Source: Lautropia mirabilis
Lineage (GTDB): Bacteria; Pseudomonadota; Gammaproteobacteria; Burkholderiales; Burkholderiaceae_E
DNA: 64,000 nt
Direction of reading: 5' to 3'
Assembly: GCF_900637555.1 (NCBI RefSeq)
Contig: NZ_LR134378.1
Location: 2,056,001-2,120,000 of the forward strand
Part shown: positions 1 to 64,000 of the stretch, piece by piece
Numbering within the stretch: the first letter of the stretch is position 1
How the letters are laid out: every line of letters starts with the position of its first letter
Notes under the pieces: model-generated
Database searches by the model: none
What the model was told of the DNA's origin: nothing
The model's input: the letters and a program-made list of their open reading frames with translations, nothing else
Program-made: the position numbers and the translations under genes

Positions 1-521
1 AGCTGGCGGCGCTCCAGCAGTGCCGTCATCGCGGTGATGTCCTCGCGGGCGGCCTGAGCGCACTGGGCAGGCGTGCGCACGCTGTGGCCGATTTCCAGGC
101 CAATGTCCCAGCAGGCGCCGATGAAGCGCTCGATGTGGGCGATGGTGTCGTCGGACAGGGCAGGGGCGGGAGAAGCCGTCGTTGCGTCTGCCGGGGCGCT
201 GGCGGACGGAGTGTCGTGTGCGCCCACCGATGGACTGTTGGCCGGAGAGGCCTGGGGTACCGGAGGGACAGTGTTCGCCGACGTTGCTGCTGCATTGCGA
301 GCCTGTTCGGGCTCCGGCGCCAGCAGCAGCAGGTCCACGTCGGAAGCGGGTTGAAGTTCGCCGCGGCCATAGCCCCCAACGGCGAACAGCGCCCAGTCGG
401 GCGGCATGTCAGCCAGCTTCCAGAGCTTCTTCAGCAGGTGGTCGGTGTCACGGGCCAGTCCGTGCATCAGCAGCCCGATGCGCTGGTCGGCGCGGAAGCG
501 CTCGATGCGCGCGGTGCGCAT
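1..521 (-). CDS. glnD: Bifunctional uridylyltransferase/uridylyl-removing enzyme GlnD (N-terminal part, cut by window edge)
   Basis: Reading leftward, the frame contains VGGYGRGEL followed by a SDVDLLLL stretch, the nucleotidyltransferase active-site signature of GlnD, which uridylylates and deuridylylates PII proteins in response to glutamine. Only the first part of the gene is present. The ATG at 521 is the first in-frame ATG, but conserved-looking residues (ALRDERERMR) continue upstream to about 566, so the true start may lie further out; an in-frame GTG at 638 would overlap map by 76 bp. After the active-site motif there is an Ala/Ser/Pro-rich insertion of about 50 residues before the conserved helical part resumes (DDTIAHIERF). 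The gene follows map on the same strand, a common betaproteobacterial order. Confidence 0.88.
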   Translation of the reverse strand, partial: MRTARIERFRADQRIGLLMHGLARDTDHLLKKLWKLADMPPDWALFAVGGYGRGELQPASDVDLLLLAPEPEQARNAAATSANTVPPVPQASPANSPSVGAHDTPSASAPADATTASPAPALSDDTIAHIERFIGACWDIGLEIGHSVRTPAQCAQAAREDITAMTALLERRQ

Positions 522-562
522 CCGTTCGCGCTCATCGCGCAGGGCGGCGATGTCGTCGGGCG

Positions 563-1363
563 TCAGGCCGGCAGTTCGGGTTTCGGCGGCGTGCCCGCCG
601 ACACGGTCAGCACTTCGTAGCCGGTTGGTGTCACGCACAGCATGTGCTCCCATTGTGCCGACAGGCTGTGGTCCTTGGTGACGACGGTCCAGCCATCGGC
701 CAGTTGGCGAATCTCGCGGCGTCCGGCGTTCAGCATCGGCTCGATGGTGAAGATCATGCCGGGCTCCAGCTTGGGACCGGTGCCGGGGCGCCCGTAGTGC
801 AGCACCTGGGGATCTTCATGGAAGTTGCGGCCGATGCCGTGGCCGCAGAACTCGCGCACGATGGAAAAGCCCTGTTTCTCGGCATAGGTCTGGATGACGT
901 GGCCGATGTCGCCCAGGCGTGCGCCGGGCCGCACCTGCTCGATGCCCAGCCACAGGCACTGCCAGGTGACGTCCACCAGACGCTTGGCCAGCACCGAGGG
1001 CTGGCCGATCATGAACATGCGGCTGGTGTCGCCGTGGAAGCCGTCCTTGATGACCGTGACATCAATGTTGAGGATGTCGCCGTTCTTGAGCTTGCGCTCC
1101 CCGGGGATGCCGTGGCAGATCTGGTGGTTGATCGACGTGCAGATCGACTTGGGGTAGGGCGAATGGCCGGGAGGGGCGTAATTGAGCGGCGCGGGGATCG
1201 TGCCCTGCACGTCGGTCATGTAGGCGTGGCAGAGACGGTCCAGCTCCTCGGTGGTGGTGCCCGCCACCACGAAGGGGGTGATGTAGTCCAGAAGCTCGGC
1301 CGCCAGTCGGCCGGCAACACGCATTTTCTCGATTTCTTCCGGGGTCTTGATTCTGATGGACAT
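563..1363 (-). CDS. map: Methionine aminopeptidase, type I
   Basis: A 266-residue cytosolic metalloprotease that removes the initiator methionine from new proteins. The five metal ligands of the pita-bread fold are all visible: D101 (ILNIDVT), D112 (HGDTSRMF), H175 (CGHGIGRNFHEDP), E208 (FTIEPM) and E239 (QWEHML). Length matches the type I family (about 264). I start at MSIRIKTPEE because family proteins begin there; the open frame extends upstream without similarity. No clear Shine-Dalgarno precedes it. The gene is divergent from rpsB, as in many Proteobacteria, and is followed on the same strand by glnD. Confidence 0.97.
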   Translation of the reverse strand: MSIRIKTPEEIEKMRVAGRLAAELLDYITPFVVAGTTTEELDRLCHAYMTDVQGTIPAPLNYAPPGHSPYPKSICTSINHQICHGIPGERKLKNGDILNIDVTVIKDGFHGDTSRMFMIGQPSVLAKRLVDVTWQCLWLGIEQVRPGARLGDIGHVIQTYAEKQGFSIVREFCGHGIGRNFHEDPQVLHYGRPGTGPKLEPGMIFTIEPMLNAGRREIRQLADGWTVVTKDHSLSAQWEHMLCVTPTGYEVLTVSAGTPPKPELPA

Positions 1364-1795
1364 GGTGGGGAGCAAGGCGGGATCAGGACTGCATGTTAAC
1401 TGATTCGCCGTCGCAGGGCCGGCCGGCCCGGACCATGGGGGCTGCCGGCACGAGAAGTCCGGCTGGCCTCCTGTCTGGTTCTGCGTTGCAATCTGCAGCA
1501 TCCTGATGTCATCTCCCGTCAGATGGCATCGGCACGCGGGCGCATTGGATGCTAGAATCACGGGCGCTGCCGGGCGCGGTCTCCCTTCCAGGTGGGGCCG
1601 GGCACCGGCGGCTTTCAGAAGGCCCCGGGTCGATGCGACTTCCGGCCGCCGCCGCATCCCGCGGCGCAGCGGCCCCTGCCGCGGAACAAGGGTGCCCGTC
1701 CTGTCGGCCACACATCATTCAAGAGCTGCCGGGTGCGGGTTGGTTCCGTGCTGGTCCCGGGGTATTGTCAACCCTGTATCGGAGTTTTTCCCTTC
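1364..1795. other. Divergent map/rpsB intergenic region, no gene
   Basis: About 430 bp separate map (leftward) from rpsB (rightward). Open frames here are only upstream extensions of the two genes with no family similarity. It should carry the promoters of both genes and the rpsB leader, where ribosomal protein S2 feeds back on its own mRNA in some bacteria. I do not recognise a specific RNA structure. Confidence 0.6.
1530..1558 (+). promoter_or_regulatory. Candidate rpsB operon promoter
   Basis: TAGAAT at 1553-1558 matches the sigma-70 -10 box at four of six positions and sits in the context GGATGCTAGAATCACGGGC. The expected -35 position (1530-1535) is poor. Transcription from here would give an rpsB leader of about 230 nt. 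Weak evidence only. Confidence 0.3.
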
Positions 1796-2548
1796 ATGTC
1801 AGTCACCATCCGCCAGATGCTCGAAGCCGGTGTCCACTTCGGACACCAGACCCGGTTCTGGAACCCGCGCATGGCCCCCTACATCTTCGGCCATCGCAAC
1901 AAGATTCACATCATCAACCTGGAAAAGACCCTGGTCAAATACCAGGAAGCCACCCGCTACCTGCGTCAGCTGGCAGCCAATGGCGGCACCATCCTGTTCG
2001 TGGGCACCAAGCGTCAGTCGCGCGAGATCATCGCCGAAGAAGCTGCACGCGCCGGCATGCCCTACGTCGACGAGCGTTGGCTGGGCGGCATGCTCACCAA
2101 CTTCAAGACGGTCAAGGGCTCCATCAAGCGCCTGAAGGACATGGAACAGGCCGTGGAAGACGGCGCCCTGGACCAGATGACCAAGAAGGAAGCGCTGCTC
2201 TTCACCCGTGAACTGGCCAAGCTGACCTCCAGCCTGGGCGGCATCAAGGACCTGAACGGCCTGCCGGACGCGCTGTTCATCGTTGACGTCGGCTATCACA
2301 AGATCGCCGTCACCGAGGCCCGCAAGCTGGGCGTGCCCATCGTCGGCGTGGTCGACACCAACCACTCGCCCGAAGGCATCGACTACGTCATCCCGGGTAA
2401 CGATGACTCGGGTCGTGCCGTGCGCCTGTACGCCCGTGGCGTGGCCGACGCCATCCTGGAAGGCAAGGCTGCCCGCCTGCAGGAAACCGTCAAAGCTGCC
2501 ACCGAGGAAGACGAGTTCGTCGAGGTCGGCACCGAGGAAGAGGCCTGA
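1796..2548 (+). CDS. rpsB: 30S ribosomal protein S2
   Basis: A 250-residue protein of the small ribosomal subunit. It starts [12 protein letters not shown] and contains the hallmark S2 segments [39 protein letters not shown] and [13 protein letters not shown]; length fits the family. The start is preceded by GGAG at 1781-1784. The C-terminus is acidic, as usual. It heads a run with tsf, pyrH and frr, the classical translation and nucleotide cluster. Confidence 0.99.
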
Positions 2549-2554
2549 TCGGCC

Positions 2555-2591
2555 ACGACCGGCCGTCTGGGCACGGACCCGGGCCGGTCGT
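2555..2591 (+). terminator. Intercistronic hairpin between rpsB and tsf
   Basis: Perfect 10-bp inverted repeat ACGACCGGCC (2555-2564) / GGCCGGTCGT (2582-2591) with a 17-nt loop, just after the rpsB stop. There is no T tract, so a full intrinsic terminator is unlikely. Attenuation or processing between rpsB and tsf, as known in E. coli, is the likely role. Confidence 0.45.
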
Positions 2592-2668
2592 CAAGGACAG
2601 CCGGTGTCGCCTTGAGCGTCCCGGCTGTCGTGCCATTTGAATTCAAGAACAGGAATAGAGAGAAAGAC

Positions 2669-3556
2669 ATGGCGGAAATCACCGCAAGCATGGTCAAGAC
2701 GCTGCGCGAGAAGACCGACGCACCGATGATGGAGTGCAAGAAGGCACTCACCGAGGCCAACGGCGACATGGAGCGCGCCGAGGAAATCCTGCGCGTCAAG
2801 CTCGGCAGCAAGGCCAGCAAGGCTGCCTCCCGCATCACCGCCGAAGGTGTGGTGGCCGTGCAGATCTCGGCCGACGGCAAGACCGGTGCCATCGTCGAGA
2901 TGAACTGCGAAACCGACTTCGTGGCCAAGAACGAGGACTTCCTTGCCCTGGCCGCCGGTATCGCCCAGCTGGTGCTGGACAAGGCGCCGGCCGACGTGGC
3001 CGCCGTCTCGGCACTGCCCATGGCTGATGGCCGCACCGTCGAGGAAACCCGTGCCGCGCTGGTCGGCAAGATCGGCGAGAACATGAGCGTCCGTCGCTTC
3101 GTGCGCACCGCTGCCAAGGGCAAGCTCGCCAGCTACATCCACGGCGGCGCCCGCATCGGCGTGCTGATCGACCTGGAAGGCGGCGACGAGGCCCTGGCCC
3201 GCGACCTGGCCATGCACATCGCGGCCACCAAGCCCATCGCGCTCTCCAAGGAGCAGGTGCCGGCCGAGGTCATCGCCAAGGAGCGTTCCATCGCCGAGCA
3301 GAAGGCCGCCGAATCCGGCAAGCCTGCCGAGATCGCTGCCAAGATGGTCGAGGGCGCCGTGCAGAAGTACCTGAAGGAAGTGACCCTGCTGGGCCAGCCC
3401 TTCGTCAAGGATGACAAGACCACCGTCGAGCAGCTGCTGAAGAACCGCCAGGCCAAGGTGGATTCCTTCACGCTGTACGTGGTGGGCGAAGGCATCGAGA
3501 AGAAACAGGACGACTTCGCTGCTGAAGTGGCCGCCCAGGTGGCAGCTGCCCGCTGA
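2669..3556 (+). CDS. tsf: Translation elongation factor Ts
   Basis: A 295-residue guanine-nucleotide exchange factor for EF-Tu. The N-terminal UBA-like region reads [20 protein letters not shown] followed by MECKKAL, and the core contains [16 protein letters not shown], the classical EF-Ts signature. The start is the ATG at 2669, as in all family members; the frame is open for 19 further codons upstream but those do not match the family. It lies 120 bp after rpsB. Confidence 0.99.
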
Positions 3557-3586
3557 TCTCGTCCAACGCACCCGGAGCACACCCCC

Positions 3587-4342
3587 ATGACTGATTCCGC
3601 ATCGACTTCCGGCGCCCAGGGCGCCGGCACGAAGGCTGCCTACCGCCGCGTCCTGCTCAAGCTATCCGGCGAGGCCCTGATGGGTAGCGACAGCTACGGC
3701 ATCAACCGCCAGACCATCGAGCAGATGTGTCAGCAGGTCGCCGAGGTCAATCGGCTCGGCGTCGAGCTGGCTGTCGTCATCGGCGGCGGCAACATCTTTC
3801 GTGGGGTGTCTTCGGGCGCAGCCGGCATGGACCGCGCCACGGCCGACTACATGGGCATGCTCGCCACGGTCATGAACGCGCTGGCCCTGCAGGATGCCCT
3901 GCGCCAGACCGGCGTCGAGGCTCGCGTGCAGTCGGCGCTCAACATCGAGCAGATCGTCGAGCCCTACATCCGGCCCAAGGCGCTGCGCTACCTGGAAGAG
4001 GGCAAGGTCGTCATCTTCGCGGCCGGCACCGGCAACCCCTTCTTCACCACTGACACGGCCGCCGCGCTGCGGGGTGCCGAGATCAACGCCGAGCTGATCC
4101 TCAAGGCCACCAAGGTCGATGGTGTCTACACTGCCGACCCGGTCAAGGATCCGTCCGCGACCCGCTACCGCGAGATCACCTTCGACGAGGCCATCATGCG
4201 CAACCTGAAGGTGATGGACGCCGCCGCCTTCGCGCTGTGCCGTGACCAGAAGCTGCCCCTGAAGGTCTTCTCGATCTTCAAGACCGGCGCACTGACCCGT
4301 GTGGTGTGCGGCGAGGACGAAGGCACGCTGGTCCACGTCTGA
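3587..4342 (+). CDS. pyrH: UMP kinase
   Basis: A 251-residue amino-acid-kinase-fold enzyme that phosphorylates UMP to UDP with ATP. After a short Ser/Thr/Gly-rich N-terminal extension come the ATP-site motif [11 protein letters not shown], the Gly-rich [27 protein letters not shown] and the nucleotide-binding segment [16 protein letters not shown]. It is slightly longer than E. coli PyrH because of the N-terminal extension of about 14 residues. It lies 30 bp after tsf and is almost certainly co-transcribed. Confidence 0.99.
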
Positions 4343-4417
4343 CCCGGTTCGCGCCCAAGCCCCTGGCCGGGCTCCTGCCCGGCCTTTCCGACCGACACGC
4401 CAGAAACGCACGCACCC

Positions 4418-4981
4418 ATGCCCACACCCGCCGAAATCAAGAAATCCGCTGAACAGAAGATGCAGAAGGGCATCGAGTCCTTCCGCAACGCACTTTCCAA
4501 GATCCGTACCGGCCGTCCGCACCCGGGCGTGCTGGATCACATCCACGTCGACTACTACGGCACCTCCACGCCCATCAACCAGGTGGCCAACATCTCGCTG
4601 GCTGACGCCCGTACGCTGCTGGTCAACGTCTGGGAGAAGTCCATGGCCGTCGTCGTCGAGAAGGCCATCCGCGACTCTGACCTGGGCGTCAACCCGCAGT
4701 CGATGGGCACCGCCATCCGCGTGCCGATGCCGCCGCTCTCCGAGGAGCGCCGCCGCGAGATCGTCAAGGTCACCAAGCACGAGGGCGAGGCTGCCAAGGT
4801 GGTCATCCGTGGCGTGCGCCGCGAGGCCAATGACGAACTGAAAGCTGCTGCCAAGGCCAAGGAGATCTCCGAGGACGACGAGCGCCGGGGTCAGGAAGAC
4901 ATCCAGAAGACCACCGACCGCTTCATTGCCGAGATCGACAAGCTGCTGGCCGCCAAGGAACAGGAGATCATGACGGTCTGA
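4418..4981 (+). CDS. frr: Ribosome recycling factor
   Basis: A 187-residue tRNA-mimic protein that, with EF-G, splits post-termination ribosomes. The sequence shows the RRF fold pattern: an N-terminal helix with [20 protein letters not shown], the beta domain around [17 protein letters not shown], the [15 protein letters not shown] segment and a long C-terminal helix ending in [10 protein letters not shown]. Length equals the family norm. Fourth gene of the translation cluster. Confidence 0.99.
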
Positions 4982-5026
4982 TCCGTCGTCACCTTCGTTT
5001 CTTTCCCCGGACCCCATCCTGCCATC

Positions 5027-5797
5027 ATGAGCTTCACCAGTTCGACGCAGTCCGTTCCTGTCGCCGGTTCCGTGCCGCGCCATATCGCCGTCATCCTTGA
5101 CGGCAACGGGCGCTGGGCCACCCGTCGGCACCTGCCCCGCGCCGCCGGCCACCGCAAGGGGGTCGAGGCCGTGCGCACCACGGTCGAGGGCTGTGCCCGG
5201 CGCGGTGTCGAATTCCTGACGCTCTTTGCCTTCAGTTCCGAGAACTGGCGTCGCCCCGCCGACGAGGTGTCGCTGCTGATGCGGCTCTTCCTGTCGGCGC
5301 TGCAGCGTGAAGTGGCGCTGCTGGATCGCAACGGCATCCGTCTGCGGATCGTCGGCGATCTGGCGCGCTTCGAGCCCCGCCTGCAGAAGATGATCGCCGA
5401 TGCGGAGGCACGCACGGCGCAGAACACCCGGATGACGCTGACCATCGCCGCCAACTATGGCGGCCGCTGGGACATCCTGCAGGCCGGCAACGCGCTGCTG
5501 CGCGAAAGGGCGGCCAAGGGAGTGCCCGCCGATCAGCCCGTCACCGAGGCTGAACTGGCCAGCCACCTGTCACTGGCCTATGCACCCGAGCCGGATCTCT
5601 TCATCCGCACCGGGGGCGAGCAGCGCATCAGCAACTTCCTGCTCTGGCAGCTCGCTTACACCGAGCTGTACTTCTGCGAGTGCTTCTGGCCCGAGTTCAA
5701 CGACGAGCGCCTGCAGGAAGCCATCCAGTGGTATGGCCAGCGCGAGCGTCGTTTCGGACGGACCAGCGTTCAGACCCGGCAGGACGCGGCACGGTGA
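5027..5797 (+). CDS. uppS: Undecaprenyl diphosphate synthase (cis-prenyltransferase)
   Basis: A 256-residue enzyme that condenses isopentenyl diphosphate onto farnesyl diphosphate in cis to make the C55 carrier for peptidoglycan and O-antigen. The catalytic Asp is D25 in [13 protein letters not shown]; the family more often has MDGNGRWA. Further motifs are [26 protein letters not shown] and [15 protein letters not shown]. It opens the lipid-precursor part of the operon, followed by cdsA and dxr. Confidence 0.98.
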
Positions 5798-5840
5798 TCC
5801 GTCGCCACTCCCTTTCATTCTTCGCAGGAGGCGCCTTGTC

Positions 5841-6674
5841 ATGCTGAAACAGCGCGTCATCACCGCTCTTATCCTGCTGGCCGTCATCATTGGCGTGCTG
5901 GCACTGGGTGGCACCACGGCTTGGGGGGTGCTGATGCTGCCCGTCATGGCGCTGGCCATCCATGAATGGACCCGTCTGCTGGGACGTCAGGCCTCGCCTG
6001 CACTGCCCATTTCGCTGGCTGTTGCCATCGCCTATGGCGCCTGGCGCAGCGATGCCACTCCCGCCCCGGAATGGCTGGTGCCGGTGCTGGGCATCGGCGT
6101 GCTGGCCTGGATCTTCGTGGCTTTTCGCTCGGTGTTCCGGGTGAGGCCGTCCTGCAGTTCTCCCTGGCTGGCCGCCTTCAGCATGCTGTTGCTGTGGGTG
6201 TCGCTCTTCGAGCTGCGCAACCTGGGGGCCGGCGTGCTGATTTCCGCCATGGCCATCGTCTGGCTGGCCGACATCGGCGCCTATTTCAGTGGTCGTGCCT
6301 TCGGGCGGCGCAAGCTGGCACCGCGCGTCTCGCCGGGCAAGACCTGGGAGGGCGTGGCCGGTGGTGCCGTGCTGTGTATCGGGACGGCACTGGTCGTGGC
6401 CCGAGCCGGGGCAGGGGCCGCCGAGGGCAGCCTGCCGCTGTTTTCCACCGTCGTTGCCCAGCACCTGGGGCTGATCGGCATGGCGATCGTGCTGATGCTG
6501 CTGGTGCTGCTGTCGGTCATGGGGGACCTGTACGAGAGCCTGCTCAAGCGCCATGCCGGTGTCAAGGACAGCGGCACGTGCCTGCCGGGCCATGGGGGCA
6601 TGTTCGACCGCATCGATGCGCTCGTGCCCACCATGCCGCTGTGCCTGCTCATCTGGCTGCTGATGGTGCATTGA
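5841..6674 (+). CDS. cdsA: Phosphatidate cytidylyltransferase (CDP-diacylglycerol synthase)
   Basis: A 277-residue integral inner-membrane enzyme making CDP-diacylglycerol from phosphatidic acid and CTP. It has about seven or eight hydrophobic segments and the complete CDS signature near the C-terminus (residues about 230-255: SLLKRHAGVKDSG then PGHGGMFDRIDAL). I start at ATG 5841, preceded by AGGAG at 5826-5830; the open frame upstream overlaps uppS in another frame and is not coding. Sits between uppS and dxr. Confidence 0.97.
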   Translation: MLKQRVITALILLAVIIGVLALGGTTAWGVLMLPVMALAIHEWTRLLGRQASPALPISLAVAIAYGAWRSDATPAPEWLVPVLGIGVLAWIFVAFRSVFRVRPSCSSPWLAAFSMLLLWVSLFELRNLGAGVLISAMAIVWLADIGAYFSGRAFGRRKLAPRVSPGKTWEGVAGGAVLCIGTALVVARAGAGAAEGSLPLFSTVVAQHLGLIGMAIVLMLLVLLSVMGDLYESLLKRHAGVKDSGTCLPGHGGMFDRIDALVPTMPLCLLIWLLMVH

Positions 6675-6767
6675 ACGTCCATCAGCGCAACGAGAGGCCG
6701 GACGTCGTCGGCCCGCCCGCCCAGTCCCTGCCTGGCGGCCGTTCCCTGCCTCAATCCAACCATACAC

Positions 6768-7943
6768 ATGAAGACCATCTCCGTTCTGGGCGCCACCGGT
6801 TCCATTGGTGACAGCACGCTCGATGTCGTGGCCCGCCACCCCGACCGTTATCGGGTGCACGCGCTGTCGGCTCATCGCAATGTCGACAAGCTGCTGACGC
6901 TGGCTGTGCGGCACCGACCCGAGGTGCTGGCTGTGTCGGATGCCCAGGCTGCCGCCGGATTCGAGGCCCGGCTGCGTGCGGCTGGTGTCACGGCCCGGCT
7001 GGCCGTCGGCCCCGACGAGCTGGTCGAGGTGGCCGGCACGCCGGGCATCGATGCGGTCATGGCCGCCATCGTCGGGGCGGCGGGCCTGGCGCCCACGCTG
7101 GCGGCGGCGCGCGGCGCACGCTCGGTGCTGCTGGCCAACAAGGAATCCATCGTCATGGCTGGCGCACTTTTTGGCGCCGCCTGCCGCCAGTCCGGTGTCA
7201 CGCTGCTGCCGGTCGATAGCGAGCACAATGCCATCTTCCAGTGCCTGCCGGATCGCGCTACTGGCGTGGACTCCCGCCGTGCCGTCCGACGCCTGATCCT
7301 TACCGCCTCGGGCGGGCCGTTCCGGACCTGGACGCCGGAGAGAATTGCCGCCGCCACGCCCGAGCAGGCCTGCAAGCATCCCAAGTGGTCGATGGGCCGC
7401 AAGATCTCGGTCGACTCGGCCACGCTCATGAACAAGGGGCTGGAGCTGATCGAGGCCCAGTTCCTCTTCGACATGCCGTCCGAGCAGCTGGATGTGATCA
7501 TCCATCCGCAGAGCATCATCCATTCCATGGTGGAATATGTCGACGGCTCGGTATTGGCGCAGCTGGGTAATCCCGACATGCGGGTTCCCATTGCCCATGC
7601 GCTGGCCTATCCCGAACGCTTCGACAGTGGCGTCAGCTCCCTGGATCTGGTGGCGGCCGGCACGCTGCAGTTCGAGGAGCCCGACGAGACGCGCTTCCCG
7701 TGCCTGCGCCTGGCCCGTGAGGCCATGCGGGCCGGCGGCGGTGCTCCCTGCGTGCTCAACGCGGCCAACGAGGTGAGCGTGCAGAACTTCCTCGACGGCC
7801 GCGTGGGTTTTGCCGATATTGCCCGGATCAACGAGGCCGTGCTGACGGCGCTGGGCAACCCCGCGGCGCCCGACTCGCTGGCCGATACCCTGGCACTGGA
7901 CGCCACCGCACGCCTGCTGGCCGAGCAGCAGATCGCCGCCTGA
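6768..7943 (+). CDS. dxr: 1-deoxy-D-xylulose 5-phosphate reductoisomerase
   Basis: A 391-residue NADPH-dependent enzyme that makes 2-C-methyl-D-erythritol 4-phosphate, the first committed step of the MEP isoprenoid pathway. Visible motifs are the NADPH-binding [15 protein letters not shown] at the N-terminus, [26 protein letters not shown] with the metal-binding Asp and Glu, and the substrate-binding [15 protein letters not shown]. Length and order are typical. It feeds precursors to the uppS product of the same operon. Confidence 0.99.
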
Positions 7944-8252
7944 GCGCTTTCGTTGCCTTGGGGCTATCACCGCCTGGGCTTTTTGACGGGCAACCGGGCG
8001 ATGGCGCGACCGAGTGGCTGAGCAGCGGGGCGGCTGAGCAAGCCGATCGGCCCGGAAAGCCTGGGTGTCCCGGGGGGGCATCCGTCGCCGGGCCCGGCTC
8101 GGGCTGGCCTGCAAGGGCGGCTGCCGGTCGGTCCGGACCATCCGGTCAGGCGGCGTGCCTTGTGCTTTGCGGCATGATGCCCTATCTGTCAGGGGTGGGG
8201 ACGTTCGGCCCCCATCCCTTCAATACCCCGAATTCCGCCGGAGTCTGCGCCG
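7944..8252 (+). other. dxr-rseP intergenic region, no convincing gene
   Basis: A 309-bp gap inside the envelope operon. An open frame crosses it in the + direction but runs out of frame into rseP and shows no family features. I see no clear hairpin or promoter. It may house a promoter that lets rseP-bamA-skp be induced separately under envelope stress. Confidence 0.5.
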
Positions 8253-9611
8253 ATGACCACCCTGATTGCCTTTCTCTTTGCCTTGGGCGTGCTGGTGTTC
8301 GTGCACGAGCTGGGTCACTACCTGGTGGCCCGCTGGTGTGGCGTCAAGATCCTGCGCTTCTCCATCGGCTTCGGCAAGCCGCTGCTGACCTGGAAAGTTG
8401 GCAAGGATCAGACCGAATGGAGCCTGTCGCCCATTCCGCTGGGCGGCTACGTGCGCATGCTCGATGAAGAAGAGGGGGGAGAGATCGACCCGGCCGAGGT
8501 GCATCGCGCCTTCAACCGGCTGCCGCTGCTCAAGCGCTCGGCCGTCGTCATCGCCGGTCCGGCTGCCAACTTCCTTCTGGCCATCGTGCTGTATGCGGTG
8601 CTGGGCATGGCCGGCCTGCAGGAGCCCGCGCCGGTGCTGGCCACCCCGCCTGCTGGCACGGCCGCGGCATCTGCCGGCATCCAGGAGGGTGAACGGGTCC
8701 TGACGGTCGATGGCCATGCCGTCCAGTCCTTCAGTGAGATGCGCCTGAAGATGATCGATCCGATCGTCGAGCGTCGCCCGATCGTGCTGGAGGTGGAGGG
8801 GCCTGATGGCCGTCACCATCGCAGCATCCCCACCAGCGGCCTACCGGCCGGCGAACTGGAGCGTGATTTCACCCGCACGCTGGGCGTGGATCTGAAGGCT
8901 GGTCTGGTGCAGGTGGCCTCGGTGGAAGAGGGCAGCGCCGCGGCCCGCGCCGGTCTGCAGCTGGGTGACCAGGTGCTGCGCGTGAATGGCCAGCCCATCT
9001 CGCGCGCCCAGCAGCTCATCCAGCAGGTGCAGGCTTCGGATGACACCAGGCCGCTGCAGCTGCTGGTACGCCGTGGCAACGGCGAGATCACCGTACCGGT
9101 CACGCCGCAGCTCGTCTACGAGCAGGACGCTCAGGACGCTGGCGCACCGCCGCTGCGCAAGGGGCGTATCGGTGCCGGTCTGGTGCAGCAGTTCGAAATG
9201 GTGACGGTGGATCTGGGGCCGATCGAGGCGCTGGGCTACGGGGCCACGAAGACCTGGGAGATGTCGGTCTTCTCGCTGCGGATGCTGGGCAAGATGGTGG
9301 TGGGCAGCCTGTCCTGGAAAAACCTTTCCGGTCCTGTGGCCATTGCCGACTATGCCGGGCAGTCCGCTGCCATCGGCTGGTTTGCCTATGTGGGCTTCAT
9401 GGCCCTGATCAGCGTGAGCCTGGGTGTGCTGAATCTGCTGCCGGTGCCCGTGCTCGATGGCGGGCGTTTGGTATATTACGCGCTCGAAGCGCTCAAAGGC
9501 AGCCCGTTTTCCGAGCGTTTCCGGCAGGTCACCATGCAGGTGGGCCTTGTCATGGTGGTCGGCCTGATGATCGTCGCACTCTTCAACGATCTCTCCCGCC
9601 TGTTCGGGTGA
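8253..9611 (+). CDS. rseP: Site-2 metalloprotease RseP (sigma-E pathway)
   Basis: A 452-residue inner-membrane zinc protease that performs the second cut of the anti-sigma-E factor RseA and clears signal-peptide remnants. The zinc site HELGH is at residues 18-22 and the third ligand lies in NLLPVPVLDGGR near residue 400. Two PDZ domains lie between (the second contains GSAAARAGLQLGDQVLRVNG). Length equals E. coli RseP (450). Its position directly before bamA is conserved across beta- and gammaproteobacteria. Confidence 0.98.
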   Translation: MTTLIAFLFALGVLVFVHELGHYLVARWCGVKILRFSIGFGKPLLTWKVGKDQTEWSLSPIPLGGYVRMLDEEEGGEIDPAEVHRAFNRLPLLKRSAVVIAGPAANFLLAIVLYAVLGMAGLQEPAPVLATPPAGTAAASAGIQEGERVLTVDGHAVQSFSEMRLKMIDPIVERRPIVLEVEGPDGRHHRSIPTSGLPAGELERDFTRTLGVDLKAGLVQVASVEEGSAAARAGLQLGDQVLRVNGQPISRAQQLIQQVQASDDTRPLQLLVRRGNGEITVPVTPQLVYEQDAQDAGAPPLRKGRIGAGLVQQFEMVTVDLGPIEALGYGATKTWEMSVFSLRMLGKMVVGSLSWKNLSGPVAIADYAGQSAAIGWFAYVGFMALISVSLGVLNLLPVPVLDGGRLVYYALEALKGSPFSERFRQVTMQVGLVMVVGLMIVALFNDLSRLFG

Positions 9612-9745
9612 CGCGCCGGCCACAGTCATTTCCACAGAATCTCTGACTGCGCGATAGACGATTCCGGCTGCCTTGGTCTCGCGCCGAGGAACCGGGTATC
9701 AAACACGCGATTTTCCCCCCTTGGGCCAGCCACGGTGCCGCCGTC

Positions 9746-12013
9746 GTGCTGGCCGGCCTGGCCACCCTGGCGTGGTCGGCCCAGGCCCTGGCGTTCTCGC
9801 CGTTCGTCATCCGCGACATCCGCGTACAGGGCCTGCAGCGTACCGAAGCCGGTACCGTCTTCGGCTATCTGCCCATCCGCGTCGGCGACGAGTTCACGCC
9901 GGCGCGCGCCAGCGAGGCGATCAAGGCCCTCTACGCCACCGGCTTCTTCAAGGACGTGCAGCTCGCGCGTGACGGCGAGGTGCTGGTGGTACGGGTGGAG
10001 GAACGCCCGGCCATTGCCTCCGTCGACGTGAGCGGTTCGCGCGAGTTCGATGCCGAGGCGCTGAAGAAGGCCATGCGCCAGGCCGGTCTGGCCGAGGCAC
10101 GCATCTTCGACCGCTCGGTGCTGGATCGGGCCGAGCAGGAGATCCGCCGTCAGTACCTGTCGCGCGGCAAGTATTCGGTCAAGATCACCTCGGCCGTCAC
10201 GCCGCTGGCCCGCAACCGGGTGGCGGTGTCGCTGGCCATCGACGAGGGTGCCAGCGCCCGCATTGCCCAGATCCGCATCCTGGGCAACAAGGTGTTCAAG
10301 GAATCCGAGCTGCTCGACCAGATCAAGCTCACCACGCCCAACTGGCTGTCCTGGTACACCAAGACCGACCAGTATTCGCGCGAGAAGCTGGCCGGCGACC
10401 TGGAGACGCTGCGTTCGTTCTACCTGAACCGCGGCTATCTGGAGTTCGGGATCGAGTCCACGCAGGTCTCCATCGACCCGGACCGCGAGAAGGTCTACGT
10501 CACGCTCACCATCCGGGAAGGCGAGCGCTACAAGGTCCGCGACCTCAAGTTCGGCGGCAACACCTTGGGGCGCGAGGAGCAGTTCCGCAAGGCGCTGGCG
10601 CTGAGGCCGGGTGACACCTTCTCGGGCGAGAAGCTTACCCAGAGCGAGAAGAAGATCACCGACGACCTGGGGGCCATCGGCTACGCCTTTGCCAGCGTCA
10701 ACCCGGTGCCCACCATCGACCGGGAGAAGCGCGAGGTCGACTACACGCTGAACATCGACCCGGGCCGACGTGCCTACGTGCGGCGCATCACCATTGCCGG
10801 CAACCAGCGCACCCGTGACGAGGTCATCCGCCGCGAGCTGCGCCAGTTCGAGGGGGCCTGGTTCGATTCCGACAAGATTGCGCTTTCGCGTGACCGGGTC
10901 GAGCGTCTGGGCTACTTCCAGGACGTGCAGATCTCCAATGTGCCGGTGCCGGGCGTGCCGGACCAGGTGGATCTGCTGGTGAAGGTCACCGAACGCCCCA
11001 CCGGCAACATGACCTTCGGTGCCGGCTACTCCACGACCGACAAGCTGCTCCTGCAGGTGGCGCTGAACGAGCCCAACTTCCTGGGGACCGGCAACACCTT
11101 CGGCGTCGAAGTCAACACCGGCCAGACCCAGCGCACTGCCTCGGTTTCCTATGTGGACCCGTACTTCACCAACGATGGCGTGAGCCTGGGAGCCGATCTT
11201 TACTCCCGCACCTTCAATGCCTCCAACTCGGGCCTGGGCGACTACCGCATCCGCTCCTCGGGCGCGGGCCTGCGGCTGGGCATCCCGTACACCGAGCTGG
11301 ACCGCCTCAGCTTCGGCCTCGTCTTCGAGCAGAACCAGATCAAGCCGGGCACCACGGGGCTGCCGCAGCGCTACATCGACTACGTGAACCAGTTCGGCAC
11401 CACCAGCGATGCGTGGCTGCTCACCTTCGGCTGGTCGCGTGACTCGCGTGACAGCGGCTACATGCCCACGCGCGGCCGACTGCAGCGCTTCAATTTCGAC
11501 GTGACCTTCCCGGGGCAGGATCTGTCCTACTACCGGGCCACCTACCAGCATGCCTGGTACATCCCCGTCACGAAGGACTACACCTGGCTGCTGTCCGCTG
11601 ACCTCGGCTATGGCCGCGGCTTCGGGGGCAAGCCCTATCCGGTGTTCAAGAACTTCTACGCCGGCGGCATCGGCTCGGTGCGGGGCTTCGGCTCCAACAG
11701 CCTGGGCCCGCGCGACGTGAAGGACAACAGCGCGCTGGGGGGCAACGCCTCGTTCGTGGCCAGCACCGAGCTGCTCTTCCCGCTGCCGGGCACCGGCAAC
11801 GACAAGACGGTGCGTGCCTTCCTGTTCGCCGATGCGGGCAACGTCTTCGACAATCACTATGATTTCGGCGATCTGCGCTATTCGGCCGGTATCGGCATCA
11901 GCTGGTTCGCGCCCATCGGGGCTGACATCAAGCTGTCGTTGGGCTACCCGCTCAAGCGCAAGCCCGGTGACGATACCCAGCGCGTGCAGTTCCAGCTCGG
12001 CACCTCGTTCTGA
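9746..12013 (+). CDS. bamA: Outer-membrane protein assembly factor BamA
   Basis: A protein of about 755-771 residues forming the core of the BAM complex that inserts beta-barrels into the outer membrane. After the signal peptide (ending near AQALA) the mature part begins FSPFVIRDIRVQGLQRTEAG, followed by five POTRA repeats, then the barrel with SVRGFGSNSLGPRD, the VRGF motif of loop 6, and a C-terminal phenylalanine (QFQLGTSF). The start is uncertain. GTG 9746 gives a signal peptide with no positive charge and no ribosome-binding site. The frame is open back to 9647 with no other ATG, GTG or TTG. A good GAGGA at 9686-9690 sits 7 nt before an ATC at 9698 that would give the charged start (M)KHAIFPPW. 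Confidence 0.95.
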   Translation: MLAGLATLAWSAQALAFSPFVIRDIRVQGLQRTEAGTVFGYLPIRVGDEFTPARASEAIKALYATGFFKDVQLARDGEVLVVRVEERPAIASVDVSGSREFDAEALKKAMRQAGLAEARIFDRSVLDRAEQEIRRQYLSRGKYSVKITSAVTPLARNRVAVSLAIDEGASARIAQIRILGNKVFKESELLDQIKLTTPNWLSWYTKTDQYSREKLAGDLETLRSFYLNRGYLEFGIESTQVSIDPDREKVYVTLTIREGERYKVRDLKFGGNTLGREEQFRKALALRPGDTFSGEKLTQSEKKITDDLGAIGYAFASVNPVPTIDREKREVDYTLNIDPGRRAYVRRITIAGNQRTRDEVIRRELRQFEGAWFDSDKIALSRDRVERLGYFQDVQISNVPVPGVPDQVDLLVKVTERPTGNMTFGAGYSTTDKLLLQVALNEPNFLGTGNTFGVEVNTGQTQRTASVSYVDPYFTNDGVSLGADLYSRTFNASNSGLGDYRIRSSGAGLRLGIPYTELDRLSFGLVFEQNQIKPGTTGLPQRYIDYVNQFGTTSDAWLLTFGWSRDSRDSGYMPTRGRLQRFNFDVTFPGQDLSYYRATYQHAWYIPVTKDYTWLLSADLGYGRGFGGKPYPVFKNFYAGGIGSVRGFGSNSLGPRDVKDNSALGGNASFVASTELLFPLPGTGNDKTVRAFLFADAGNVFDNHYDFGDLRYSAGIGISWFAPIGADIKLSLGYPLKRKPGDDTQRVQFQLGTSF

Positions 12014-12032
12014 CGAGGCTGCAACCGGCGGC

Positions 12033-12060
12033 GTGCCCCGGCCCTTGACGGGGCGGGCAC
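12033..12060 (+). terminator. Hairpin after bamA
   Basis: Nested stem GTGCCC-cg-GCCC / GGGC-GGGCAC with a 6-nt loop (ttgacg), 20 bp after the bamA stop. There is no T tract. It could reduce read-through or stabilise the 3' end of the bamA message; skp follows 165 bp later. Confidence 0.35.
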
Positions 12061-12225
12061 CCGTCGGGCAGGCACGGCGCCATGCGCCCGGCATTGCGCA
12101 TGCAGTTTGCCGAAGTGTGCAAGAATCACCCGTCGAGTGTCCGGGTGCCCGGCCACGGCACAGGTCCTTCCCGTGCCCACAGGCCCCGCGCCCTCCCATC
12201 GAACCCAAACCGAGTTTTTCTACCC

Positions 12226-12774
12226 ATGACCTTTTCCATCCCGAAGACCCCCCGCTTTTCTACGCTTCACCGGGCCGCGCTGGCCTGCGCGCTGACGGTC
12301 GGCCTGGCTTCCGTGGCCGGACCGGCCATGGCCCAGACCAGCCCCCGCATCGGCTTCGTCAGCACCGAGCGCATCATGCGTGACTCGGCGCCGGCCAAGG
12401 CCGCCCAGGCCAAGATCGAGAAGGACTTCTCGCGCCGCGACAAGGAGATCCAGGATCTCGGCGCCCGCCTGCGTACCGCCTCCGAGCACTTCGAGAAGGA
12501 GAGCGCGGTCATGTCCGACAGCGACCGTGCCCGTCGCCAGCGTGAGCTCTCCGACATGGATCGGGACTTCCAGCGTCGCCAGCGCGAGTTCCGCGAGGAC
12601 CTGAACCAGCGCCGCAACGAAGAGCTGACCGCCGTGCTGGACAAGGCCAACCGGGCCATCAAGACCATCGCCGAGCGCGACAAGTTCGACCTGATCCTGC
12701 AGGACGCCGTCTACGTGAGTCCCAAGCTGGACATCACCGACAGCGTGATCAAGCAGCTCAACGCCGGTCGCTGA
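12226..12774 (+). CDS. skp: Periplasmic chaperone Skp/OmpH
   Basis: A 182-residue secreted chaperone that escorts unfolded outer-membrane proteins to BamA. The signal peptide covers about 36 residues (Ala-rich, ending PAMAQT). The mature protein starts SPRIGFVSTERIMRDS, the usual OmpH start, and continues as a long charged coiled coil (residues about 55-140, very rich in Arg, Glu and Asp), ending with VYVSPKLDITDSVIKQL. ATG 12226 is chosen because it gives a normal signal peptide. Located between bamA and lpxD as expected. Confidence 0.96.
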   Translation: MTFSIPKTPRFSTLHRAALACALTVGLASVAGPAMAQTSPRIGFVSTERIMRDSAPAKAAQAKIEKDFSRRDKEIQDLGARLRTASEHFEKESAVMSDSDRARRQRELSDMDRDFQRRQREFREDLNQRRNEELTAVLDKANRAIKTIAERDKFDLILQDAVYVSPKLDITDSVIKQLNAGR

Positions 12775-12971
12775 TCCGTCATGCCCCAGGGCTGGCCGCC
12801 TCTTGAGCGGGCGGTCCTGGCCTGACCGGCCGGCCGGGTGTGATGCACCTGGCCACCCCGCGTCACGGCGTCCTGTGGCGCGGTCCGTTCCGTCTGCGCG
12901 AAGGCAGGCGGACGTACCATTCCGGAGGGTCCGGCCGGACCCTCCAGCATCTCGGGAGAGCAGAGCACCTC

Positions 12972-14087
12972 ATGAAACGGAACCTTCAGACCCCGGTATC
13001 CCTGGCGGAGATCGCCCAGGTCCTGGGCGCCGAACTGCGTGGCGATCCGTCCGTGACGGTACGTCGCCTGGCCAGCCTTAGGAAGGCCGATACCGAGAGC
13101 ATCAGTTTCCTGGTGCGGCCCCAGCAGCGTGAGGCCGCCCATGCCAGTCATGCCGTAGCCTACATCGTCTCGCCGCGCCTGGTCGATGATCTGCCGGCCG
13201 ACGCCAACCTGCTGATCGATCCCGACCCCTACGGGGCCTATGCGCGCCTGGCGCAGTGGTTCGACGCCCGCGTCAATCCCCGGCCCGTTGCCGGCATCGC
13301 CGAGGGTGCCCATGTCCATCCGGATGCCCGAGTGGCCGCCAGCGCCGTCATCGAGCCCGGTGCCGTCATCGGTGCCGGTGCCGTGGTGGGCGAGGGCGCC
13401 TGGATCGGCGCCAACACCGTACTGGGGGCTGGCGCCTCGGTGGGTGCACGCACCCGGCTGCATGCCAACATCACGCTGGGCGACGACTGCAGCGTGGGCG
13501 AAGATTCCCTGATCCATTCGGGGGCCGTCATCGGCGCCGACGGCTTCGGGTTTGCGCCGAAGAAGGGCGGCGGCTGGACCAAGATTCCCCAGCTGGGGGC
13601 GGTCGTCATCGGCAATCGTGTGGAGATCGGGGCCTGCACCTGCATCGACCGTGGCGCGCTTGACGACACCGTCATCGAAGATGGCTGCAAGATCGATAAT
13701 CTCGTGCAAATCGCCCATAATGTCCGGATCGGAGCAGATACGGCCATTGCGGCCTGCGCCGGCATCGCGGGCAGCGCGGTCATCGGCAAGCGGGTCCAGA
13801 TCGGCGGAGCATCCGGCATCTTTGGCCACATCAGCATCTGCGACGATGCCGTGGTCTCGACGATGACCCTGATCTCCAAGTCCATCACCAAGCCTGCCTT
13901 CTACAGCGGCATCTTCCCGTCCATGGAAAATGCCGACTGGGAGCGGGCGGCGGCAGTGGTGCGGCAGCTGCCCGACATGCGCCGGCGCCTGCGTCGGCTG
14001 GAGCAGCAGGTCCAGACTGCTCACGCAGGCACGGATGCCCCGGCGACGGCAGAAGGTGGCACCCGCAACGACGATGCCGTCCAATGA
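12972..14087 (+). CDS. lpxD: UDP-3-O-(3-hydroxyacyl)glucosamine N-acyltransferase LpxD
   Basis: A 371-residue acyltransferase for the third step of lipid A synthesis. It has an N-terminal uridine-binding domain (residues 1-105), then many hexapeptide repeats of the left-handed beta helix (about 110-320), with the catalytic histidine H249 in [11 protein letters not shown] and the conserved [22 protein letters not shown]-terminal helix with many Arg residues and a disordered tail follow. ATG 12972 matches the family start ([15 protein letters not shown]). Confidence 0.98.
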
Positions 14088-14117
14088 AGAAAGAAGCAGC
14101 CAGAGAATTGTCCAAGC

Positions 14118-14630
14118 ATGAGTGAAAATCAGCCGGCGATCGATATTTCGGAAATCCTTCGCTACTTGCCGCACCGTTACCCGTTCCTGCTCATCGACCG
14201 GGTCACCGAGATCGTCCACGACGAGCGCATCCTCGCCATCAAGAACGTCACCATCAACGAGCACTTCTTCCAGGGCCACTTCCCGCACCTGCCGGTCATG
14301 CCGGGTGTCCTGGTGCTGGAAGCCATGGCGCAGGCCGCCGGCATCCTGTCCTTTGCCAGCATGGGACGCTATGCCGACTCCAACTCGGTCTACTACTTCG
14401 CCGGCATCGACGAGGCACGCTTCAAGCGCCCGGTCAGCCCTGGCGACCAGCTCGTGCTGGACGTGCGCATCGCTCGCAAGTCGCGCCTGGTCTGGAAGTT
14501 CCATGGCGTGGCCACGGTCGACGGCCAGAAGGTGGCCGAGGCTGACCTGATGTGCGCCCTGCGGGAAATCAGCCAGGAGGCCGCCGGCGAGCCCCCCCTG
14601 GCCGGCAAGGTCGGTACCAGCAAGGCCTGA
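14118..14630 (+). CDS. fabZ: 3-hydroxyacyl-[acyl-carrier-protein] dehydratase FabZ
   Basis: A 170-residue hot-dog-fold enzyme that dehydrates 3-hydroxyacyl-ACP in fatty-acid elongation. The catalytic pair is visible: H54 in EHFFQGHFP and E68 in [14 protein letters not shown]. The C-terminal 20 residues after REISQEAAG form a short extra tail. The gene sits between lpxD and lpxA, which draw on the same 3-hydroxyacyl-ACP pool, so linkage balances fatty-acid and lipid A synthesis. Confidence 0.98.
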
Positions 14631-14634
14631 CCGC

Positions 14635-15429
14635 ATGGTGCAGCCCCTGATCCATCCCACCGCCGTCATCGACCCTGCTGCCGAGCTGGACAGCAGCGTC
14701 GAGGTCGGCCCCTATGCCGTCATCGGGCCGCACGTGCGCATCGGCGCCGGCTGCAAGGTGGGTGCGCACGTCGTGCTCGAAGGCCCCACCATGCTGGGCG
14801 AGAACAACCGCCTGTATCCCTTCTGCTCCGTCGGCGCCGCGCCGCAGGACAAGAAGTACGCGGGTGAGGACACCGCACTCGAGATCGGCAACGGCAACAC
14901 CATCCGCGAGTGCGTCACCATCAACCGGGGCACCGTGCAGGACGGCGGCACCACCCGGGTCGGTGACGACAACTGGATCATGGCCTATGTCCACATCGCG
15001 CATGACTGCGTGGTGGGCAACCACACCATCTTCGCCAACACCACCAACCTGGCGGGCCACGTCCACATTGGTGACTGGGTCATCCTGGGCGGCAACTCGC
15101 AGGTTCACCAGTTCTGCAAGATCGGGGCGCATGCCATGACCGGCACCGGTTCCATCGTGCTGCAGGACATCCCGCCCTATGTCATGGCCTCCGGCAACCC
15201 GCTGGCTACCCATGGCATCAACAGCGAGGGCCTGCGTCGCCGCGGCTTCGCGCCGGAAGAGATCACCCTCATCCGCCGCGCCTACAAGACGCTCTATCGG
15301 CAGGGGCTCACGCTGGCCGAGGCCCGCGAGGCGCTGCAGGCCCAGGCCGCCACCGACGCCACCCACGAGAAGTGCCTGGGTCCGCTGGTGCGCTTCCTGG
15401 GCGACGCCACCCGCGGCATCGCCCGCTGA
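14635..15429 (+). CDS. lpxA: UDP-N-acetylglucosamine O-acyltransferase LpxA
   Basis: A 264-residue trimeric acyltransferase catalysing the first step of lipid A synthesis. The left-handed beta-helix hexapeptides run from residue 5 to about 190 (VGPYAVIGPHVRIGAGCKVG, GDDNWIMAYVHIAHDC with the catalytic His, FANTTNLAGHVHIGDW). The C-terminal helical domain begins around GINSEGLRRRGFAPEEI. Only 4 bp separate it from fabZ, indicating translational coupling. Confidence 0.98.
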   Translation: MVQPLIHPTAVIDPAAELDSSVEVGPYAVIGPHVRIGAGCKVGAHVVLEGPTMLGENNRLYPFCSVGAAPQDKKYAGEDTALEIGNGNTIRECVTINRGTVQDGGTTRVGDDNWIMAYVHIAHDCVVGNHTIFANTTNLAGHVHIGDWVILGGNSQVHQFCKIGAHAMTGTGSIVLQDIPPYVMASGNPLATHGINSEGLRRRGFAPEEITLIRRAYKTLYRQGLTLAEAREALQAQAATDATHEKCLGPLVRFLGDATRGIAR

Positions 15430-15437
15430 GCCGCGCC

Positions 15438-16685
15438 ATGGCCACGCCCCGCATCGGCATGGTGGCCGGCGAGGCCTCCGGCGACCTGCTGGCGGCTTCG
15501 GTGCTGGCCTGCTGGCGCGGGCAGGGCGCTTCTAGCGCCACGCTTTCCGCCGGCCAGCCTGACGACGCAGCCGTGTCGTCCGGGGCAGGGGACGCGCTTT
15601 CGCATCCTCCATCATCCGGCTCGGACCGCATGGTCTGCGCCGGCATTGGCGGTCCGCGCATGCAGGCCGAGGGTTTCGAGGCCTGGTGGCCTTCCGAATG
15701 GCTGGCCGTCCATGGCTACGCCGAAGCCTTCAAGGCGTTGCCGCGCCTGCTGTGGGTACGCCGCCAGCTCCGCCAGCGGCTGCTGAACTGGCCTGCCCAG
15801 GCCTTCGTCGGCGTGGATGCCCCGGACTTCAACCTGGGACTGGAAGCCCGACTGCGGGCTGCCGGCGTGCGCACCTATCATTTTGTCAGTCCCTCCATCT
15901 GGGCCTGGCGCCGTGAGCGCATCGAGAAGATCCGCCAGGCGGTGGATCACATGCTGCTGGTCTTTCCCTTCGAGGAAGCCATCTATCGCGAGGCCGGCAT
16001 CCCCGCCACCTACTGCGGCCATCCACTGGCTGACCAGATTCCCTTCGAGCCTGATCAGGCCGCTGCCCGCCAGGCGCTGGGGCTGCCGGCACAGGGTACC
16101 GTCATCGCGCTGATGCCCGGTAGCCGCCGTGCCGAGGTCGAGCACCTGGCGCCCACCTTCCTGGCCGCCGCCGCGCTGATGCACCAGCAGCATCCTGACT
16201 GGCACTTCATCCTGCCCGCCGCCGGCGAGGCCCGCTTGGCCCAGCTGCGTGCGCTCATCGATACCGATCCCGCCTGGCGCACCTTGCCGTTGCAGCTGCT
16301 ATCTGGCCAGTCGCACACCGCGCTGGCGGCCTGCGACCAGACGCTGATCGCCAGCGGTACCGCCACGCTGGAAGCCGCGCTCTTCAAGCGTCCGATGGTC
16401 ATCGCCTACCGGCTGGCCCCGCTGTCCTACCGGATGATGAAGAACAAGGCCTATCAGCCCTGGTTCGGCCTGCCCAACATCCTGGCGGGCGAGTTCCTGG
16501 TGCCCGAGTTCATCCAGGATGCCGCCACACCCCAGGCGCTGGCCGAGGCCATGGTCCGGCAGCACGACGATGCCGGCGGGCGTGAGCGCCTGGTGGCCCG
16601 CTTTGCCGAGATGCACCACGTGCTGGCCCAGGGCTGTGCCCGTCGCGTGGCCGAAACCGTGCTCGATGACCTGTCCCGCGCCTGA
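15438..16685 (+). CDS. lpxB: Lipid A disaccharide synthase LpxB
   Basis: A 415-residue GT-B glycosyltransferase (family GT19) that joins UDP-diacylglucosamine and lipid X. Key segments are [13 protein letters not shown] at the N-terminus, [46 protein letters not shown] and [15 protein letters not shown]. coli LpxB has 382 residues; the excess is a Ser/Ala/Pro/Gly-rich insertion at residues about 29-63, between the first helix and the IGGPRM strand. It is 9 bp downstream of lpxA. Confidence 0.97.
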
Positions 16686-16707
16686 AGGGCCCCAAGCGCA
16701 CCGAACC

Positions 16708-17307
16708 ATGACTGCCGACCTGCCATTCACTGCCGATCCCTCCATCGCCGGCGTCGATGAAGCCGGCCGGGGGCCGCTGGCCGGCCCGGTCGTGGCGGCG
16801 GCCGTCATCCTCTCGCCCGATCATCCCATTGAGGGCCTGCGGGACTCGAAGAAGCTCAGCGCCCGCCGCCGGGAAACCTTGGCCAACGAGATCCGGGAGA
16901 AGGCCCTCGCGTTTGCGGTGGCCAGTGCCAGCGTCGAAGAGATCGACCGCCTCAACATCCTGCATGCCACCCTGCTGGCCATGACCCGCGCCATCCAGGG
17001 CCTGCAACCCCAGCCCCTTCATGTCCGCATTGACGGCAACCGCGCTCCCAAGCTGGAAGGTCTGCGTGTCGAGACCGTCATCGGCGGTGATGACCAGGAC
17101 CCGGCCATTGCTGCGGCCTCCATTCTGGCGAAGACTGTCCGCGACCACCTGATGCTGCAGTATGCCGAGCAGTTTCCTGCCTACGGCTTCGAGCGGCACA
17201 TGGGTTATGGCACGGCCGTGCACATGGCGGCCCTGCGCGAGCATGGCCCCTGCGAGATCCATCGCCGCAGCTTTGCCCCCGTGGCCCGCGTGCTGGCCGG
17301 TCACTGA
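16708..17307 (+). CDS. rnhB: Ribonuclease HII
   Basis: A 199-residue endonuclease that cuts RNA in RNA:DNA hybrids and removes misincorporated ribonucleotides. The active site is visible: [16 protein letters not shown] supplies two acidic residues, and further acids lie in VRIDGN and [18 protein letters not shown] 16708 matches the family start. It follows lpxB by 22 bp, the usual position in Proteobacteria (lpxB-rnhB). Confidence 0.97.
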
Positions 17308-17321
17308 ACCCTCTGCCCATC

Positions 17322-18308
17322 ATGTCCGATCCCACTCCTTTGCTGGCGCACGCCCGCCAGGCGCTTCGCCACAGCCCCGTCGAGATCGAGTCCGCCGCCA
17401 ATCCGCGTCTGCGTCACCTGCGTGAGCTGCTCGAATCAGGCAGGGAGCGTCGTCGAAGCGGCCAGACCGTGCTGGAAGGCTGGCATCTGCTGGAATCCTG
17501 GCTGGCCGGTGGTCAGCCCGTCCTGCAACTGGTTCTGCCTCGGCGCACGTTCCAGCAGCTGGGGCAGGGCGGCGAACCGTCTTCCCCAGCCTCCCGCCGG
17601 GAACACGGTCGATCCCCGTCTGCCAACCCATGGCAGCGCGTGTCGCCGCAGCGGCAGCCGGGTGCACCCATCCCGTCCGGCAATGTCGCCAGCATGAACG
17701 GGAATCCCGAGATGGTTGCTCAGGCTGCACAGGCCAGCTGGCTGGTTCTGGACGACTGGCTGTTCGACCAGCTCGACATCATGCCGTCGCCGTCACCTTT
17801 GCTGGCCGTGGTCGAGACGCCCCGACCGGCGCTGCCGGCTTCCGCTCCGGACCACGATCTCGTCATCCTTGACCGCATCCAGGATCCGGGCAACGTCGGC
17901 ACCATCCTGCGCACGGCTGCCGCAGCGGGTATTCGCACCGTGCTCACCACGGCCGGCACGGCCGCCTGCTGGGCGCCCAAGGTGCTGCGCGCCGGCATGG
18001 GTGGACACTTCGTGCTGGAGATCCACGAGAACATCCCCCTCGAACAGCTGAAGGCGCAGGTCGGTGCGCTGCCCCTGGCCGGCACCGTCCTTCAGGACGG
18101 CCAGTCGCTCTACGCCAGCGACCTGCGCCAGCCGCTGGCCTGGGTCTTCGGCAACGAAGGCGAGGGCATCGATCCCGAGCTGCAAGCCCGGCTGGGCTGC
18201 CGGCTCACCATCCCGCAGGATCCCGGGGTCGAATCGCTCAACGTTGCCGCCAGCGCCGCCGTCTGCCTGTTCGAGCAGCGGCGCCAGCGGCTCGCCAGCG
18301 CGTCCTGA
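17322..18308 (+). CDS. TrmH/SpoU-family RNA 2'-O-methyltransferase
   Basis: A 328-residue SPOUT methyltransferase. It has an N-terminal substrate-binding domain (IESAANPRLRHLRELL, then VLEGWHLLESWL), followed by the knotted catalytic domain with the three SpoU motifs: LDRIQDPGNVGTILRTA, WVFGNEGEGID and IPQDPGVESLNVAASAAVCLFE. The RNA target (23S rRNA or tRNA) cannot be told from sequence. Between the two domains (residues about 84-130) lies a low-complexity Ser/Pro/Arg/Gln-rich insertion. It follows rnhB by 14 bp and ends the long rightward run. Confidence 0.92.
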   Translation: MSDPTPLLAHARQALRHSPVEIESAANPRLRHLRELLESGRERRRSGQTVLEGWHLLESWLAGGQPVLQLVLPRRTFQQLGQGGEPSSPASRREHGRSPSANPWQRVSPQRQPGAPIPSGNVASMNGNPEMVAQAAQASWLVLDDWLFDQLDIMPSPSPLLAVVETPRPALPASAPDHDLVILDRIQDPGNVGTILRTAAAAGIRTVLTTAGTAACWAPKVLRAGMGGHFVLEIHENIPLEQLKAQVGALPLAGTVLQDGQSLYASDLRQPLAWVFGNEGEGIDPELQARLGCRLTIPQDPGVESLNVAASAAVCLFEQRRQRLASAS

Positions 18309-18386
18309 CGGGCCCTGGCGTGGACACTGCCTGAGCGGCAGGGCCGGGAGAGGAGGGGGCGGGGTACCGACCGAGGGGGAGGGTCG

Positions 18387-18415
18387 AAAAAAGTCTGGCG
18401 GGCTTACTTCCCGCC
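18387..18415 (-). terminator. Intrinsic terminator of ppsR, overlapping its stop codon
   Basis: On the minus strand GGCGGG (18415-18410) and CCCGCC (18402-18397) form a GC-only stem around the TAA stop, followed after 4 nt by six T residues (18392-18387). Confidence 0.6.
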
Positions 18416-19255
18416 TTCGTCCAGCTGGATCACCGTCAGGATCGTCGCCGCGATCTCCTCGATCGACTTCGTGGTTGTCGACAGCATCGAGATGCCCTCA
18501 CGACGCATCATCGACTCCGCCTGACGCACCTCGTCACGGCAGTTCTCCAGCGCCGCATAGCGACTGTCGGGCCGGCGCTCGCTGCGGACCTCGTGCAGCC
18601 GTTCCGGCGAGATGGTCAGCCCGAACAGCTTGTGACGGAACTGATAGAGCACCTCCGGCAGCCGCATCCGCTCGAAGTCCTCGGGGATGAGGGGGTAGTT
18701 GGCCGCCTTGATGCCATGCTGGATGGACAGGTACAGGCTGGTGGGCGTCTTGCCGCAGCGCGACACCCCCACCAGGATCACGTCCGCCGTGCCCAGCTCC
18801 GCATGCTGCTGGCCGTCGTCGTGCGACAGCGAGAAGTTGATCGCGTCGATCCGGGCCTGGTACTCGTCCGGGCTCTTGATGCGGTGGAACTGGCCCACCC
18901 CGCGTGAGGCCTCACGCCCCAGCTCCGTCTCCAGGCTGGACACGAAGGTGCCGATCAGGTCCAGATAGCAGGCGTTGGCCGTCTGCACGATCCCGCTGAT
19001 GGACGGGATGGCCAGCGTCGAGAACACCAGCGGCCGGCGTCCGTCGTTCTGTGCGGCCAGGTTGATGCGCGCCACGGCTTCATGGGCCTTGGCCTCGCTG
19101 TCGATGAAGGGCAGGCGCACGTTGCGCGTCTTCAGGTCATCGAACTGGCTCAGTAGCGACATCGCCACGGTCTCGGAAGTGATGCCGGTCCCGTCGGAAA
19201 TGAAGTAGGCCGTCCGTTCATGGCCCTGGGGTGTGGAAGTTGGGTTGGCAGACAT
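18404..19255 (-). CDS. ppsR: PEP synthase regulatory protein (bifunctional kinase/pyrophosphorylase, DUF299)
   Basis: A 283-residue protein that inactivates PEP synthase by ADP-dependent threonine phosphorylation and reactivates it by phosphorolysis. Family features: N-terminal RTAYFISDGTGITSETV, and a P-loop-like GVSRCGKTPTSLYLS at about residues 155-170, followed by ANYPLIPED. I start at MSANPTSTPQ (19255); the frame runs 28 codons further but those are not family-like. It is divergent from ppsA with 86 bp between starts, the typical regulator/target pair. Confidence 0.96.
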   Translation of the reverse strand: MSANPTSTPQGHERTAYFISDGTGITSETVAMSLLSQFDDLKTRNVRLPFIDSEAKAHEAVARINLAAQNDGRRPLVFSTLAIPSISGIVQTANACYLDLIGTFVSSLETELGREASRGVGQFHRIKSPDEYQARIDAINFSLSHDDGQQHAELGTADVILVGVSRCGKTPTSLYLSIQHGIKAANYPLIPEDFERMRLPEVLYQFRHKLFGLTISPERLHEVRSERRPDSRYAALENCRDEVRQAESMMRREGISMLSTTTKSIEEIAATILTVIQLDEGGK

Positions 19256-19341
19256 GGAAGTGTGAACGAGGAAACACGCCGGAAATGGACTGGCCCTAGA
19301 ATATCGGACATCAGAATTTTCAACCATCCGGTACTTCAACC

Positions 19342-21753
19342 ATGAGCAATACGCACGCAGGACGGCTCGTCATCCCGTTCGAAGAGCTGCGCATGACCGA
19401 CGTCGAGGTCGTGGGCGGCAAGAATGCCTCGCTGGGCGAGCTGATCAGCCAGCTCTCGGCATCGGGCGTCCAGGTGCCCGGCGGCTTTGCCACCACCGCA
19501 GACGCCTTCCGGGACTTCCTCGATCACAACCGGCTCACCGAACGCATCAACGCCCGTCTGGCCACCCTCAACACCGACGACGTGAAGGCCCTGGCCCAGG
19601 CTGGTGCCGAGATCCGCAGCTGGGTGAGCGAGGCTGCCTTCCCGCCTGACCTGGAAAAGACCATCCGCGAGCACTTCGCCCGCCTCACGAAGGATTCCCC
19701 GGCCGGCGTCTCGTTCGCCGTGCGCTCCAGCGCCACCGCCGAGGACCTGCCCGACGCCTCCTTCGCCGGCCAGCAGGAGACCGTCCTCAACGTCGTCGGC
19801 ATCGACGCCATCCTGGACCGCATCCGCGAGGTCTTTGCCTCGCTCTACAACGATCGCGCCATCTCCTACCGCGTCCACAAGGGGTTTGCCCACGAGGGTG
19901 TGGCCCTGTCGGCCGGCATCCAGCGCATGTGCCGCAGCGACCTGGGCGCCTCGGGCGTGATGTTCACCATCGACACCGAATCCGGTTTCGAGGACGTGGT
20001 GTTCATCACCAGCAGCTGGGGCCTGGGCGAGACCGTCGTGCAGGGGGCTGTCAACCCCGACGAGTTCTACGTCCACAAGCCCATGCTGGCCGCCGGCAAG
20101 TACCCCATCATCAGCCGTCACCTGGGCTCCAAGCTCATCAAGATGGAGTTCGAGGATGCTGCCTCACAGGGCCGCACCGTGCGCACCGTCGACACCCCGG
20201 CCGAGCAGCGCGCGCGCTTTTCCCTCTCCGACGAGGAAGTCGCCCAGCTGGCCCGCTATGCCACCATCATCGAGAAGCACTATGGCCGTCCCATGGACAT
20301 CGAGTGGGGCAAGGACGGCATCGATGGCAAGCTCTTCATCCTGCAGGCCCGTCCCGAGACGGTCAAGTCGCAGAGCAAGGACCGCAAGCAGCAGCGCTTC
20401 GTCCTCAAGAGCAGCTCCGACGTGCTGACCTCCGGCCGTGCCATCGGCCAGAAGATCGGTGCCGGCCGCGTGCGCCTGGTGGGCGATGCGTCCGAGATGA
20501 GCCGTGTGCAGCCTGGCGACGTCCTCGTCACCGACATGACCGACCCCAACTGGGAACCGGTCATGAAGCGTGCCTCGGCCATCGTCACCAACCGGGGCGG
20601 GCGCACCTGCCACGCCGCCATCATCGCGCGTGAGCTGGGCATTCCTGCCGTCGTCGGCTGCGGCAACGCCACCGACGTGCTGGCCGATGGCCGGCTCGTC
20701 ACCGTCTCGTGCGCCCAGGGCGACACCGGCTACGTCTACGACGGCCAGCTCGAGACCGAAGTCACCGACGTCCAGACCGGCACCATGCCGAAGATCGACA
20801 CCAAGATCATGATGAACGTCGGCAACCCGCAGCTCGCCTTCGAGTTTGCGGCGCTGCCTTGCGACGGCGTGGGCCTGGCCCGGCTGGAGTTCGTCATCAA
20901 CAACAACATCGGCATCCACCCGCGTGCCATTCTCGACTATCCGGCCGTCGACGCCGACCTCAAGCAGGCCGTCGAGAGCGTGGCCCGTGGCTATGCCAGC
21001 CCGCGTGCCTTCTACGTCGAGAAGCTGGCCGAAGGCGTGGCCACCATCGCCGCTGCCTTCTGGCCCAAGCCGGTCATCGTGCGCCTCTCTGACTTCAAGA
21101 GCAACGAGTACCGCAAGCTCATCGGCGGCTCGCGCTATGAACCCGAGGAAGAGAACCCCATGCTGGGCTTCCGGGGCGCATCGCGCTACGTGTCGGACAC
21201 CTTCTCCGACTGCTTCGAGATGGAATGCAAGGCCATGAAGCGCGTGCGCGAGGACATGGGCCTGACCAACGTCCAGCTGATGATCCCCTTCGTGCGCACC
21301 GTCAAGGAAGGCGCGCGCGTCATCGAGCTGCTGGCCAGCCATGGCCTGAAGCGGGGCGAGGGCGGTGCACCGGATGGCACCGGCGCACTGCGTGTCGTCA
21401 TGATGTGCGAGCTGCCCTCCAACGCCATCCTGGCCGACGAGTTCCTGCAGCACTTCGACGGCTTCTCCATCGGCTCCAACGACATGACCCAGCTCACCCT
21501 GGGTCTGGACCGTGATTCGGGCCTGGTGGCCGAAGGCTTCGACGAGCGCGACCCTGCCGTCAAGGCGCTGCTCGCCCGTGCCATCGAGGCCTGCCGCAAG
21601 GCCGGCAAGTACGTCGGCATCTGCGGTCAGGGCCCGTCCGACCATCCGGACTTCGCCGAATGGCTGGTTGACCAGGGCATCACGTCCATCTCGCTCAACC
21701 CCGACACCGTCGTCTCCACCTGGCAGCGGCTCGGGGCCCGGGCCGGGAAATAA
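19342..21753 (+). CDS. ppsA: Phosphoenolpyruvate synthase
   Basis: An 803-residue enzyme converting pyruvate and ATP to PEP, AMP and phosphate in gluconeogenesis. It has an ATP-grasp domain ([12 protein letters not shown] at the start, [20 protein letters not shown]), the phosphohistidine swivel domain with H424 in [17 protein letters not shown], and the PEP-binding TIM barrel with C761 in [12 protein letters not shown]. The Thr before the catalytic Cys-His pair is the target of PpsR. Length is normal (E. coli 792). Confidence 0.98.
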
Positions 21754-21879
21754 GCCCTCCGCCTGCCCGGTCGCCCTGGCGGCCGGGCACGTGCTGTACA
21801 TCGACCGGGGCACCGGGCCGTTCTGGCACCGTGCTGCCTGGACGCCGACCGAAAGGTCGTGCATTGCGCCGGTCACTCA

Positions 21880-21905
21880 AACGCCACCTTCGGGTGGCGT
21901 TTTTT
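21880..21905 (+). terminator. Rho-independent terminator of ppsA
   Basis: ACGCCACC-TTCG-GGTGGCGT stem-loop with a UUCG tetraloop (21881-21900), preceded by CAA and followed by TTTTTTG. Textbook intrinsic terminator 127 bp after the ppsA stop. Confidence 0.93.
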
Positions 21906-21990
21906 GTGGCTGCAGCATGCACATTTCTTCGGACTGTCTGCGCATTGTCGCCAAATTTCCACCCCGGAAAGCCGTTTGTGCGGCTTTGCC

Positions 21991-22018
21991 TTGACACTCG
22001 GTAAAAGTGTCCCAAAAT
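21991..22018 (+). promoter_or_regulatory. Promoter with overlapping inverted repeat upstream of nfeD
   Basis: A consensus -35 TTGACA (21991-21996) is followed after 16 bp by CAAAAT (22013-22018). Within it lies the dyad GACACT-cggtaaa-AGTGTC (21993-22011), which covers the -35 box and half the spacer, a position typical of a repressor operator. The regulator is not identifiable from sequence. Confidence 0.6.
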
Positions 22019-22153
22019 GAAAAAGAGGGCCCCAAACGGCTCTTCCGGCCGCTTCGCCCATGAACGGACCTCATCTGCGCGCATCTGTGCAGAGACTGCG
22101 TCCACATGGCACGGGCCCGGAACACCCCCCTGGCAAGGCAGATGGAGGCGCAG

Positions 22154-22636
22154 ATGGCAGATATGGCAACACACTATGGCTGGTGGATCCTCGCCGTGGT
22201 GCTCGGCATCACCGAGCTGTTCGTCGGCTCCTTCTACCTGCTGGTCATCGCCGTGGCGCTGGCATTGGCGGGCCTGTCCGCCTGGCTGGGCGCCACCTTC
22301 AGCATCCAGCTGCTGGTCGCCGCCGTCGCCAGTGCGCTGGGCGCAGGCCTGGTGCGCTACCTCCGGCCCATCGCCCCGTCGCAGCAGGCGCCCGAGCGCA
22401 ACCCCGACCTCAATCTCGACATCGGCCAGACCGTCACCGTCGAAGGCTGGGAAGACAACGGCCAGACCCGCATCAACTATCGCGGCACCATCTGGCAGGC
22501 CGAGCTGCTGTCCGGCTACCCGCGCCGCATCGGTACCCACCGCATCCACGCCATCGCCGGCAGTCGCCTCGTGCTGATCCCGGTTGAGCTGGCCCGTGCC
22601 ACGGGCAGCGCCCCCGCCCCGGTGGCCGTCGGCTAG
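22154..22636 (+). CDS. NfeD-family membrane protein
   Basis: A 160-residue protein with two or three N-terminal hydrophobic segments (WWILAVVLGITELFVGSFYL, VIAVALALAGLSAWLG, then IQLLVAAVASALGAGLV) and a C-terminal OB-fold domain (IGQTVTVEGWEDNGQTRINY ... GTIWQAEL). NfeD proteins partner with slipins/stomatins in the inner membrane; such a gene follows 181 bp downstream. ATG 22154 is chosen because GGAGG lies 5-9 nt before it; an upstream ATG at 22106 lacks this. A 7-bp GC stem follows the stop without a T tract. Confidence 0.88.
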   Translation: MADMATHYGWWILAVVLGITELFVGSFYLLVIAVALALAGLSAWLGATFSIQLLVAAVASALGAGLVRYLRPIAPSQQAPERNPDLNLDIGQTVTVEGWEDNGQTRINYRGTIWQAELLSGYPRRIGTHRIHAIAGSRLVLIPVELARATGSAPAPVAVG

Positions 22637-22817
22637 TCCCTTTACCACCCCCTCAGGCCGTGACGGCGGCCTGGGCCGGGCAGGCCCGTGCCCACGCCAG
22701 CCGCCACGCCGCCGAAGCACCGCCCGGGCCGGCCGGCAATCGCGCAAGGCACACGCTGCCCGGGCAGAACGCCTATCCTGCCTTCATCCCATAACCATCC
22801 TTCAGGAGTGACCGTCG

Positions 22818-23750
22818 ATGCCACCTGTTACCACCGTCTCCATCGCCATCCTGGTCCTGGCCATTGTCTTTGCCATCAAGACCCTCAAGATCGTGCCCCA
22901 GCAGCACGCCTGGGTCGTCGAGCGGCTGGGCAAATTCGACCGCATCCTGATGCCGGGTCTCAACATCATCGTGCCCTTCATCGACCGCGTGGCCTACAAG
23001 CATGAGCTGAAGGAGTTCCCGCTGGACGTGCCCAGCCAGGTCTGCATCACCCGCGACAACACCCAGCTGCAGGTCGACGGCGTGCTGTACTTCCAGGTCA
23101 CCGACCCCATGCGCGCCTCCTACGGCTCCAGCAACTACATCGACGCCATCACCCAGCTGGCCCAGACCTCGCTGCGCTCCGTCATCGGCCGCATGGAACT
23201 GGACAAGACCTTCGAGGAACGCGAGGCCATCAACCTGGCCGTCGTCAGCGTGCTGGACGAAGCCGCCACCAACTGGGGCGTCAAGGTGCTGCGCTACGAA
23301 ATCAAGGACCTGACCCCGCCCGCCGAGATCCTGCGCGCCATGCAGGCCCAGATCACCGCCGAGCGGGAAAAGCGTGCCGTCATTGCCGCCTCCGAAGGCC
23401 GCCGCCAGGAACAGATCAACATCGCCTCCGGCGAACGCGAAGCCGCCATCCAGCGCTCCGAGGGTGAGCGCCAGGCCGCCATCAACCGCGCCCAGGGTGA
23501 AGCTGCCTCCATCTCCGCCATCGCTGAAGCCACCGCCCAGGCCATCGAACGCGTCGGCAACGCCTCCCAGCTTCCCGGCGGCGACACCGCCGTCAACCTG
23601 CGCGTGGCCGAACAGTACGTCGAGGCCTTCGCCCAGCTGGCCCGCACCAACAACACCATGATCGTGCCCGCCAACCTCGGCGACGTGGCCGGCCTCATCG
23701 CCACCGCCATGAAGACCGTGCAGGGTACGGGGGCTGGGAACAAGGGCTAA
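22818..23750 (+). CDS. SPFH/stomatin-like (slipin, QmcA-type) membrane protein
   Basis: A 310-residue SPFH protein anchored by an N-terminal transmembrane helix (residues 5-20). The SPFH domain covers residues about 22-190 (VVERLGKFDRILMPGLNIIVPFID, LDVPSQVCITRDN, LRSVIGRMELDKTFEERE). A long charged coiled coil follows (residues 195-260: AEREKRAVIAASEGRRQEQI), then a GDVAGLI end. These proteins form membrane cages or microdomains and usually act with NfeD. ATG is preceded by AGGAG (22803-22807). Confidence 0.94.
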   Translation: MPPVTTVSIAILVLAIVFAIKTLKIVPQQHAWVVERLGKFDRILMPGLNIIVPFIDRVAYKHELKEFPLDVPSQVCITRDNTQLQVDGVLYFQVTDPMRASYGSSNYIDAITQLAQTSLRSVIGRMELDKTFEEREAINLAVVSVLDEAATNWGVKVLRYEIKDLTPPAEILRAMQAQITAEREKRAVIAASEGRRQEQINIASGEREAAIQRSEGERQAAINRAQGEAASISAIAEATAQAIERVGNASQLPGGDTAVNLRVAEQYVEAFAQLARTNNTMIVPANLGDVAGLIATAMKTVQGTGAGNKG

Positions 23751-23861
23751 GGTGATAACATTGCTATCACCTGACGATCCTCCGAACACGTCGTGCGCCC
23801 GTTCTTGCGCGCCGGTATGCAGTACGGGACTTGTTCGGGGGATTCCTGCCTGGAGATGACC

Positions 23862-24098
23862 ATGACAAGCCTGCTGGTCCGTGGACTGGACGAATCCCTG
23901 GTGCAGGCTCTGAAGCAGCGCGCAGCCGCCAACGGTCGCAGTGCTGAAGCCGAGCATCGTGCCATCCTGCTGGAAACCCTCCAGCGGCCGCCCAGGAAAC
24001 CTCTGGCGGAGATCCTGGCCAGCATGCCGGATGTTGGCCTGGATTCAGACTTCGAGCGTCAACAGGACGACGGCCAGTCCGCCCATGTATTTGATTGA
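23862..24098 (+). CDS. FitA-type ribbon-helix-helix antitoxin
   Basis: A 78-residue protein with the Arc/RHH pattern of FitA/VapB antitoxins: TSLLVRGLDESLVQALKQRA followed by AANGRSAEAEHRAILLETL. The C-terminal part (PRKPLAEILASMPDVGLDSDF) is the toxin-binding tail. Start at ATG 23862 with GGAG six bases upstream; an ATG lies two codons earlier. Its end overlaps the toxin gene by 14 bp, the usual coupling. The dimer probably represses its own promoter. Confidence 0.88.
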   Translation: MTSLLVRGLDESLVQALKQRAAANGRSAEAEHRAILLETLQRPPRKPLAEILASMPDVGLDSDFERQQDDGQSAHVFD

Positions 24099-24504
24099 CA
24101 CTAACGTCATCAGCGAGGCTCGCAAGGGCAGGCGGGCCAATGCAGGCGTTCAGGCCTTCTTCCGGGAGGCTGCCGAGCAGGGAAGCGCACTCTACCTGTC
24201 CGTCATCACCCTGGGTGAGCTGCGGCGCGGGGTGGATCTCATCCGGCATCGAGGAGACCACATCCAGTCCCGGCTGCTTGATGACTGGCTCACGTTGATC
24301 GTGGAGCAACACCACGACCGCATCCTGCCCATCGATACCGAGGCCGCCTTGCTCTGGGGACGCTTGCGCGTTCCCCATCACGAGCACGCCATCGACAAGC
24401 TGATTGCAGCCACGGCCTGGGTCAACGGCCTGACGCTGGTGACCCGCAATGTTTCGGATTTCACCGAAACATCGGTGCCCTTGTTGAATCCATTTACCGA
24501 CTGA
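24085..24504 (+). CDS. PIN-domain ribonuclease toxin (FitB/VapC-type)
   Basis: A 139-residue PIN-domain RNase. The acidic active site is visible: MYLIDTNVISEARKG (D5 and E11), a Glu in VITLGELRRGV, and the later acid in EHAIDKLIAATAWVNGLTLVTRNVSDF. The domain fills the whole protein, as in FitB, and the C-terminus ends in VPLLNPFTD. With the overlapping antitoxin it forms a type II toxin-antitoxin module, next to a GH32 gene in what looks like an accessory patch. Confidence 0.9.
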   Translation: MYLIDTNVISEARKGRRANAGVQAFFREAAEQGSALYLSVITLGELRRGVDLIRHRGDHIQSRLLDDWLTLIVEQHHDRILPIDTEAALLWGRLRVPHHEHAIDKLIAATAWVNGLTLVTRNVSDFTETSVPLLNPFTD

Positions 24505-24516
24505 TCAACGTGACCA

Positions 24517-24542
24517 GGGGGCCATACAACGAAGTTGCCCCC
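24517..24542. terminator. Weak hairpin between convergent toxin and GH32 genes
   Basis: GGGGGC (24517-24522) and GCCCCC (24537-24542) form a 6-bp GC stem with a 14-nt loop, between the stop codons of two converging genes. No T tract in either direction. Confidence 0.3.
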
Positions 24543-24565
24543 ATCGATTCGCTGCTCAATCGGCC

Positions 24566-26143
24566 CTACTTGCCCTCCAGATTGCTCATCGAGTAATCCA
24601 GCCGGTTCTCCCCGCTGGTCTCGATGAGCACGCCCATGTCGTTTTCGGTCGAGAGCTTCGTCAGCGAATAGCTCTCGCCGTTGCCATAGACCAGCTCCAC
24701 GCTTGTCCGGTCCACGACCAGATTCATCCGGAACGATGCAGGGCTGGCGTAACCTGACGACACGACCATGCTCTTTTCGTAGTTGGCCTTGGCATCGCCG
24801 GAAATCCGGGTGCTGGTGCGGCGCACCTCATACTGCCCGTTGTCCGCGTCGTAATCGATGAACACCGTACTGTCGGCCTGGTTCAGGAAGATGCGGATGT
24901 GCCCGTTCACGGGTCGCCCATTCACGCCGGTGAATGCCAGGTTCAGATTCTGCGACGTCCAGCGCTTCACGTCGTAAAGCACCTTGTGGTAGTTGTCGCT
25001 GGCCATCTTCGCGTTGAAGGTGTCCGCAAAGCCCGTATCGACCGAAGTCTTCGGGTTGCCGTTCACGAAGGCGGACTTGATCACGTAGGCGTCGCCTTCC
25101 CGGACCAGCGTCAGGTTGCGGGTCATGCTGATGCCGCTCAGGTGTTTCGAGACCTCACCATTCTGGTCGCGGATGTCGCCCTGCAGATACGCCCAGTTGC
25201 CCAGCCAGGCCAGCGCCTTCACGGTCGTGTCGCTTTCCTGAAGGAAGTTGGCCCCATACCAGTCCGTGCCCTGGTCCACGCGCCTCGGCTGGGTTTCCGC
25301 CACGAACACATTCTTGTCATCCAGGTGCCCCACCATGTAGTAGGTGCCGGTGGTTGACCCATACTGGTAGCCGTTGGCACCGAAGAACAGCACGTGCTTT
25401 GTCGTGCCGTCCGACGCCTTCATCGTCTTCAGGTTCGGGCATTCCACCAGACCCAGGTCCTTGCCGCCCAGCGCGCCCGCGTTCAGGATCGTCGCACCTT
25501 CATAGGTCCAGGCCTTGCCGTCGCTGCTGGCATAGACACCGATCTTGTCGCCTTCGGCCAGGTACATCATCAGCTTGCCGCGGGCAGCGTCATGCCAGAT
25601 GTACGGGTCGCGGTTGTCCGAGGTGGCGGTCGTGCCCTTCAGGACCGGCTGCCCGCCGTTGTAGGGCACATAGCTCTTGCCGAAGTCCAGCGAATAGGCA
25701 GCGTACTGATGCTGGCCGCTTTCGGTGTAGCTCGTGAAATACGCGACGATGGCTGCCGTTGGCAGATCCTTGAAGAAGCCGCTGGCGTTGTCGATCACCG
25801 AGCCTGTGGCCACGGCCGACCAGCCATGCGTGAACTTCGGAATGGCCACGCCCTGGTTCTCGAAATGCTCCCAGTCCCTGGTCCGGACGTGGTACCACTC
25901 GGTGCCGTCGTTGTCGGACTTGTAGTTGCTGTTCAGCAGGTAATACAGGTGGAAGTAGCCATCCGCCCCCTTGAAGAGGGTCTGGATGTCGTTCATGAAA
26001 CCGGCCGGCGTGTTGTAGTGGTTGATCTGCTGGTACTCCGTGCTGGTCGTCGTTCCCGCCAGCACGGCCGGCGGCTGCGCCAATGCCAGCATCCCTGTCG
26101 TTACAACCATGGCAGCAAGAATGTGTCGGTTTTTCAGCATCAT
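24566..26143 (-). CDS. Secreted glycoside hydrolase family 32 (levanase/fructanase-like)
   Basis: A 525-residue secreted enzyme expected to hydrolyse beta-fructosidic bonds in levan, inulin or sucrose. The signal peptide runs to about residue 29 (ending AVLAG). The GH32 catalytic set is present: nucleophile D52 in GFMNDIQTLF (family WMNDPNG), D179 in NRDPYIWHD, and the acid/base E234 in LVECPNL. A five-blade propeller (about 35-350) is followed by a beta-sandwich (about 370-525). The usual N-P-G after the nucleophile Asp is replaced by I-Q-T, so substrate range may differ. No transporter or fructose-use genes lie nearby. Purine-rich AGGGGA precedes the start. Likely an acquired gene. Confidence 0.85.
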   Translation of the reverse strand: MMLKNRHILAAMVVTTGMLALAQPPAVLAGTTTSTEYQQINHYNTPAGFMNDIQTLFKGADGYFHLYYLLNSNYKSDNDGTEWYHVRTRDWEHFENQGVAIPKFTHGWSAVATGSVIDNASGFFKDLPTAAIVAYFTSYTESGQHQYAAYSLDFGKSYVPYNGGQPVLKGTTATSDNRDPYIWHDAARGKLMMYLAEGDKIGVYASSDGKAWTYEGATILNAGALGGKDLGLVECPNLKTMKASDGTTKHVLFFGANGYQYGSTTGTYYMVGHLDDKNVFVAETQPRRVDQGTDWYGANFLQESDTTVKALAWLGNWAYLQGDIRDQNGEVSKHLSGISMTRNLTLVREGDAYVIKSAFVNGNPKTSVDTGFADTFNAKMASDNYHKVLYDVKRWTSQNLNLAFTGVNGRPVNGHIRIFLNQADSTVFIDYDADNGQYEVRRTSTRISGDAKANYEKSMVVSSGYASPASFRMNLVVDRTSVELVYGNGESYSLTKLSTENDMGVLIETSGENRLDYSMSNLEGK

Positions 26144-26363
26144 CGTTTTCCCCTATATCGCCTGGAAAGCGGGCCAAGGCTATCACCCAGGGGATGTCGC
26201 CTTCAGCGATAAAGTGTTACCGATGTATCCCAGCAGATGTATGCCGCTGACGTATCGCTGCGCTTTACCCGATCTTTACTTGCGCCCAGTGCCTGCTTCA
26301 CACACAGCGCCCACAATGCCGCCTGTGTTCAACACCACCCGGACAAGGATCCGGATACGACAC

Positions 26364-26888
26364 ATGCGTCTTGCACACGTTTCCCGCCGTCTTGTGGCTT
26401 CCACCGTCGCCCTGGTGCTGGGTGCCAGCAGTCTGGCCGCATCGGCACAGCCCTGGCATGAGCCGGGCGGGGAAGGGGATCGGTACGGTCATTCACCGCG
26501 TGGCCCCGGCCACGATGGCCATGACGGCCGGGACGATCGCCGTGGTGACTGGGAAGGCGATCAGCCCCACCACGGCCCGAGCCAGCACTGGGAAGGGCGC
26601 GGCCATTCAGGGCGTCAGGAACCCCGGGTGTCCGTCCAGATCCATACGCAGGTCCCGACCGATGACATGCGCATGGGGCCGGGGGCAGGCCCCGAGCACC
26701 GCTACCATCGGGGCGACCGGCTGCCGCCCGAGGCACGCCAGTCGGTGATGGTGGTGCAGGACTGGCGCGATCATCGGCTGGATCCGCCGCCGCGCGGCCA
26801 TGACTGGGTCCGCCTGGGAAGCGACTTCGTGCTGGTGGCCGCGGCCACCGGCATCATCGCCCAGGTGATCCTCTCCGCCGGTCGCTGA
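26364..26888 (+). CDS. RcnB-family periplasmic protein
   Basis: A 174-residue secreted protein. A signal peptide (residues 1-28, ending ASAQ) leads into a low-complexity region rich in His, Asp, Gly and Arg (residues 30-90), a plausible metal-binding segment. The C-terminal block RQSVMVVQDWRDHRLDPPP followed by DWVRLGSDFVLVAAATGIIAQVIL is the conserved RcnB pattern. E. coli RcnB tunes nickel/cobalt efflux; the function here is unknown and no efflux gene is adjacent. Convergent with the next gene. Confidence 0.85.
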   Translation: MRLAHVSRRLVASTVALVLGASSLAASAQPWHEPGGEGDRYGHSPRGPGHDGHDGRDDRRGDWEGDQPHHGPSQHWEGRGHSGRQEPRVSVQIHTQVPTDDMRMGPGAGPEHRYHRGDRLPPEARQSVMVVQDWRDHRLDPPPRGHDWVRLGSDFVLVAAATGIIAQVILSAGR

Positions 26889-26900
26889 GGATCACCAGAC

Positions 26901-26932
26901 GAAGGCCGCACCCGATCACGCGGTGCGGCCTT
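26901..26932. terminator. Bidirectional terminator hairpin
   Basis: Long perfect stem GAAGGCCGCACC (26901-26912) / GGTGCGGCCTTC (26921-26932, loop of 8 nt), sitting between two converging stop codons (26888 and 26944). It can serve both directions although T tracts are short. Confidence 0.7.
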
Positions 26933-26943
26933 CATTCACGACG

Positions 26944-28959
26944 TCACAGATCGCTGTAGTCCACCACCATGTACTTGGCGGGGAGGTTCTTCTTGGCATC
27001 TCCCTCGTCGCCCATCAGCAGCAGCCGGTGCTGACCGTTGATCACCACCGAATCGATGGCCTCCACATTGCTGAGATAGCGCAGGTTGGGCAGGGGGATG
27101 GCCTTGGGCGCATCGTTCGGGTTGCCGCTCCAGGTCCACAGCTGCGAGAACTTCGTGCCATCGTCGTCCTTGACCTCGTTGGCCAGGATGAAGCTCTTGA
27201 GCACCGGGTCATAGTTCATCGAACGGATGCCGCCCCCCTTGATGTCCAGGAAGGCGACCGACACGAAGTGCGGCGGAACGCGCTTCTCGAACATGTCCTT
27301 CGGGTTGTCGATGGAGACGACCAGCGCCAGTTCGTTGAACTCCGGATCCCGGAAACCCAGCATCAGCCGGTTCTTGCGCGGGTCGAAGGCCAGGCCCTCG
27401 ATGTTGGTGTTGCGGAAATCCAGTTCCGTGCCGGTCTTCGCCTTGATCAGCTCCTTCAGCTCAGACGAGTTCTTCAGATCATCGATCAGCCCGCTGTACG
27501 ACTCCAGCTGCTGGATGTCGCTGCCCTGGATCCGGAAGCGCAGGAAGTGCTCGCGGTCCGGGCGGCGCTGGCCGTTGCGATTGGGTGAATGCGAGGTGAT
27601 GGCGTAGATGTAGCCCTCCGGGTCGCGGGTCAGCGCTTCCAGGTCGTTCAGCTTGCGACGGAAGTCGCGGATGATGCGCGTATCCAGCGCCTCGTCCTCC
27701 CGCAGCGAGCCATCCGGCTCGATGGTGAGGATACTGGCCGCGCGCGTGGGCTCGTCCTCCACCACCAGGATGCGCCCATCGGGCAGCTGCTGCACCGCCG
27801 AGGGTTCGTACAGGCTCTTGAAGACGTTGATGCCCAGCGTCTGCAGATGGGCAGCCTGCTTCTGCGCCTGCATGGCCGGAATCACGCTCGGCAGCGTCTT
27901 CACGACCGTGAAGGCGATGACGGAGGCCAGAAGGCCCCAGCGGAACACCACATACGACATGTGCAGGAACTTGAACTGCTTGTCGGCCATCAGTCCCAGC
28001 CAGTAGAGCTCCTCGCTCATCCGGTAATAGATCTGCTCCCGGTCGTTCATGATGTCCTGCATCATCTGCCAGTAGCGATCTTTCGGGATCTTGGCGCGAT
28101 CCTCGTAGATCAGGATGTTGGGGGAGTCGCCAAAGAAATGGACGGTGGGGTTGTGTGACACCCGGGCCTTGAAGTCGCGCAGCCGGGCCTTGCGCCGGAA
28201 CACGTCCTTCAGCCAGCGCCAGGTCGCCTGCAGCCGGCCCACCCGCTCGGGCGAGGCCGACAGCAGCGCGCAGACGATCGATGCAGCCGCTGTCAGCATG
28301 AAGATGCCCGCGGGCACCAGGAACTCGGGCGACGACGAGAAGATGAAGGCCCCCGACACCATCAGCGCCGACACGATGAAGCCGTTGAGCGAGATCATGA
28401 TGTTGGCCTTGGTGGCCGCCAGCGCCAGCAGCTCCATCTCGGTCCGGAAAGCGTTGCGGAACATTGTCTCCACGCCCTTGGCGGTGCCCATCGGGGCAGG
28501 GGGCGCGGCGACGCCGGCTTCCCGGGCCCACTCCTCCTTCAGGGCCTTAAGCTTGGCGGCTTTCCTGGCTGCCTTCTTTGCCTTCTTGGCTTCCCGATCG
28601 GACAAGGCGACCGCTTCGGTTGTTTCTGTTGTCTCTGTTGTCTCTGTCATGGCGCCATTGGCGCTGCCCGGGTCGAGCTCGCCCGTGACAGGCGCCCTGT
28701 CGTGCGCTTCCGTCTCCGCCGGAAAGGCGTTGATGCCGCGCGTCGTGTAGGGGGGCAGGGTGTCGGTACCGGAAGCGCTGCAGCGGGTTGGCTGAAAATC
28801 CGCTTCTTCCTCACCCCGGCCTGCGTCCGCGTCGGCCGGCGCCAAGAGACTCTCGGCGCGCCTGCGGTCGCGTTTCGGGGAGGCCTCCTGGTCGCGGAAG
28901 CCCATGGATTCGGTCACCCATGTCCGAAGGGTGAACCTGTCGCTCTTCTTCTTCGCCAT
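26944..28959 (-). CDS. Membrane protein: Pycsar-effector-like transmembrane domain fused to a DUF3616 propeller
   Basis: A 671-residue protein in four parts. Residues 1-155 are disordered, with a TETTETTETTE run and a Lys/Ala-rich helix (KKAKKAARKAAK). Residues about 165-355 match the DUF5706/Pycsar effector transmembrane layout: an amphipathic helix, TKANIMISLNGFIVSALMV (TM1), TM2 around 215-233, a cytosolic part with NPTVHFFGDSPNILIYED and a helix DREQIYYRMSEELYWLGLM, then TM3 at about 336-354. Residues about 385-671 look like DUF3616: NTNIEGLAFDPRKNRLMLGFRDPEFN, FLDIKGGGIRSMNYDP, and a last blade VINGQHRLLLMGDEG. The C-terminal part is probably periplasmic. No nucleotide cyclase gene is adjacent. 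Start at ATG 28959; a TTG lies 6 codons upstream. Function unknown; domain calls are by eye. Confidence 0.75.
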   Translation of the reverse strand: MAKKKSDRFTLRTWVTESMGFRDQEASPKRDRRRAESLLAPADADAGRGEEEADFQPTRCSASGTDTLPPYTTRGINAFPAETEAHDRAPVTGELDPGSANGAMTETTETTETTEAVALSDREAKKAKKAARKAAKLKALKEEWAREAGVAAPPAPMGTAKGVETMFRNAFRTEMELLALAATKANIMISLNGFIVSALMVSGAFIFSSSPEFLVPAGIFMLTAAASIVCALLSASPERVGRLQATWRWLKDVFRRKARLRDFKARVSHNPTVHFFGDSPNILIYEDRAKIPKDRYWQMMQDIMNDREQIYYRMSEELYWLGLMADKQFKFLHMSYVVFRWGLLASVIAFTVVKTLPSVIPAMQAQKQAAHLQTLGINVFKSLYEPSAVQQLPDGRILVVEDEPTRAASILTIEPDGSLREDEALDTRIIRDFRRKLNDLEALTRDPEGYIYAITSHSPNRNGQRRPDREHFLRFRIQGSDIQQLESYSGLIDDLKNSSELKELIKAKTGTELDFRNTNIEGLAFDPRKNRLMLGFRDPEFNELALVVSIDNPKDMFEKRVPPHFVSVAFLDIKGGGIRSMNYDPVLKSFILANEVKDDDGTKFSQLWTWSGNPNDAPKAIPLPNLRYLSNVEAIDSVVINGQHRLLLMGDEGDAKKNLPAKYMVVDYSDL

Positions 28960-29105
28960 GTCTGTCGGCCTGGGCAAAACGAATGTCGAACGCCACGGAC
29001 CCGCACAGCGTCGGGCCTCTCTGACAGACTAGCGCAATCGGCGCGAATGCACCCCCAAAGATGATGCGGGCTGTACGGGATCCTTCCGGGGCCGCGCAGG
29101 CACGC

Positions 29106-29558
29106 TCAGCGGTTGCCGTTCTTCATCAGCCGCGAACGCTCGCGCTGCCAGTCCTTCTCGCGCTCGGTGGCGCGCTTGTCGAACTGCTTCTTGCCCTTGG
29201 CCAGCCCCAGTGCCAGCTTCACCCGGCCGCGCGTGTAGTGCAGGTCCAGCGGCACCAGCGAATAGCCGGCGCGCTCCACCTTGCCGATCAGGCGGGCGAT
29301 CTCGGCGGCGTGCAACAGGAGCTTGCGGTTGCGGGTAACATCCGGCTTGACGTGGGTGGAGGCGGTGATCAGCGGCGTGATGTGCGCACCGATCAGGAAG
29401 ATCTCCGCGCGCCTTACAATCACATACGCTTCCTGGATCTGCACGCGGCCGGCCCGGATGGCCTTCACCTCCCAGCCTTCCAGCGCCAGCCCGGCCTCGA
29501 TCCGTTCCTCGATGAAATAATTGAACCCGGCTTTCCGGTTTTCTGTAATGGTCGACAT
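29106..29558 (-). CDS. smpB: SsrA-binding protein SmpB
   Basis: A 150-residue OB-fold protein that delivers tmRNA to stalled ribosomes. Family motifs: [48 protein letters not shown]-type repeats around HITPLITAS, and [27 protein letters not shown] followed by the basic tail. Start at ATG 29558 fits the family length. Divergent from ratA with 66 bp between, an arrangement conserved in Proteobacteria. Confidence 0.98.
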
Positions 29559-29624
29559 GGTCGATATTGTGCCTGTTGAAAGGATCCCGTCCGAGAGGAT
29601 CCCATCCGTGTTCGGGGGCCAGCC

Positions 29625-30070
29625 ATGCCCGTGATCCGCAAGTCCGCCCTGGTGCCGTATTCGGCGCAGGCCATGTTCGACCTGGTCGAGCGGGTAGAGG
29701 ATTATCCCGGTTTTCTGCCCTGGTGTGGAGGCACGCAGCTGCTGTCGCGCACCGACGAGGGCATGTCGGCCGCCATCACCATCGACTTCCGTGGCATCCG
29801 CCAGACCTTCTCCACCGAGAACGTCCACCAGCGCCCCACCAGCATCCGGCTGCGCCTGAAGGATGGCCCGTTCTCGCGCCTTCAGGGCGGCTGGACCTTC
29901 AAGCCGCTGGCCGAGGATGCCTGTCGCATCGACCTGGAGCTGGACTATGAAGTGGGCAGCGGCCTCATCGCGCGGGTGCTCAATCCCGTTTTCGGCCACA
30001 TCGCCAACACCCTGGTCGATGCCTTCGTGAAGGAGGCCGAGCGCCGCTACGGCCCGGGCTTCGGGGCCTC

Positions 30071-30074
<4 letters not shown>
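29625..30074 (+). CDS. ratA: RatA-type START/COQ10-domain protein
   Basis: A 149-residue START-like domain protein. The pattern [34 protein letters not shown] and the C-terminal [21 protein letters not shown] are the family marks. In E. coli RatA was described as a ribosome-association toxin; related proteins (Coq10) bind ubiquinone, and the true role is debated. It overlaps the next gene by 4 bp (ATGA). Confidence 0.93.
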
Positions 30075-32223
<2,149 letters not shown>

Positions 32224-32239
32224 TCGTTGCCGCCCCACA

Positions 32240-32273
32240 CAGGCTGCCGCCTGGTCGGCAGCCTGTTTCGTTT
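32240..32273 (+). terminator. Terminator or attenuator between guaB and guaA
   Basis: CAGGCTGCCG-cctggt-CGGCAGCCTG stem-loop (32240-32265), followed by TTTCGTTT. A good intrinsic terminator 17 bp after the guaB stop. Since guaA lies only about 50 bp further, part of the transcripts probably read through. Confidence 0.75.
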
Positions 32274-32320
32274 CCGGACACGCCCGGCCCGGGCGGGTCA
32301 CAACCCCTCTGTCACGCGCC

Positions 32321-33937
<1,617 letters not shown>

Positions 33938-33965
33938 GGGGGCTATTGGCGGCGGCTGAAGTTAA

Positions 33966-33993
33966 TTGATTCCACGCAAGAACCCTGTATGCT
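33966..33993 (+). promoter_or_regulatory. Promoter of the fic gene
   Basis: TTGATT (33966-33971), 16 bp, TATGCT (33988-33993), about 35 bp before the ATG. Two similar words, CGCAAGAA and TTGCAAGAA, flank the -10 box and may be a regulator half-site pair. Confidence 0.5.
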
Positions 33994-34027
33994 AATCGTT
34001 TCATTGCAAGAATGATCGATTCCGCGC

Positions 34028-35620
34028 ATGTCTGGCCATCTCTCCACGCTCACGACTGCCCCGCCTTCAGATCCTCTCGGCGGCGCCTGGCTGGCTCAGG
34101 CCTTCCAGCTGCCGTGGCCCGAAGACCTGCCCGTCGTCAGCCGGATGGGGGGGCGTCGTGCCACGCAGGTGACGGCCAACGGTTGGCTGGAAACCTGGCC
34201 GGAGGCGGCTCGCCCATCCGCGGATGTGGTCTCGCATCTGCTGTTTCACCTGCGGCACGAGGTGCCGCACCTGGGGTTGCTTGCACGTCTGTTCGAGCAA
34301 ATCGGACCGGACGTCATCCAGACCTGGGTGGATACCGAGCCCACCGGGCAGTACGCGCGTCGAGCCGCCTTCCTGTATGAGTGGCTGACCGGCCAGACGC
34401 TGCGCGTGCCCGTGGGCCTTGCAGGTAATTATGTGGACGCCCTTGATGGGACGCGACGGGTGGTGGCATCCACCGGCCGTGGGCAGCGGGTGCCCCGCTG
34501 GCGGGTTGTCGACAATCTGCCGGGAACCCGCCATTTCTGCCCTCTGGTGGTCAAGACGGAGGCACTCAGGTCTGCGGAGTCTCTTGATGTGCATCGGCTG
34601 CTGGACGGGCTCATGGCGGAGTTCGGTCCTGATCTGCTGATGCGTTCGGCGGTGTGGTTGACGCTGCGCGAAAGCCGGGCCAGTTTCAGCATCGAGGGCG
34701 AGGGCAATCAGGTGAGCCGTGTGCAGCGCTTTGCCGATGTAATGGCTCGCCGGCTGGGGCAGGGGACAGTGCCTCTGTCGGCTGATGTGCTGGCAGAGTT
34801 GCAGCAGGATATCCTGGGCAGGCGCACGTCCCTGGGGCAGTTTGGACTTCGGCAGTCGCCCGTGTTCGTGGGTGAAACGGTGCGCTATCAGGACATCGTC
34901 CATTACGTGGCGCCGCCCGCTGCAGACGTGGCGGCCATGCTCGAAGGGGTGCGGGTCTTTCTGGATCGGACGCAGGGTCAGCCTGCCGTGATGCGCAGCG
35001 CGGTGGTCGCTTTCGGATTCGTCTACATCCACCCGTTGGCCGATGGCAATGGGCGGGTTCACCGCTTTCTCATCAACGATATCCTGCGGCGCGATGGCGT
35101 GGTGCCGGACACGATGATCCTGCCGGTTTCCAGCCTGATCGCCGATGATGCCCAGGTACGTCGACGCTACGATCAGGTGCTGGACGGCGTGTCTCGGCCG
35201 TTGATGTCATTGGTGCGCGAGCATGTCGATTTCGCTCGCAAGCCCATCGTGTATCCCGATGGTGTCAGTTCCAATTTCTGCTTTTCAGGGGATGCGCTGG
35301 CGCGCCCACTGTGGCGATACCCTGATCTGGGGCCGCATGTCTGCTTTCTGGCGGATGTTCTTGGAAAGACGCTGGCCACGAAGATGCGGGAGGAATCCCG
35401 CTATCTTCAGCTGCATGCCCGGGCACGTGCCGCGTTGAAGGAAGTTGTGGAGATGCCGGATGCCCAGGCGGATCGGGTGATCCGTTCGCTGCAGCAGAAC
35501 GAGGGCGCCCTCAGCAATGTGCTGGCAGGCGAGATTCCGATACTGGCTGAACCCGGTGTATGGGCCGAAGTGGTCGAGGCCGTGTCTGCGGCATGGCAGG
35601 GGGACGCTGATCCGTCCTGA
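34028..35620 (+). CDS. Fic-domain protein adenylyltransferase (class II, N-terminal inhibitory helix)
   Basis: A 530-residue Fic protein that would transfer AMP from ATP to a hydroxyl side chain of a target protein. The catalytic motif HPLADGNGR begins at H335 (HPFx[D/E]GNGR family). The inhibitory motif S-x-x-x-E is present before the core: S219/S221 and E223 in ASFSIEGEGNQ, the class II arrangement in which a Glu blocks the ATP site. A segment of about 180 residues precedes the core and a C-terminal helical or winged-helix-like region follows (about 430-530). Lower GC than guaA and its own promoter suggest acquisition. The target is unknown and no separate antitoxin gene is adjacent. Confidence 0.88.
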   Translation: MSGHLSTLTTAPPSDPLGGAWLAQAFQLPWPEDLPVVSRMGGRRATQVTANGWLETWPEAARPSADVVSHLLFHLRHEVPHLGLLARLFEQIGPDVIQTWVDTEPTGQYARRAAFLYEWLTGQTLRVPVGLAGNYVDALDGTRRVVASTGRGQRVPRWRVVDNLPGTRHFCPLVVKTEALRSAESLDVHRLLDGLMAEFGPDLLMRSAVWLTLRESRASFSIEGEGNQVSRVQRFADVMARRLGQGTVPLSADVLAELQQDILGRRTSLGQFGLRQSPVFVGETVRYQDIVHYVAPPAADVAAMLEGVRVFLDRTQGQPAVMRSAVVAFGFVYIHPLADGNGRVHRFLINDILRRDGVVPDTMILPVSSLIADDAQVRRRYDQVLDGVSRPLMSLVREHVDFARKPIVYPDGVSSNFCFSGDALARPLWRYPDLGPHVCFLADVLGKTLATKMREESRYLQLHARARAALKEVVEMPDAQADRVIRSLQQNEGALSNVLAGEIPILAEPGVWAEVVEAVSAAWQGDADPS

Positions 35621-35693
35621 TACCCCCCTTCGCATCCCGATACCCCAATCTCGCCGTTAGCGTTCACAAGGGGTTCCCCCGCACTGACCAGGC

Positions 35694-36989
35694 TCAACCC
35701 ACCCGCCGCCGCCACACCCCCACCACCAACCCGATCAGCAGCACGCTGGCCCCCCCGCCCAGCAGGTTGCTGCCAGCCCAGCCGGGCCAGCTCATTAGCG
35801 GGGCGGGCAGGAAGGCGCCCAGGGTGGCCATCACGGCAATGCACAGGTCGTTGATCCCCTGGACCTCGACGGTCGGGTCAGGGCGGTGGGCTGCCGGGGC
35901 TGCGTCCTGGGTGGCTGATGGTGAATCCGCTGCCGAGGCAGCGGCCGACGGCTGTGCCCGCAGCTGATCCAGCCGCTCGTTCAGCATGGCGCTGCCGCCG
36001 ATGTAGGTGAAGTTCCAGCCCAGGCCCAGCAGGATCAGCGAGGTGCTGAGCAGGGCGTAGCCGTCGTTGCCCATGTTGAACGCTGCGCTGATGCCGATGA
36101 GGATGAAGCCGGCCACGATGACGGCGTGGGTACCCACGCGCTGGATGATGGAGCCCGTGACGAACGAGGGCAGGAACATGGCCAGCACGTGCCACTGGAT
36201 GGCGCGGTTCACGTCCGAAAAGGCCATGCACAGCTGGGTCATGTTCATGGAGGACTGGATCATCAGCAGGTTCATCAGTCCGTAGCCGACGGCGGCCGAG
36301 AGCATGGCGGCCACCAGCGGCCGGTCGTGCAGCACCAGTTGCCAGGCGTTGGCGGCGACAGGGTGAGGTACGGCAGCATGGGGCTGGGCACCAGAAGGGA
36401 CAGGCTGGCGGGTGTCATCGTCCCGGTTGCGTATGGGCAGGATGGTGAGCGCATGCAGCACGGCCAGCCCGGCAAAGGCGGCGTAGCAGAGGGCAAAGTC
36501 CTGGATGCCTGCCCATTCCCTCAGGCTGTTGACCAGGCTGGGGCCGGTGAAGGCGGCCACCACGCCACCGGCGATGACCAGGGACATGGCGCGGGGCTTC
36601 AGCGAGGTGGACAGGCCGTCCGTGGCGGCAAAGCGCGAGAAGTTGGCCACGGCGATGTACAGCCCCAGCAGCGCATGGGAGACGATCAACAGCCCGAACG
36701 AGCGGTCCTGCACGGCCAGGTAGCCGGTGATGCCGGCCAGAGCCAGTGGCAGCGTGGCCGCCAGGAATATGCGCTTGCGGCCGTGGCGGCGCATCAGTCG
36801 CGCCACCGGCAGTGTGGCCAGCATCACCACCAGGAACTGGCCCCCATAGGGCAGGGTGGCCATCCATGGTCGCGGGGCCACCACGGCGCCCACCAGGGCG
36901 GCAATGGTGACAGCCATCACGGCCGTGGTCAGGTTGACGGACTGGGCGATGAAGTACAGCCACGTGCGGGCGGGCAGGCGAGCGGACAT
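35694..36989 (-). CDS. Major facilitator superfamily transporter
   Basis: A 431-residue carrier with about 12 hydrophobic segments in two halves and the MFS loop signature between TM2 and TM3 (ARLMRRHGRKRIFLAATLPLALAG). The loop after TM10 carries a Ser/Ala/Pro-rich stretch (residues about 345-375) similar to insertions in other proteins of this window. Substrate is unknown; drug or metabolite efflux is plausible. It is divergent from a MocR-type regulator 378 bp away, whose operator repeats lie between them. Confidence 0.85.
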   Translation of the reverse strand: MSARLPARTWLYFIAQSVNLTTAVMAVTIAALVGAVVAPRPWMATLPYGGQFLVVMLATLPVARLMRRHGRKRIFLAATLPLALAGITGYLAVQDRSFGLLIVSHALLGLYIAVANFSRFAATDGLSTSLKPRAMSLVIAGGVVAAFTGPSLVNSLREWAGIQDFALCYAAFAGLAVLHALTILPIRNRDDDTRQPVPSGAQPHAAVPHPVAANAWQLVLHDRPLVAAMLSAAVGYGLMNLLMIQSSMNMTQLCMAFSDVNRAIQWHVLAMFLPSFVTGSIIQRVGTHAVIVAGFILIGISAAFNMGNDGYALLSTSLILLGLGWNFTYIGGSAMLNERLDQLRAQPSAAASAADSPSATQDAAPAAHRPDPTVEVQGINDLCIAVMATLGAFLPAPLMSWPGWAGSNLLGGGASVLLIGLVVGVWRRRVG

Positions 36990-37135
36990 GAGGGTGTGGG
37001 TTGAAAGCGTCTTGATGGGACGTGCGGTCGATGACGGGCTGACAGTGGAAGCGGGCTGACCGCGAAACCGCGCCGATCAGGTCTGGCGTCCCTGATGGAT
37101 GGGGATGCTACTGGCTGCTCTCTGCGATTTCGTCA

Positions 37136-37209
37136 GACAGTCGTCATCTGTTTGCCAAACAGTTGCAGTAAAGTGCCCCGACAGTCGCGGACAGCCGCGG
37201 ACAGTCGTG
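37136..37209 (+). promoter_or_regulatory. Regulator-binding repeats in the MFS/MocR intergenic region
   Basis: Four copies of a 10-bp word: GACAGTCGTC (37136-37145), GACAGTCGCG (37180), GACAGCCGCG (37190) and GACAGTCGTG (37200). The last three are in tandem at exactly one helical turn. Between copies one and two is a perfect palindrome CTGTTTG-C-CAAACAG (37148-37162), followed by TAAAGT at 37169-37174 as a possible -10. MocR regulators such as GabR bind direct repeats, so autoregulation and control of the MFS gene are plausible. Confidence 0.6.
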
Positions 37210-37367
37210 CCGCGTCTGCGGGTACCGACGCCGGTACAGGCACGGATGCCGGGCTTTCCCGCCTGAACAGGCATGGTCATGAGCAGCATCTTCTGCCGGG
37301 TTCCGAACGCGGCAAGTGTCTGAGCCCGGTGGCAGAATCAGCGCTTTCTTGCGCGAAGGAGCAGGCC

Positions 37368-38747
37368 ATGGCATTTGTCGATCAGATCCGCCAGCGTCTG
37401 GCCGATGGCCAGTGGGCCAGCGGCGAGCGGCTGCCGTCACTGCGGCAGATGGCGCAGCGCGAGCAGGTCAGCCTGCACGCTGTGGCCAGCGCCTACGCGC
37501 AGCTGGTCAGCGAGGGGCTGCTGGACGTGCAGCATGGGCGCGGGTACTACGTGTCCCCTCCGGTGAAAGGCCTGCCTGCTACACCGCCGGACATGTCCTC
37601 CGCATCGCAGGACACCGCGCCAGCCGGGCAGACGGCCCTGTTCCGGTTGCTGCAGGCGGGGCCGGAATATCTGAAGCTGGGCTGTGGCTGGCTGCCGTCG
37701 GAATGGCGGGACACCGAGGCACTGGCGGCAGGCGTGCGCAAGACGGCGCGGATGGGGCAGCGGACGCTGACGGATTATGGGGACATCCAGGGCCATGTGT
37801 CGCTGCGCCATCAGCTGGCGGTACATCTGCGTCGCACCACGCGCATCGACGTGCCGCCCGGGCAGCTGCTGACGACGGTGGGGGCTACCCAGGCGCTGGA
37901 CCTGATCATCCGGTTGCTGGTGCGGCCCGGCGACCGGGTGCTGCTGGACGAGCCCTGCAACGGTTCCCTGGTGCACCTGGTGAGGCTGGCCGGGGGCACG
38001 CCTGTGGGGGTGCGGCGCAACGCCGACGGGCCGGACCTGCAGGCGCTGGATGAGGCGCTGAAGGATGGGCAGCCCTGCCGGCTCTTCATCTGCAACAGCA
38101 CCTTTCACAATCCCACCGGAGGCACGCTGTCGGCACGCACGGCTTTCGGGGTGATGAAGCGGGCGGCCGAGCACGGCTTTCTGGTGGTGGAGGACGATGT
38201 CTATGGGGACTTCCATCCCGAGCGTCGCCAGACGCTGGTGGAGCTGTCGGGGCTGGAGCACGGCATCTACATCGGCAGCTTCTCCAAGTCACTGTCGGCG
38301 TCGCTGCGCATCGGCCATGTCGTGGCCAGCCCGGAGATCATCGGCCGGCTGACCGAGCTGAAGCTGATGACCACGGTGGCGGTACCAGGCTTCTGTGAAC
38401 GCTTCGTCAACACCATCCTGGTGGACGGATCCTACGCACGGCACATGCGGGAGCTGCAGCGCCGCATGCTGAAGCACCAGAAACAGGCCCAGCGACGGCT
38501 GGCTGCGCTGGGCTGGCAGTGCGCCACGCAGCCTGACGGGGGCATGTTCCTGTGGATCCGCCATCCGCAGCTGGAGGACCTGTCGGCCTTCATCACGGCA
38601 CTGGCCCGCCATGGGATCCTGCTGCTGCCGGGCTCGGCCTTTGCCGTGTCGCAGGATTTCCGGGCCTGGACACGGATCAACGTCACGCACCTGACAGATG
38701 AGGCGGTGTCGCGGATGGCGGCCTGCATGCGTGAAGTGCCGGTCTGA
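37368..38747 (+). CDS. MocR-family regulator (GntR winged helix fused to PLP aminotransferase domain)
   Basis: A 459-residue regulator. Residues 1-72 are a GntR-type winged helix (IRQRLADGQWASGERLPSLRQMAQREQVSLHAVASAYAQL ... GRGYYVSPP). Residues about 95-459 are a class I aminotransferase fold with TVGATQALDLIIRLL, NSTFHNPTGGTLS, VVEDDVYGDFHP and the PLP-lysine motif GSFSKSLSASLRIGHV. Start at ATG 37368 with AAGGAG six bases upstream; the open frame extends much further but lacks family features. Probably controls the divergent MFS gene in response to an amino compound. Confidence 0.93.
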   Translation: MAFVDQIRQRLADGQWASGERLPSLRQMAQREQVSLHAVASAYAQLVSEGLLDVQHGRGYYVSPPVKGLPATPPDMSSASQDTAPAGQTALFRLLQAGPEYLKLGCGWLPSEWRDTEALAAGVRKTARMGQRTLTDYGDIQGHVSLRHQLAVHLRRTTRIDVPPGQLLTTVGATQALDLIIRLLVRPGDRVLLDEPCNGSLVHLVRLAGGTPVGVRRNADGPDLQALDEALKDGQPCRLFICNSTFHNPTGGTLSARTAFGVMKRAAEHGFLVVEDDVYGDFHPERRQTLVELSGLEHGIYIGSFSKSLSASLRIGHVVASPEIIGRLTELKLMTTVAVPGFCERFVNTILVDGSYARHMRELQRRMLKHQKQAQRRLAALGWQCATQPDGGMFLWIRHPQLEDLSAFITALARHGILLLPGSAFAVSQDFRAWTRINVTHLTDEAVSRMAACMREVPV

Positions 38748-38782
38748 GGACGTACAAACCTGCCCTCAGTCATGGTATTGAA

Positions 38783-38812
38783 TTGGATTCCCATTCGCTC
38801 ACGTTCTATCAT
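38783..38812 (+). promoter_or_regulatory. Promoter of the first beta-propeller lipoprotein gene
   Basis: TTGGAT (38783-38788), 18 bp, TATCAT (38807-38812), 53 bp before the ATG. Reasonable sigma-70 match. Confidence 0.45.
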
Positions 38813-38865
38813 TCGAGAATTCGTCGCTGTCCCCCTTTCCCTGTCTTTCACCAGAGGGTTCTTTC

Positions 38866-40107
38866 ATGAAGGCATTCCGGGTCTCTTCCATGGTTGCGCT
38901 GGCCGTTGCCGCCGCGCTCTCGGGCTGCGCCGCCACGCAGGATGCCGCCCAGTCCGCCGTCAGCAGTGTCAAGTCGCTGGCAGGCCAGGCACAGGTCACC
39001 CGCCAGGCGGTGGCGCCGGCGCTGTATGAAGTGGCCTACTCGCCCAGCCAGGACGTGGTCTACGTGGTGTCGGCCGGTGGTTTCGGTCCGGATGCGCCGG
39101 CTTCCAAGGTACTGCGCCTCGATCCGAAGACGCTGGACGTGAAGGGCGAGATTCCCCTGTCCGTCAATGGCTTCGGGCTGGTGCTGGATGATGCCGCGCA
39201 CCGCCTGTACATCACCGATACCCGTGCCGGCTCGCTGACGGTTCTCGACGTGGCCAGCGACACCGTGGTGGGCACGGTGGCGCTGAATGAAGCGCCGGAT
39301 GCCGTTTTCAGCCAGACACCTGCCAAGGCTTCCCAGGCAGCCAGGGCTGCGAAGGCCTCCCGGGCAGGCAAGAGCGCCAAGCCCGCTGATGAGGACAAGG
39401 ATGGCGTGTACAAGTACCGCGAGGTGGTGCTGGACCGCACGCACAACCGTCTGTATCTGCCGGGCATGAGCCTGGAGGCGGGCAGCAACGGGGTGCTGAA
39501 GGTGGTTGATGCCCATACGCTGAAGGTGCAGAAGGTGGTGCCGGGTCTGGGCTTCGGAACCACCGGCATTGCGCTGGATGAGGCGGCCGGCAAGCTGTAC
39601 GTCTCCAACCTGGTCGGTCAACTCTTCGTGGTGGATACCGGCACGCTGGCCGTCACGCAGAAGTTCGAGGTGGCCGCCGACCAGCTGCTGAACCTGGCGG
39701 TGGACCGTGCGGCAGGTCAGGTGCTGGCCGTGGATCAGGGCATGGCCCGCCTGGACGAGAAGCGCCAGCAGGACGGCATTGCCTACACGCCGCGCGGCAA
39801 GGGCAACCAGGTGGTGGCCATCGACCCGGCCAACGGGCAGGTTACCCGCAACATTGCCGTCGGCACGCAGCCGGTGGCCCTGCTGCTGGATGCCGAGCGC
39901 AACCGCCTCTACGTGTCCAACCGTGATTCGGGCAATGTCTCGATCATCGATGCCCGCACCGGCCATCTGCTCAAGTCCGTGGACCTTCAGCGGCACCCCA
40001 ACAGCCTGACGCTGAACCCGAAGACGGGGGAGGTGTACGTGACGATCAAGAACGCCCGTGACGCCGCGCGTGGCAGCAACGAGAGCGTGGCCCGGATCCA
40101 GTATTGA
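38866..40107 (+). CDS. YncE-like beta-propeller lipoprotein (paralogue 1)
   Basis: A 413-residue lipoprotein. The lipobox LSGC places the lipidated Cys at residue 20. The rest is a seven-bladed propeller with YVTN-type repeats, for example HRLYITDTRAGSLTVLDVAS, GKLYVSNLVGQLFVVDTGT and NRLYVSNRDSGNVSIIDARTG. Compared with the next gene it has an extra Ala/Lys/Ser-rich loop (residues about 145-175, with PAKASQAARAAKASRAGKSAK). Function unknown; YncE proteins bind single-stranded DNA in vitro and are linked to iron limitation in E. coli, so role is open. Same strand as its paralogue 199 bp downstream. Confidence 0.85.
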   Translation: MKAFRVSSMVALAVAAALSGCAATQDAAQSAVSSVKSLAGQAQVTRQAVAPALYEVAYSPSQDVVYVVSAGGFGPDAPASKVLRLDPKTLDVKGEIPLSVNGFGLVLDDAAHRLYITDTRAGSLTVLDVASDTVVGTVALNEAPDAVFSQTPAKASQAARAAKASRAGKSAKPADEDKDGVYKYREVVLDRTHNRLYLPGMSLEAGSNGVLKVVDAHTLKVQKVVPGLGFGTTGIALDEAAGKLYVSNLVGQLFVVDTGTLAVTQKFEVAADQLLNLAVDRAAGQVLAVDQGMARLDEKRQQDGIAYTPRGKGNQVVAIDPANGQVTRNIAVGTQPVALLLDAERNRLYVSNRDSGNVSIIDARTGHLLKSVDLQRHPNSLTLNPKTGEVYVTIKNARDAARGSNESVARIQY

Positions 40108-40306
40108 TTCCATCTGCCCGGCGTGAGGCCGGGACAACATGAGGTCGGGCTGCCTGCAGGATCAAGGGCAGTCCGGACCGGAAGCCGGGGAGGGAACTTT
40201 CCGGTTTCTCCAGGCCCGGGAGGTTGCAGCCCGGCCAGTGTGCAGCTGGCATTTTCCCGGTGCCAGGTGCCGAATCCTTTGTTACAGAAACAGGAGACCT
40301 GTGTCC

Positions 40307-41473
40307 ATGAAATCGTTCCCCAAGTCTTTCCGTACTTCTTCCTTCCTGGCGCTGGCCGTGGCGGCGGCGCTGGCCGGCTGCGCTGCCACGCAGGATGCCG
40401 GTCATTCGGCCATGAATATGGTCAAGTCGGCCACGGGCCAGGCCCAGGTCGTTCGCCAGGACGTGGCCCCGGCGCTCTATCAAGTGGCCTATTCGCCCAG
40501 CGAGAACGTGGTCTATGCCGTCTCGGCGGGCAACCCCAAGGATCCGGCTTCCGGCGTGAAGTCGAAGCTCTTCAAGCTGGACCCCGAGACGCTGGCCGTG
40601 AAGGCGGAAATCGAGCTGCCTAAGCCCGGCTATGGCCTGACGCTGGATGACGAGGCGCATCGCCTCTACATCGTGGACACCCGCGGCGGCACGCTGATGG
40701 TCTTCGACACCACCTCCAGCCAGGTGACGGCTTCGCTGACCATGCCGCCGGTGCTGGATGCCCAGGGCAAGCCCGAGAAGATCGAGTACCGCGAGATCGT
40801 CGTGGACAAGGCCAACAACCGGCTGTACCTGCCTGCCATGTCCTATCACGACAGCAAGCTGCAGGTGGTCAACCTTGAGACCCTGACGGTCGAGCGCACC
40901 ATCCCGGGCTTCAACTTCGGTGCCACCGGCATCTCGATGGATTCGGGCGCCGGCAAGCTGTATGTCTCCAACCTGATGGGGCAGCTCTTTGTCGTGGACA
41001 TCGGCACGCTGGCCATCACCGACCGCTTCGAGGTGCAGGGTGATCAGCTCCTGAACCTGGTGGTGGACCACGACAACAAGCGCCTGCTGGCCGTGGATCA
41101 GGGCTTCGACCGCCTGGACGTGGTTCGCAAGGAGCGGGGCGGCCTCAACTATCAGACGCGCACCCAGGGCAACCAGGTGCTGGCCCTGGATCCGTCCAGC
41201 GGCAAGGTGCTGCAGAACATCAAGGTGGGCACGCAGCCGGTGGCCATGCTGCTGGACGCACCGCGCAATCGCCTGTACGTGAGCAACCGTGTCTCCAGCA
41301 ATATCTCGGTGGTGGATCCGCGCACCGGCCAGGAGATCAAGACCATCGACCTGCCCACGCACCCGAACAGCTTTGCGCTGAACCCGAAGACCGGCACGGT
41401 CTACGTGACGGTGAAGCTGCCGAAGGAAAAGTCGATGACCGACAAGGAAAGCGTCGCACGCATCAGCTTCTGA
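40307..41473 (+). CDS. YncE-like beta-propeller lipoprotein (paralogue 2)
   Basis: A 388-residue lipoprotein closely related to the preceding gene along its whole length (shared LALAVAAALxGCAATQDA start, YxVAYSPSxxVVYxVSAG, and NRLYVSNRxSxN). Lipobox Cys at about residue 23. Seven propeller blades; no Ala/Lys-rich loop. Start at ATG 40307 with AGGAG at 40292-40296. Its own ribosome-binding site and a 199-bp gap suggest tandem duplication with partly separate control. Confidence 0.86.
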   Translation: MKSFPKSFRTSSFLALAVAAALAGCAATQDAGHSAMNMVKSATGQAQVVRQDVAPALYQVAYSPSENVVYAVSAGNPKDPASGVKSKLFKLDPETLAVKAEIELPKPGYGLTLDDEAHRLYIVDTRGGTLMVFDTTSSQVTASLTMPPVLDAQGKPEKIEYREIVVDKANNRLYLPAMSYHDSKLQVVNLETLTVERTIPGFNFGATGISMDSGAGKLYVSNLMGQLFVVDIGTLAITDRFEVQGDQLLNLVVDHDNKRLLAVDQGFDRLDVVRKERGGLNYQTRTQGNQVLALDPSSGKVLQNIKVGTQPVAMLLDAPRNRLYVSNRVSSNISVVDPRTGQEIKTIDLPTHPNSFALNPKTGTVYVTVKLPKEKSMTDKESVARISF

Positions 41474-41604
41474 TGCTGGCCTGATGGCCCGTCCGTCCGG
41501 CGTACTGATACCGCCGGGCGGAATGGCGTGCCTGGCGCGGCACAATGTCACGCCGGCGCACGCAGTGCGCACTTATGATCGGCCCCTTTCCTGAAGGAGC
41601 GATC

Positions 41605-42276
41605 ATGGTGCGCATGCGTCCGGTTTCAATGATTCTTGCATCGGCTTCGCTGGCCGTGCTGCTGTCGGCCTGCGGCAGCGATATCCATCCGGGCGATCAG
41701 ACGGCGCAGGCGCCTTCGGCCAGCAGCGGCAACGCAGGCAACAACAACGTTGCACCGAATGCTTCCGGTTACTGGCAACTGGCAGGACGCATCTTCCAGC
41801 GCAGCGGCCAGTCCGAACAATCGACGGTGGACGTGAATGACCACGTCGAATCAACGCTCGAGATCCATGGGCGGATTCCGCCGGCCACGCCCGTGAATGG
41901 TGCTGCGGGTTCGGCTTCTGCAGTCACGACAAGTGGCACGCCGGTGGCCACCGAGACACTGGACAGCCTCCTGCGGGTGGAATTCACCGGCCGAACCGCA
42001 GGCACCTATCAGATCACCACCGACGCAAACCGTTTCCAGAATGCCGGTCGCCAGGCGCGTCTGGCCGTGCTGCGGGTAGCCGTGCGTGACACCACCACCC
42101 GGCAGGAAACCAGCTACATCGCCACCGCTGGCACCATCGAGGTGACGGTGGGGGCTGACCGCAAGTTCCATGTCCGCAGCGTAACCGACCTGCCGGTGCG
42201 GCAGCTGAGTATCTCGCAGGCTGCCGGCGGCGTGACGGCCATGCCGGCGCAGACCCAACTGTCCATCCGGGACTGA
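41605..42276 (+). CDS. Lipoprotein of unknown function
   Basis: A 223-residue lipoprotein (lipobox LLSAC, Cys at about residue 23), start at ATG 41605 after AAGGAG. A Ser/Ala/Asn-rich linker is followed by a beta-rich domain (YWQLAGRIFQRSG, DSLLRVEFTGRTAGTYQIT, RQETSYIATAGTIEVTVGADRKFHVRSV). No family recognised. It lies between the propeller paralogues and the convergent propeller gene. Confidence 0.75.
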   Translation: MVRMRPVSMILASASLAVLLSACGSDIHPGDQTAQAPSASSGNAGNNNVAPNASGYWQLAGRIFQRSGQSEQSTVDVNDHVESTLEIHGRIPPATPVNGAAGSASAVTTSGTPVATETLDSLLRVEFTGRTAGTYQITTDANRFQNAGRQARLAVLRVAVRDTTTRQETSYIATAGTIEVTVGADRKFHVRSVTDLPVRQLSISQAAGGVTAMPAQTQLSIRD

Positions 42277-42294
42277 CGCCGCAGTTTGCAAAAA

Positions 42295-42374
42295 GAAGCG
42301 CTGCCGCCGGATGAGTCATCCTGCGACAGCGCTTCGTCGTGAACCCGATATCCGGCCACCCACGGGGTGGCCGG
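42295..42374. terminator. Two hairpins between convergent genes
   Basis: GAAGCGCTG (42295-42303) pairs with CAGCGCTTC (42327-42335); then a perfect 10-bp stem CCGGCCACCC-acg-GGGTGGCCGG (42352-42374). They separate the lipoprotein gene (ends 42276) from the leftward propeller gene (ends 42387). T tracts are absent, so they are probable bidirectional 3'-end structures. Confidence 0.6.
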
Positions 42375-42386
42375 AAACGGATCAGA

Positions 42387-43781
42387 TCACTTGGCGGCGT
42401 AGCGGCTGATGTGATCGCCCTGCGGATCGTTCTCGCCGCGTGCCTTGTTCACGCTCCACACCGTGCCCTTGCCGTCGGTGAAGACGTGGTTGGCATACGA
42501 ACCACCCGGCAGGTTGGCCACCAGGTTGCCGTTCACATCCACCACGGCCACCGAGTCACTGCCCCGGTTGGCCACGTAGGCCTGCTTGCGCACCGGCTCC
42601 CAGACCACGGCCAGCGGGCCGGCGCCAACCTTCACGTCAGCCTTCAGCTTGCCATCGGTGGCGTCCAGAATCTGCAGGTTGTCGGTGCTCTGCGACGCAA
42701 CGAACAGCAGTTTCTCTTCCGGCGCATAGGCGATGCTGATGGCGCCCTTGGCCCCTTTCAGGTTGTAGACCTTCTCGATTTTCTCGGTCGGCTCGTCGAT
42801 CACGTAGATCTGGTCGGTCGTGGCCACCACGAACAGCTTGCCACCGTCCTGATCCAGGGCAAAGTTCAGCGGCGCCGGCGGAATCTTGGTGCGGGTCGGC
42901 GATTCCAGCGCGATGTCGACCTTGTGTTCCAGCGTCTGGGTGTTGAACACGCTCACGTAGTTCTTGCGGTCGGCGGCTACATAGGCCCGATGACGCGGAC
43001 CATCGACCAGCACCCCGTGGTTGTGCGGGGCCAGCTTGTCCGGGAACTGCTTGACCAGCGACAGGTCATCCTGCTTGTAGACGGCCACAGCACCTGTGCG
43101 CGTGTTGCCCGTCCAGACGGTACCGGTGGTGTCATCGACGGCGACGCCGTAGACCGCTTCCAGGCCCTTGCCGGTCGAATCAGCCGGCGGCGTGACCTGG
43201 TGTTCGATGGCCAGCGAGCTGGGGTTGACCTTCATCAGGCTGGACTGCTTGATGGGCGGACGACCCGCGGCCGAGGTGACATACACGGCGTGGCTGCGGG
43301 CGCTGTAGGCGCCCTGGTACAGGCCCGGATTCAGCGGTGCGCGGGCGATATGGTAGGCGTTGACGCCCGAGAACGGCAGCTTGGGCGAGATCTTGAAATC
43401 CAGAATCTCGGCATAGCCGGGGTTCACCGTCTGCACCACCACCGGGTGAATGCCCACCGGCGACTCGGGCGGAATCTCCACTTGACCGGCAATGCGCCCT
43501 TCGGCGTCGACACTCAGGATGGCCTGGGTGGTGATGGTGGCGCCATCACTCAGCAGCTGAACCTGCTGGCCCGGCTTGAAGCCACTGCCGGTCACGTCCA
43601 CGGTCTCGCCCGGATAGGCAACGCCCGTCACCTTGACACGGCCGGTATAGTCCGGATCGACTGGGTGGGTGAGGCCGCGGGCCTGCACGCCGACGCTGAA
43701 CGACAGTGCGGCCAGGGCAACGGCAAGTGCCGTGCCCTTCAGGCGGGCGCTGGTGCGAATATCAATAGAAGACTTTCTCAT
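42387..43781 (-). CDS. Secreted YncE-like beta-propeller protein with N-terminal Ig-like domain
   Basis: A 464-residue secreted protein. The signal peptide ends near VGVQARG (residue 35). Residues about 40-130 form an IPT/TIG-like Ig domain (GRVKVTGVAYPGETVDVTGSGFKPGQQVQLLSD). Residues about 140-464 are a YncE-type propeller (GVAVDDTTGTVWTGNTRTGAVAVY, YVAADRKNYVSVFNTQTLE, KQAYVANRGSDSVAVVDVNG). It resembles E. coli YncE plus an extra N-terminal domain. No lipobox, unlike the two lipoprotein propellers. GGAG lies 7 nt before the ATG. A Fur-box-like element sits about 240 bp upstream. Confidence 0.86.
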   Translation of the reverse strand: MRKSSIDIRTSARLKGTALAVALAALSFSVGVQARGLTHPVDPDYTGRVKVTGVAYPGETVDVTGSGFKPGQQVQLLSDGATITTQAILSVDAEGRIAGQVEIPPESPVGIHPVVVQTVNPGYAEILDFKISPKLPFSGVNAYHIARAPLNPGLYQGAYSARSHAVYVTSAAGRPPIKQSSLMKVNPSSLAIEHQVTPPADSTGKGLEAVYGVAVDDTTGTVWTGNTRTGAVAVYKQDDLSLVKQFPDKLAPHNHGVLVDGPRHRAYVAADRKNYVSVFNTQTLEHKVDIALESPTRTKIPPAPLNFALDQDGGKLFVVATTDQIYVIDEPTEKIEKVYNLKGAKGAISIAYAPEEKLLFVASQSTDNLQILDATDGKLKADVKVGAGPLAVVWEPVRKQAYVANRGSDSVAVVDVNGNLVANLPGGSYANHVFTDGKGTVWSVNKARGENDPQGDHISRYAAK

Positions 43782-44004
43782 TAAATTTCTCCGGTATACG
43801 AAGGGAACAAGACATCATCGAGGGAATCACACAGAGAGCCGCCCTACGGTGGCGTGCACGATGGGATGGTGCCCTGGGCCGCACGCCGTCTGGTGGCGCG
43901 TTCCTGAGAAACAGAAGCCGGGAAGGCCCCGCCTGGTTGCAGGATGGGCAACGAAACGCTGACCATGGAAAGAAAACCAGACACTGTCTTACGGAACGTG
44001 GTGG

Positions 44005-44039
44005 ATTGTATATGGTTTCTAAGAATGAGGATGATTAAC
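44005..44039 (-). promoter_or_regulatory. Candidate Fur-controlled promoter of the propeller gene
   Basis: On the minus strand TACAAT (44010-44005) is a good -10. The sequence AAGAATGAGGATGATTAAC (44021-44039) agrees with the 19-bp Fur consensus at 13 positions by my count and lies over the expected -35 region. It would give a leader of about 215 nt for the gene ending at 42387. The same site also faces the carbonic anhydrase gene. Confidence 0.4.
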
Positions 44040-44291
44040 GATACTGTCAGTAGGGAGTTGTAACCATGTTGACAGTGTGGCGCAGAACAGGGTAGCTGCG
44101 GACGTCGGGCTGGGCGTGCGGCCTGTCGAAGATACCGGCGGGATCCTGACGACAGTGCCGGGTATTGAATGCATCCAGGATGCGGAACTTGTGTGACGGC
44201 CATGCAACCAACATCGGTGCGGATGTCGTGCAGAATCCATGTCCATGAAGATGTTTCATGGAAGCCATCTCGTGCAACCGAGGAAACCCGC

Positions 44292-44963
44292 ATGAGCCAT
44301 TCCTACCAGGTGATATTCGAGAACAATCGGGAATGGGCCGAGCACAAGAAGGAACTTGACCCCGACTATTTCCGACGCCTGTCGCGTTCTCAGAATCCTT
44401 CCTACCTGTACATCGGCTGTTCGGACAGTCGTGTGGCCGTCGAGGAGCTGATGGGGCTGGAGCCGGGCGAGGTGTTCGTCCATCGCAACGTGGCCAATCT
44501 GGTCATCGGCATGGATCTCAATGTCTCGTCGACCATCGAGTATGCGGTCAGCCACCTGAAGGTGAAGCACATCATCATCTGTGGCCATTACAACTGCGGA
44601 GGTATCCGGGCCGCCATGCTGCCCCAGGACCATGGGCTGATGAATCCATGGCTGCGCAACATCCGCGATGTCTACCGGCTGCACAAGGACGAGCTCGATG
44701 CCATCGAGGACGAGCACCAGCGCTACGACCGTCTGGTGGAGCTGAACGTGCAGGAGCAGTGCATCAATGTCATCAAGATGGATTGCGTTCAGGCGCGCTA
44801 TGTGGCTGACGGCTATCCGATCGTGCATGGCTGGGTGTTCAACCTGCGCAATGGCCGGCTCATCGACCTGGACATCGACTTCGCGCACCTGATGGACGAC
44901 ATCCAGAAGATCTACGACATCACGGATTCGCACTGGGTGGTCAATCAGCGCAAGGTAGGCTGA
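44292..44963 (+). CDS. can: Beta-class carbonic anhydrase
   Basis: A 223-residue zinc enzyme interconverting CO2 and bicarbonate. Zinc ligands C43, H99 and C102 are in IGCSDSR and CGHYNCGG; the D45-R47 dyad is intact. Further typical parts are VFVHRNVANLV and LNVSSTIEYAVSHLKVKHIIICGH. Length and layout match the proteobacterial Can type. GAGG lies 9 nt before ATG 44292. The 510-bp region upstream to 43782 holds no gene. Confidence 0.97.
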   Translation: MSHSYQVIFENNREWAEHKKELDPDYFRRLSRSQNPSYLYIGCSDSRVAVEELMGLEPGEVFVHRNVANLVIGMDLNVSSTIEYAVSHLKVKHIIICGHYNCGGIRAAMLPQDHGLMNPWLRNIRDVYRLHKDELDAIEDEHQRYDRLVELNVQEQCINVIKMDCVQARYVADGYPIVHGWVFNLRNGRLIDLDIDFAHLMDDIQKIYDITDSHWVVNQRKVG

Positions 44964-45044
44964 AACAGGGCGGCAACGGCCTGAACTTCGCTTCGTCATC
45001 GCGTGCCCATCGGCCAACGCCATTGAAGGCGCCACGCACAGGAT

Positions 45045-45989
45045 TCACTCGGACGGCTCGTTCCGGAATCGTTCGCTGACCAGCGAGCGCAGCCACTGGT
45101 GGGCCGGGTCGCGGTGCAGACGTTCCGGCCAGAGCATCAGCATCTCAAAGCCAGGGATCTCAAGGGGGGCAGACACAACCCCGACACCGGGATGGTTGCC
45201 TGCCAGACGTTCAGGCACCATGGCCACCAGGTCAGTGCTGGCCAGCACATGCAGCAGCGACAGGAAGTGGGGTACCGACAGCACGACGTTGCGCTGAAGG
45301 CCGACCGCAGCCAGTGCCCGGTCGGTGGCGCCCTGAAAGCCTCCCCCATCGGGTGAGACGATGGCATGTTCCAGACGACAGAACTTGGCCAGCGTGGGCC
45401 GCCGCTTCAGGACCGGGTGCCCCGCACGGGCGGCCAGCACGTAGCGTTCATGGAAAAGGCTGCGGCGTCTCAGGTGAGGCGGCGCTTCGGCTGTGATGTG
45501 GAAAGCCAGATCGAAGTCATCCTGCCGAGCGCGCTGCGACAGGAGCGGGGGCGAGAGCTGGTGGATGGCCAGGCGCATGCCAGGTGCCTGCTCTCGAAGC
45601 CGGGGCAGGATGGGTTGGAGGACCGTCATCAACGTGTAGTCGGTGGCGACGAGTCGCCAGGTGTGGTGTGCCGTGGCGGGGTTGAAGGGCTCGGGAGGAG
45701 CAACAGCCTGACCCAGGGCATGCAGCGCATCGTGCAGCGGGATGCGCAGTTGCTCGGCGCGCGCCGTGGGCTGCATGCCCTGCGGGCCGGGTAGCAGAAG
45801 AGGATCATCCAGCAGCTCACGCAGGCGCGCCAGCTGCATGCTGACGGTGGGCTGTGCCAGGTTCAGGACCTGGGCGGTGCGGGTGACATGCCGTTCTCGC
45901 AGCAGGGTGTCGAGCGTGACGAGCAGATTCAGGTCGATACGGCGCAGGATGCCGTGAAGTGGACGTGGTCCGGAGTCAGGGGCGTTCAT
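45045..45989 (-). CDS. LysR-family transcriptional regulator
   Basis: A 314-residue regulator. Winged helix-turn-helix at residues about 18-77 (LNLLVTLDTLLRERHVTRTAQVLNLAQPTVSMQLARLRELLDDPLLL), then the effector-binding domain (about 105-310). Closest in style to the NodD/NahR subgroup (QPTVSxxLxxLR with DPLLLP). It is divergent from an NmrA-type oxidoreductase gene that it probably controls; repeated elements lie between them. Confidence 0.92.
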   Translation of the reverse strand: MNAPDSGPRPLHGILRRIDLNLLVTLDTLLRERHVTRTAQVLNLAQPTVSMQLARLRELLDDPLLLPGPQGMQPTARAEQLRIPLHDALHALGQAVAPPEPFNPATAHHTWRLVATDYTLMTVLQPILPRLREQAPGMRLAIHQLSPPLLSQRARQDDFDLAFHITAEAPPHLRRRSLFHERYVLAARAGHPVLKRRPTLAKFCRLEHAIVSPDGGGFQGATDRALAAVGLQRNVVLSVPHFLSLLHVLASTDLVAMVPERLAGNHPGVGVVSAPLEIPGFEMLMLWPERLHRDPAHQWLRSLVSERFRNEPSE

Positions 45990-46100
45990 GGTTCAGGAGG
46001 GGGTGCAACCTGGGCTGCAATCAGGGCGTTCGGACAGATTCTGGTCCCCAGAAATGGGCCATTCCGTGAGTCCGCTGCTTGCAGTGATGGGCTGCCTGAA

Positions 46101-46162
46101 GGATGGGACCTGTCGCTCCTGAGGGATGGGAACCGTTGCCGTCTGGAGGATGGAACCTGTCG
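46101..46162 (+). promoter_or_regulatory. Three imperfect 23-24 bp repeats between lysR and nmrA-like gene
   Basis: GGATGGGACCTGTCG (46101), GGATGGGAACCGTTG (46124) and GGATGGAACCTGTCG (46148) recur at a spacing of 23 and 24 bp, about two helical turns. The region 45990-46333 holds no gene. Location between a LysR gene and its likely target suggests regulator binding. Confidence 0.4.
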
Positions 46163-46333
46163 GAGAGGGGGCCGAGGCCTGCACGGAACGAGTCGTGACA
46201 GCGGCATGTTATCGCCATCAGCGATGGCAGGCATCGCAAGAATTCATTTCTGTTATGGCCCATTTCTCCCTATCGTGGCCTTGGTCGTCGTGGGGCCACT
46301 TCGGCCGAGAGGCGCGTGAATGGAGAATCGGAC

Positions 46334-47284
46334 ATGGAGAGGATCGAAAAGCCCTTGATCACCGTGGTGGGTGCCACCAGCAAGCAGGGGCGCAGCGTGG
46401 TGAACTCACTGATGCAAAGCCAGCGTTTCCGGGTACGGGCGCTGACGCGCAGGAAGGATTCGCCCCAGGCGCTGCAGCTTCAGAAAGCCGGTGCAGAACT
46501 GTGGGAGGTTGATCCCCATCGGAGTCCAGATGCACTGGCGCAGGCGTTCGAGGGATCGGCTGGCGCGTTCCTGATGACGCCGCCATCGATGCCGGGGCGC
46601 GACGATGAGCGGATGCTGGGCCTCCAGCTGGCCAATGCTGCAGCGACGGCAGGCGTGGGGCACATCGTGTTCAGTACCCTGGAGAATGTCGAGCAGCGCT
46701 CGGGCGGCACGAAGTACGCGCCGCACTTCACCGACAAGGCGAAGGTGGCCGACCACATCCGCAGTCTGGGGGTCTCGCATACCTTCGTGATGCTGGCGTT
46801 CTTCTACACCAATCTGCTGGAATACTACGTGCCGCGGATGGACGGTGACACGCTGCTGATGCCGATCTATCTGCCGGAGGATTTCCGGGCACCCTTCGTC
46901 GATCCGCTGACGGCCACCGGGCCTGCGGTTCTGGAGATCCTGTCGAATCCCGCCTACTACCAGGGCAGGACCATGCCGGTGGTGGGGGAGATGATCTCGC
47001 CGCGCGAGATGGTGGAAGCGTTCCAGCGGGTGACGGGCGTGAAGGCCGAATACCGCAATGCCTATACGCGCGGCGGCCTGTTGCAGTACTTCCCGCAGTT
47101 TGCCGAGAACCCGCTGCTGGTGGAGGAACTGCAGGGCATGGTCAGCCACGCGGTCGAGCATGGCTACTTCGACGCGTCGCTGGACCTGAACTGGAGCCGG
47201 AAGGTGAATCCGGACATGCTCGACTGGGAGGGCTTTCTGCGCCGCACAGGATGGCGCGGACAGCAGATGTCATTCGGTGCCTAG
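46334..47284 (+). CDS. NmrA-like NAD(P)-binding oxidoreductase/redox sensor
   Basis: A 316-residue Rossmann-fold protein of the atypical SDR group. The N-terminal TVVGATSKQGRSVVNSLM is the dinucleotide-binding motif; later parts include GAFLMTPPSMPGRDDE, VGHIVFSTLENV and the substrate-side HFTDKAKVADHIRSLGVSHTFVMLAFFYTNL. This matches NmrA/HSCARG-type proteins that sense NADPH or act on small quinones. GGAG lies 8 nt before ATG 46334; a GTG 18 bp upstream is an alternative. Divergent from lysR. Confidence 0.88.
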   Translation: MERIEKPLITVVGATSKQGRSVVNSLMQSQRFRVRALTRRKDSPQALQLQKAGAELWEVDPHRSPDALAQAFEGSAGAFLMTPPSMPGRDDERMLGLQLANAAATAGVGHIVFSTLENVEQRSGGTKYAPHFTDKAKVADHIRSLGVSHTFVMLAFFYTNLLEYYVPRMDGDTLLMPIYLPEDFRAPFVDPLTATGPAVLEILSNPAYYQGRTMPVVGEMISPREMVEAFQRVTGVKAEYRNAYTRGGLLQYFPQFAENPLLVEELQGMVSHAVEHGYFDASLDLNWSRKVNPDMLDWEGFLRRTGWRGQQMSFGA

Positions 47285-47411
47285 GCGATCCTCGTCCTGA
47301 TCGATCCGCGTCCTGGTCGATCGTCGTTCGGGACCTCCGGCTATTGGGGGGACGCTGAGGTGCGGGGCAGCCGTAACCCTACGGAATCAGTGCACATCCG
47401 TTCGATGCATG

Positions 47412-47444
47412 AAAAAAACCGGCACAGGCATGAACCTGTGCCGG
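47412..47444 (-). terminator. Strong intrinsic terminator of the metal-ATPase operon
   Basis: On the minus strand a perfect 10-bp stem CCGGCACAGG / CCTGTGCCGG (47444-47419, loop of 6 nt), followed by seven T residues (47418-47412). It lies 30 bp after the ATPase stop and closes the six-gene leftward operon. Confidence 0.92.
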
Positions 47445-47474
47445 CCTGTCTGCCGGAGGCGAGGAGGTGGGCCG

Positions 47475-49754
47475 TTAGCCTGCCGCCTTGCCGGGCCGGG
47501 TGTGGTTTACGGGGGCAGGCAGGGCCTTGGGCGATGCCTTGGCGCCTTTCTTGCCCTTGCGTGTGGAACCCGGCACTGCCTGCAGGCCGCCGCGCAGGGC
47601 GTTGAGCAGGATGGCGATGGTGCTGCCGTTGTGCAGGACCGAGGTGGCGATGGGGCTGAGCTTGCCGGTGGCGGCACCGGCCAGGATGGCAGTGTTGGCG
47701 CCGACGATGAGCTTGAAGTTGGTGTCGATCTGCTTCATCGTGCGGTTGGCAATGGCCTTGGCATCGGCTACGCGGGCGATGTCGTCTTCCAGCAGCGCGA
47801 TGTCGGAAGTCAGACGTGCCAGGTCGGCGCCCCGCTGCATAGCGATGCCGACGTGCGCACCGGCCAGGGCCGGGGCGTCGTTCATGCCGTCGCCCACGAA
47901 GGCGATCTTCGCACCACTCTCGGTCAGCTCGTGCAGGATGCGGGCCTTGTCCTCGGGCATCAGCTGGGCATGGTAGGCGTCCAGACCCAGGTCACGGGCC
48001 AGCTCGGCGGCACGGACTTCGTGGTCGCCCGTCAGCATCAGGATGCGCTTGACGCCCAGGGTGCGCAGGCGCTTGAGCGTCTGGGCCGTATTGGCGCGCA
48101 GGCTGTCCTTCAGGGCGATGATGCCCAGCAGTCGGCCACCCAGGCCGATGTAGAGCGGGGTCTTGCCTTCAGCCTGCAGGCGCTCGATATCCTCCTCGTG
48201 AGCGCCCATGTCAATGGACTCGTGCTCTTCGAGGAAGTGGCGCGAGCCGACCACGACGCGCTTGCCCTGGATGACGCTGGCCACACCGTGGGCGGCGATG
48301 AAGTCGACCTCCTCGTGCGGGAAGTGGCGGTTGCTGTGCCGGCGGGCGGCCTCGACCACAGCATGTGCCAGCGGGTGGAAGTAATGCTCTTCCACCGAGG
48401 CAGCCAGGTCGAGCACGTCCGTGGGATCGAACTCGGGGTCGAAGGCCAGCACGTCGGTGACGACCAGGGTGCCCGTGGTGAGGGTACCGGTCTTGTCGAA
48501 GACGAAGGTGTCGGCCTGGGACAGGCGCTCCAGTGCGTCACCGCCCTTGAACAGCACGCCGTCACGGCCGGCGGTGTACATGGCGGACTTGAAGGCGACC
48601 GGGGTGGAGAGCTTGAGCGCGCAGGCGTAGTCGGCCTGCAGCACGGCGGCAGCCCGCTTCCAGTTGCGTGACACCAGCCAGGTGCTGCCGGCCAGGCCCA
48701 GGATCCAGGGCACCAGCTTGTCGGCCAGGCGGTCGGCGGTGAGCTGGGTGCCGCTCTTGACCTGCAGGGCGTGCTGGACGTAGTTGGCAATGCGGGCGCT
48801 GGCCGTGCCGGTACCGACATGCTCGGCGTAGATGCGGATGCGGCCTTCCTCGATGACGGTGCCGCAGAGCACGCTGTCACCCCGCTGGCGCAGCGCCGGC
48901 ACGCTCTCGCCGGTCATGCTGGCCTCGTTGACGGTGGCCTCGCCGCTCAGCACGGTGCCATCAACGGGGATGACGGCGCCAGCCGCACAGATGACGGTGT
49001 CGCCGACCACCACCTGGGCGGCGTCGATCTGCAGCTCCTCGCCGTCGCGCTCGACCCAGACCGTGTCGGCATCGGGATGCAGCAGGTGCTTGAGCAGGTC
49101 GTCGGAGCGGCGGGCGATGGACTCTTCCAGATACTCGCCCAGCGCCAGCATGAAGAGCGTGGCGTTGGCGGCCATCTGGTCGCCGCTGGCGGTGGAAATG
49201 GCCACGGCCAGCGCTTCCAGCACGTGGTTGTTGAGGCCTTCCTTGAGCAGATCCTCGATGGCGTCCTTGTACAGGGGAAGCGAGACGGCCAGCGTGGCCG
49301 GTTTCGCCAGCGGCTGGGGCACCTTGTTGGTGGTCAGCAGCAGCAGCGCGCTGGCCAGCAGGTCACCGCCGGTGGACAGCACGTTCTCGCCGGCCTTGCG
49401 CTTCTCGCAGCTGGCGGCCTGGACGGCGGCGCCGCTGGCGCCAGTGCAGACCGAGGCTGGAATGTGCGAGAGCACGCGCTGCAGCTTGGGGATGCTGGTC
49501 TTCTTGCCGTCGAACTGGATGGCGATGGAACGTGCTGCCGGGTTCAGGCGCACGCCGGTAACACCGGGCTGGTCACGTACCACGCGTTCCAGTGCCTGAG
49601 GCGCCAGCTTGGCGCTGCCCTTGGGCAGCGTGTAGCGATAGCGGACTCGGCCGTGCGACTGGTGAGCCACATCGAGCGTCTCGAACAGCAGGGGGGCTGC
49701 GGCGTTGGAGGAAGAAGGGCGCCCTTTGGCGTCCGGCTGTTGTTCCAGGGGCAT
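47475..49754 (-). CDS. P1B-type metal-transporting ATPase (FezB-like candidate)
   Basis: A 759-residue heavy-metal P-type ATPase. The N-terminal region (residues about 25-90) is an HMA-like fold without the CxxC metal site, carrying instead GRVRYRY at 35-41. The ATPase core is complete: TGES at 281-284, DKTGTLTTG with phosphorylated D420, HP motif in EEHYFHPLAHAVVEAA, and VGDGMNDAPAL. The TM metal motif is Y-A-C-A-L-K (C378), not CPC, so it is not a copper- or zinc-type CPC pump. Last gene of the operon. Start at ATG 49754; a TTG nine codons upstream has no better context. Context suggests loading metal into a storage compartment, by analogy with FezB of ferrosomes; export of Mn or another metal is the alternative. 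Confidence 0.88.
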   Translation of the reverse strand: MPLEQQPDAKGRPSSSNAAAPLLFETLDVAHQSHGRVRYRYTLPKGSAKLAPQALERVVRDQPGVTGVRLNPAARSIAIQFDGKKTSIPKLQRVLSHIPASVCTGASGAAVQAASCEKRKAGENVLSTGGDLLASALLLLTTNKVPQPLAKPATLAVSLPLYKDAIEDLLKEGLNNHVLEALAVAISTASGDQMAANATLFMLALGEYLEESIARRSDDLLKHLLHPDADTVWVERDGEELQIDAAQVVVGDTVICAAGAVIPVDGTVLSGEATVNEASMTGESVPALRQRGDSVLCGTVIEEGRIRIYAEHVGTGTASARIANYVQHALQVKSGTQLTADRLADKLVPWILGLAGSTWLVSRNWKRAAAVLQADYACALKLSTPVAFKSAMYTAGRDGVLFKGGDALERLSQADTFVFDKTGTLTTGTLVVTDVLAFDPEFDPTDVLDLAASVEEHYFHPLAHAVVEAARRHSNRHFPHEEVDFIAAHGVASVIQGKRVVVGSRHFLEEHESIDMGAHEEDIERLQAEGKTPLYIGLGGRLLGIIALKDSLRANTAQTLKRLRTLGVKRILMLTGDHEVRAAELARDLGLDAYHAQLMPEDKARILHELTESGAKIAFVGDGMNDAPALAGAHVGIAMQRGADLARLTSDIALLEDDIARVADAKAIANRTMKQIDTNFKLIVGANTAILAGAATGKLSPIATSVLHNGSTIAILLNALRGGLQAVPGSTRKGKKGAKASPKALPAPVNHTRPGKAAG

Positions 49755-49874
49755 GACGTGCAATGAATGCGTGGATGGCAAGGCGTGTGGTGGGAACCGA
49801 AAGACCGGCTGGACCGGTGCATCCGACGGCTTATGGCACCGGCTGCCCTGGGGGCTGGCCGGGCCTGGGGTGGA

Positions 49875-50522
49875 TCAGTCCTCGGCGTTTTCCTGTTCGG
49901 CCGCGACTTCGGCCTTCAGGTCGGCGATCTGCTCCTTGAACTCCTCGACGCTGCCAGCCACACCGGCGTAGAGCTTCATGCCCATGCGGATGAGCTTGGC
50001 GCGCTTCTCGGGATCACCCAGCACATAGGCGGCAGCGCCACCCAGCAGCAGACCCAGGATGAACTGTTCCGTCTGACGGTTGCCACCGAACAGGCCCGAC
50101 AGACCCAAGCTTTGCCAGGCACTGTGACCGTTGGCCTGAGCGGCATTGGGGAAGGCGCCATTGACGTTGGCGTTGGGCGTGCTGGCATTCTGCGGGAAGC
50201 CGTTGAAACCCTGTCCGTTGAAACCTTGAGCATTGAAGCCCTGGCTGTTGAAGCCTTGGCCATTGAAGCCCTGACCGTTGAAACCCTGACCGTTGAAACC
50301 CTGACCGTTGAAACCCTGGCCGTTGAAACCCTGGCCGTTGAAGCCTTGCGGGTTGAAGGCGTTGCCATAGGCAGCCTGATTGAAGCCGCCATTGCCGTAG
50401 CCGTTGTCGAAGCCCTGGTTGGGGTAAGCCTGGTTGTCGTTGGAATCCTGATCCTGGTTGTCGTTGTTCCAGGTATTGAATTGATTGTTGCGGTTCGGAT
50501 ACTTCTGATTTTTCTTGGCCAT
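49875..50522 (-). CDS. YtxH-like membrane protein with FG-rich, prion-like N-terminal repeats
   Basis: A 215-residue protein. Residues 1-56 are rich in Asn, Gln, Asp and Tyr (PNRNNQFNTWNNDNQDQD). Then come ten tandem pentapeptides, mostly GFNGQ, with GFNSQ and GFNAQ variants (residues about 59-108). A Gly/Ala-rich hydrophobic segment (FILGLLLGGAAAYVLG, about 154-170) is followed by a basic stretch DPEKRAKLIRMG and an amphipathic acidic coiled coil (SVEEFKEQIADLKAEV), the YtxH layout. GGAG lies 7 nt before ATG 50522. The composition predicts a membrane-tethered disordered brush able to phase-separate. Fifth gene of the operon, 93 bp before the ATPase start region. Confidence 0.8.
   Translation of the reverse strand: MAKKNQKYPNRNNQFNTWNNDNQDQDSNDNQAYPNQGFDNGYGNGGFNQAAYGNAFNPQGFNGQGFNGQGFNGQGFNGQGFNGQGFNGQGFNSQGFNAQGFNGQGFNGFPQNASTPNANVNGAFPNAAQANGHSAWQSLGLSGLFGGNRQTEQFILGLLLGGAAAYVLGDPEKRAKLIRMGMKLYAGVAGSVEEFKEQIADLKAEVAAEQENAED
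50200..50349 (-). repeat. Ten 15-bp in-frame repeats encoding GFNGQ units
   Basis: Consecutive 15-bp units of the type GGTTTCAACGGTCAG (minus strand) vary mostly at third codon positions. Reading frame is kept throughout. Slippage could change copy number and repeat length of the FG domain between strains. Confidence 0.9.
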
Positions 50523-50632
50523 TTCAGTTCTCCGTCATGGACAAAGCGTGTGTTCGGGGAACAGGAACCACCCGGGGTCCGAGCGAAAGGGTGTGAGGGC
50601 GGATCCTGGAAATCGATGTGGGCGTGCTGGGC

Positions 50633-51199
50633 TCAGGCCTCGTCACGCGGGGTGTGTGCCATCTGGATGTAGCGGGGGGACGCGTCTTCCTGGCTTTCCG
50701 GAGCGTCGTCGACGAGGTTGTCCACCTCGATGACTGCCGGACGGGCGGGACGATCGGCCAGCCAGCGTTCGGCGGCCAGCACGACGGCTGCGCCGGCGGC
50801 TGCCGTGAGCAGGGCTGCACCCGGTCGGGACTGGCGCAGGGCGCGGGCAGCGGCGGTACCGGCCGAGAGCGCGGCTCCGCCCTGCAGGGCCATGCGCACG
50901 GCGCGGCGGTCAAGGCGCTTGCCAGCGGGTTTGCCGTCGGCGTTGCGGGCACGCTCGGCGCGTTCCTGCAGCGTGACCAGCAGGCCCGTGGTGATGCAGC
51001 CCTTGAAGAAGTCTTCCACGGCGGTGCTGCCCAGTGCCAGGGGCGGATTGCCGGGGCGCAGCGAGGGGAAGGCCTGTGCGCCCAGATTGCGCAACGTGGC
51101 GGGCACGTTGGCAGCAAGGCCGGACCCCTGGGGCGTGCGAGCCGGGGTGGGCAGGTTGGTGCCGAAGGGGGAGCCGGAACGGTTGAAGGGGGTTCTCAT
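50633..51199 (-). CDS. Small membrane-associated protein of the metal-ATPase operon
   Basis: A 188-residue protein of no recognised family. N-terminal 45 residues are Pro/Ser/Gly/Asn-rich and disordered. The middle part has a hydrophobic helix around VEDFFKGCITTGLLVTL, a basic segment (ERARNADGKPAGKRLDRRAVRMALQ) and a Gly/Ala-rich hydrophobic stretch GAALLTAAAGAAVVLAAERWL (about residues 125-148). The C-terminus is acidic (VIEVDNLVDDAPESQED). Fourth gene of the operon, 24 bp after the previous one. Start at ATG 51199 lacks a clear ribosome-binding site, so translational coupling is possible. Confidence 0.72.
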   Translation of the reverse strand: MRTPFNRSGSPFGTNLPTPARTPQGSGLAANVPATLRNLGAQAFPSLRPGNPPLALGSTAVEDFFKGCITTGLLVTLQERAERARNADGKPAGKRLDRRAVRMALQGGAALSAGTAAARALRQSRPGAALLTAAAGAAVVLAAERWLADRPARPAVIEVDNLVDDAPESQEDASPRYIQMAHTPRDEA

Positions 51200-51223
51200 G
51201 AAAGGTCAGTGCTGGCGAAAGGG

Positions 51224-51778
51224 TCAGTGCTGGCCGGCGTCGTCATTCGACCCGGATTCGGTCGAAGGCGTGGCGGAGGCCGCGGCCTGCTCGGTCTTGG
51301 GGGTCTGAGGACGCTTGCGGGGGCGACGGCGCGGTGCTGGCGTCTCCTCGGAAGCCTCGCGCGTCGTGGTGCGACGGGTGCTCTTGGGGCTGGCGCCGCC
51401 CGCCTGCGAGGTGCTGGCGCTGCGCGCCGCCCGCCTGCGGGTGCCTGTTGCGCTGCGGCTGCCCTTCTTCGGTGCCGGAGCCTCCTCGTGCGGGGCGGGC
51501 AGCAGCAGGGCGCTGGCGTCTTCATAGGCGCTGTCGGCATCATCGGCGTGGGCGGCGCTGCGGCGATGCAGCTTGTCCGCCACCTTGCGACGCATTTCGG
51601 CGCCGGTCTCGCGCACGGTGTCCAGACCGTCGCTGGCTTTCTGTTTCAGCGTGTCGCCAGCCTGACGGATCTGGCTGCCGGCCTTCTTGAGGCCTTGCTG
51701 AACGGCTTTGGTGCGCACGAGCTGGGTGGCGGCGGCGCCTGCGGCGGCGCCGATGATCAGGGGCAGGATGGGAAGCAT
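51224..51778 (-). CDS. Membrane-anchored protein with amphipathic helices and basic Ser/Thr/Arg/Pro tail
   Basis: A 184-residue protein of no named family. An N-terminal Gly/Ala-rich hydrophobic segment (MLPILPLIIGAAAGAAATQL) is followed by amphipathic repeats (LKKAGSQIRQAGDTLKQKASDGL, about residues 28-70), like YtxH or phasin-type membrane-surface helices. The last 90 residues are histone H1-like: alternating Lys/Arg with Ser, Thr, Pro, Ala (RRRPRKRPQTPK), a likely disordered polycationic tail. GGAG precedes ATG 51778 in the same context (GGAGAACTGAA) found before the FG-repeat gene. Third gene of the operon, 3 bp after the previous stop. Confidence 0.76.
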   Translation of the reverse strand: MLPILPLIIGAAAGAAATQLVRTKAVQQGLKKAGSQIRQAGDTLKQKASDGLDTVRETGAEMRRKVADKLHRRSAAHADDADSAYEDASALLLPAPHEEAPAPKKGSRSATGTRRRAARSASTSQAGGASPKSTRRTTTREASEETPAPRRRPRKRPQTPKTEQAAASATPSTESGSNDDAGQH

Positions 51779-51781
51779 GGT

Positions 51782-52567
51782 TCAGTTCTCCGGGTCATGG
51801 GAGGGAGACCAGGCGGCATCGGTGGAATCGTCCGTTTCGTCCGGATGGTCGGAAGGCGCGGCCTGGCCGCTGCAGTCGCAGGCGGCGGCGCAGGCGGCGC
51901 GCTGTTCGCGCAGGATGCGGGCGTGGCGCCCGCCCTGCACGGCCAGGCTGCCGACGACGGCACCGGCCACCAGCATGGGGTGGGCCGCGCGCAGCACGGT
52001 GCCTGTGAAGCCCAGAACGCCCCCCTGACGGGTGAGCAGGGCAAAGAACGCTTCCATGGCGTCACCGATGACGCCATGGCTGACATGGGCCTGCGCCGGG
52101 TCGATGCCCTGGGCGGCATGCAGTCGCTCACGGTCGACGGCGGCCTGCCAGGCACGTTGCAGCGCGGGCAGGTCACGGGTGAGCAGCTCGGACTGCAGGC
52201 GCTCGAGCTGGCGGCGCAGCGTGGGGTCAGGGGTGAGGGTGACCAGCTGCTGGTAGACGCCGGCGCTGTTGAACGTGCCCTGCATGGCGCGCTCCAGGCT
52301 TTCACGCCAGCCGGTGACCAGGGGCTCCGGGGCAGGAGCGGGCAGGGCCGGGAGCGGAATGCCGAACTGCTGATACAGGTTGCCCAGCAGCGTGATGCGC
52401 TGGACGGTGCTGTCGAGCAGGGTCTGCAGCGGCGCCTGGTTGCCGTGGGTGGCCACGGCCGACGTGTAGAAGGCCCAGGAGGCCTGCTGTTCCTGCAGGG
52501 CGACAGCGAGGATCGGGCCGGGGCCACCGTAGGCCAGGTCAGGGCGCGGCATGGCGAAGTTGTTCAT
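51782..52567 (-). CDS. Helical protein, possibly degenerate ferritin-like, with C-terminal membrane segment
   Basis: A 261-residue protein with no clear family match. The N-terminal half (ILAVALQEQQASWAFYTSAVATHG ... LLDSTVQRITLLGNLYQQFGIPLPALP) follows the spacing of ferritin-like DUF2202 helices, but the usual metal-binding Glu/His positions hold Gln, Thr or Arg. A second repeat-like helical pair follows (QGTFNSAGVYQQLV, LRRQLERLQSELLTRDLPALQRAWQAA). A Gly/Val/Ala-rich hydrophobic segment (PMLVAGAVVGSLAVQGG, about 205-222) and a Cys-containing acidic tail (CAAACDCSGQ) end the protein. Second gene of the operon; its start overlaps the end of the preceding gene by 29 bp. Confidence 0.7.
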   Translation of the reverse strand: MNNFAMPRPDLAYGGPGPILAVALQEQQASWAFYTSAVATHGNQAPLQTLLDSTVQRITLLGNLYQQFGIPLPALPAPAPEPLVTGWRESLERAMQGTFNSAGVYQQLVTLTPDPTLRRQLERLQSELLTRDLPALQRAWQAAVDRERLHAAQGIDPAQAHVSHGVIGDAMEAFFALLTRQGGVLGFTGTVLRAAHPMLVAGAVVGSLAVQGGRHARILREQRAACAAACDCSGQAAPSDHPDETDDSTDAAWSPSHDPEN

Positions 52568-52922
52568 GGGCTTCATCCAGAATGGTTCGCAGGGTCTGCG
52601 CCGCGGGCGTGTCGGCATTGGCCAGCAGATCGGGCCACGCGGCATTCGGGATCACGGCGGGATCGTATTCGATGGTGCAGGAGCGTGCCAGCAGGTTCCA
52701 GCTGATGTTCTTCACGCCCCGGATGCGGCGCAGGGCCGTGGTGATGGCCTCCGACCGGCCTTCGGGCCCATCGAAGCTGACGCCATTGAGGGCACCCTTG
52801 CCGAGCTTGAGACGCAGGCGACCAGGCACCTGATGGGCGATGGTGAGCCAGGGACGGAAATGCGCGAGCACGACGCCCGGCGGCGTCTGCGGGGTGAAGG
52901 TGACGGGGGTATCGGCAGCCAT
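52539..52922 (-). CDS. Small HMA-like (HMA_2-type) protein
   Basis: A 127-residue protein and first gene of the operon. The core HQVPGRLRLKLGKGAL (H30; GRLRLK at 34-39), then AITTALRRIRGVKNISWNLLARSCTIEYDPAVIP, follows the beta-alpha-beta-beta-alpha-beta pattern of heavy-metal-associated domains, with an Arg/Lys motif in place of the CxxC site. The ATPase N-terminus carries the same kind of motif (GRVRYRY followed by VTGVRLNPAARSIAIQFD), so the two probably arose from one module and may share a partner. Cytosolic or membrane-peripheral. Confidence 0.8.
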   Translation of the reverse strand: MAADTPVTFTPQTPPGVVLAHFRPWLTIAHQVPGRLRLKLGKGALNGVSFDGPEGRSEAITTALRRIRGVKNISWNLLARSCTIEYDPAVIPNAAWPDLLANADTPAAQTLRTILDEAHEQLRHAAP

Positions 52923-53251
52923 GTGTGTGCAGTTACGGACGGCGGCCGCGAGGATACGGAAAGGCAGGCCGCCATGGGCGGAATTGTGCCTGATTTCTTG
53001 CGAACGTGCAGTCTTTCTTTGTTAATCTGCCGTGATGACGCCCGCTTCATTTCATACATGCAGTCGCTGACGCATTCGCATTTTCATGCACTTCCGAAAA
53101 TCATTGAAACAACGATAAAACGTAGGCGAAGGCTACAGAAGCTGGCACGCGGCACGGTGCGCCGGATGATCATTTCCGGCATGGAAAGACCATGGTCCCA
53201 GGGCAGGTACCGGCCGACCGTTCCGGCCGGCCGGAGAAAACGAGGGGAAGG
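52923..53251. other. Region upstream of the metal-ATPase operon, no gene
   Basis: About 330 bp between the first gene of the operon and metQ, locally AT-rich around 53010-53130. It must contain the operon promoter. I found no convincing Fur or FNR palindrome. Confidence 0.5.
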
Positions 53252-54085
53252 TCAGAGGCCCTCGGGGCGGACATAGCCCGGGAAGTGCTGGTCCAGGGCC
53301 TGGCGGAAGGCTTCGGAACGGAAGGCCTTCTTCAGGTCCTGGGCCCAGGCGGCGTTCTGGTTGGCCTGGCGCACGGCCACCACTTGCTGGTAGGCCACCG
53401 GGGGCTTTTCCAGGGTCAGGGCGCGGGTGAAGTCCAGGCCGGCGGCCGTGGCGTAGTTGCCGGGCACGATGGCCAGCGTGGCATCACCCACGGTACGTGG
53501 CAGCTGGGCGGCTTCCACCGGCACGAAGCGCAGCTTTCGGGGATTCTTGGCCACGTCCCGGGTGCCCACGCGCAGCGGGTCGATGCCGTCCTTCAGCGTG
53601 ATGAGCCCCTGCTGGGCCAGCAGCTGCAGGGCACGCGCCAGGTTGGCAGGATCGTTGGGCAAGGTCACGCTGTCCCCTTCCTTCACGTCCGAAAACTTGC
53701 CCACCCGTTCCGAGTAGATGCCCATGGGCGCGGTGGTGCTGGGCACCAGCGCCACGAGGTCCAGCTTGCGGTCCTCGGCAAAACGCTTCAGGTAGGTGAT
53801 GTGCTGGAACAGGTTGGCATCCAGCGAGCCTTCGGCCAGCGCCAGATTGGGCTGGATGTAGTCGTTGAACTCGATCAGCTTGACGGTGTAGCCGTCCTTT
53901 TCCAGCTGGGGCACGACAGCTTTCTTCAGCACGTCGTAGTTGTAGCCGGCCGTGGCGCCCAGAACCAGGTGCGTGTGGGCGGGGTCGGCGGCCTGGGCAT
54001 GCCCGATCGGGAGCAGCAGGGTGGCCGATGCGATGACGGCGGACAGCGCGGCGCCGACGAAGCGACGGCGGGAAGGGGTGTGCAT
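53252..54085 (-). CDS. metQ: MetQ/NlpA-family ABC transporter substrate-binding protein
   Basis: A 277-residue periplasmic binding protein of the NlpA family, which mostly bind D/L-methionine. Signal peptide with RRRFVGAAL (twin-arginine-like) ending near AQAAD; no lipobox, unlike E. coli MetQ. Family marks: VVPQLEKDGYTVKLIEFNDYIQPNLALAEGSLDANLFQHITYL, MGIYSERVGKFSDVKEGDSVTLPNDPANLARALQLL. No metN or metI gene is adjacent, so it must use a transporter encoded elsewhere. GGAG precedes the ATG. Confidence 0.9.
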   Translation of the reverse strand: MHTPSRRRFVGAALSAVIASATLLLPIGHAQAADPAHTHLVLGATAGYNYDVLKKAVVPQLEKDGYTVKLIEFNDYIQPNLALAEGSLDANLFQHITYLKRFAEDRKLDLVALVPSTTAPMGIYSERVGKFSDVKEGDSVTLPNDPANLARALQLLAQQGLITLKDGIDPLRVGTRDVAKNPRKLRFVPVEAAQLPRTVGDATLAIVPGNYATAAGLDFTRALTLEKPPVAYQQVVAVRQANQNAAWAQDLKKAFRSEAFRQALDQHFPGYVRPEGL

Positions 54086-54163
54086 GACGTATTCTCCGGG
54101 AAAATGATTCGGTCCCGGCGATATTAGCGCCAGCCCGCCGAGCTGAATGCCAAGGATGGCTCC

Positions 54164-54230
54164 ATATGCGTCAGACGCATATCGTCATGCGTTTTTTGCC
54201 ATGGCATGCAGGGGGGCCTGCATGCCATGG
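54164..54230. promoter_or_regulatory. Perfect palindrome and long inverted repeat upstream of metQ
   Basis: ATATGCGTC-A-GACGCATAT (54164-54182) is a perfect 19-bp dyad with a third ATGCGT copy at 54187-54192. A 14-bp inverted repeat CCATGGCATGCAGG / CCTGCATGCCATGG (54199-54212 and 54217-54230, loop GGGG) follows. The first is a likely operator upstream of metQ; the second sits 11 bp after the SemiSWEET stop and may end that transcript. Confidence 0.6.
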
Positions 54231-54240
54231 ATGTCGCACG

Positions 54241-54507
54241 TCAGAGGATGGCCGTCAGGAAGGTGATGCCGCCCAGGATGAAGCCCGGAGCGTTGGAGAT
54301 GGTGACGGGCCAGTCACGCCCTTTCTTGAAGAGGGCGTAGATGACCCAGAGCAGGCCGTTGACGCAGGCCACGGCCGGCTGGATGGGGTGGCCCTTCTGG
54401 CCGGCCAGGTTCATCTGGATCTGCGGCAGGTAGGCCACGTACATGCCGATGGCAGTGATGGTGGCGATGATGCCCAGGATGCTGGCGGCTTTTGCAGAGA
54501 GTTTCAT
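54241..54507 (-). CDS. SemiSWEET-type transporter (PQ-loop), copy 2
   Basis: An 88-residue membrane protein with three helices, a triple-helix bundle that dimerises to form a sugar transporter. The PQ motif is present in VAYLPQIQMNLAGQKG, followed by PAVACVNGLLWVIYALFKKGRDWPVTISNAPGFILGGITF. Length is standard for SemiSWEETs. It shares most residues with its upstream neighbour, 15 bp away, indicating tandem duplication; a heterodimer is possible. Confidence 0.92.
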   Translation of the reverse strand: MKLSAKAASILGIIATITAIGMYVAYLPQIQMNLAGQKGHPIQPAVACVNGLLWVIYALFKKGRDWPVTISNAPGFILGGITFLTAIL

Positions 54508-54522
54508 GGTGGCGTCCGTCCC

Positions 54523-54786
54523 TCAGAGAGCAGTCCAGAAGGTGATGAGGCCCAGCACGATGCCGGGGGCGTTGGCCAGCGCCACCGGGATGTCGCGCTG
54601 CGGCTTGAAGAGCGCATATATCACCCACAGGGTGCAGTTGATGGCGGCCACCAGCGGCTGCAGGGCGCTGCCTTTCTGGCCGGCCAGGTTCATCTGGATC
54701 TGGGGGATGTAGGATACGTACATCGAGACTGCCGTGATCGTGGCGATGGTGGCCAGGACCTGGGTCTGCCGATCGGTCAGTTGCAT
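54523..54786 (-). CDS. SemiSWEET-type transporter (PQ-loop), copy 1
   Basis: An 87-residue three-helix membrane protein. PQ motif in VSYIPQIQMNLAGQKG, then PLVAAINCTLWVIYALFKPQRDIPVALANAPGIVLGLITF. Start at ATG 54786; the frame extends upstream only through the 13-bp tandem repeat, which is not coding. First gene of the two-gene unit with its paralogue. Confidence 0.92.
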   Translation of the reverse strand: MQLTDRQTQVLATIATITAVSMYVSYIPQIQMNLAGQKGSALQPLVAAINCTLWVIYALFKPQRDIPVALANAPGIVLGLITFWTAL

Positions 54787-55053
54787 GGGGAGGATTCCGT
54801 GGGAGAGGGGAGGACGGTGTCTTTCTGCCAGGCGTGTCGGCCTGTGACACACAGTCATCAATATAACCTCACGGCAGGCAAGGTAGTGCGCTTGACCCTG
54901 AATCTCGTTGCAAGGTGGATGGAAATCATTGGCCGGGATGATGGACCGACGTTCAATGGCCCGATTCGTGAAACCGTGCTGACAGAGAGGGGCTGGAGGG
55001 AAGGATTGTGTCGCCGGCCATGAGGCACGCCAGGGAGCATAGGCAGATGGCAT

Positions 55054-55144
55054 GTACAGGGAGCATGTGCAGGGAGCATGTGCAGGGAGCATGTGCAGGG
55101 AGCATGTGCAGGGAGCATGTGCAGGGAGCATGTGCAGGGAGCAT
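55054..55144. repeat. Seven tandem copies of a 13-bp repeat
   Basis: Seven head-to-tail units of GTGCAGGGAGCAT (first copy GTACAGGGAGCAT), 91 bp in all, within the gene-free stretch 54787-55258. A partial copy (CAGGGAGCAT) lies at 55031-55040. The unit is not a multiple of three and no frame through it looks coding. Probable variable-number tandem repeat. Confidence 0.93.
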
Positions 55145-55258
55145 CCGCCGCGTTGAGGAACAGTCCTTGGCGTCAAAAGCCGGTCATATCTGAAAATCTC
55201 ATGATCGAATGGCCTGCTTCATCGTTTTTCGCATATGTAAGCGCCTAGAATCCGCCGC

Positions 55259-55921
55259 ATGGATTGGTCCTACGTGCAGGAAATCATTCCGCGCTTTGTC
55301 CAGGCGGCACTGGTGACGCTGAGGCTCTCGGCCTGGGGCGTGAGCCTGTCGTTGCTGCTGGGCCTGGCCGTGGCGCTTGTCACCAGCTACCGGGTGCGTC
55401 CCTTCGACAGCCTGGCGCGCGTCTACATCGAACTGTCGCGCAACACGCCGCTGCTCATCCAGCTCTTCTTCCTGTACTACGGGCTGCCCAAGATCGGCAT
55501 TCACTGGGATGGCTTCACCTGCGGCGTGATCGCGCTGACCTTCCTGGGCGGTAGCTACATGGCCGAGGCGCTGCGGGCCGGCCTGCAGGCGGTACCACGC
55601 GGACAGGTGGAATCGGCGCGCGCCATCGGGCTGCGGCGGGCACAGATTCTCCGGCATGTGGTATTGCCGCAGGCGCTGGCCATCGCGCTGCCGGCGCTGA
55701 CGGCCAATGCGCTCTTTCTGGTGAAGGAGACCTCGGTGATCAATGCGGTGTCGGTGGCCGAGCTGCTGTTCGTCACCAAGGACATCATCGGCACCGATTA
55801 CATGACCAACGAGGCGCTCTTCATGCTGCTGGTGTCGTACCTGGTGCTGCTGCTGCCGCTGTCGTGGCTGGCGGCATGGGTGGAGAAACGGATGCGGAGG
55901 GCGGAATATGGCGGCGCTTGA
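55259..55921 (+). CDS. Polar amino-acid ABC transporter permease 1
   Basis: A 220-residue HisM/GlnP-type permease with five hydrophobic segments and the EAA loop (AEALRAGLQAVPRGQVESARAIGLRRAQILRHVVLPQAL). The N-terminal VQAALVTLRLSAWGVSLSLLLGL is typical. TAGAAT at 55246-55251 would be a -10 only 7 bp before the ATG and there is no Shine-Dalgarno, so the message may be leaderless. It overlaps the next permease gene by 14 bp. Confidence 0.93.
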   Translation: MDWSYVQEIIPRFVQAALVTLRLSAWGVSLSLLLGLAVALVTSYRVRPFDSLARVYIELSRNTPLLIQLFFLYYGLPKIGIHWDGFTCGVIALTFLGGSYMAEALRAGLQAVPRGQVESARAIGLRRAQILRHVVLPQALAIALPALTANALFLVKETSVINAVSVAELLFVTKDIIGTDYMTNEALFMLLVSYLVLLLPLSWLAAWVEKRMRRAEYGGA

Positions 55922-56588
55922 GGTGCTGCTCTCGGGCCAGAACGTGCCGCGGCTGCTGCACGGGCTGTGGCTGACGCTCTACATCTCGGTGATCTCGGTG
56001 GCGGCCTCGGCGCTGCTGGGCACGGGGCTGGGGCTGCTGATGCGAAGCGGGAGCGCAGCAGTGCGCGCCGGCTGCCGCCTGTACCTGGAGACGATCCGGA
56101 TCGTGCCGATCCTGGTGTGGCTGTTCGTGCTGTATTTCGGACTGCCCACCTGGACGGGCTGGCACGTGGATGCCCTGTGGGTGTGCGTGGGCGTGTTCTC
56201 GCTGTGGGGCACGGCCGAGATGGGAGACCTGGTACGCGGGGCGCTCTCGTCGCTGCCGCCGCATCAGCGCACCTCGGCACTGGCCCTTGGGCTCACGCGG
56301 GCGCAGGTGTTCCGGTACGTCGAGGCGCCGCAGGCGCTGCGTCGGGTGCTGCCGGGGGCCATCAACCTGTTCACGCGGATGGTCAAGACCACGTCGCTGG
56401 CCGCGTTGATCAGCGTGATGGAAGTGGTGAAGGTGGGACAGCAGATCATTGAACGTTCGCAGATGATCGAGCCGAAGGTGCCGACGGCCTCGTTCTGGAT
56501 CTATGGGCTGATCTTCCTGCTGTATTTCCTGGTGTGCTGGCCGCTGTCATGGTGGGCAGCGCGGCTGGAACGACGCTGGGCGGCATGA
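55908..56588 (+). CDS. Polar amino-acid ABC transporter permease 2
   Basis: A 226-residue permease of the same family, partner of the preceding gene. EAA loop: GDLVRGALSSLPPHQRTSALALGLTRAQVFRYVEAPQALRRVLPG. Two distinct permeases (heterodimer) are usual for Asp/Glu- or His-type importers. Confidence 0.93.
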   Translation: MAALEVLLSGQNVPRLLHGLWLTLYISVISVAASALLGTGLGLLMRSGSAAVRAGCRLYLETIRIVPILVWLFVLYFGLPTWTGWHVDALWVCVGVFSLWGTAEMGDLVRGALSSLPPHQRTSALALGLTRAQVFRYVEAPQALRRVLPGAINLFTRMVKTTSLAALISVMEVVKVGQQIIERSQMIEPKVPTASFWIYGLIFLLYFLVCWPLSWWAARLERRWAA

Positions 56589-56716
56589 CAGGGCAAGGAC
56601 GGACGCAACGCACCGGACGCCGCGGGCTGGCCGCATGGTCGGTGCATGGCGCGCAAGGTCAGGGCTCGGAGAACGTGAGGCAAGGGGCGCAGGAACGGGA
56701 CGGGAGAACGTGAAGG

Positions 56717-57499
56717 ATGAGGCACGAGGAAGAAACGCATCGCGCCACGCCGGGCAATGAATCCGGTGAGGCACTGCTGACGCTGCATGGCGTGCACAAG
56801 CGCTATGGCGAGGTCGTGGCGCTGCATGGCATCGATCTGACGCTGCACCGGGGCGAAGTGGTGGTGATCCTGGGGCCGTCGGGCTGCGGCAAGAGCACGC
56901 TGCTGCGGACCATCAACGGCCTGGAACCGATCCAGGGCGGCGAGATCAGCATGGCGGGTGTGGGCGTCTTCGGGCGCGACGTGTCGTGGGACCAGGTGCG
57001 CCAGAAGGTGGGCATGGTGTTCCAGAGCTATGAACTCTTTGCCCACATGAACGTCATCGACAACATTCTGCTGGGGCCGCTGAAGGTGCAGAAGCGTGAC
57101 CGTGCCGAGGCCGAGGCCGAAGCGGACCGGCTGCTGGAGCGGGTGGGGCTGCTGGCGCGCAAGCAGGCCTGGCCGCGCGAACTGTCAGGCGGTCAGAAGC
57201 AGCGCATTGCCATCGTGCGGGCACTGTGCATGAATCCGGAAGTGATCCTGCTGGACGAGATCACGGCGGCGCTGGATCCGGAAATGGTGCGCGAGGTGCT
57301 GGACGTGGTGCTGGAGCTGGCGCGCGAGGGCATGAGCATGATCATCGTCACCCACGAGATGGGCTTTGCCGAGAAGGTGGCGGACCGGATCGTGTTCATG
57401 GATCAGGGGCGGATCATCGAGGAAGGAGCACCCGCCGCATTCTTTGCCCGGCCGCAGACCGAACGGGCCCGGGTGTTCCTGAACGGGCTGGACTATTGA
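56717..57499 (+). CDS. Polar amino-acid ABC transporter ATP-binding protein
   Basis: A 260-residue ATPase of the GlnQ/GltL type. Walker A GPSGCGKSTLLRTINGLE, Q-loop VFQSYELFAHMN, signature LSGGQKQRIAIVRAL, Walker B VILLDEITAALDPE (Ile where Pro-Thr-Ser is usual: DEITAALD), and H-loop IIVTHEMGF. Start at ATG 56717; no strong ribosome-binding site. It lies 128 bp after the second permease. Confidence 0.96.
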   Translation: MRHEEETHRATPGNESGEALLTLHGVHKRYGEVVALHGIDLTLHRGEVVVILGPSGCGKSTLLRTINGLEPIQGGEISMAGVGVFGRDVSWDQVRQKVGMVFQSYELFAHMNVIDNILLGPLKVQKRDRAEAEAEADRLLERVGLLARKQAWPRELSGGQKQRIAIVRALCMNPEVILLDEITAALDPEMVREVLDVVLELAREGMSMIIVTHEMGFAEKVADRIVFMDQGRIIEEGAPAAFFARPQTERARVFLNGLDY

Positions 57500-57719
57500 A
57501 GAAAAGGCCGACGCCGAAGGCGGATGGGTGACGGCGTTTGGCGTGTGGCGATCTGACGTTCGACACTCTGGCGGTGTTCCGGCTCTGGAAGGGGCATGGA
57601 CGATGGATGTTGTGGGGCACGGTCGCGTCGTGCCTCAAGTTTGAGAAGCAAGGGCGGTATGAACCGTGCCGCTTGTCTGAGTGGTAAGTATCCGAAACAA
57701 CCTGGAAAGGAAGGACATC

Positions 57720-58544
57720 ATGAAATTTGCATTCAAGCCGGTACTGATGGCCGCCCTGCTGGCGGCCGGTGTGGTGAGTGGCAGCCATGCGATGGCGGCT
57801 GATGACGGGCTGGCACGGATCAAGGCCAGCGACCGCATCCGCATCGGTGTGTTCGGTGACAAGCCGCCCTTTGGCTACATTGACAGCGAAGGCAAGAGTC
57901 AGGGCTTCGATGTGGAAATTGCCAAGGACTTTGCCAAGGATCTGCTGGGCAGCCCCGACAAGGTGGAATACGTGATCACCGAGGCAGCTAACCGGGTCGA
58001 GTATCTGAAATCCGGCAAGGTGGACATCATTCTGGCCAACTTCACGCAGACGAAGGAACGCGCCCGCGTGGTGGACTTCGCCGCGCCCTACATGAAGGTG
58101 TCGCTGGGTGTGGTCTCGCCCACCAAGGCGCCCATCAAGTCGGTGAACGAACTGGAAGGCAAGACGCTGCTGGTGAACAAGGGCACCACGGCCGATGCGT
58201 ATTTCAGCAAGAAGTACCCGGATATTTCGCTGCTGAAATATGACCAGAACACTGAGACCTTCGATGCGCTGAAGGATGGTCGTGGTGCAGCACTGGCCCA
58301 CGACAACGCCTTGCTGTGGGCCTGGGCCAAGGAAAATCCGGGTTATGAAGTCGCCATCGGCCAGCTGGGTGAGCCGGAATTCATCGCTCCGGCGGTGAAG
58401 AAAGGTGATGACGCCCTGCGCGCCTGGATCGACCAGGAAGTGGCCAAGCTCAAGCAGGACGGCCGTCTGAAAGCCGCCTACGAGAAGACCCTGCGCCCGG
58501 TCTACGGCGACAAGGTCCCGGCCGAGCAGCTGCTGGCGGAGTGA
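57720..58544 (+). CDS. Amino-acid ABC transporter periplasmic binding protein (SBP family 3)
   Basis: A 274-residue secreted binding protein; signal peptide ends near HAMAAD. Family 3 marks: IRIGVFGDKPPFGYIDSEGKSQGFDVEIAKDFAKDLLG, NRVEYLKSGKVDIILANFTQTKERARVVDFAAPY, and GKTLLVNKGTTADAYF. It resembles the Asp/Glu or cysteine binding subgroup (PEB1a/CjaA). Strong AAGGAAGG before ATG 57720. It completes the importer with the three preceding genes; the 220-bp gap may hold a separate promoter so that the binding protein is made in excess. Confidence 0.93.
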   Translation: MKFAFKPVLMAALLAAGVVSGSHAMAADDGLARIKASDRIRIGVFGDKPPFGYIDSEGKSQGFDVEIAKDFAKDLLGSPDKVEYVITEAANRVEYLKSGKVDIILANFTQTKERARVVDFAAPYMKVSLGVVSPTKAPIKSVNELEGKTLLVNKGTTADAYFSKKYPDISLLKYDQNTETFDALKDGRGAALAHDNALLWAWAKENPGYEVAIGQLGEPEFIAPAVKKGDDALRAWIDQEVAKLKQDGRLKAAYEKTLRPVYGDKVPAEQLLAE

Positions 58545-58548
58545 GGCT

Positions 58549-58722
58549 AGCTGGCGCTTGACGGCGTGTCAGCATGCCGAGCAGGCACTGCTTGATCAGC
58601 GCCTGCTCATGATGTCTGGCAGCCAGTATCAGGCCATCCTGGACATGCTGGACCGTCCGGAACAGGACAACCCGGGGTTGGCCGACCTGTTTTCCCGGGT
58701 GCCGGTCTGGGACGCTCAATGA
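58549..58722 (+). pseudogene. Remnant of a TacA-type (DUF1778) antitoxin
   Basis: The frame encodes TACQHAEQALLDQRLLMM, then SGSQYQAILDMLDRPEQDNPG and LADLFSRVPVWDAQ before the stop at 58722. This is the C-terminal half of a DUF1778 antitoxin (consensus AEEALLxQRxxxLSxExWxxFLxxLDxPPxxNxxLxxLL). The N-terminal RHH half is missing; the frame fades into the end of the upstream binding-protein gene. Confidence 0.7.
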
Positions 58723-58775
58723 AGCGGGTTGCGCTACAGCCGTTGGCGGCCCATCATCGGCAGACAAGTCCCTGA
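58719..58775 (+). pseudogene. Remnant of a GNAT-type toxin (TacT-like) start
   Basis: An ATG overlapping the antitoxin stop (ATGA) opens MKRVALQPLAAHHRQTSP and then stops. The P-L-A-A-H-H run matches the start of TacT-family acetyltransferase toxins (PLxxxHDxSxF). The rest of the toxin is gone; the tetR gene ends five bases further on. Confidence 0.5.
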
Positions 58776-58779
58776 ATCC

Positions 58780-59493
58780 TCAGGGCAGAGGATCAGCCGG
58801 CGGCGTGAGGCTGGCACGGATGGCCGCCAATCCGGCCATTGCAAAGCGATGCAGGTGGTCGACCAGCACCTCGGGCTGCATGTGTCGCAGCTCATGCAGT
58901 GGCCCCGGCAGCTCTCGCCGGGCGATCAGCATCATGATGCAGGGGGCGCCGACGCTGAACATGCAGCGTGTGACCACCGGGTCGTCGGCGTCGATGTCGA
59001 TGATCTCGGCCACCAGCTGGCGCACCAGCGACAGCTTGGGGGCGCTCTCGGTCCTGAACAGCACCTGCAGGTGCGAGGAAGGGGCCATCACTTCGGCGGC
59101 CAGCAGGCCCAGGTGCCAGTTGGTCTGTGCGCTGGTGGCTTGGCTGACCAGCTGGGCCATCAGGATGCGAAGCCTTTCGGACGCTGGCAGCGGTGCATGC
59201 ACGAGCTGGCTGAGTGCGTCGACGGTGAAGAGCCGCCGGTGGGCTTCGATCAGCGTGGCCTGGTAGAGGCCGCTGCGGCTGCCAAAGTGATAGTTGATGG
59301 AGGCCAGGTCCACGCCGGCGTGGGCAGCCACTGCCTTGCTGGTGGTTTCGGCAAAGCCCCGACTGCCGAACAGCTCGCCCGCGGCCTGCAGGATGCGGGC
59401 ACGGGTGGCTTCGCCGTCGGTACGGGAGGCGCGGGCATTGGCGGGGTTGGGGATCATGGGCGCATTGTTCCTGATTTGCGGCGCTCTGGCCAT
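58780..59493 (-). CDS. TetR-family regulator with DUF1956 domain (CecR/YbiH-like)
   Basis: A 237-residue repressor. Helix-turn-helix at residues about 28-75 (ARILQAAGELFGSRGFAETTSKAVAAHAGVDLASINYHFGSRSGLYQATL); C-terminal ligand domain of the DUF1956 type (about 90-225). E. coli CecR (YbiH) controls the ybhGFSR exporter, and here the divergent operon is a YbhG-F-S-R equivalent, which supports the call. Start could be ATG 59493 or ATG 59457 (MIPNPANAR). Confidence 0.9.
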   Translation of the reverse strand: MARAPQIRNNAPMIPNPANARASRTDGEATRARILQAAGELFGSRGFAETTSKAVAAHAGVDLASINYHFGSRSGLYQATLIEAHRRLFTVDALSQLVHAPLPASERLRILMAQLVSQATSAQTNWHLGLLAAEVMAPSSHLQVLFRTESAPKLSLVRQLVAEIIDIDADDPVVTRCMFSVGAPCIMMLIARRELPGPLHELRHMQPEVLVDHLHRFAMAGLAAIRASLTPPADPLP

Positions 59494-59546
59494 CCTGTGC
59501 CATCCCGGGTGTGCCGGCTGGGGTGCAGGTAGCCCCGTGATCTACG

Positions 59547-59567
59547 ACGTATGGTCGCCATTTACGT
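59547..59567. promoter_or_regulatory. Candidate TetR operator
   Basis: Imperfect dyad ACGTA-TGG-tcg-CCA-TT-TACGT (59547-59567) in the tetR/exporter intergenic region, just upstream of an AT-rich stretch (59570-59635) with TAAGAT at about 59626-59631 as a possible -10 for the exporter. TetR regulators usually bind dyads of this size. Confidence 0.4.
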
Positions 59568-59673
59568 AAGCAGCATTCACTTGATATTTCCATAGGACTA
59601 ATTTCAATTCAATTTAACTTTAAGGTAAGATGGGTTCCACGGGATGGCCTACTGTCCGTCCGGGGATGCGCTC

Positions 59674-60687
59674 ATGAAGAAACCCATCGCGATGATCGTG
59701 CTGCTGGCCGCCGTGGCGGCGTGCTGGTACGGCTGGCAGCACTGGCGTCCGCAGGGACAGGACGCCGGCGTTTTCTACGGCAACATCGACGTGCGGCAGG
59801 TGTCGCTGGCCTTCGAGGGCAGCGGGCGTGTGGCGCAGGTGGATGCGGAGGAAGGTGACCGGGTTCAGCCGGGCCAGGTGCTGGCGGTACTGGATACGCG
59901 CACGCTGGCGCTGCAGGCGGATCAGGCGGCGGCCCAGCTGCGGGTGCAGGAAGAGAACCTGCGGCGGCTGAAGAACGGTGCACGGCCGGCCGAGATCGCC
60001 CAGGCACGCAGCCGGCTGGCGGCTGCCCAGGCGGATGCCCAGCGTGCCCGTCGTGAGCAGGCGCGGCTGGAGCGGATTGCGACGGCCAGTGCCGGCGCGG
60101 TGAGTGTTCAGGATGTGGACCGGGCGCGCAGTGCGGCCCGGGTGGCGCAGGCCGCCGTGAAGGAGCGGCAGGATGCACTGGCCTTGGTGCAGGAGGGCGC
60201 ACGCCGCGAGGAGATCGATGCGGCCGATGCCCAGGTGGCGGCAGCACGTGCCCAGCTGGCGCTGCTGCGTCATCAGCTGGACCAGGGGGAACTGCGGGCG
60301 CCAGTGACGGCCGTGGTGCGTTCGCGCCTGCTGGAGCCGGGTGACATGGCGTCGCCGCAGCGTCCGGTTCTGGCGCTGGCGGTGACCAGTCCCAAATGGG
60401 CGCGCATCTACGTGGATGAGTCCAGCCTGGGGCAGGTGAAGCCCGGGCAGGCAGCGCAGTTGAGCGTGGATTCGATGCCGGGACGGACGCTGGCCGGCAG
60501 GGTCGGCTACATCTCGTCGGTGGCCGAGTTTACGCCCAAGTCGGTGCAGACCGAGGTGCTGCGCACCAGCCTGGTGTACGAGGTGCGGGTGCTGGTGGAT
60601 GACCCCGATGATGCGCTGCGGCTGGGGCAGCCGGTGACGGTGCGGCTGGAGTCAGGCACGGCGGACCGGAACCATGAGGGCGGATGA
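59674..60687 (+). CDS. HlyD-family periplasmic adaptor of ABC exporter (YbhG-like)
   Basis: A 337-residue membrane-fusion protein. N-terminal anchor (MIVLLAAVAACWYGW), biotinyl-lipoyl half-motif (GSGRVAQVDAEEGDRVQPGQVLAVLD), a long Ala/Arg/Glu coiled-coil hairpin (residues about 85-205), second lipoyl half (LRAPVTAVVRSRLLEPGDMASP) and a beta-barrel domain (AQLSVDSMPGRTLAGRVGYISS). Start at ATG 59674 with GGGGA upstream; an ATG at 59644 is an alternative. Overlaps the ATPase gene by 14 bp. Confidence 0.93.
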   Translation: MKKPIAMIVLLAAVAACWYGWQHWRPQGQDAGVFYGNIDVRQVSLAFEGSGRVAQVDAEEGDRVQPGQVLAVLDTRTLALQADQAAAQLRVQEENLRRLKNGARPAEIAQARSRLAAAQADAQRARREQARLERIATASAGAVSVQDVDRARSAARVAQAAVKERQDALALVQEGARREEIDAADAQVAAARAQLALLRHQLDQGELRAPVTAVVRSRLLEPGDMASPQRPVLALAVTSPKWARIYVDESSLGQVKPGQAAQLSVDSMPGRTLAGRVGYISSVAEFTPKSVQTEVLRTSLVYEVRVLVDDPDDALRLGQPVTVRLESGTADRNHEGG

Positions 60688-62473
60688 ATCCGTGGTTCGC
60701 GCCGAGGGCCTGACCCGGCGCTTCACGAGGCCAGATGGGCGTCCGCTGGTGGCACTGGATCGGGTGTCGCTGTCGGTGACCCGGGGGCAGCTCACGGCCC
60801 TGGTGGGGCCGGATGGCGCGGGCAAGACCACACTGATGCGGATGGTGGCCGGATTGCTGGCGCCGGATGAGGGCAGTCTCCATGTGCTGGGACGGGATGT
60901 GGCTCGTAACGCCCAGGAGGTCCAGGACCGCATCAGCTACATGCCGCAGCGCTTTGGCCTGTATGAGGATCTGAGCGTGCAGGAAAACCTGGACCTGTAT
61001 GCTGATCTGCATGGCGTGCCGCAGGCAGTGCGCCGCGAACGCTTTGCCCGGCTGATGGCCATGACGGATCTGGCGCGCTTCACGGCGCGCCCCGCCGGCA
61101 AGCTTTCCGGCGGTATGAAACAGAAACTGGGCCTGGCCTGCACGCTGGTGCGATCGCCCGAACTGCTGCTACTGGACGAGCCCAGTGTAGGGGTGGATCC
61201 GCTGTCGCGCCGTGATCTGTGGGAGATTCTGCTGCAGCTGGTGCGGGACGAGCAGCTGAGCGTGGTGGTAAGCACCGCCTACATGGATGAGGCCGAACGC
61301 TGTGCGCACGTTCACGTGATGAACGCCGGTCAGGTACTGGCCAACGGCACGCCGCAGGCACTGGCGCAGCGGGCGCAGGGCCTCACCTTCGTGGCGACGC
61401 CGCCAGTTGGCATGGCGGCGCGCATGCTGCAGGCGCGGCTGCTGGATGCAGCGTCTGCCGTGGTGGATGCCGTGCCCCGGGGCGGGCAGGTACGCTTCAT
61501 CCATCGGCCGGATGTTGATGAAGCGGCATTGCGGCCGTTGCTGGAGAACGTGGAAGTGCATCCCCGACCGGCCGAGCTGGAGGATGCCTTCATGCTGATG
61601 CTGCGCCAGCACGCAGAGGCGGCTGGTGGGCAATCATCTTCGGAAGAGCTGTCTGCGGCCGGAGCGGACCGAACCCTGCAGGGGCGGAGGAATGATGAAC
61701 CGACCGCCCCGGCCGCGGTGGAAGACCATGCTGAACCCGTCATCGTGGTGCGCGATCTGGTGCGCCGCTTCGGTGACTTCACGGCGGTGGCCAGCACCTC
61801 GTTCGAGGTGCGGCGGGGCGAGATCTTCGGCTTGCTGGGACCCAACGGGGCCGGCAAGACCACCACGTTCCGGATGCTGTGCGGATTGCTGCCGGCCACC
61901 AGCGGCTCGCTGCAGGTGGCGGGCGCGAACCTGCGAGTGGCACCGGCGCGGGCACGGGCCCGTATCGGCTATGTGGCACAGAAGTTCTCGCTCTATGCCA
62001 CGCTGACCGTGCGCGAGAACCTGGCGTTCTATGGCGCGGCCTATGGCCTGCACGGCCGACAGCTCGCCGAGCGGATGCAGGCCATGCTGCAGCGCTTCGA
62101 TCTGGATCCGGAGGCCGAAAGCGGTCTGCTGCCGGCCGGCTATCGCCAGCGTCTGGCCATGGCGGCAGGGCTCATCCATGCGCCCGACATCCTGTTCCTG
62201 GACGAGCCCACCAGCGGCATCGACCCGCTGGCGCGGCGTGCATTCTGGCGCACCATCACGGCGCTGTCGGCACAGGGCGTGACGATCGTCATCACCACGC
62301 ACTTCATGGAAGAGGCCGAATACTGTGATCGCATTGCCATCCAGGATGCGGGGCGGATGCTGGCGCTGGGCACGCCGCACGAGGTGCGCGAGCTGGCGGG
62401 CGGGGCGGGCAGCGACATGAACGAGGCGTTCATCGCCATTGTCGAGCAGGGACGCCGGGAGGCTGTGACATGA
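60674..62473 (+). CDS. Double ATP-binding protein of ABC exporter (YbhF-like)
   Basis: A 599-residue protein with two complete nucleotide-binding domains. Domain 1: GPDGAGKTTLMRMVAG, LSGGMKQKLGLACTL, LLLLDEPSVGVDPLSRRDLW. Domain 2: GPNGAGKTTTFRMLCG, LPAGYRQRLAMAAGLI (degenerate signature), ILFLDEPTSGIDPLARRAFW. A Ser/Ala/Glu-rich linker of about 50 residues (about 315-365) joins them. It drives drug or bile-type compound export with the adaptor and two permeases. Confidence 0.95.
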   Translation: MRADESVVRAEGLTRRFTRPDGRPLVALDRVSLSVTRGQLTALVGPDGAGKTTLMRMVAGLLAPDEGSLHVLGRDVARNAQEVQDRISYMPQRFGLYEDLSVQENLDLYADLHGVPQAVRRERFARLMAMTDLARFTARPAGKLSGGMKQKLGLACTLVRSPELLLLDEPSVGVDPLSRRDLWEILLQLVRDEQLSVVVSTAYMDEAERCAHVHVMNAGQVLANGTPQALAQRAQGLTFVATPPVGMAARMLQARLLDAASAVVDAVPRGGQVRFIHRPDVDEAALRPLLENVEVHPRPAELEDAFMLMLRQHAEAAGGQSSSEELSAAGADRTLQGRRNDEPTAPAAVEDHAEPVIVVRDLVRRFGDFTAVASTSFEVRRGEIFGLLGPNGAGKTTTFRMLCGLLPATSGSLQVAGANLRVAPARARARIGYVAQKFSLYATLTVRENLAFYGAAYGLHGRQLAERMQAMLQRFDLDPEAESGLLPAGYRQRLAMAAGLIHAPDILFLDEPTSGIDPLARRAFWRTITALSAQGVTIVITTHFMEEAEYCDRIAIQDAGRMLALGTPHEVRELAGGAGSDMNEAFIAIVEQGRREAVT

Positions 62474-62615
62474 CCAGGATCGCTATCGTGAATCTGTCAG
62501 TCAGGCGAATGACATCCGGGCTGGGCGCCTGCCTGCGGGCAAGGAAGTGCACCATCCTGTTTGACACTCACCCTCAGTACCCTGTTGTTGGCCTGTGGAC
62601 GCAGGAGAGCTGTTC

Positions 62616-63752
62616 ATGAGGGCGACGGGTTTCTGGCACCGGCTGTGGGCGCTTGTGAAGAAGGAGTTCCATCAGATGCTGCGCGACCGCAGCAACCTGC
62701 TGGTGGGTCTGGCGCTGCCGGTGACGCTGATCCTGCTGTTCGGCTACGGCATGTCCTTCGACGTGAAGGACGTGCGGGTGGCGATGGTGCTGGAAGATGC
62801 GTCGCCCCGCGTGCAGCAGGTGCTGGCCGGACTGCGTGGATCCACCTACATGGAGCCGCGCTGGGCGGGCAGCATGCCGCAGGCCGAGCAATGGCTGCGC
62901 CGGCACGAGGTGGAGGCCATCCTGCGGGTGCCATCGGACTTTTCCGGGCGGCTGCAGACCGGCGACGCGAAGGTGCAGATGGTGGTCAATGGCAGTGAAT
63001 CCACGTCGGCCGCCACCATCGAGTCCTACGTGAATGGCGTGCTGGCGCTCTGGGCGCAGAAGGAGGTGGATCGGGCTGGCCCGGCCGGGCAGACTCTGGC
63101 GGCAGGCAGCGTGCAGGTGCAGCAGCGGCTTTGGTTCAACGAGGCCGGCGAGAGCACCTGGTTCCTGGTGCCGGGACTGCTGGTACTGGTGCTCACGCTG
63201 ATCGGGGCCTTTCTCACCTCGCTGCTCATTGCCCGTGAATGGGAGCGCGGCACGATGGAGTCGCTCTTCGTGACGCCGGTGCGGCCGCTGGAGATTGTGC
63301 TGGCCAAGCTGATTCCCTACGTGGGCGTGGGGCTGGTGGATCTGGCCATGTGCCTGCTGGCGGCGCATTTCCTTTTCGAGGTGCCGATGCGCGGCTCGCT
63401 GGGCATGATGGTGCTGGGGGGCACGCTGTACCTGGTGGTGTCGTTGCTGATGGGGCTCTTCATTTCGGGGCGCACGCGCAACCAGTTTCAGGCCAGTCAG
63501 GTGGCACTTCTGGGGAGCCTGCTGCCGTCGATGATGCTGTCGGGTTTCATCTTCGACCTGCGCAATGCACCGGCACTGGTTCAGGTCATCGGGCATCTGC
63601 TGCCGGCCACGCACTTCATGGGGCTGACCAAGAGCCTGTTCCTGATGGGCAACCACTGGCCGACCATCGTGCAGGACCTGGTCATTCTGCTGCTGTATGC
63701 GGTGCTGCTGCTGTGGGCCACGTTGCGCACGGTAAGAAAGCGGCTGGACTGA
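62616..63752 (+). CDS. ABC-2 type permease (YbhS-like)
   Basis: A 378-residue permease. N-terminal LVKKEFHQMLRDRSNLLVGLALPVTLILLFGYGMSFDVKDVRVAMV with TM1, a large periplasmic domain (residues about 45-170), then five more helices with REWERGTMESLFVTPVRPLEIVLAKLIPY, the ABC-2 signature, and LRNAPALVQVIGHLLPATHF. Start at ATG 62616 with AGGAG six bases upstream. A 142-bp gap separates it from the ATPase gene; I see no gene there. Confidence 0.93.
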   Translation: MRATGFWHRLWALVKKEFHQMLRDRSNLLVGLALPVTLILLFGYGMSFDVKDVRVAMVLEDASPRVQQVLAGLRGSTYMEPRWAGSMPQAEQWLRRHEVEAILRVPSDFSGRLQTGDAKVQMVVNGSESTSAATIESYVNGVLALWAQKEVDRAGPAGQTLAAGSVQVQQRLWFNEAGESTWFLVPGLLVLVLTLIGAFLTSLLIAREWERGTMESLFVTPVRPLEIVLAKLIPYVGVGLVDLAMCLLAAHFLFEVPMRGSLGMMVLGGTLYLVVSLLMGLFISGRTRNQFQASQVALLGSLLPSMMLSGFIFDLRNAPALVQVIGHLLPATHFMGLTKSLFLMGNHWPTIVQDLVILLLYAVLLLWATLRTVRKRLD

Positions 63753-63839
63753 CAGGGCAGGGCGGTGGAGATCCGAACGCAGAGAGAGAAGCGGCAGGTG
63801 AAGGCGCGTGTTGTCGACCCTGCCCGGGAGGGTATCCGG

Positions 63840-64000
63840 ATGAGGCAGGATGAAATGCATGGGGCGTGGCTGGCCGGATGGCTGCTGGCAGTCCGGCAGG
63901 TGCTGGCGCTGATCCGCAAGGAGCTGGTGGCGCTCTTCAAGGAGCCGGCCAACCGCATCATCCTGTTCGTGCCGGCGCTGCTGCAGGCGCTGCTCTATGG
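63840..64000 (+). CDS. Second ABC-2 type permease (YbhR-like), cut by window edge
   Basis: The first 53 codons read MRQDEMHGAWLAGW, then VLALIRKELVALFKEPANRI and ILFVPALLQALLYG, the start of a YbhR-type permease (IRKELxxLLxEPxxR followed by TM1). GGGAGGG lies just before ATG 63840; a GTG at 63798 is also in frame. The gene continues beyond the window and is the expected partner of the preceding permease. Confidence 0.88.
   Translation, partial: MRQDEMHGAWLAGWLLAVRQVLALIRKELVALFKEPANRIILFVPALLQALLY

Follow-up and report, generated by a model that had tools for sequence, protein, structure and literature searches.

Whether a member of the Burkholderiales carries the genes for a ferrosome-type metal-storage organelle is the question raised by six minus-strand genes found, from the sequence and its ORF list, at positions 47475-52922 of a 64,000-nucleotide stretch of Lautropia mirabilis DNA (the window). 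FezB, the ferrosome pump, is a P1B-6 pump, and the first-pass annotation had proposed a fez-like cluster here. Its placement of the host in the Burkholderiales agreed with the 16S comparison (94.0% to Caballeronia).

Results

Organisation and conservation of the locus

The leftward operon described earlier was recovered with all of its genes and with small gaps. Genes 1 and 2 overlap by 29 bases (gene 2 starts at the ATG at 52567), and the intergenic gaps after gene 2 are, in order, 3, 24, 110 and 120 bases. Six terminator-like sites were found in the region against 3.4 expected, the 14-pair stem closing the operon (47447-47416) being the longest, and no sigma-70-like promoter was found (0.4 expected). 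The six-gene order was collinear in seven of eight congeners; the eighth (G005), in which gene 1 had no match, is a draft genome, 81% complete and in 720 contigs. Related clusters were present in two further families of Burkholderiales, in Azospirillum, in Arcobacter and in one gammaproteobacterium, and of the 16 pairwise dN/dS comparisons the 15 with a finite dS all gave values below 1 (0.10-0.74). The six-gene operon is real; lineage-specific or chance small ORFs were ruled out because of this collinearity and of the homologues in other phyla.

Table 1. Features of the six-gene locus, in window coordinates
Feature	Position	Strand	Basis
Gene 1, 127-aa HMA_2-like protein, G-R-L-R-L-K replacing the CxxC metal loop	52539..52922	-	Pfam HMA_2
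Gene 2, 261-aa protein, predicted membrane-anchored and ferritin-like (DUF2202-type)	51782..52567	-	
Gene 2, predicted four-helix ferritin-like core, residues 11-151	52112..52534	-	structure model and ligand table
Gene 2, R-E-R-L-H-A-A-Q-G...S-H-G motif	52073..52132	-	12-copy alignment
Gene 3, 184 aa, N-terminal Gly/Ala-rich membrane segment and charged tail	51224..51778	-	profile-profile comparison with gene 5
Gene 4, 188 aa, Gly/Ala-rich membrane protein	50633..51199	-	alignment, HMM search
Gene 5, 215 aa, N-G-Q-G-F repeats, one membrane segment and Glu/Ala/Lys-rich helix, apparently PacL/DUF6110-like	49875..50522	-	hhalign, alignment
15-base tandem repeat, 9.5 copies, coding N-G-Q-G-F	50200..50342	.	
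Gene 6, 759-aa P1B-type ATPase, FezB-like clade	47475..49754	-	TIGR01525 E 4.3e-146; trees
TM4 motif D-Y-A-C-A-L-K-L replacing CPC	48609..48632	-	sequence and alignment
TM6 motif L-H-N-G-S-T	47619..47636	-	sequence and alignment
Intrinsic terminator, 14-pair stem followed by a T-run	47416..47447	-	

The ATPase and the HMA-like domains

Gene 6 may start at a TTG, giving 768 aa, or at the in-frame ATG at 49754, giving 759 aa. As had been noticed before, Y-A-C-A-L-K stands in the place of CPC, here located in TM4, and the N-terminus lacks CxxC; none occurs in the first 160 residues. The N-terminus carries R-x-R and matched HMA_2 weakly (Pfam, E 0.005). An HN pair in TM6 is the hallmark of P1B6 ATPases (PMC9374683), and gene 6 has this pair and no CPC in TM4, as expected of a P1B-6 pump. 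The NCBIfam cadmium subfamily TIGR01512 also matched (374 bits, cut-off 313.5), a broad subfamily that was set aside as evidence of substrate, and identity as a CtpC-like, Zn/Cd or Cu exporter was unsupported by trees and motifs.

Gene 6 fell inside a 41-row clade (UFB/SH-aLRT 100/99) together with pumps from Desulfovibrionaceae, clostridia, methanogens and Rhodobacter, and separately from the CPC-bearing pumps (named CtpC-like here), which were its nearest outgroup among the rows used. A 99-row tree gave a support of 98 for 39 fez-like rows. The reference rows were mixed P-type ATPases among the matches listed in a scan of genome contigs with a generic pattern, and no frequency is inferred from them. 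The clade includes members from Desulfovibrionaceae, clostridia and phototrophic alphaproteobacteria, the broader groups in which fez clusters have been described, the published fez strains themselves not being among these. No Clostridioides or Rhodopseudomonas pump was found among the matches listed (plasmid sequences). The tree having been built from rows other than the published FezB proteins (D. magneticus, S. putrefaciens, R. palustris, C. difficile), the probable FezB identity of gene 6 is drawn from its hallmarks and its neighbours. Those hallmarks were general: D-x-x-C-x-x-[KR] was present in TM4 of all 45 clade members examined (L145 included), HN in TM6 of 44 (the remaining one, L142, ends upstream of the site) and, by a loose pattern, R-x-R within the first 70 residues of 45/45.

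R-x-R was also found in gene 1, the small HMA-like protein of the first-pass annotation, whose match to HMA_2 (E 8.3e-6, 26.3 bits) was under the curated cut-off of 30. The Arcobacter counterpart passed this cut-off (31.3), the one from Azospirillum failed it (27.3), and HMA paralogues of Azospirillum, Cereibacter, Hahella and Mailhella passed. Because an R-x-R strand occupies the place of CxxC in both gene 1 and the pump N-terminus, these HMA-like domains would probably serve in docking or regulation and not as thiol metallochaperones.

Scaffold-like membrane proteins and the neighbourhood of the pump

The four small proteins had been described as combining a Gly/Ala-rich hydrophobic segment with charged or disordered tails. 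The segments were indeed present, but the description was incomplete for gene 2, which has a ferritin-fold domain as well. Gene 4 had counterparts in Azospirillum, Arcobacter, Vibrio, Cereibacter and Hahella by alignment and HMM search. Profile-profile comparison related gene 3 to gene 5 (95.7%, E 1e-8) and the gene-5 family to a DUF6110-type set (94.9%, E 4.2e-8, hhalign); gene 5 of the window had no direct Pfam DUF6110 match, and on these profiles it appears to be a remote PacL/DUF6110 relative. The earlier description had missed this membership, in a superfamily that occurs elsewhere in the same ATPase clade. As in its relatives, gene 5 lies directly upstream of the pump, the position of a DUF6110/PacL-type neighbour, the likeness being remote.

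DUF6110 proteins have been reported beside P1B6 ATPases (PMC9374683). A DUF6110-type gene was located upstream of the pump at 21 of 23 clade-A loci (11 of these 21 genes trained the HMM), the other two loci starting within 700 bases of a contig end. A gene-5 homologue was present at 24/24 clade-B loci, 11 of which trained the HMM, the untrained ones including L036, L049-L053, L141 and L142. The first-pass annotation would have given way if the ATPase had grouped with exporters outside the clade and the accessory genes had been absent from the clade's neighbourhoods; instead, the split from the CPC pumps was firm and accessory genes were present at other clade loci.

The same scaffold likeness leads to a different reading, a PacL/CtpC-type efflux platform (effluxosome) with no organelle, in which small PacL-like proteins would gather the pump into inner-membrane clusters and metal would be exported to the periplasm. 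The relationship of gene 5 to DUF6110/PacL scaffolds, and that of gene 3 to gene 5, would fit it. PacL clusters P-ATPases via a GXXG membrane motif (PMC13043812), and in the alignment of gene 5 two glycines, G157 and G161, are invariant, though with GxxxG and not GxxG spacing. The CtpC-like group is the nearest outgroup among the rows used, and one CPC-bearing member, L071, also has a DUF6110-type gene upstream, so this neighbour is not exclusive to the FezB-like clade. However, the window pump has no CPC and lies outside the CtpC-like group, none of the six proteins matched DUF1490 (Pfam, up to E 1), and related clusters have FezC-like and ferritin-like neighbours. We consider an efflux platform unlikely.

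A ferritin-like protein in the operon

Gene 2 joins a ferritin-like domain to a Gly/Ala-rich segment. Its model helices within residues 15-151 had pLDDT mostly of 70-86, and the modelled arrangement is that of a ferritin four-helix fold. The gene-2 copies of Arcobacter and of BB4, the gammaproteobacterium, have 5/5 putative di-iron ligands (E, ExxH, E, H), and the BB4 copy alone found MJ0754 in a PDB profile search (E 0.0011). The window protein keeps none of the five, having Q, T, R, T and D, and each of the ten Burkholderiales copies aligned retains at most two. These ten copies conserve [RKQ]-E-[RS]-x-H...H-G, absent from Arcobacter and BB4, and in the 12-copy alignment E-[RS]-x-H...H-G appears to be a new motif. 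A ten-row alignment of gene 2 found nothing among PDB profiles; one of its rows (L017) later looked unrelated. A Pfam match to a carboxysome-type domain (CsoSCA_N, E 0.053) was taken as noise, given the ferritin-like evidence. No paper treating DUF2202 and ferritin-like together was found, which carries little weight.

With its putative ligand set complete, gene 2 of Arcobacter and BB4 could bind iron, or oxidise it, on the surface of the compartment. The window protein, because its di-iron site is gone, is probably an adaptor, or may use the new His/Glu motif. The host genome also encodes a PF00210 ferritin-family gene, so the cluster is not its sole iron storage.

FezC-like genes and iron context

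FezC is a ferrosome cytochrome with homology to DUF4405 (PMC11334425, PMC10979944). FezC-like genes were found at 10 of 14 B1 loci (seven of the ten trained the HMM; L049, L053 and L141 did not); their proteins matched DUF4405 below the curated cut-off throughout, the Mailhella protein having no match. Five congeners (5/9 genomes of the genus) have a FezC-like gene with the cluster. A profile search of genomes did not find one in the window's genome, where the profile matched the ATPase N-terminus only, or in its two nearest relatives. FezC is perhaps not universal in fez clusters, since none of the clostridial loci surveyed showed a FezC-like gene. Both a membrane protein, FezA, and a transporter, FezB, are required in C. 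difficile (PMC12574912).

Fur control by iron has been reported in C. difficile (PMC12574912), and R. palustris rpa2333-2338, called a metal-transport set, goes down with iron genes in low light (PMC6879726). The Cereibacter cluster is adjoined by FeoA and TonB receptors and one Arcobacter cluster by ChaN and TonB receptors; in the window, no iron genes were recognised by eye among the ORFs at 44.5-56.5 kb. Upstream of gene 1 no Fur box stood above shuffles (10/19 matches to a single consensus, shuffle fraction 0.857). Weak matches preceded two other clusters, those of Vibrio (shuffle fraction 0.03) and G298 (0.01), and with 36 regions tested they were not significant. A literature search for iron granules in Lautropia mirabilis found no relevant paper. 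The proposal of a fez-like cluster in the Burkholderiales was partly supported, by the TM6 HN, the clade apart from CPC pumps, the accessory genes at other clade loci and the host; no FezC-like gene was found in this genome, and no Fur box upstream of gene 1.

The loss of all five ligands from gene 2, together with a FezC-like gene found in five congeners but neither in the window nor in its two closest relatives, might also reflect a fez-derived cluster repurposed in this lineage, either to store or detoxify another metal (manganese, zinc, cobalt) or mainly as a membrane-organising platform. The ATPase, however, is strongly conserved (83% identity, dN/dS 0.10-0.24 against the two nearest relatives) and keeps the TM4 and TM6 residues of the clade, which makes such a change of use quite improbable.

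Discussion

The six genes probably constitute an extended fez-type (ferrosome-type) metal-storage cluster. In such a cluster the P1B-6-like ATPase would load a membrane compartment with a transition metal pumped out of the cytosol, most likely Fe(II). Gene 5, by profile comparison, and gene 3, because it resembles gene 5, are candidate relatives of PacL/DUF6110 scaffolds; together with gene 4 they would concentrate the pump in patches and contribute to forming the membrane of the compartment.

A bolder history can be offered tentatively, as one that we doubt more than we credit: a ferrosome-type subclade would have combined both known bacterial iron-storage strategies, a membrane-anchored ferritin handling iron on the surface of the compartment; the Burkholderiales form of this ferritin would have lost the metal site, turning into an organelle protein with a structural or otherwise re-wired role; and the window lineage would then have lost its FezC-like redox partner as well, what remains being a pared-down metal-storage organelle that PacL-family scaffolds build.

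If the fez-type reading is true, ferrosome-type storage extends to a genus of Burkholderiales, shared protein ancestry ties ferrosome genes to PacL effluxosome scaffolds, and a ferrosome-type operon includes a protein of ferritin fold. Otherwise collinear clusters that have or have lost the FezC-like gene, and ferritins that have or have lost the ligands, would then be natural contrasts for telling which ferrosome parts serve membrane formation and which iron redox chemistry.

Comparison with known systems

Gene 1 is weakly like the HMA_2 family, the window matches being below the cut-off that some homologues pass. Gene 5 or its homologues are weakly like the small DUF5132 and YtxH proteins, every match being under the curated cut-offs. 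Gene 2 differs from the DUF2202 ferritin-like proteins (MJ0754, PDB 3q4n, 3q4r) by its C-terminal Gly/Ala-rich membrane segment and, in the ten Burkholderiales copies aligned, by the loss of the di-iron ligands. The PacL/CtpC effluxosomes of mycobacteria (DUF1490) likewise pair a P1B ATPase that has the TM6 HN with small one-helix membrane proteins from the PacL/DUF6110 superfamily; the window differs from them in its TM4 (D-Y-A-C-A-L-K, not CPC), its separate clade and its proteins without a DUF1490 match.

From fez clusters and ferrosomes (FezB and FezC; FezA-FezB in C. difficile) the window differs in having six genes, among them a repeat-bearing gene 5 and one that encodes a ferritin-like membrane protein, and in that a FezC-like gene was not found in its genome. 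The likeness to them is drawn from hallmarks and neighbours. It consists of the P1B6-type hallmarks of the pump, of the small DUF6110-type membrane protein that accompanies the pump in the clostridial and Desulfovibrionaceae members of the clade and in some of those from Burkholderiales, and of a FezC-like gene near related clusters, those of the five congeners included.

Organisation and distribution of the operon

The tightly spaced six-gene operon described in the first-pass annotation was confirmed: six minus-strand genes, coding for an HMA_2-like protein (gene 1), a membrane-anchored ferritin-like protein of the DUF2202 type (gene 2), three small Gly/Ala-rich membrane proteins (genes 3, 4 and 5) and a P1B-type ATPase (gene 6, the pump), follow one another closely, genes 1 and 2 overlapping by 29 bases and the later pairs lying 3, 24, 110 and 120 bases apart, and are closed by a terminator with a 14-pair stem. 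The genome is a single contig of 3.17 Mb whose 16S is 94.0% identical to that of Caballeronia, supporting its placement in the Burkholderiales, and it encodes two further E1-E2 ATPases, both with CPC. A 13-base tandem repeat (8.8 copies) adjoins two tandem ORFs, SemiSWEET sugar transporter-like as read by eye.

When gene 1 was used as query against 61 genomes, only the window and seven of its eight congeners matched, and all six genes were collinear in those seven. The ATPase query matched 13 of 399 genomes of the order at E 1e-130 (including the window and three congeners) and 6 of 398 genomes of the phylum at E 1e-150 (including the window). G615 and G455, two genomes assigned to other families of the order, had genes 1 to 5 and the ATPase arranged as in the window, with ATPase identities of 60% and 55%, respectively, the G455 copy being interrupted by a contig end. 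Related operons were present in Azospirillum, where gene 2 was missing, in Arcobacter and in the gammaproteobacterium BB4, in which gene 3 matched at E 0.021 only.

Coordinates of the operon and of other features observed
Feature	Sequence	Position	Strand
Six-gene operon	window	47475-52922	minus
Tandem repeat	window	55031-55144	
SemiSWEET-like ORF	window	54241-54507	
SemiSWEET-like ORF	window	ending 54523	
f19 compact cluster	L143	5096-8065	
f19 compact cluster	L144	5713-8996	
f19 compact cluster	L145	5007-8365	
f19 compact cluster	L146	2419-5345	
Arcobacter AZ-2023 pump	L015	5633-7746	
Priestia plasmid pump and flanking genes	L019	3129-6955	
Cluster with gene-2 substitute	L016	4641-8650	
Cluster with gene-2 substitute	L017	3836-8052	

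Phylogeny and motifs of the pump

In a 99-row P-type ATPase tree, 39 of the 41 rows with a D-x-x-C-x-x-[KR] type TM4 grouped together, the exceptions being Priestia and a Bacteroidales row. In a 48-row tree, whose bootstrap was not fully settled, 41 rows formed one clade (UFB/SH-aLRT support 100/99) split into half A (clostridia, methanogens, the Desulfovibrionaceae member Mailhella, a myxococcal MAG, Deinococcus and four genomes of f19, a family of the window's order) and half B (alpha- and gammaproteobacteria plus the B1 set, window included). CPC-bearing pumps with HN grouped apart (96/87); we call them CtpC-like after a description in PMC9374683, which also states that HN in TM6 is a feature of P1B6 pumps. 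The R-x-R string noticed earlier in the window turned out to be a clade-wide trait (45/45 N-termini, by a loose pattern), and CxxC was absent from 43 of the 45, occurring once each at loci L068 and L014.

The Priestia plasmid pump, outside the main clade, has HN and a D-F-I-C-G-I-K TM4; its flanking genes are three of HMA2 type and one coding for a small one-helix protein. The Arcobacter AZ-2023 pump gene is split into frames of 100 and 570 aa, and is one frame in the near-identical DSM 115972 record.

Genes neighbouring the pumps

PMC11334425 and PMC10979944 report that FezC is a cytochrome of ferrosomes and is homologous to DUF4405. Proteins joining HMA_2 to a DUF4405-like hairpin in which two histidines (H236 and H250) are invariant are here called only FezC-like, because all their DUF4405 scores were below the cut-off. 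In five congeners their gene was close to the cluster and on the other strand; in Azospirillum and G615 it was within the operon (ahead of the six genes in the latter). At the threshold used, it also adjoined the pump in Mailhella, in Hahella, in the myxococcal MAG (L067) and in two f19 genomes; the remaining two f19 genomes scored 0.0018 and 1.3e-4 in a smaller set. Loci L033 and L034 had weak separate FezC-like ORFs, and the DUF4405-like part by itself adjoined the Arcobacter, BB4 and Sulfurospirillum pumps. In the genomes of the window and its two nearest relatives, the FezC-like profile matched the ATPase N-terminus alone.

The four f19 genomes bore a compact cluster (DUF6110-like, FezB-like pump and HMA plus FezC-like) which grouped with Mailhella and was possibly acquired by transfer; the 16S of one of them, G054, was 89.9% identical to Cupriavidus.

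Profile comparison indicated remote kinship between the gene-5 family and DUF6110 proteins (hhalign 94.9%, E 4.2e-8) and between genes 3 and 5 (95.7%, E 1e-8), with none detectable for gene 4; in a small set, the gene-5 HMM scored Deinococcus DUF6110 at 6e-9. The window's gene 5 had no direct DUF6110 match in Pfam. PMC9374683 and PMC13043812 call DUF6110 proteins PacL-like and report them next to P1B6 pumps. A DUF6110-type gene was upstream of the pump at 21 of 23 clade-A loci (11 of the 21 trained the HMM; both misses were at contig ends), and a gene-5 homologue was found at all 24 clade-B loci (11 of which trained the HMM). Such a neighbour is not exclusive to the clade, since a DUF6110-type gene is likewise located upstream of the CPC-bearing pump of L071. 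The clostridial DUF6110 gene may correspond to FezA.

Within the clade's alpha/gamma half (L016, L017, L033-L037), the position of gene 2 was occupied by a Pro/Gly/His/Tyr/Trp-rich protein whose C-terminus comprises E-F-W-K-G-A and a membrane helix, the latter being related to gene 5 (hhalign 94.6%).

Proposed function

The pump class is established, genes 3 and 5 are akin to scaffold families, and gene 2, whose fold is shown by a model, has lost its ligands; the presence of this ferritin-like gene, and its decay, are the most unexpected of the findings. The pump would transport Fe(II) and load a compartment whose membrane the small proteins may organise, gene 2 probably serving as an adaptor.

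The main rival explanation is an export platform, effluxosome-like, instead of a storage compartment. Against the iron reading itself, no Fur box was found upstream of gene 1 with a single consensus, no iron genes were recognised by eye among the ORFs listed around the cluster, and a PF00210 ferritin-family gene lies elsewhere in the genome.

The fez-like assignment proposed in the first-pass annotation is supported at the sequence level by clade, motifs and neighbours. Iron is suggested by clade membership, by iron genes near related clusters (FeoA, TonB and FecR in Cereibacter; ChaN and TonB receptors in Arcobacter) and by rpa2333-2338, identified as a fez set in PMC12016538 and, according to PMC6879726, downregulated together with iron genes at low light.
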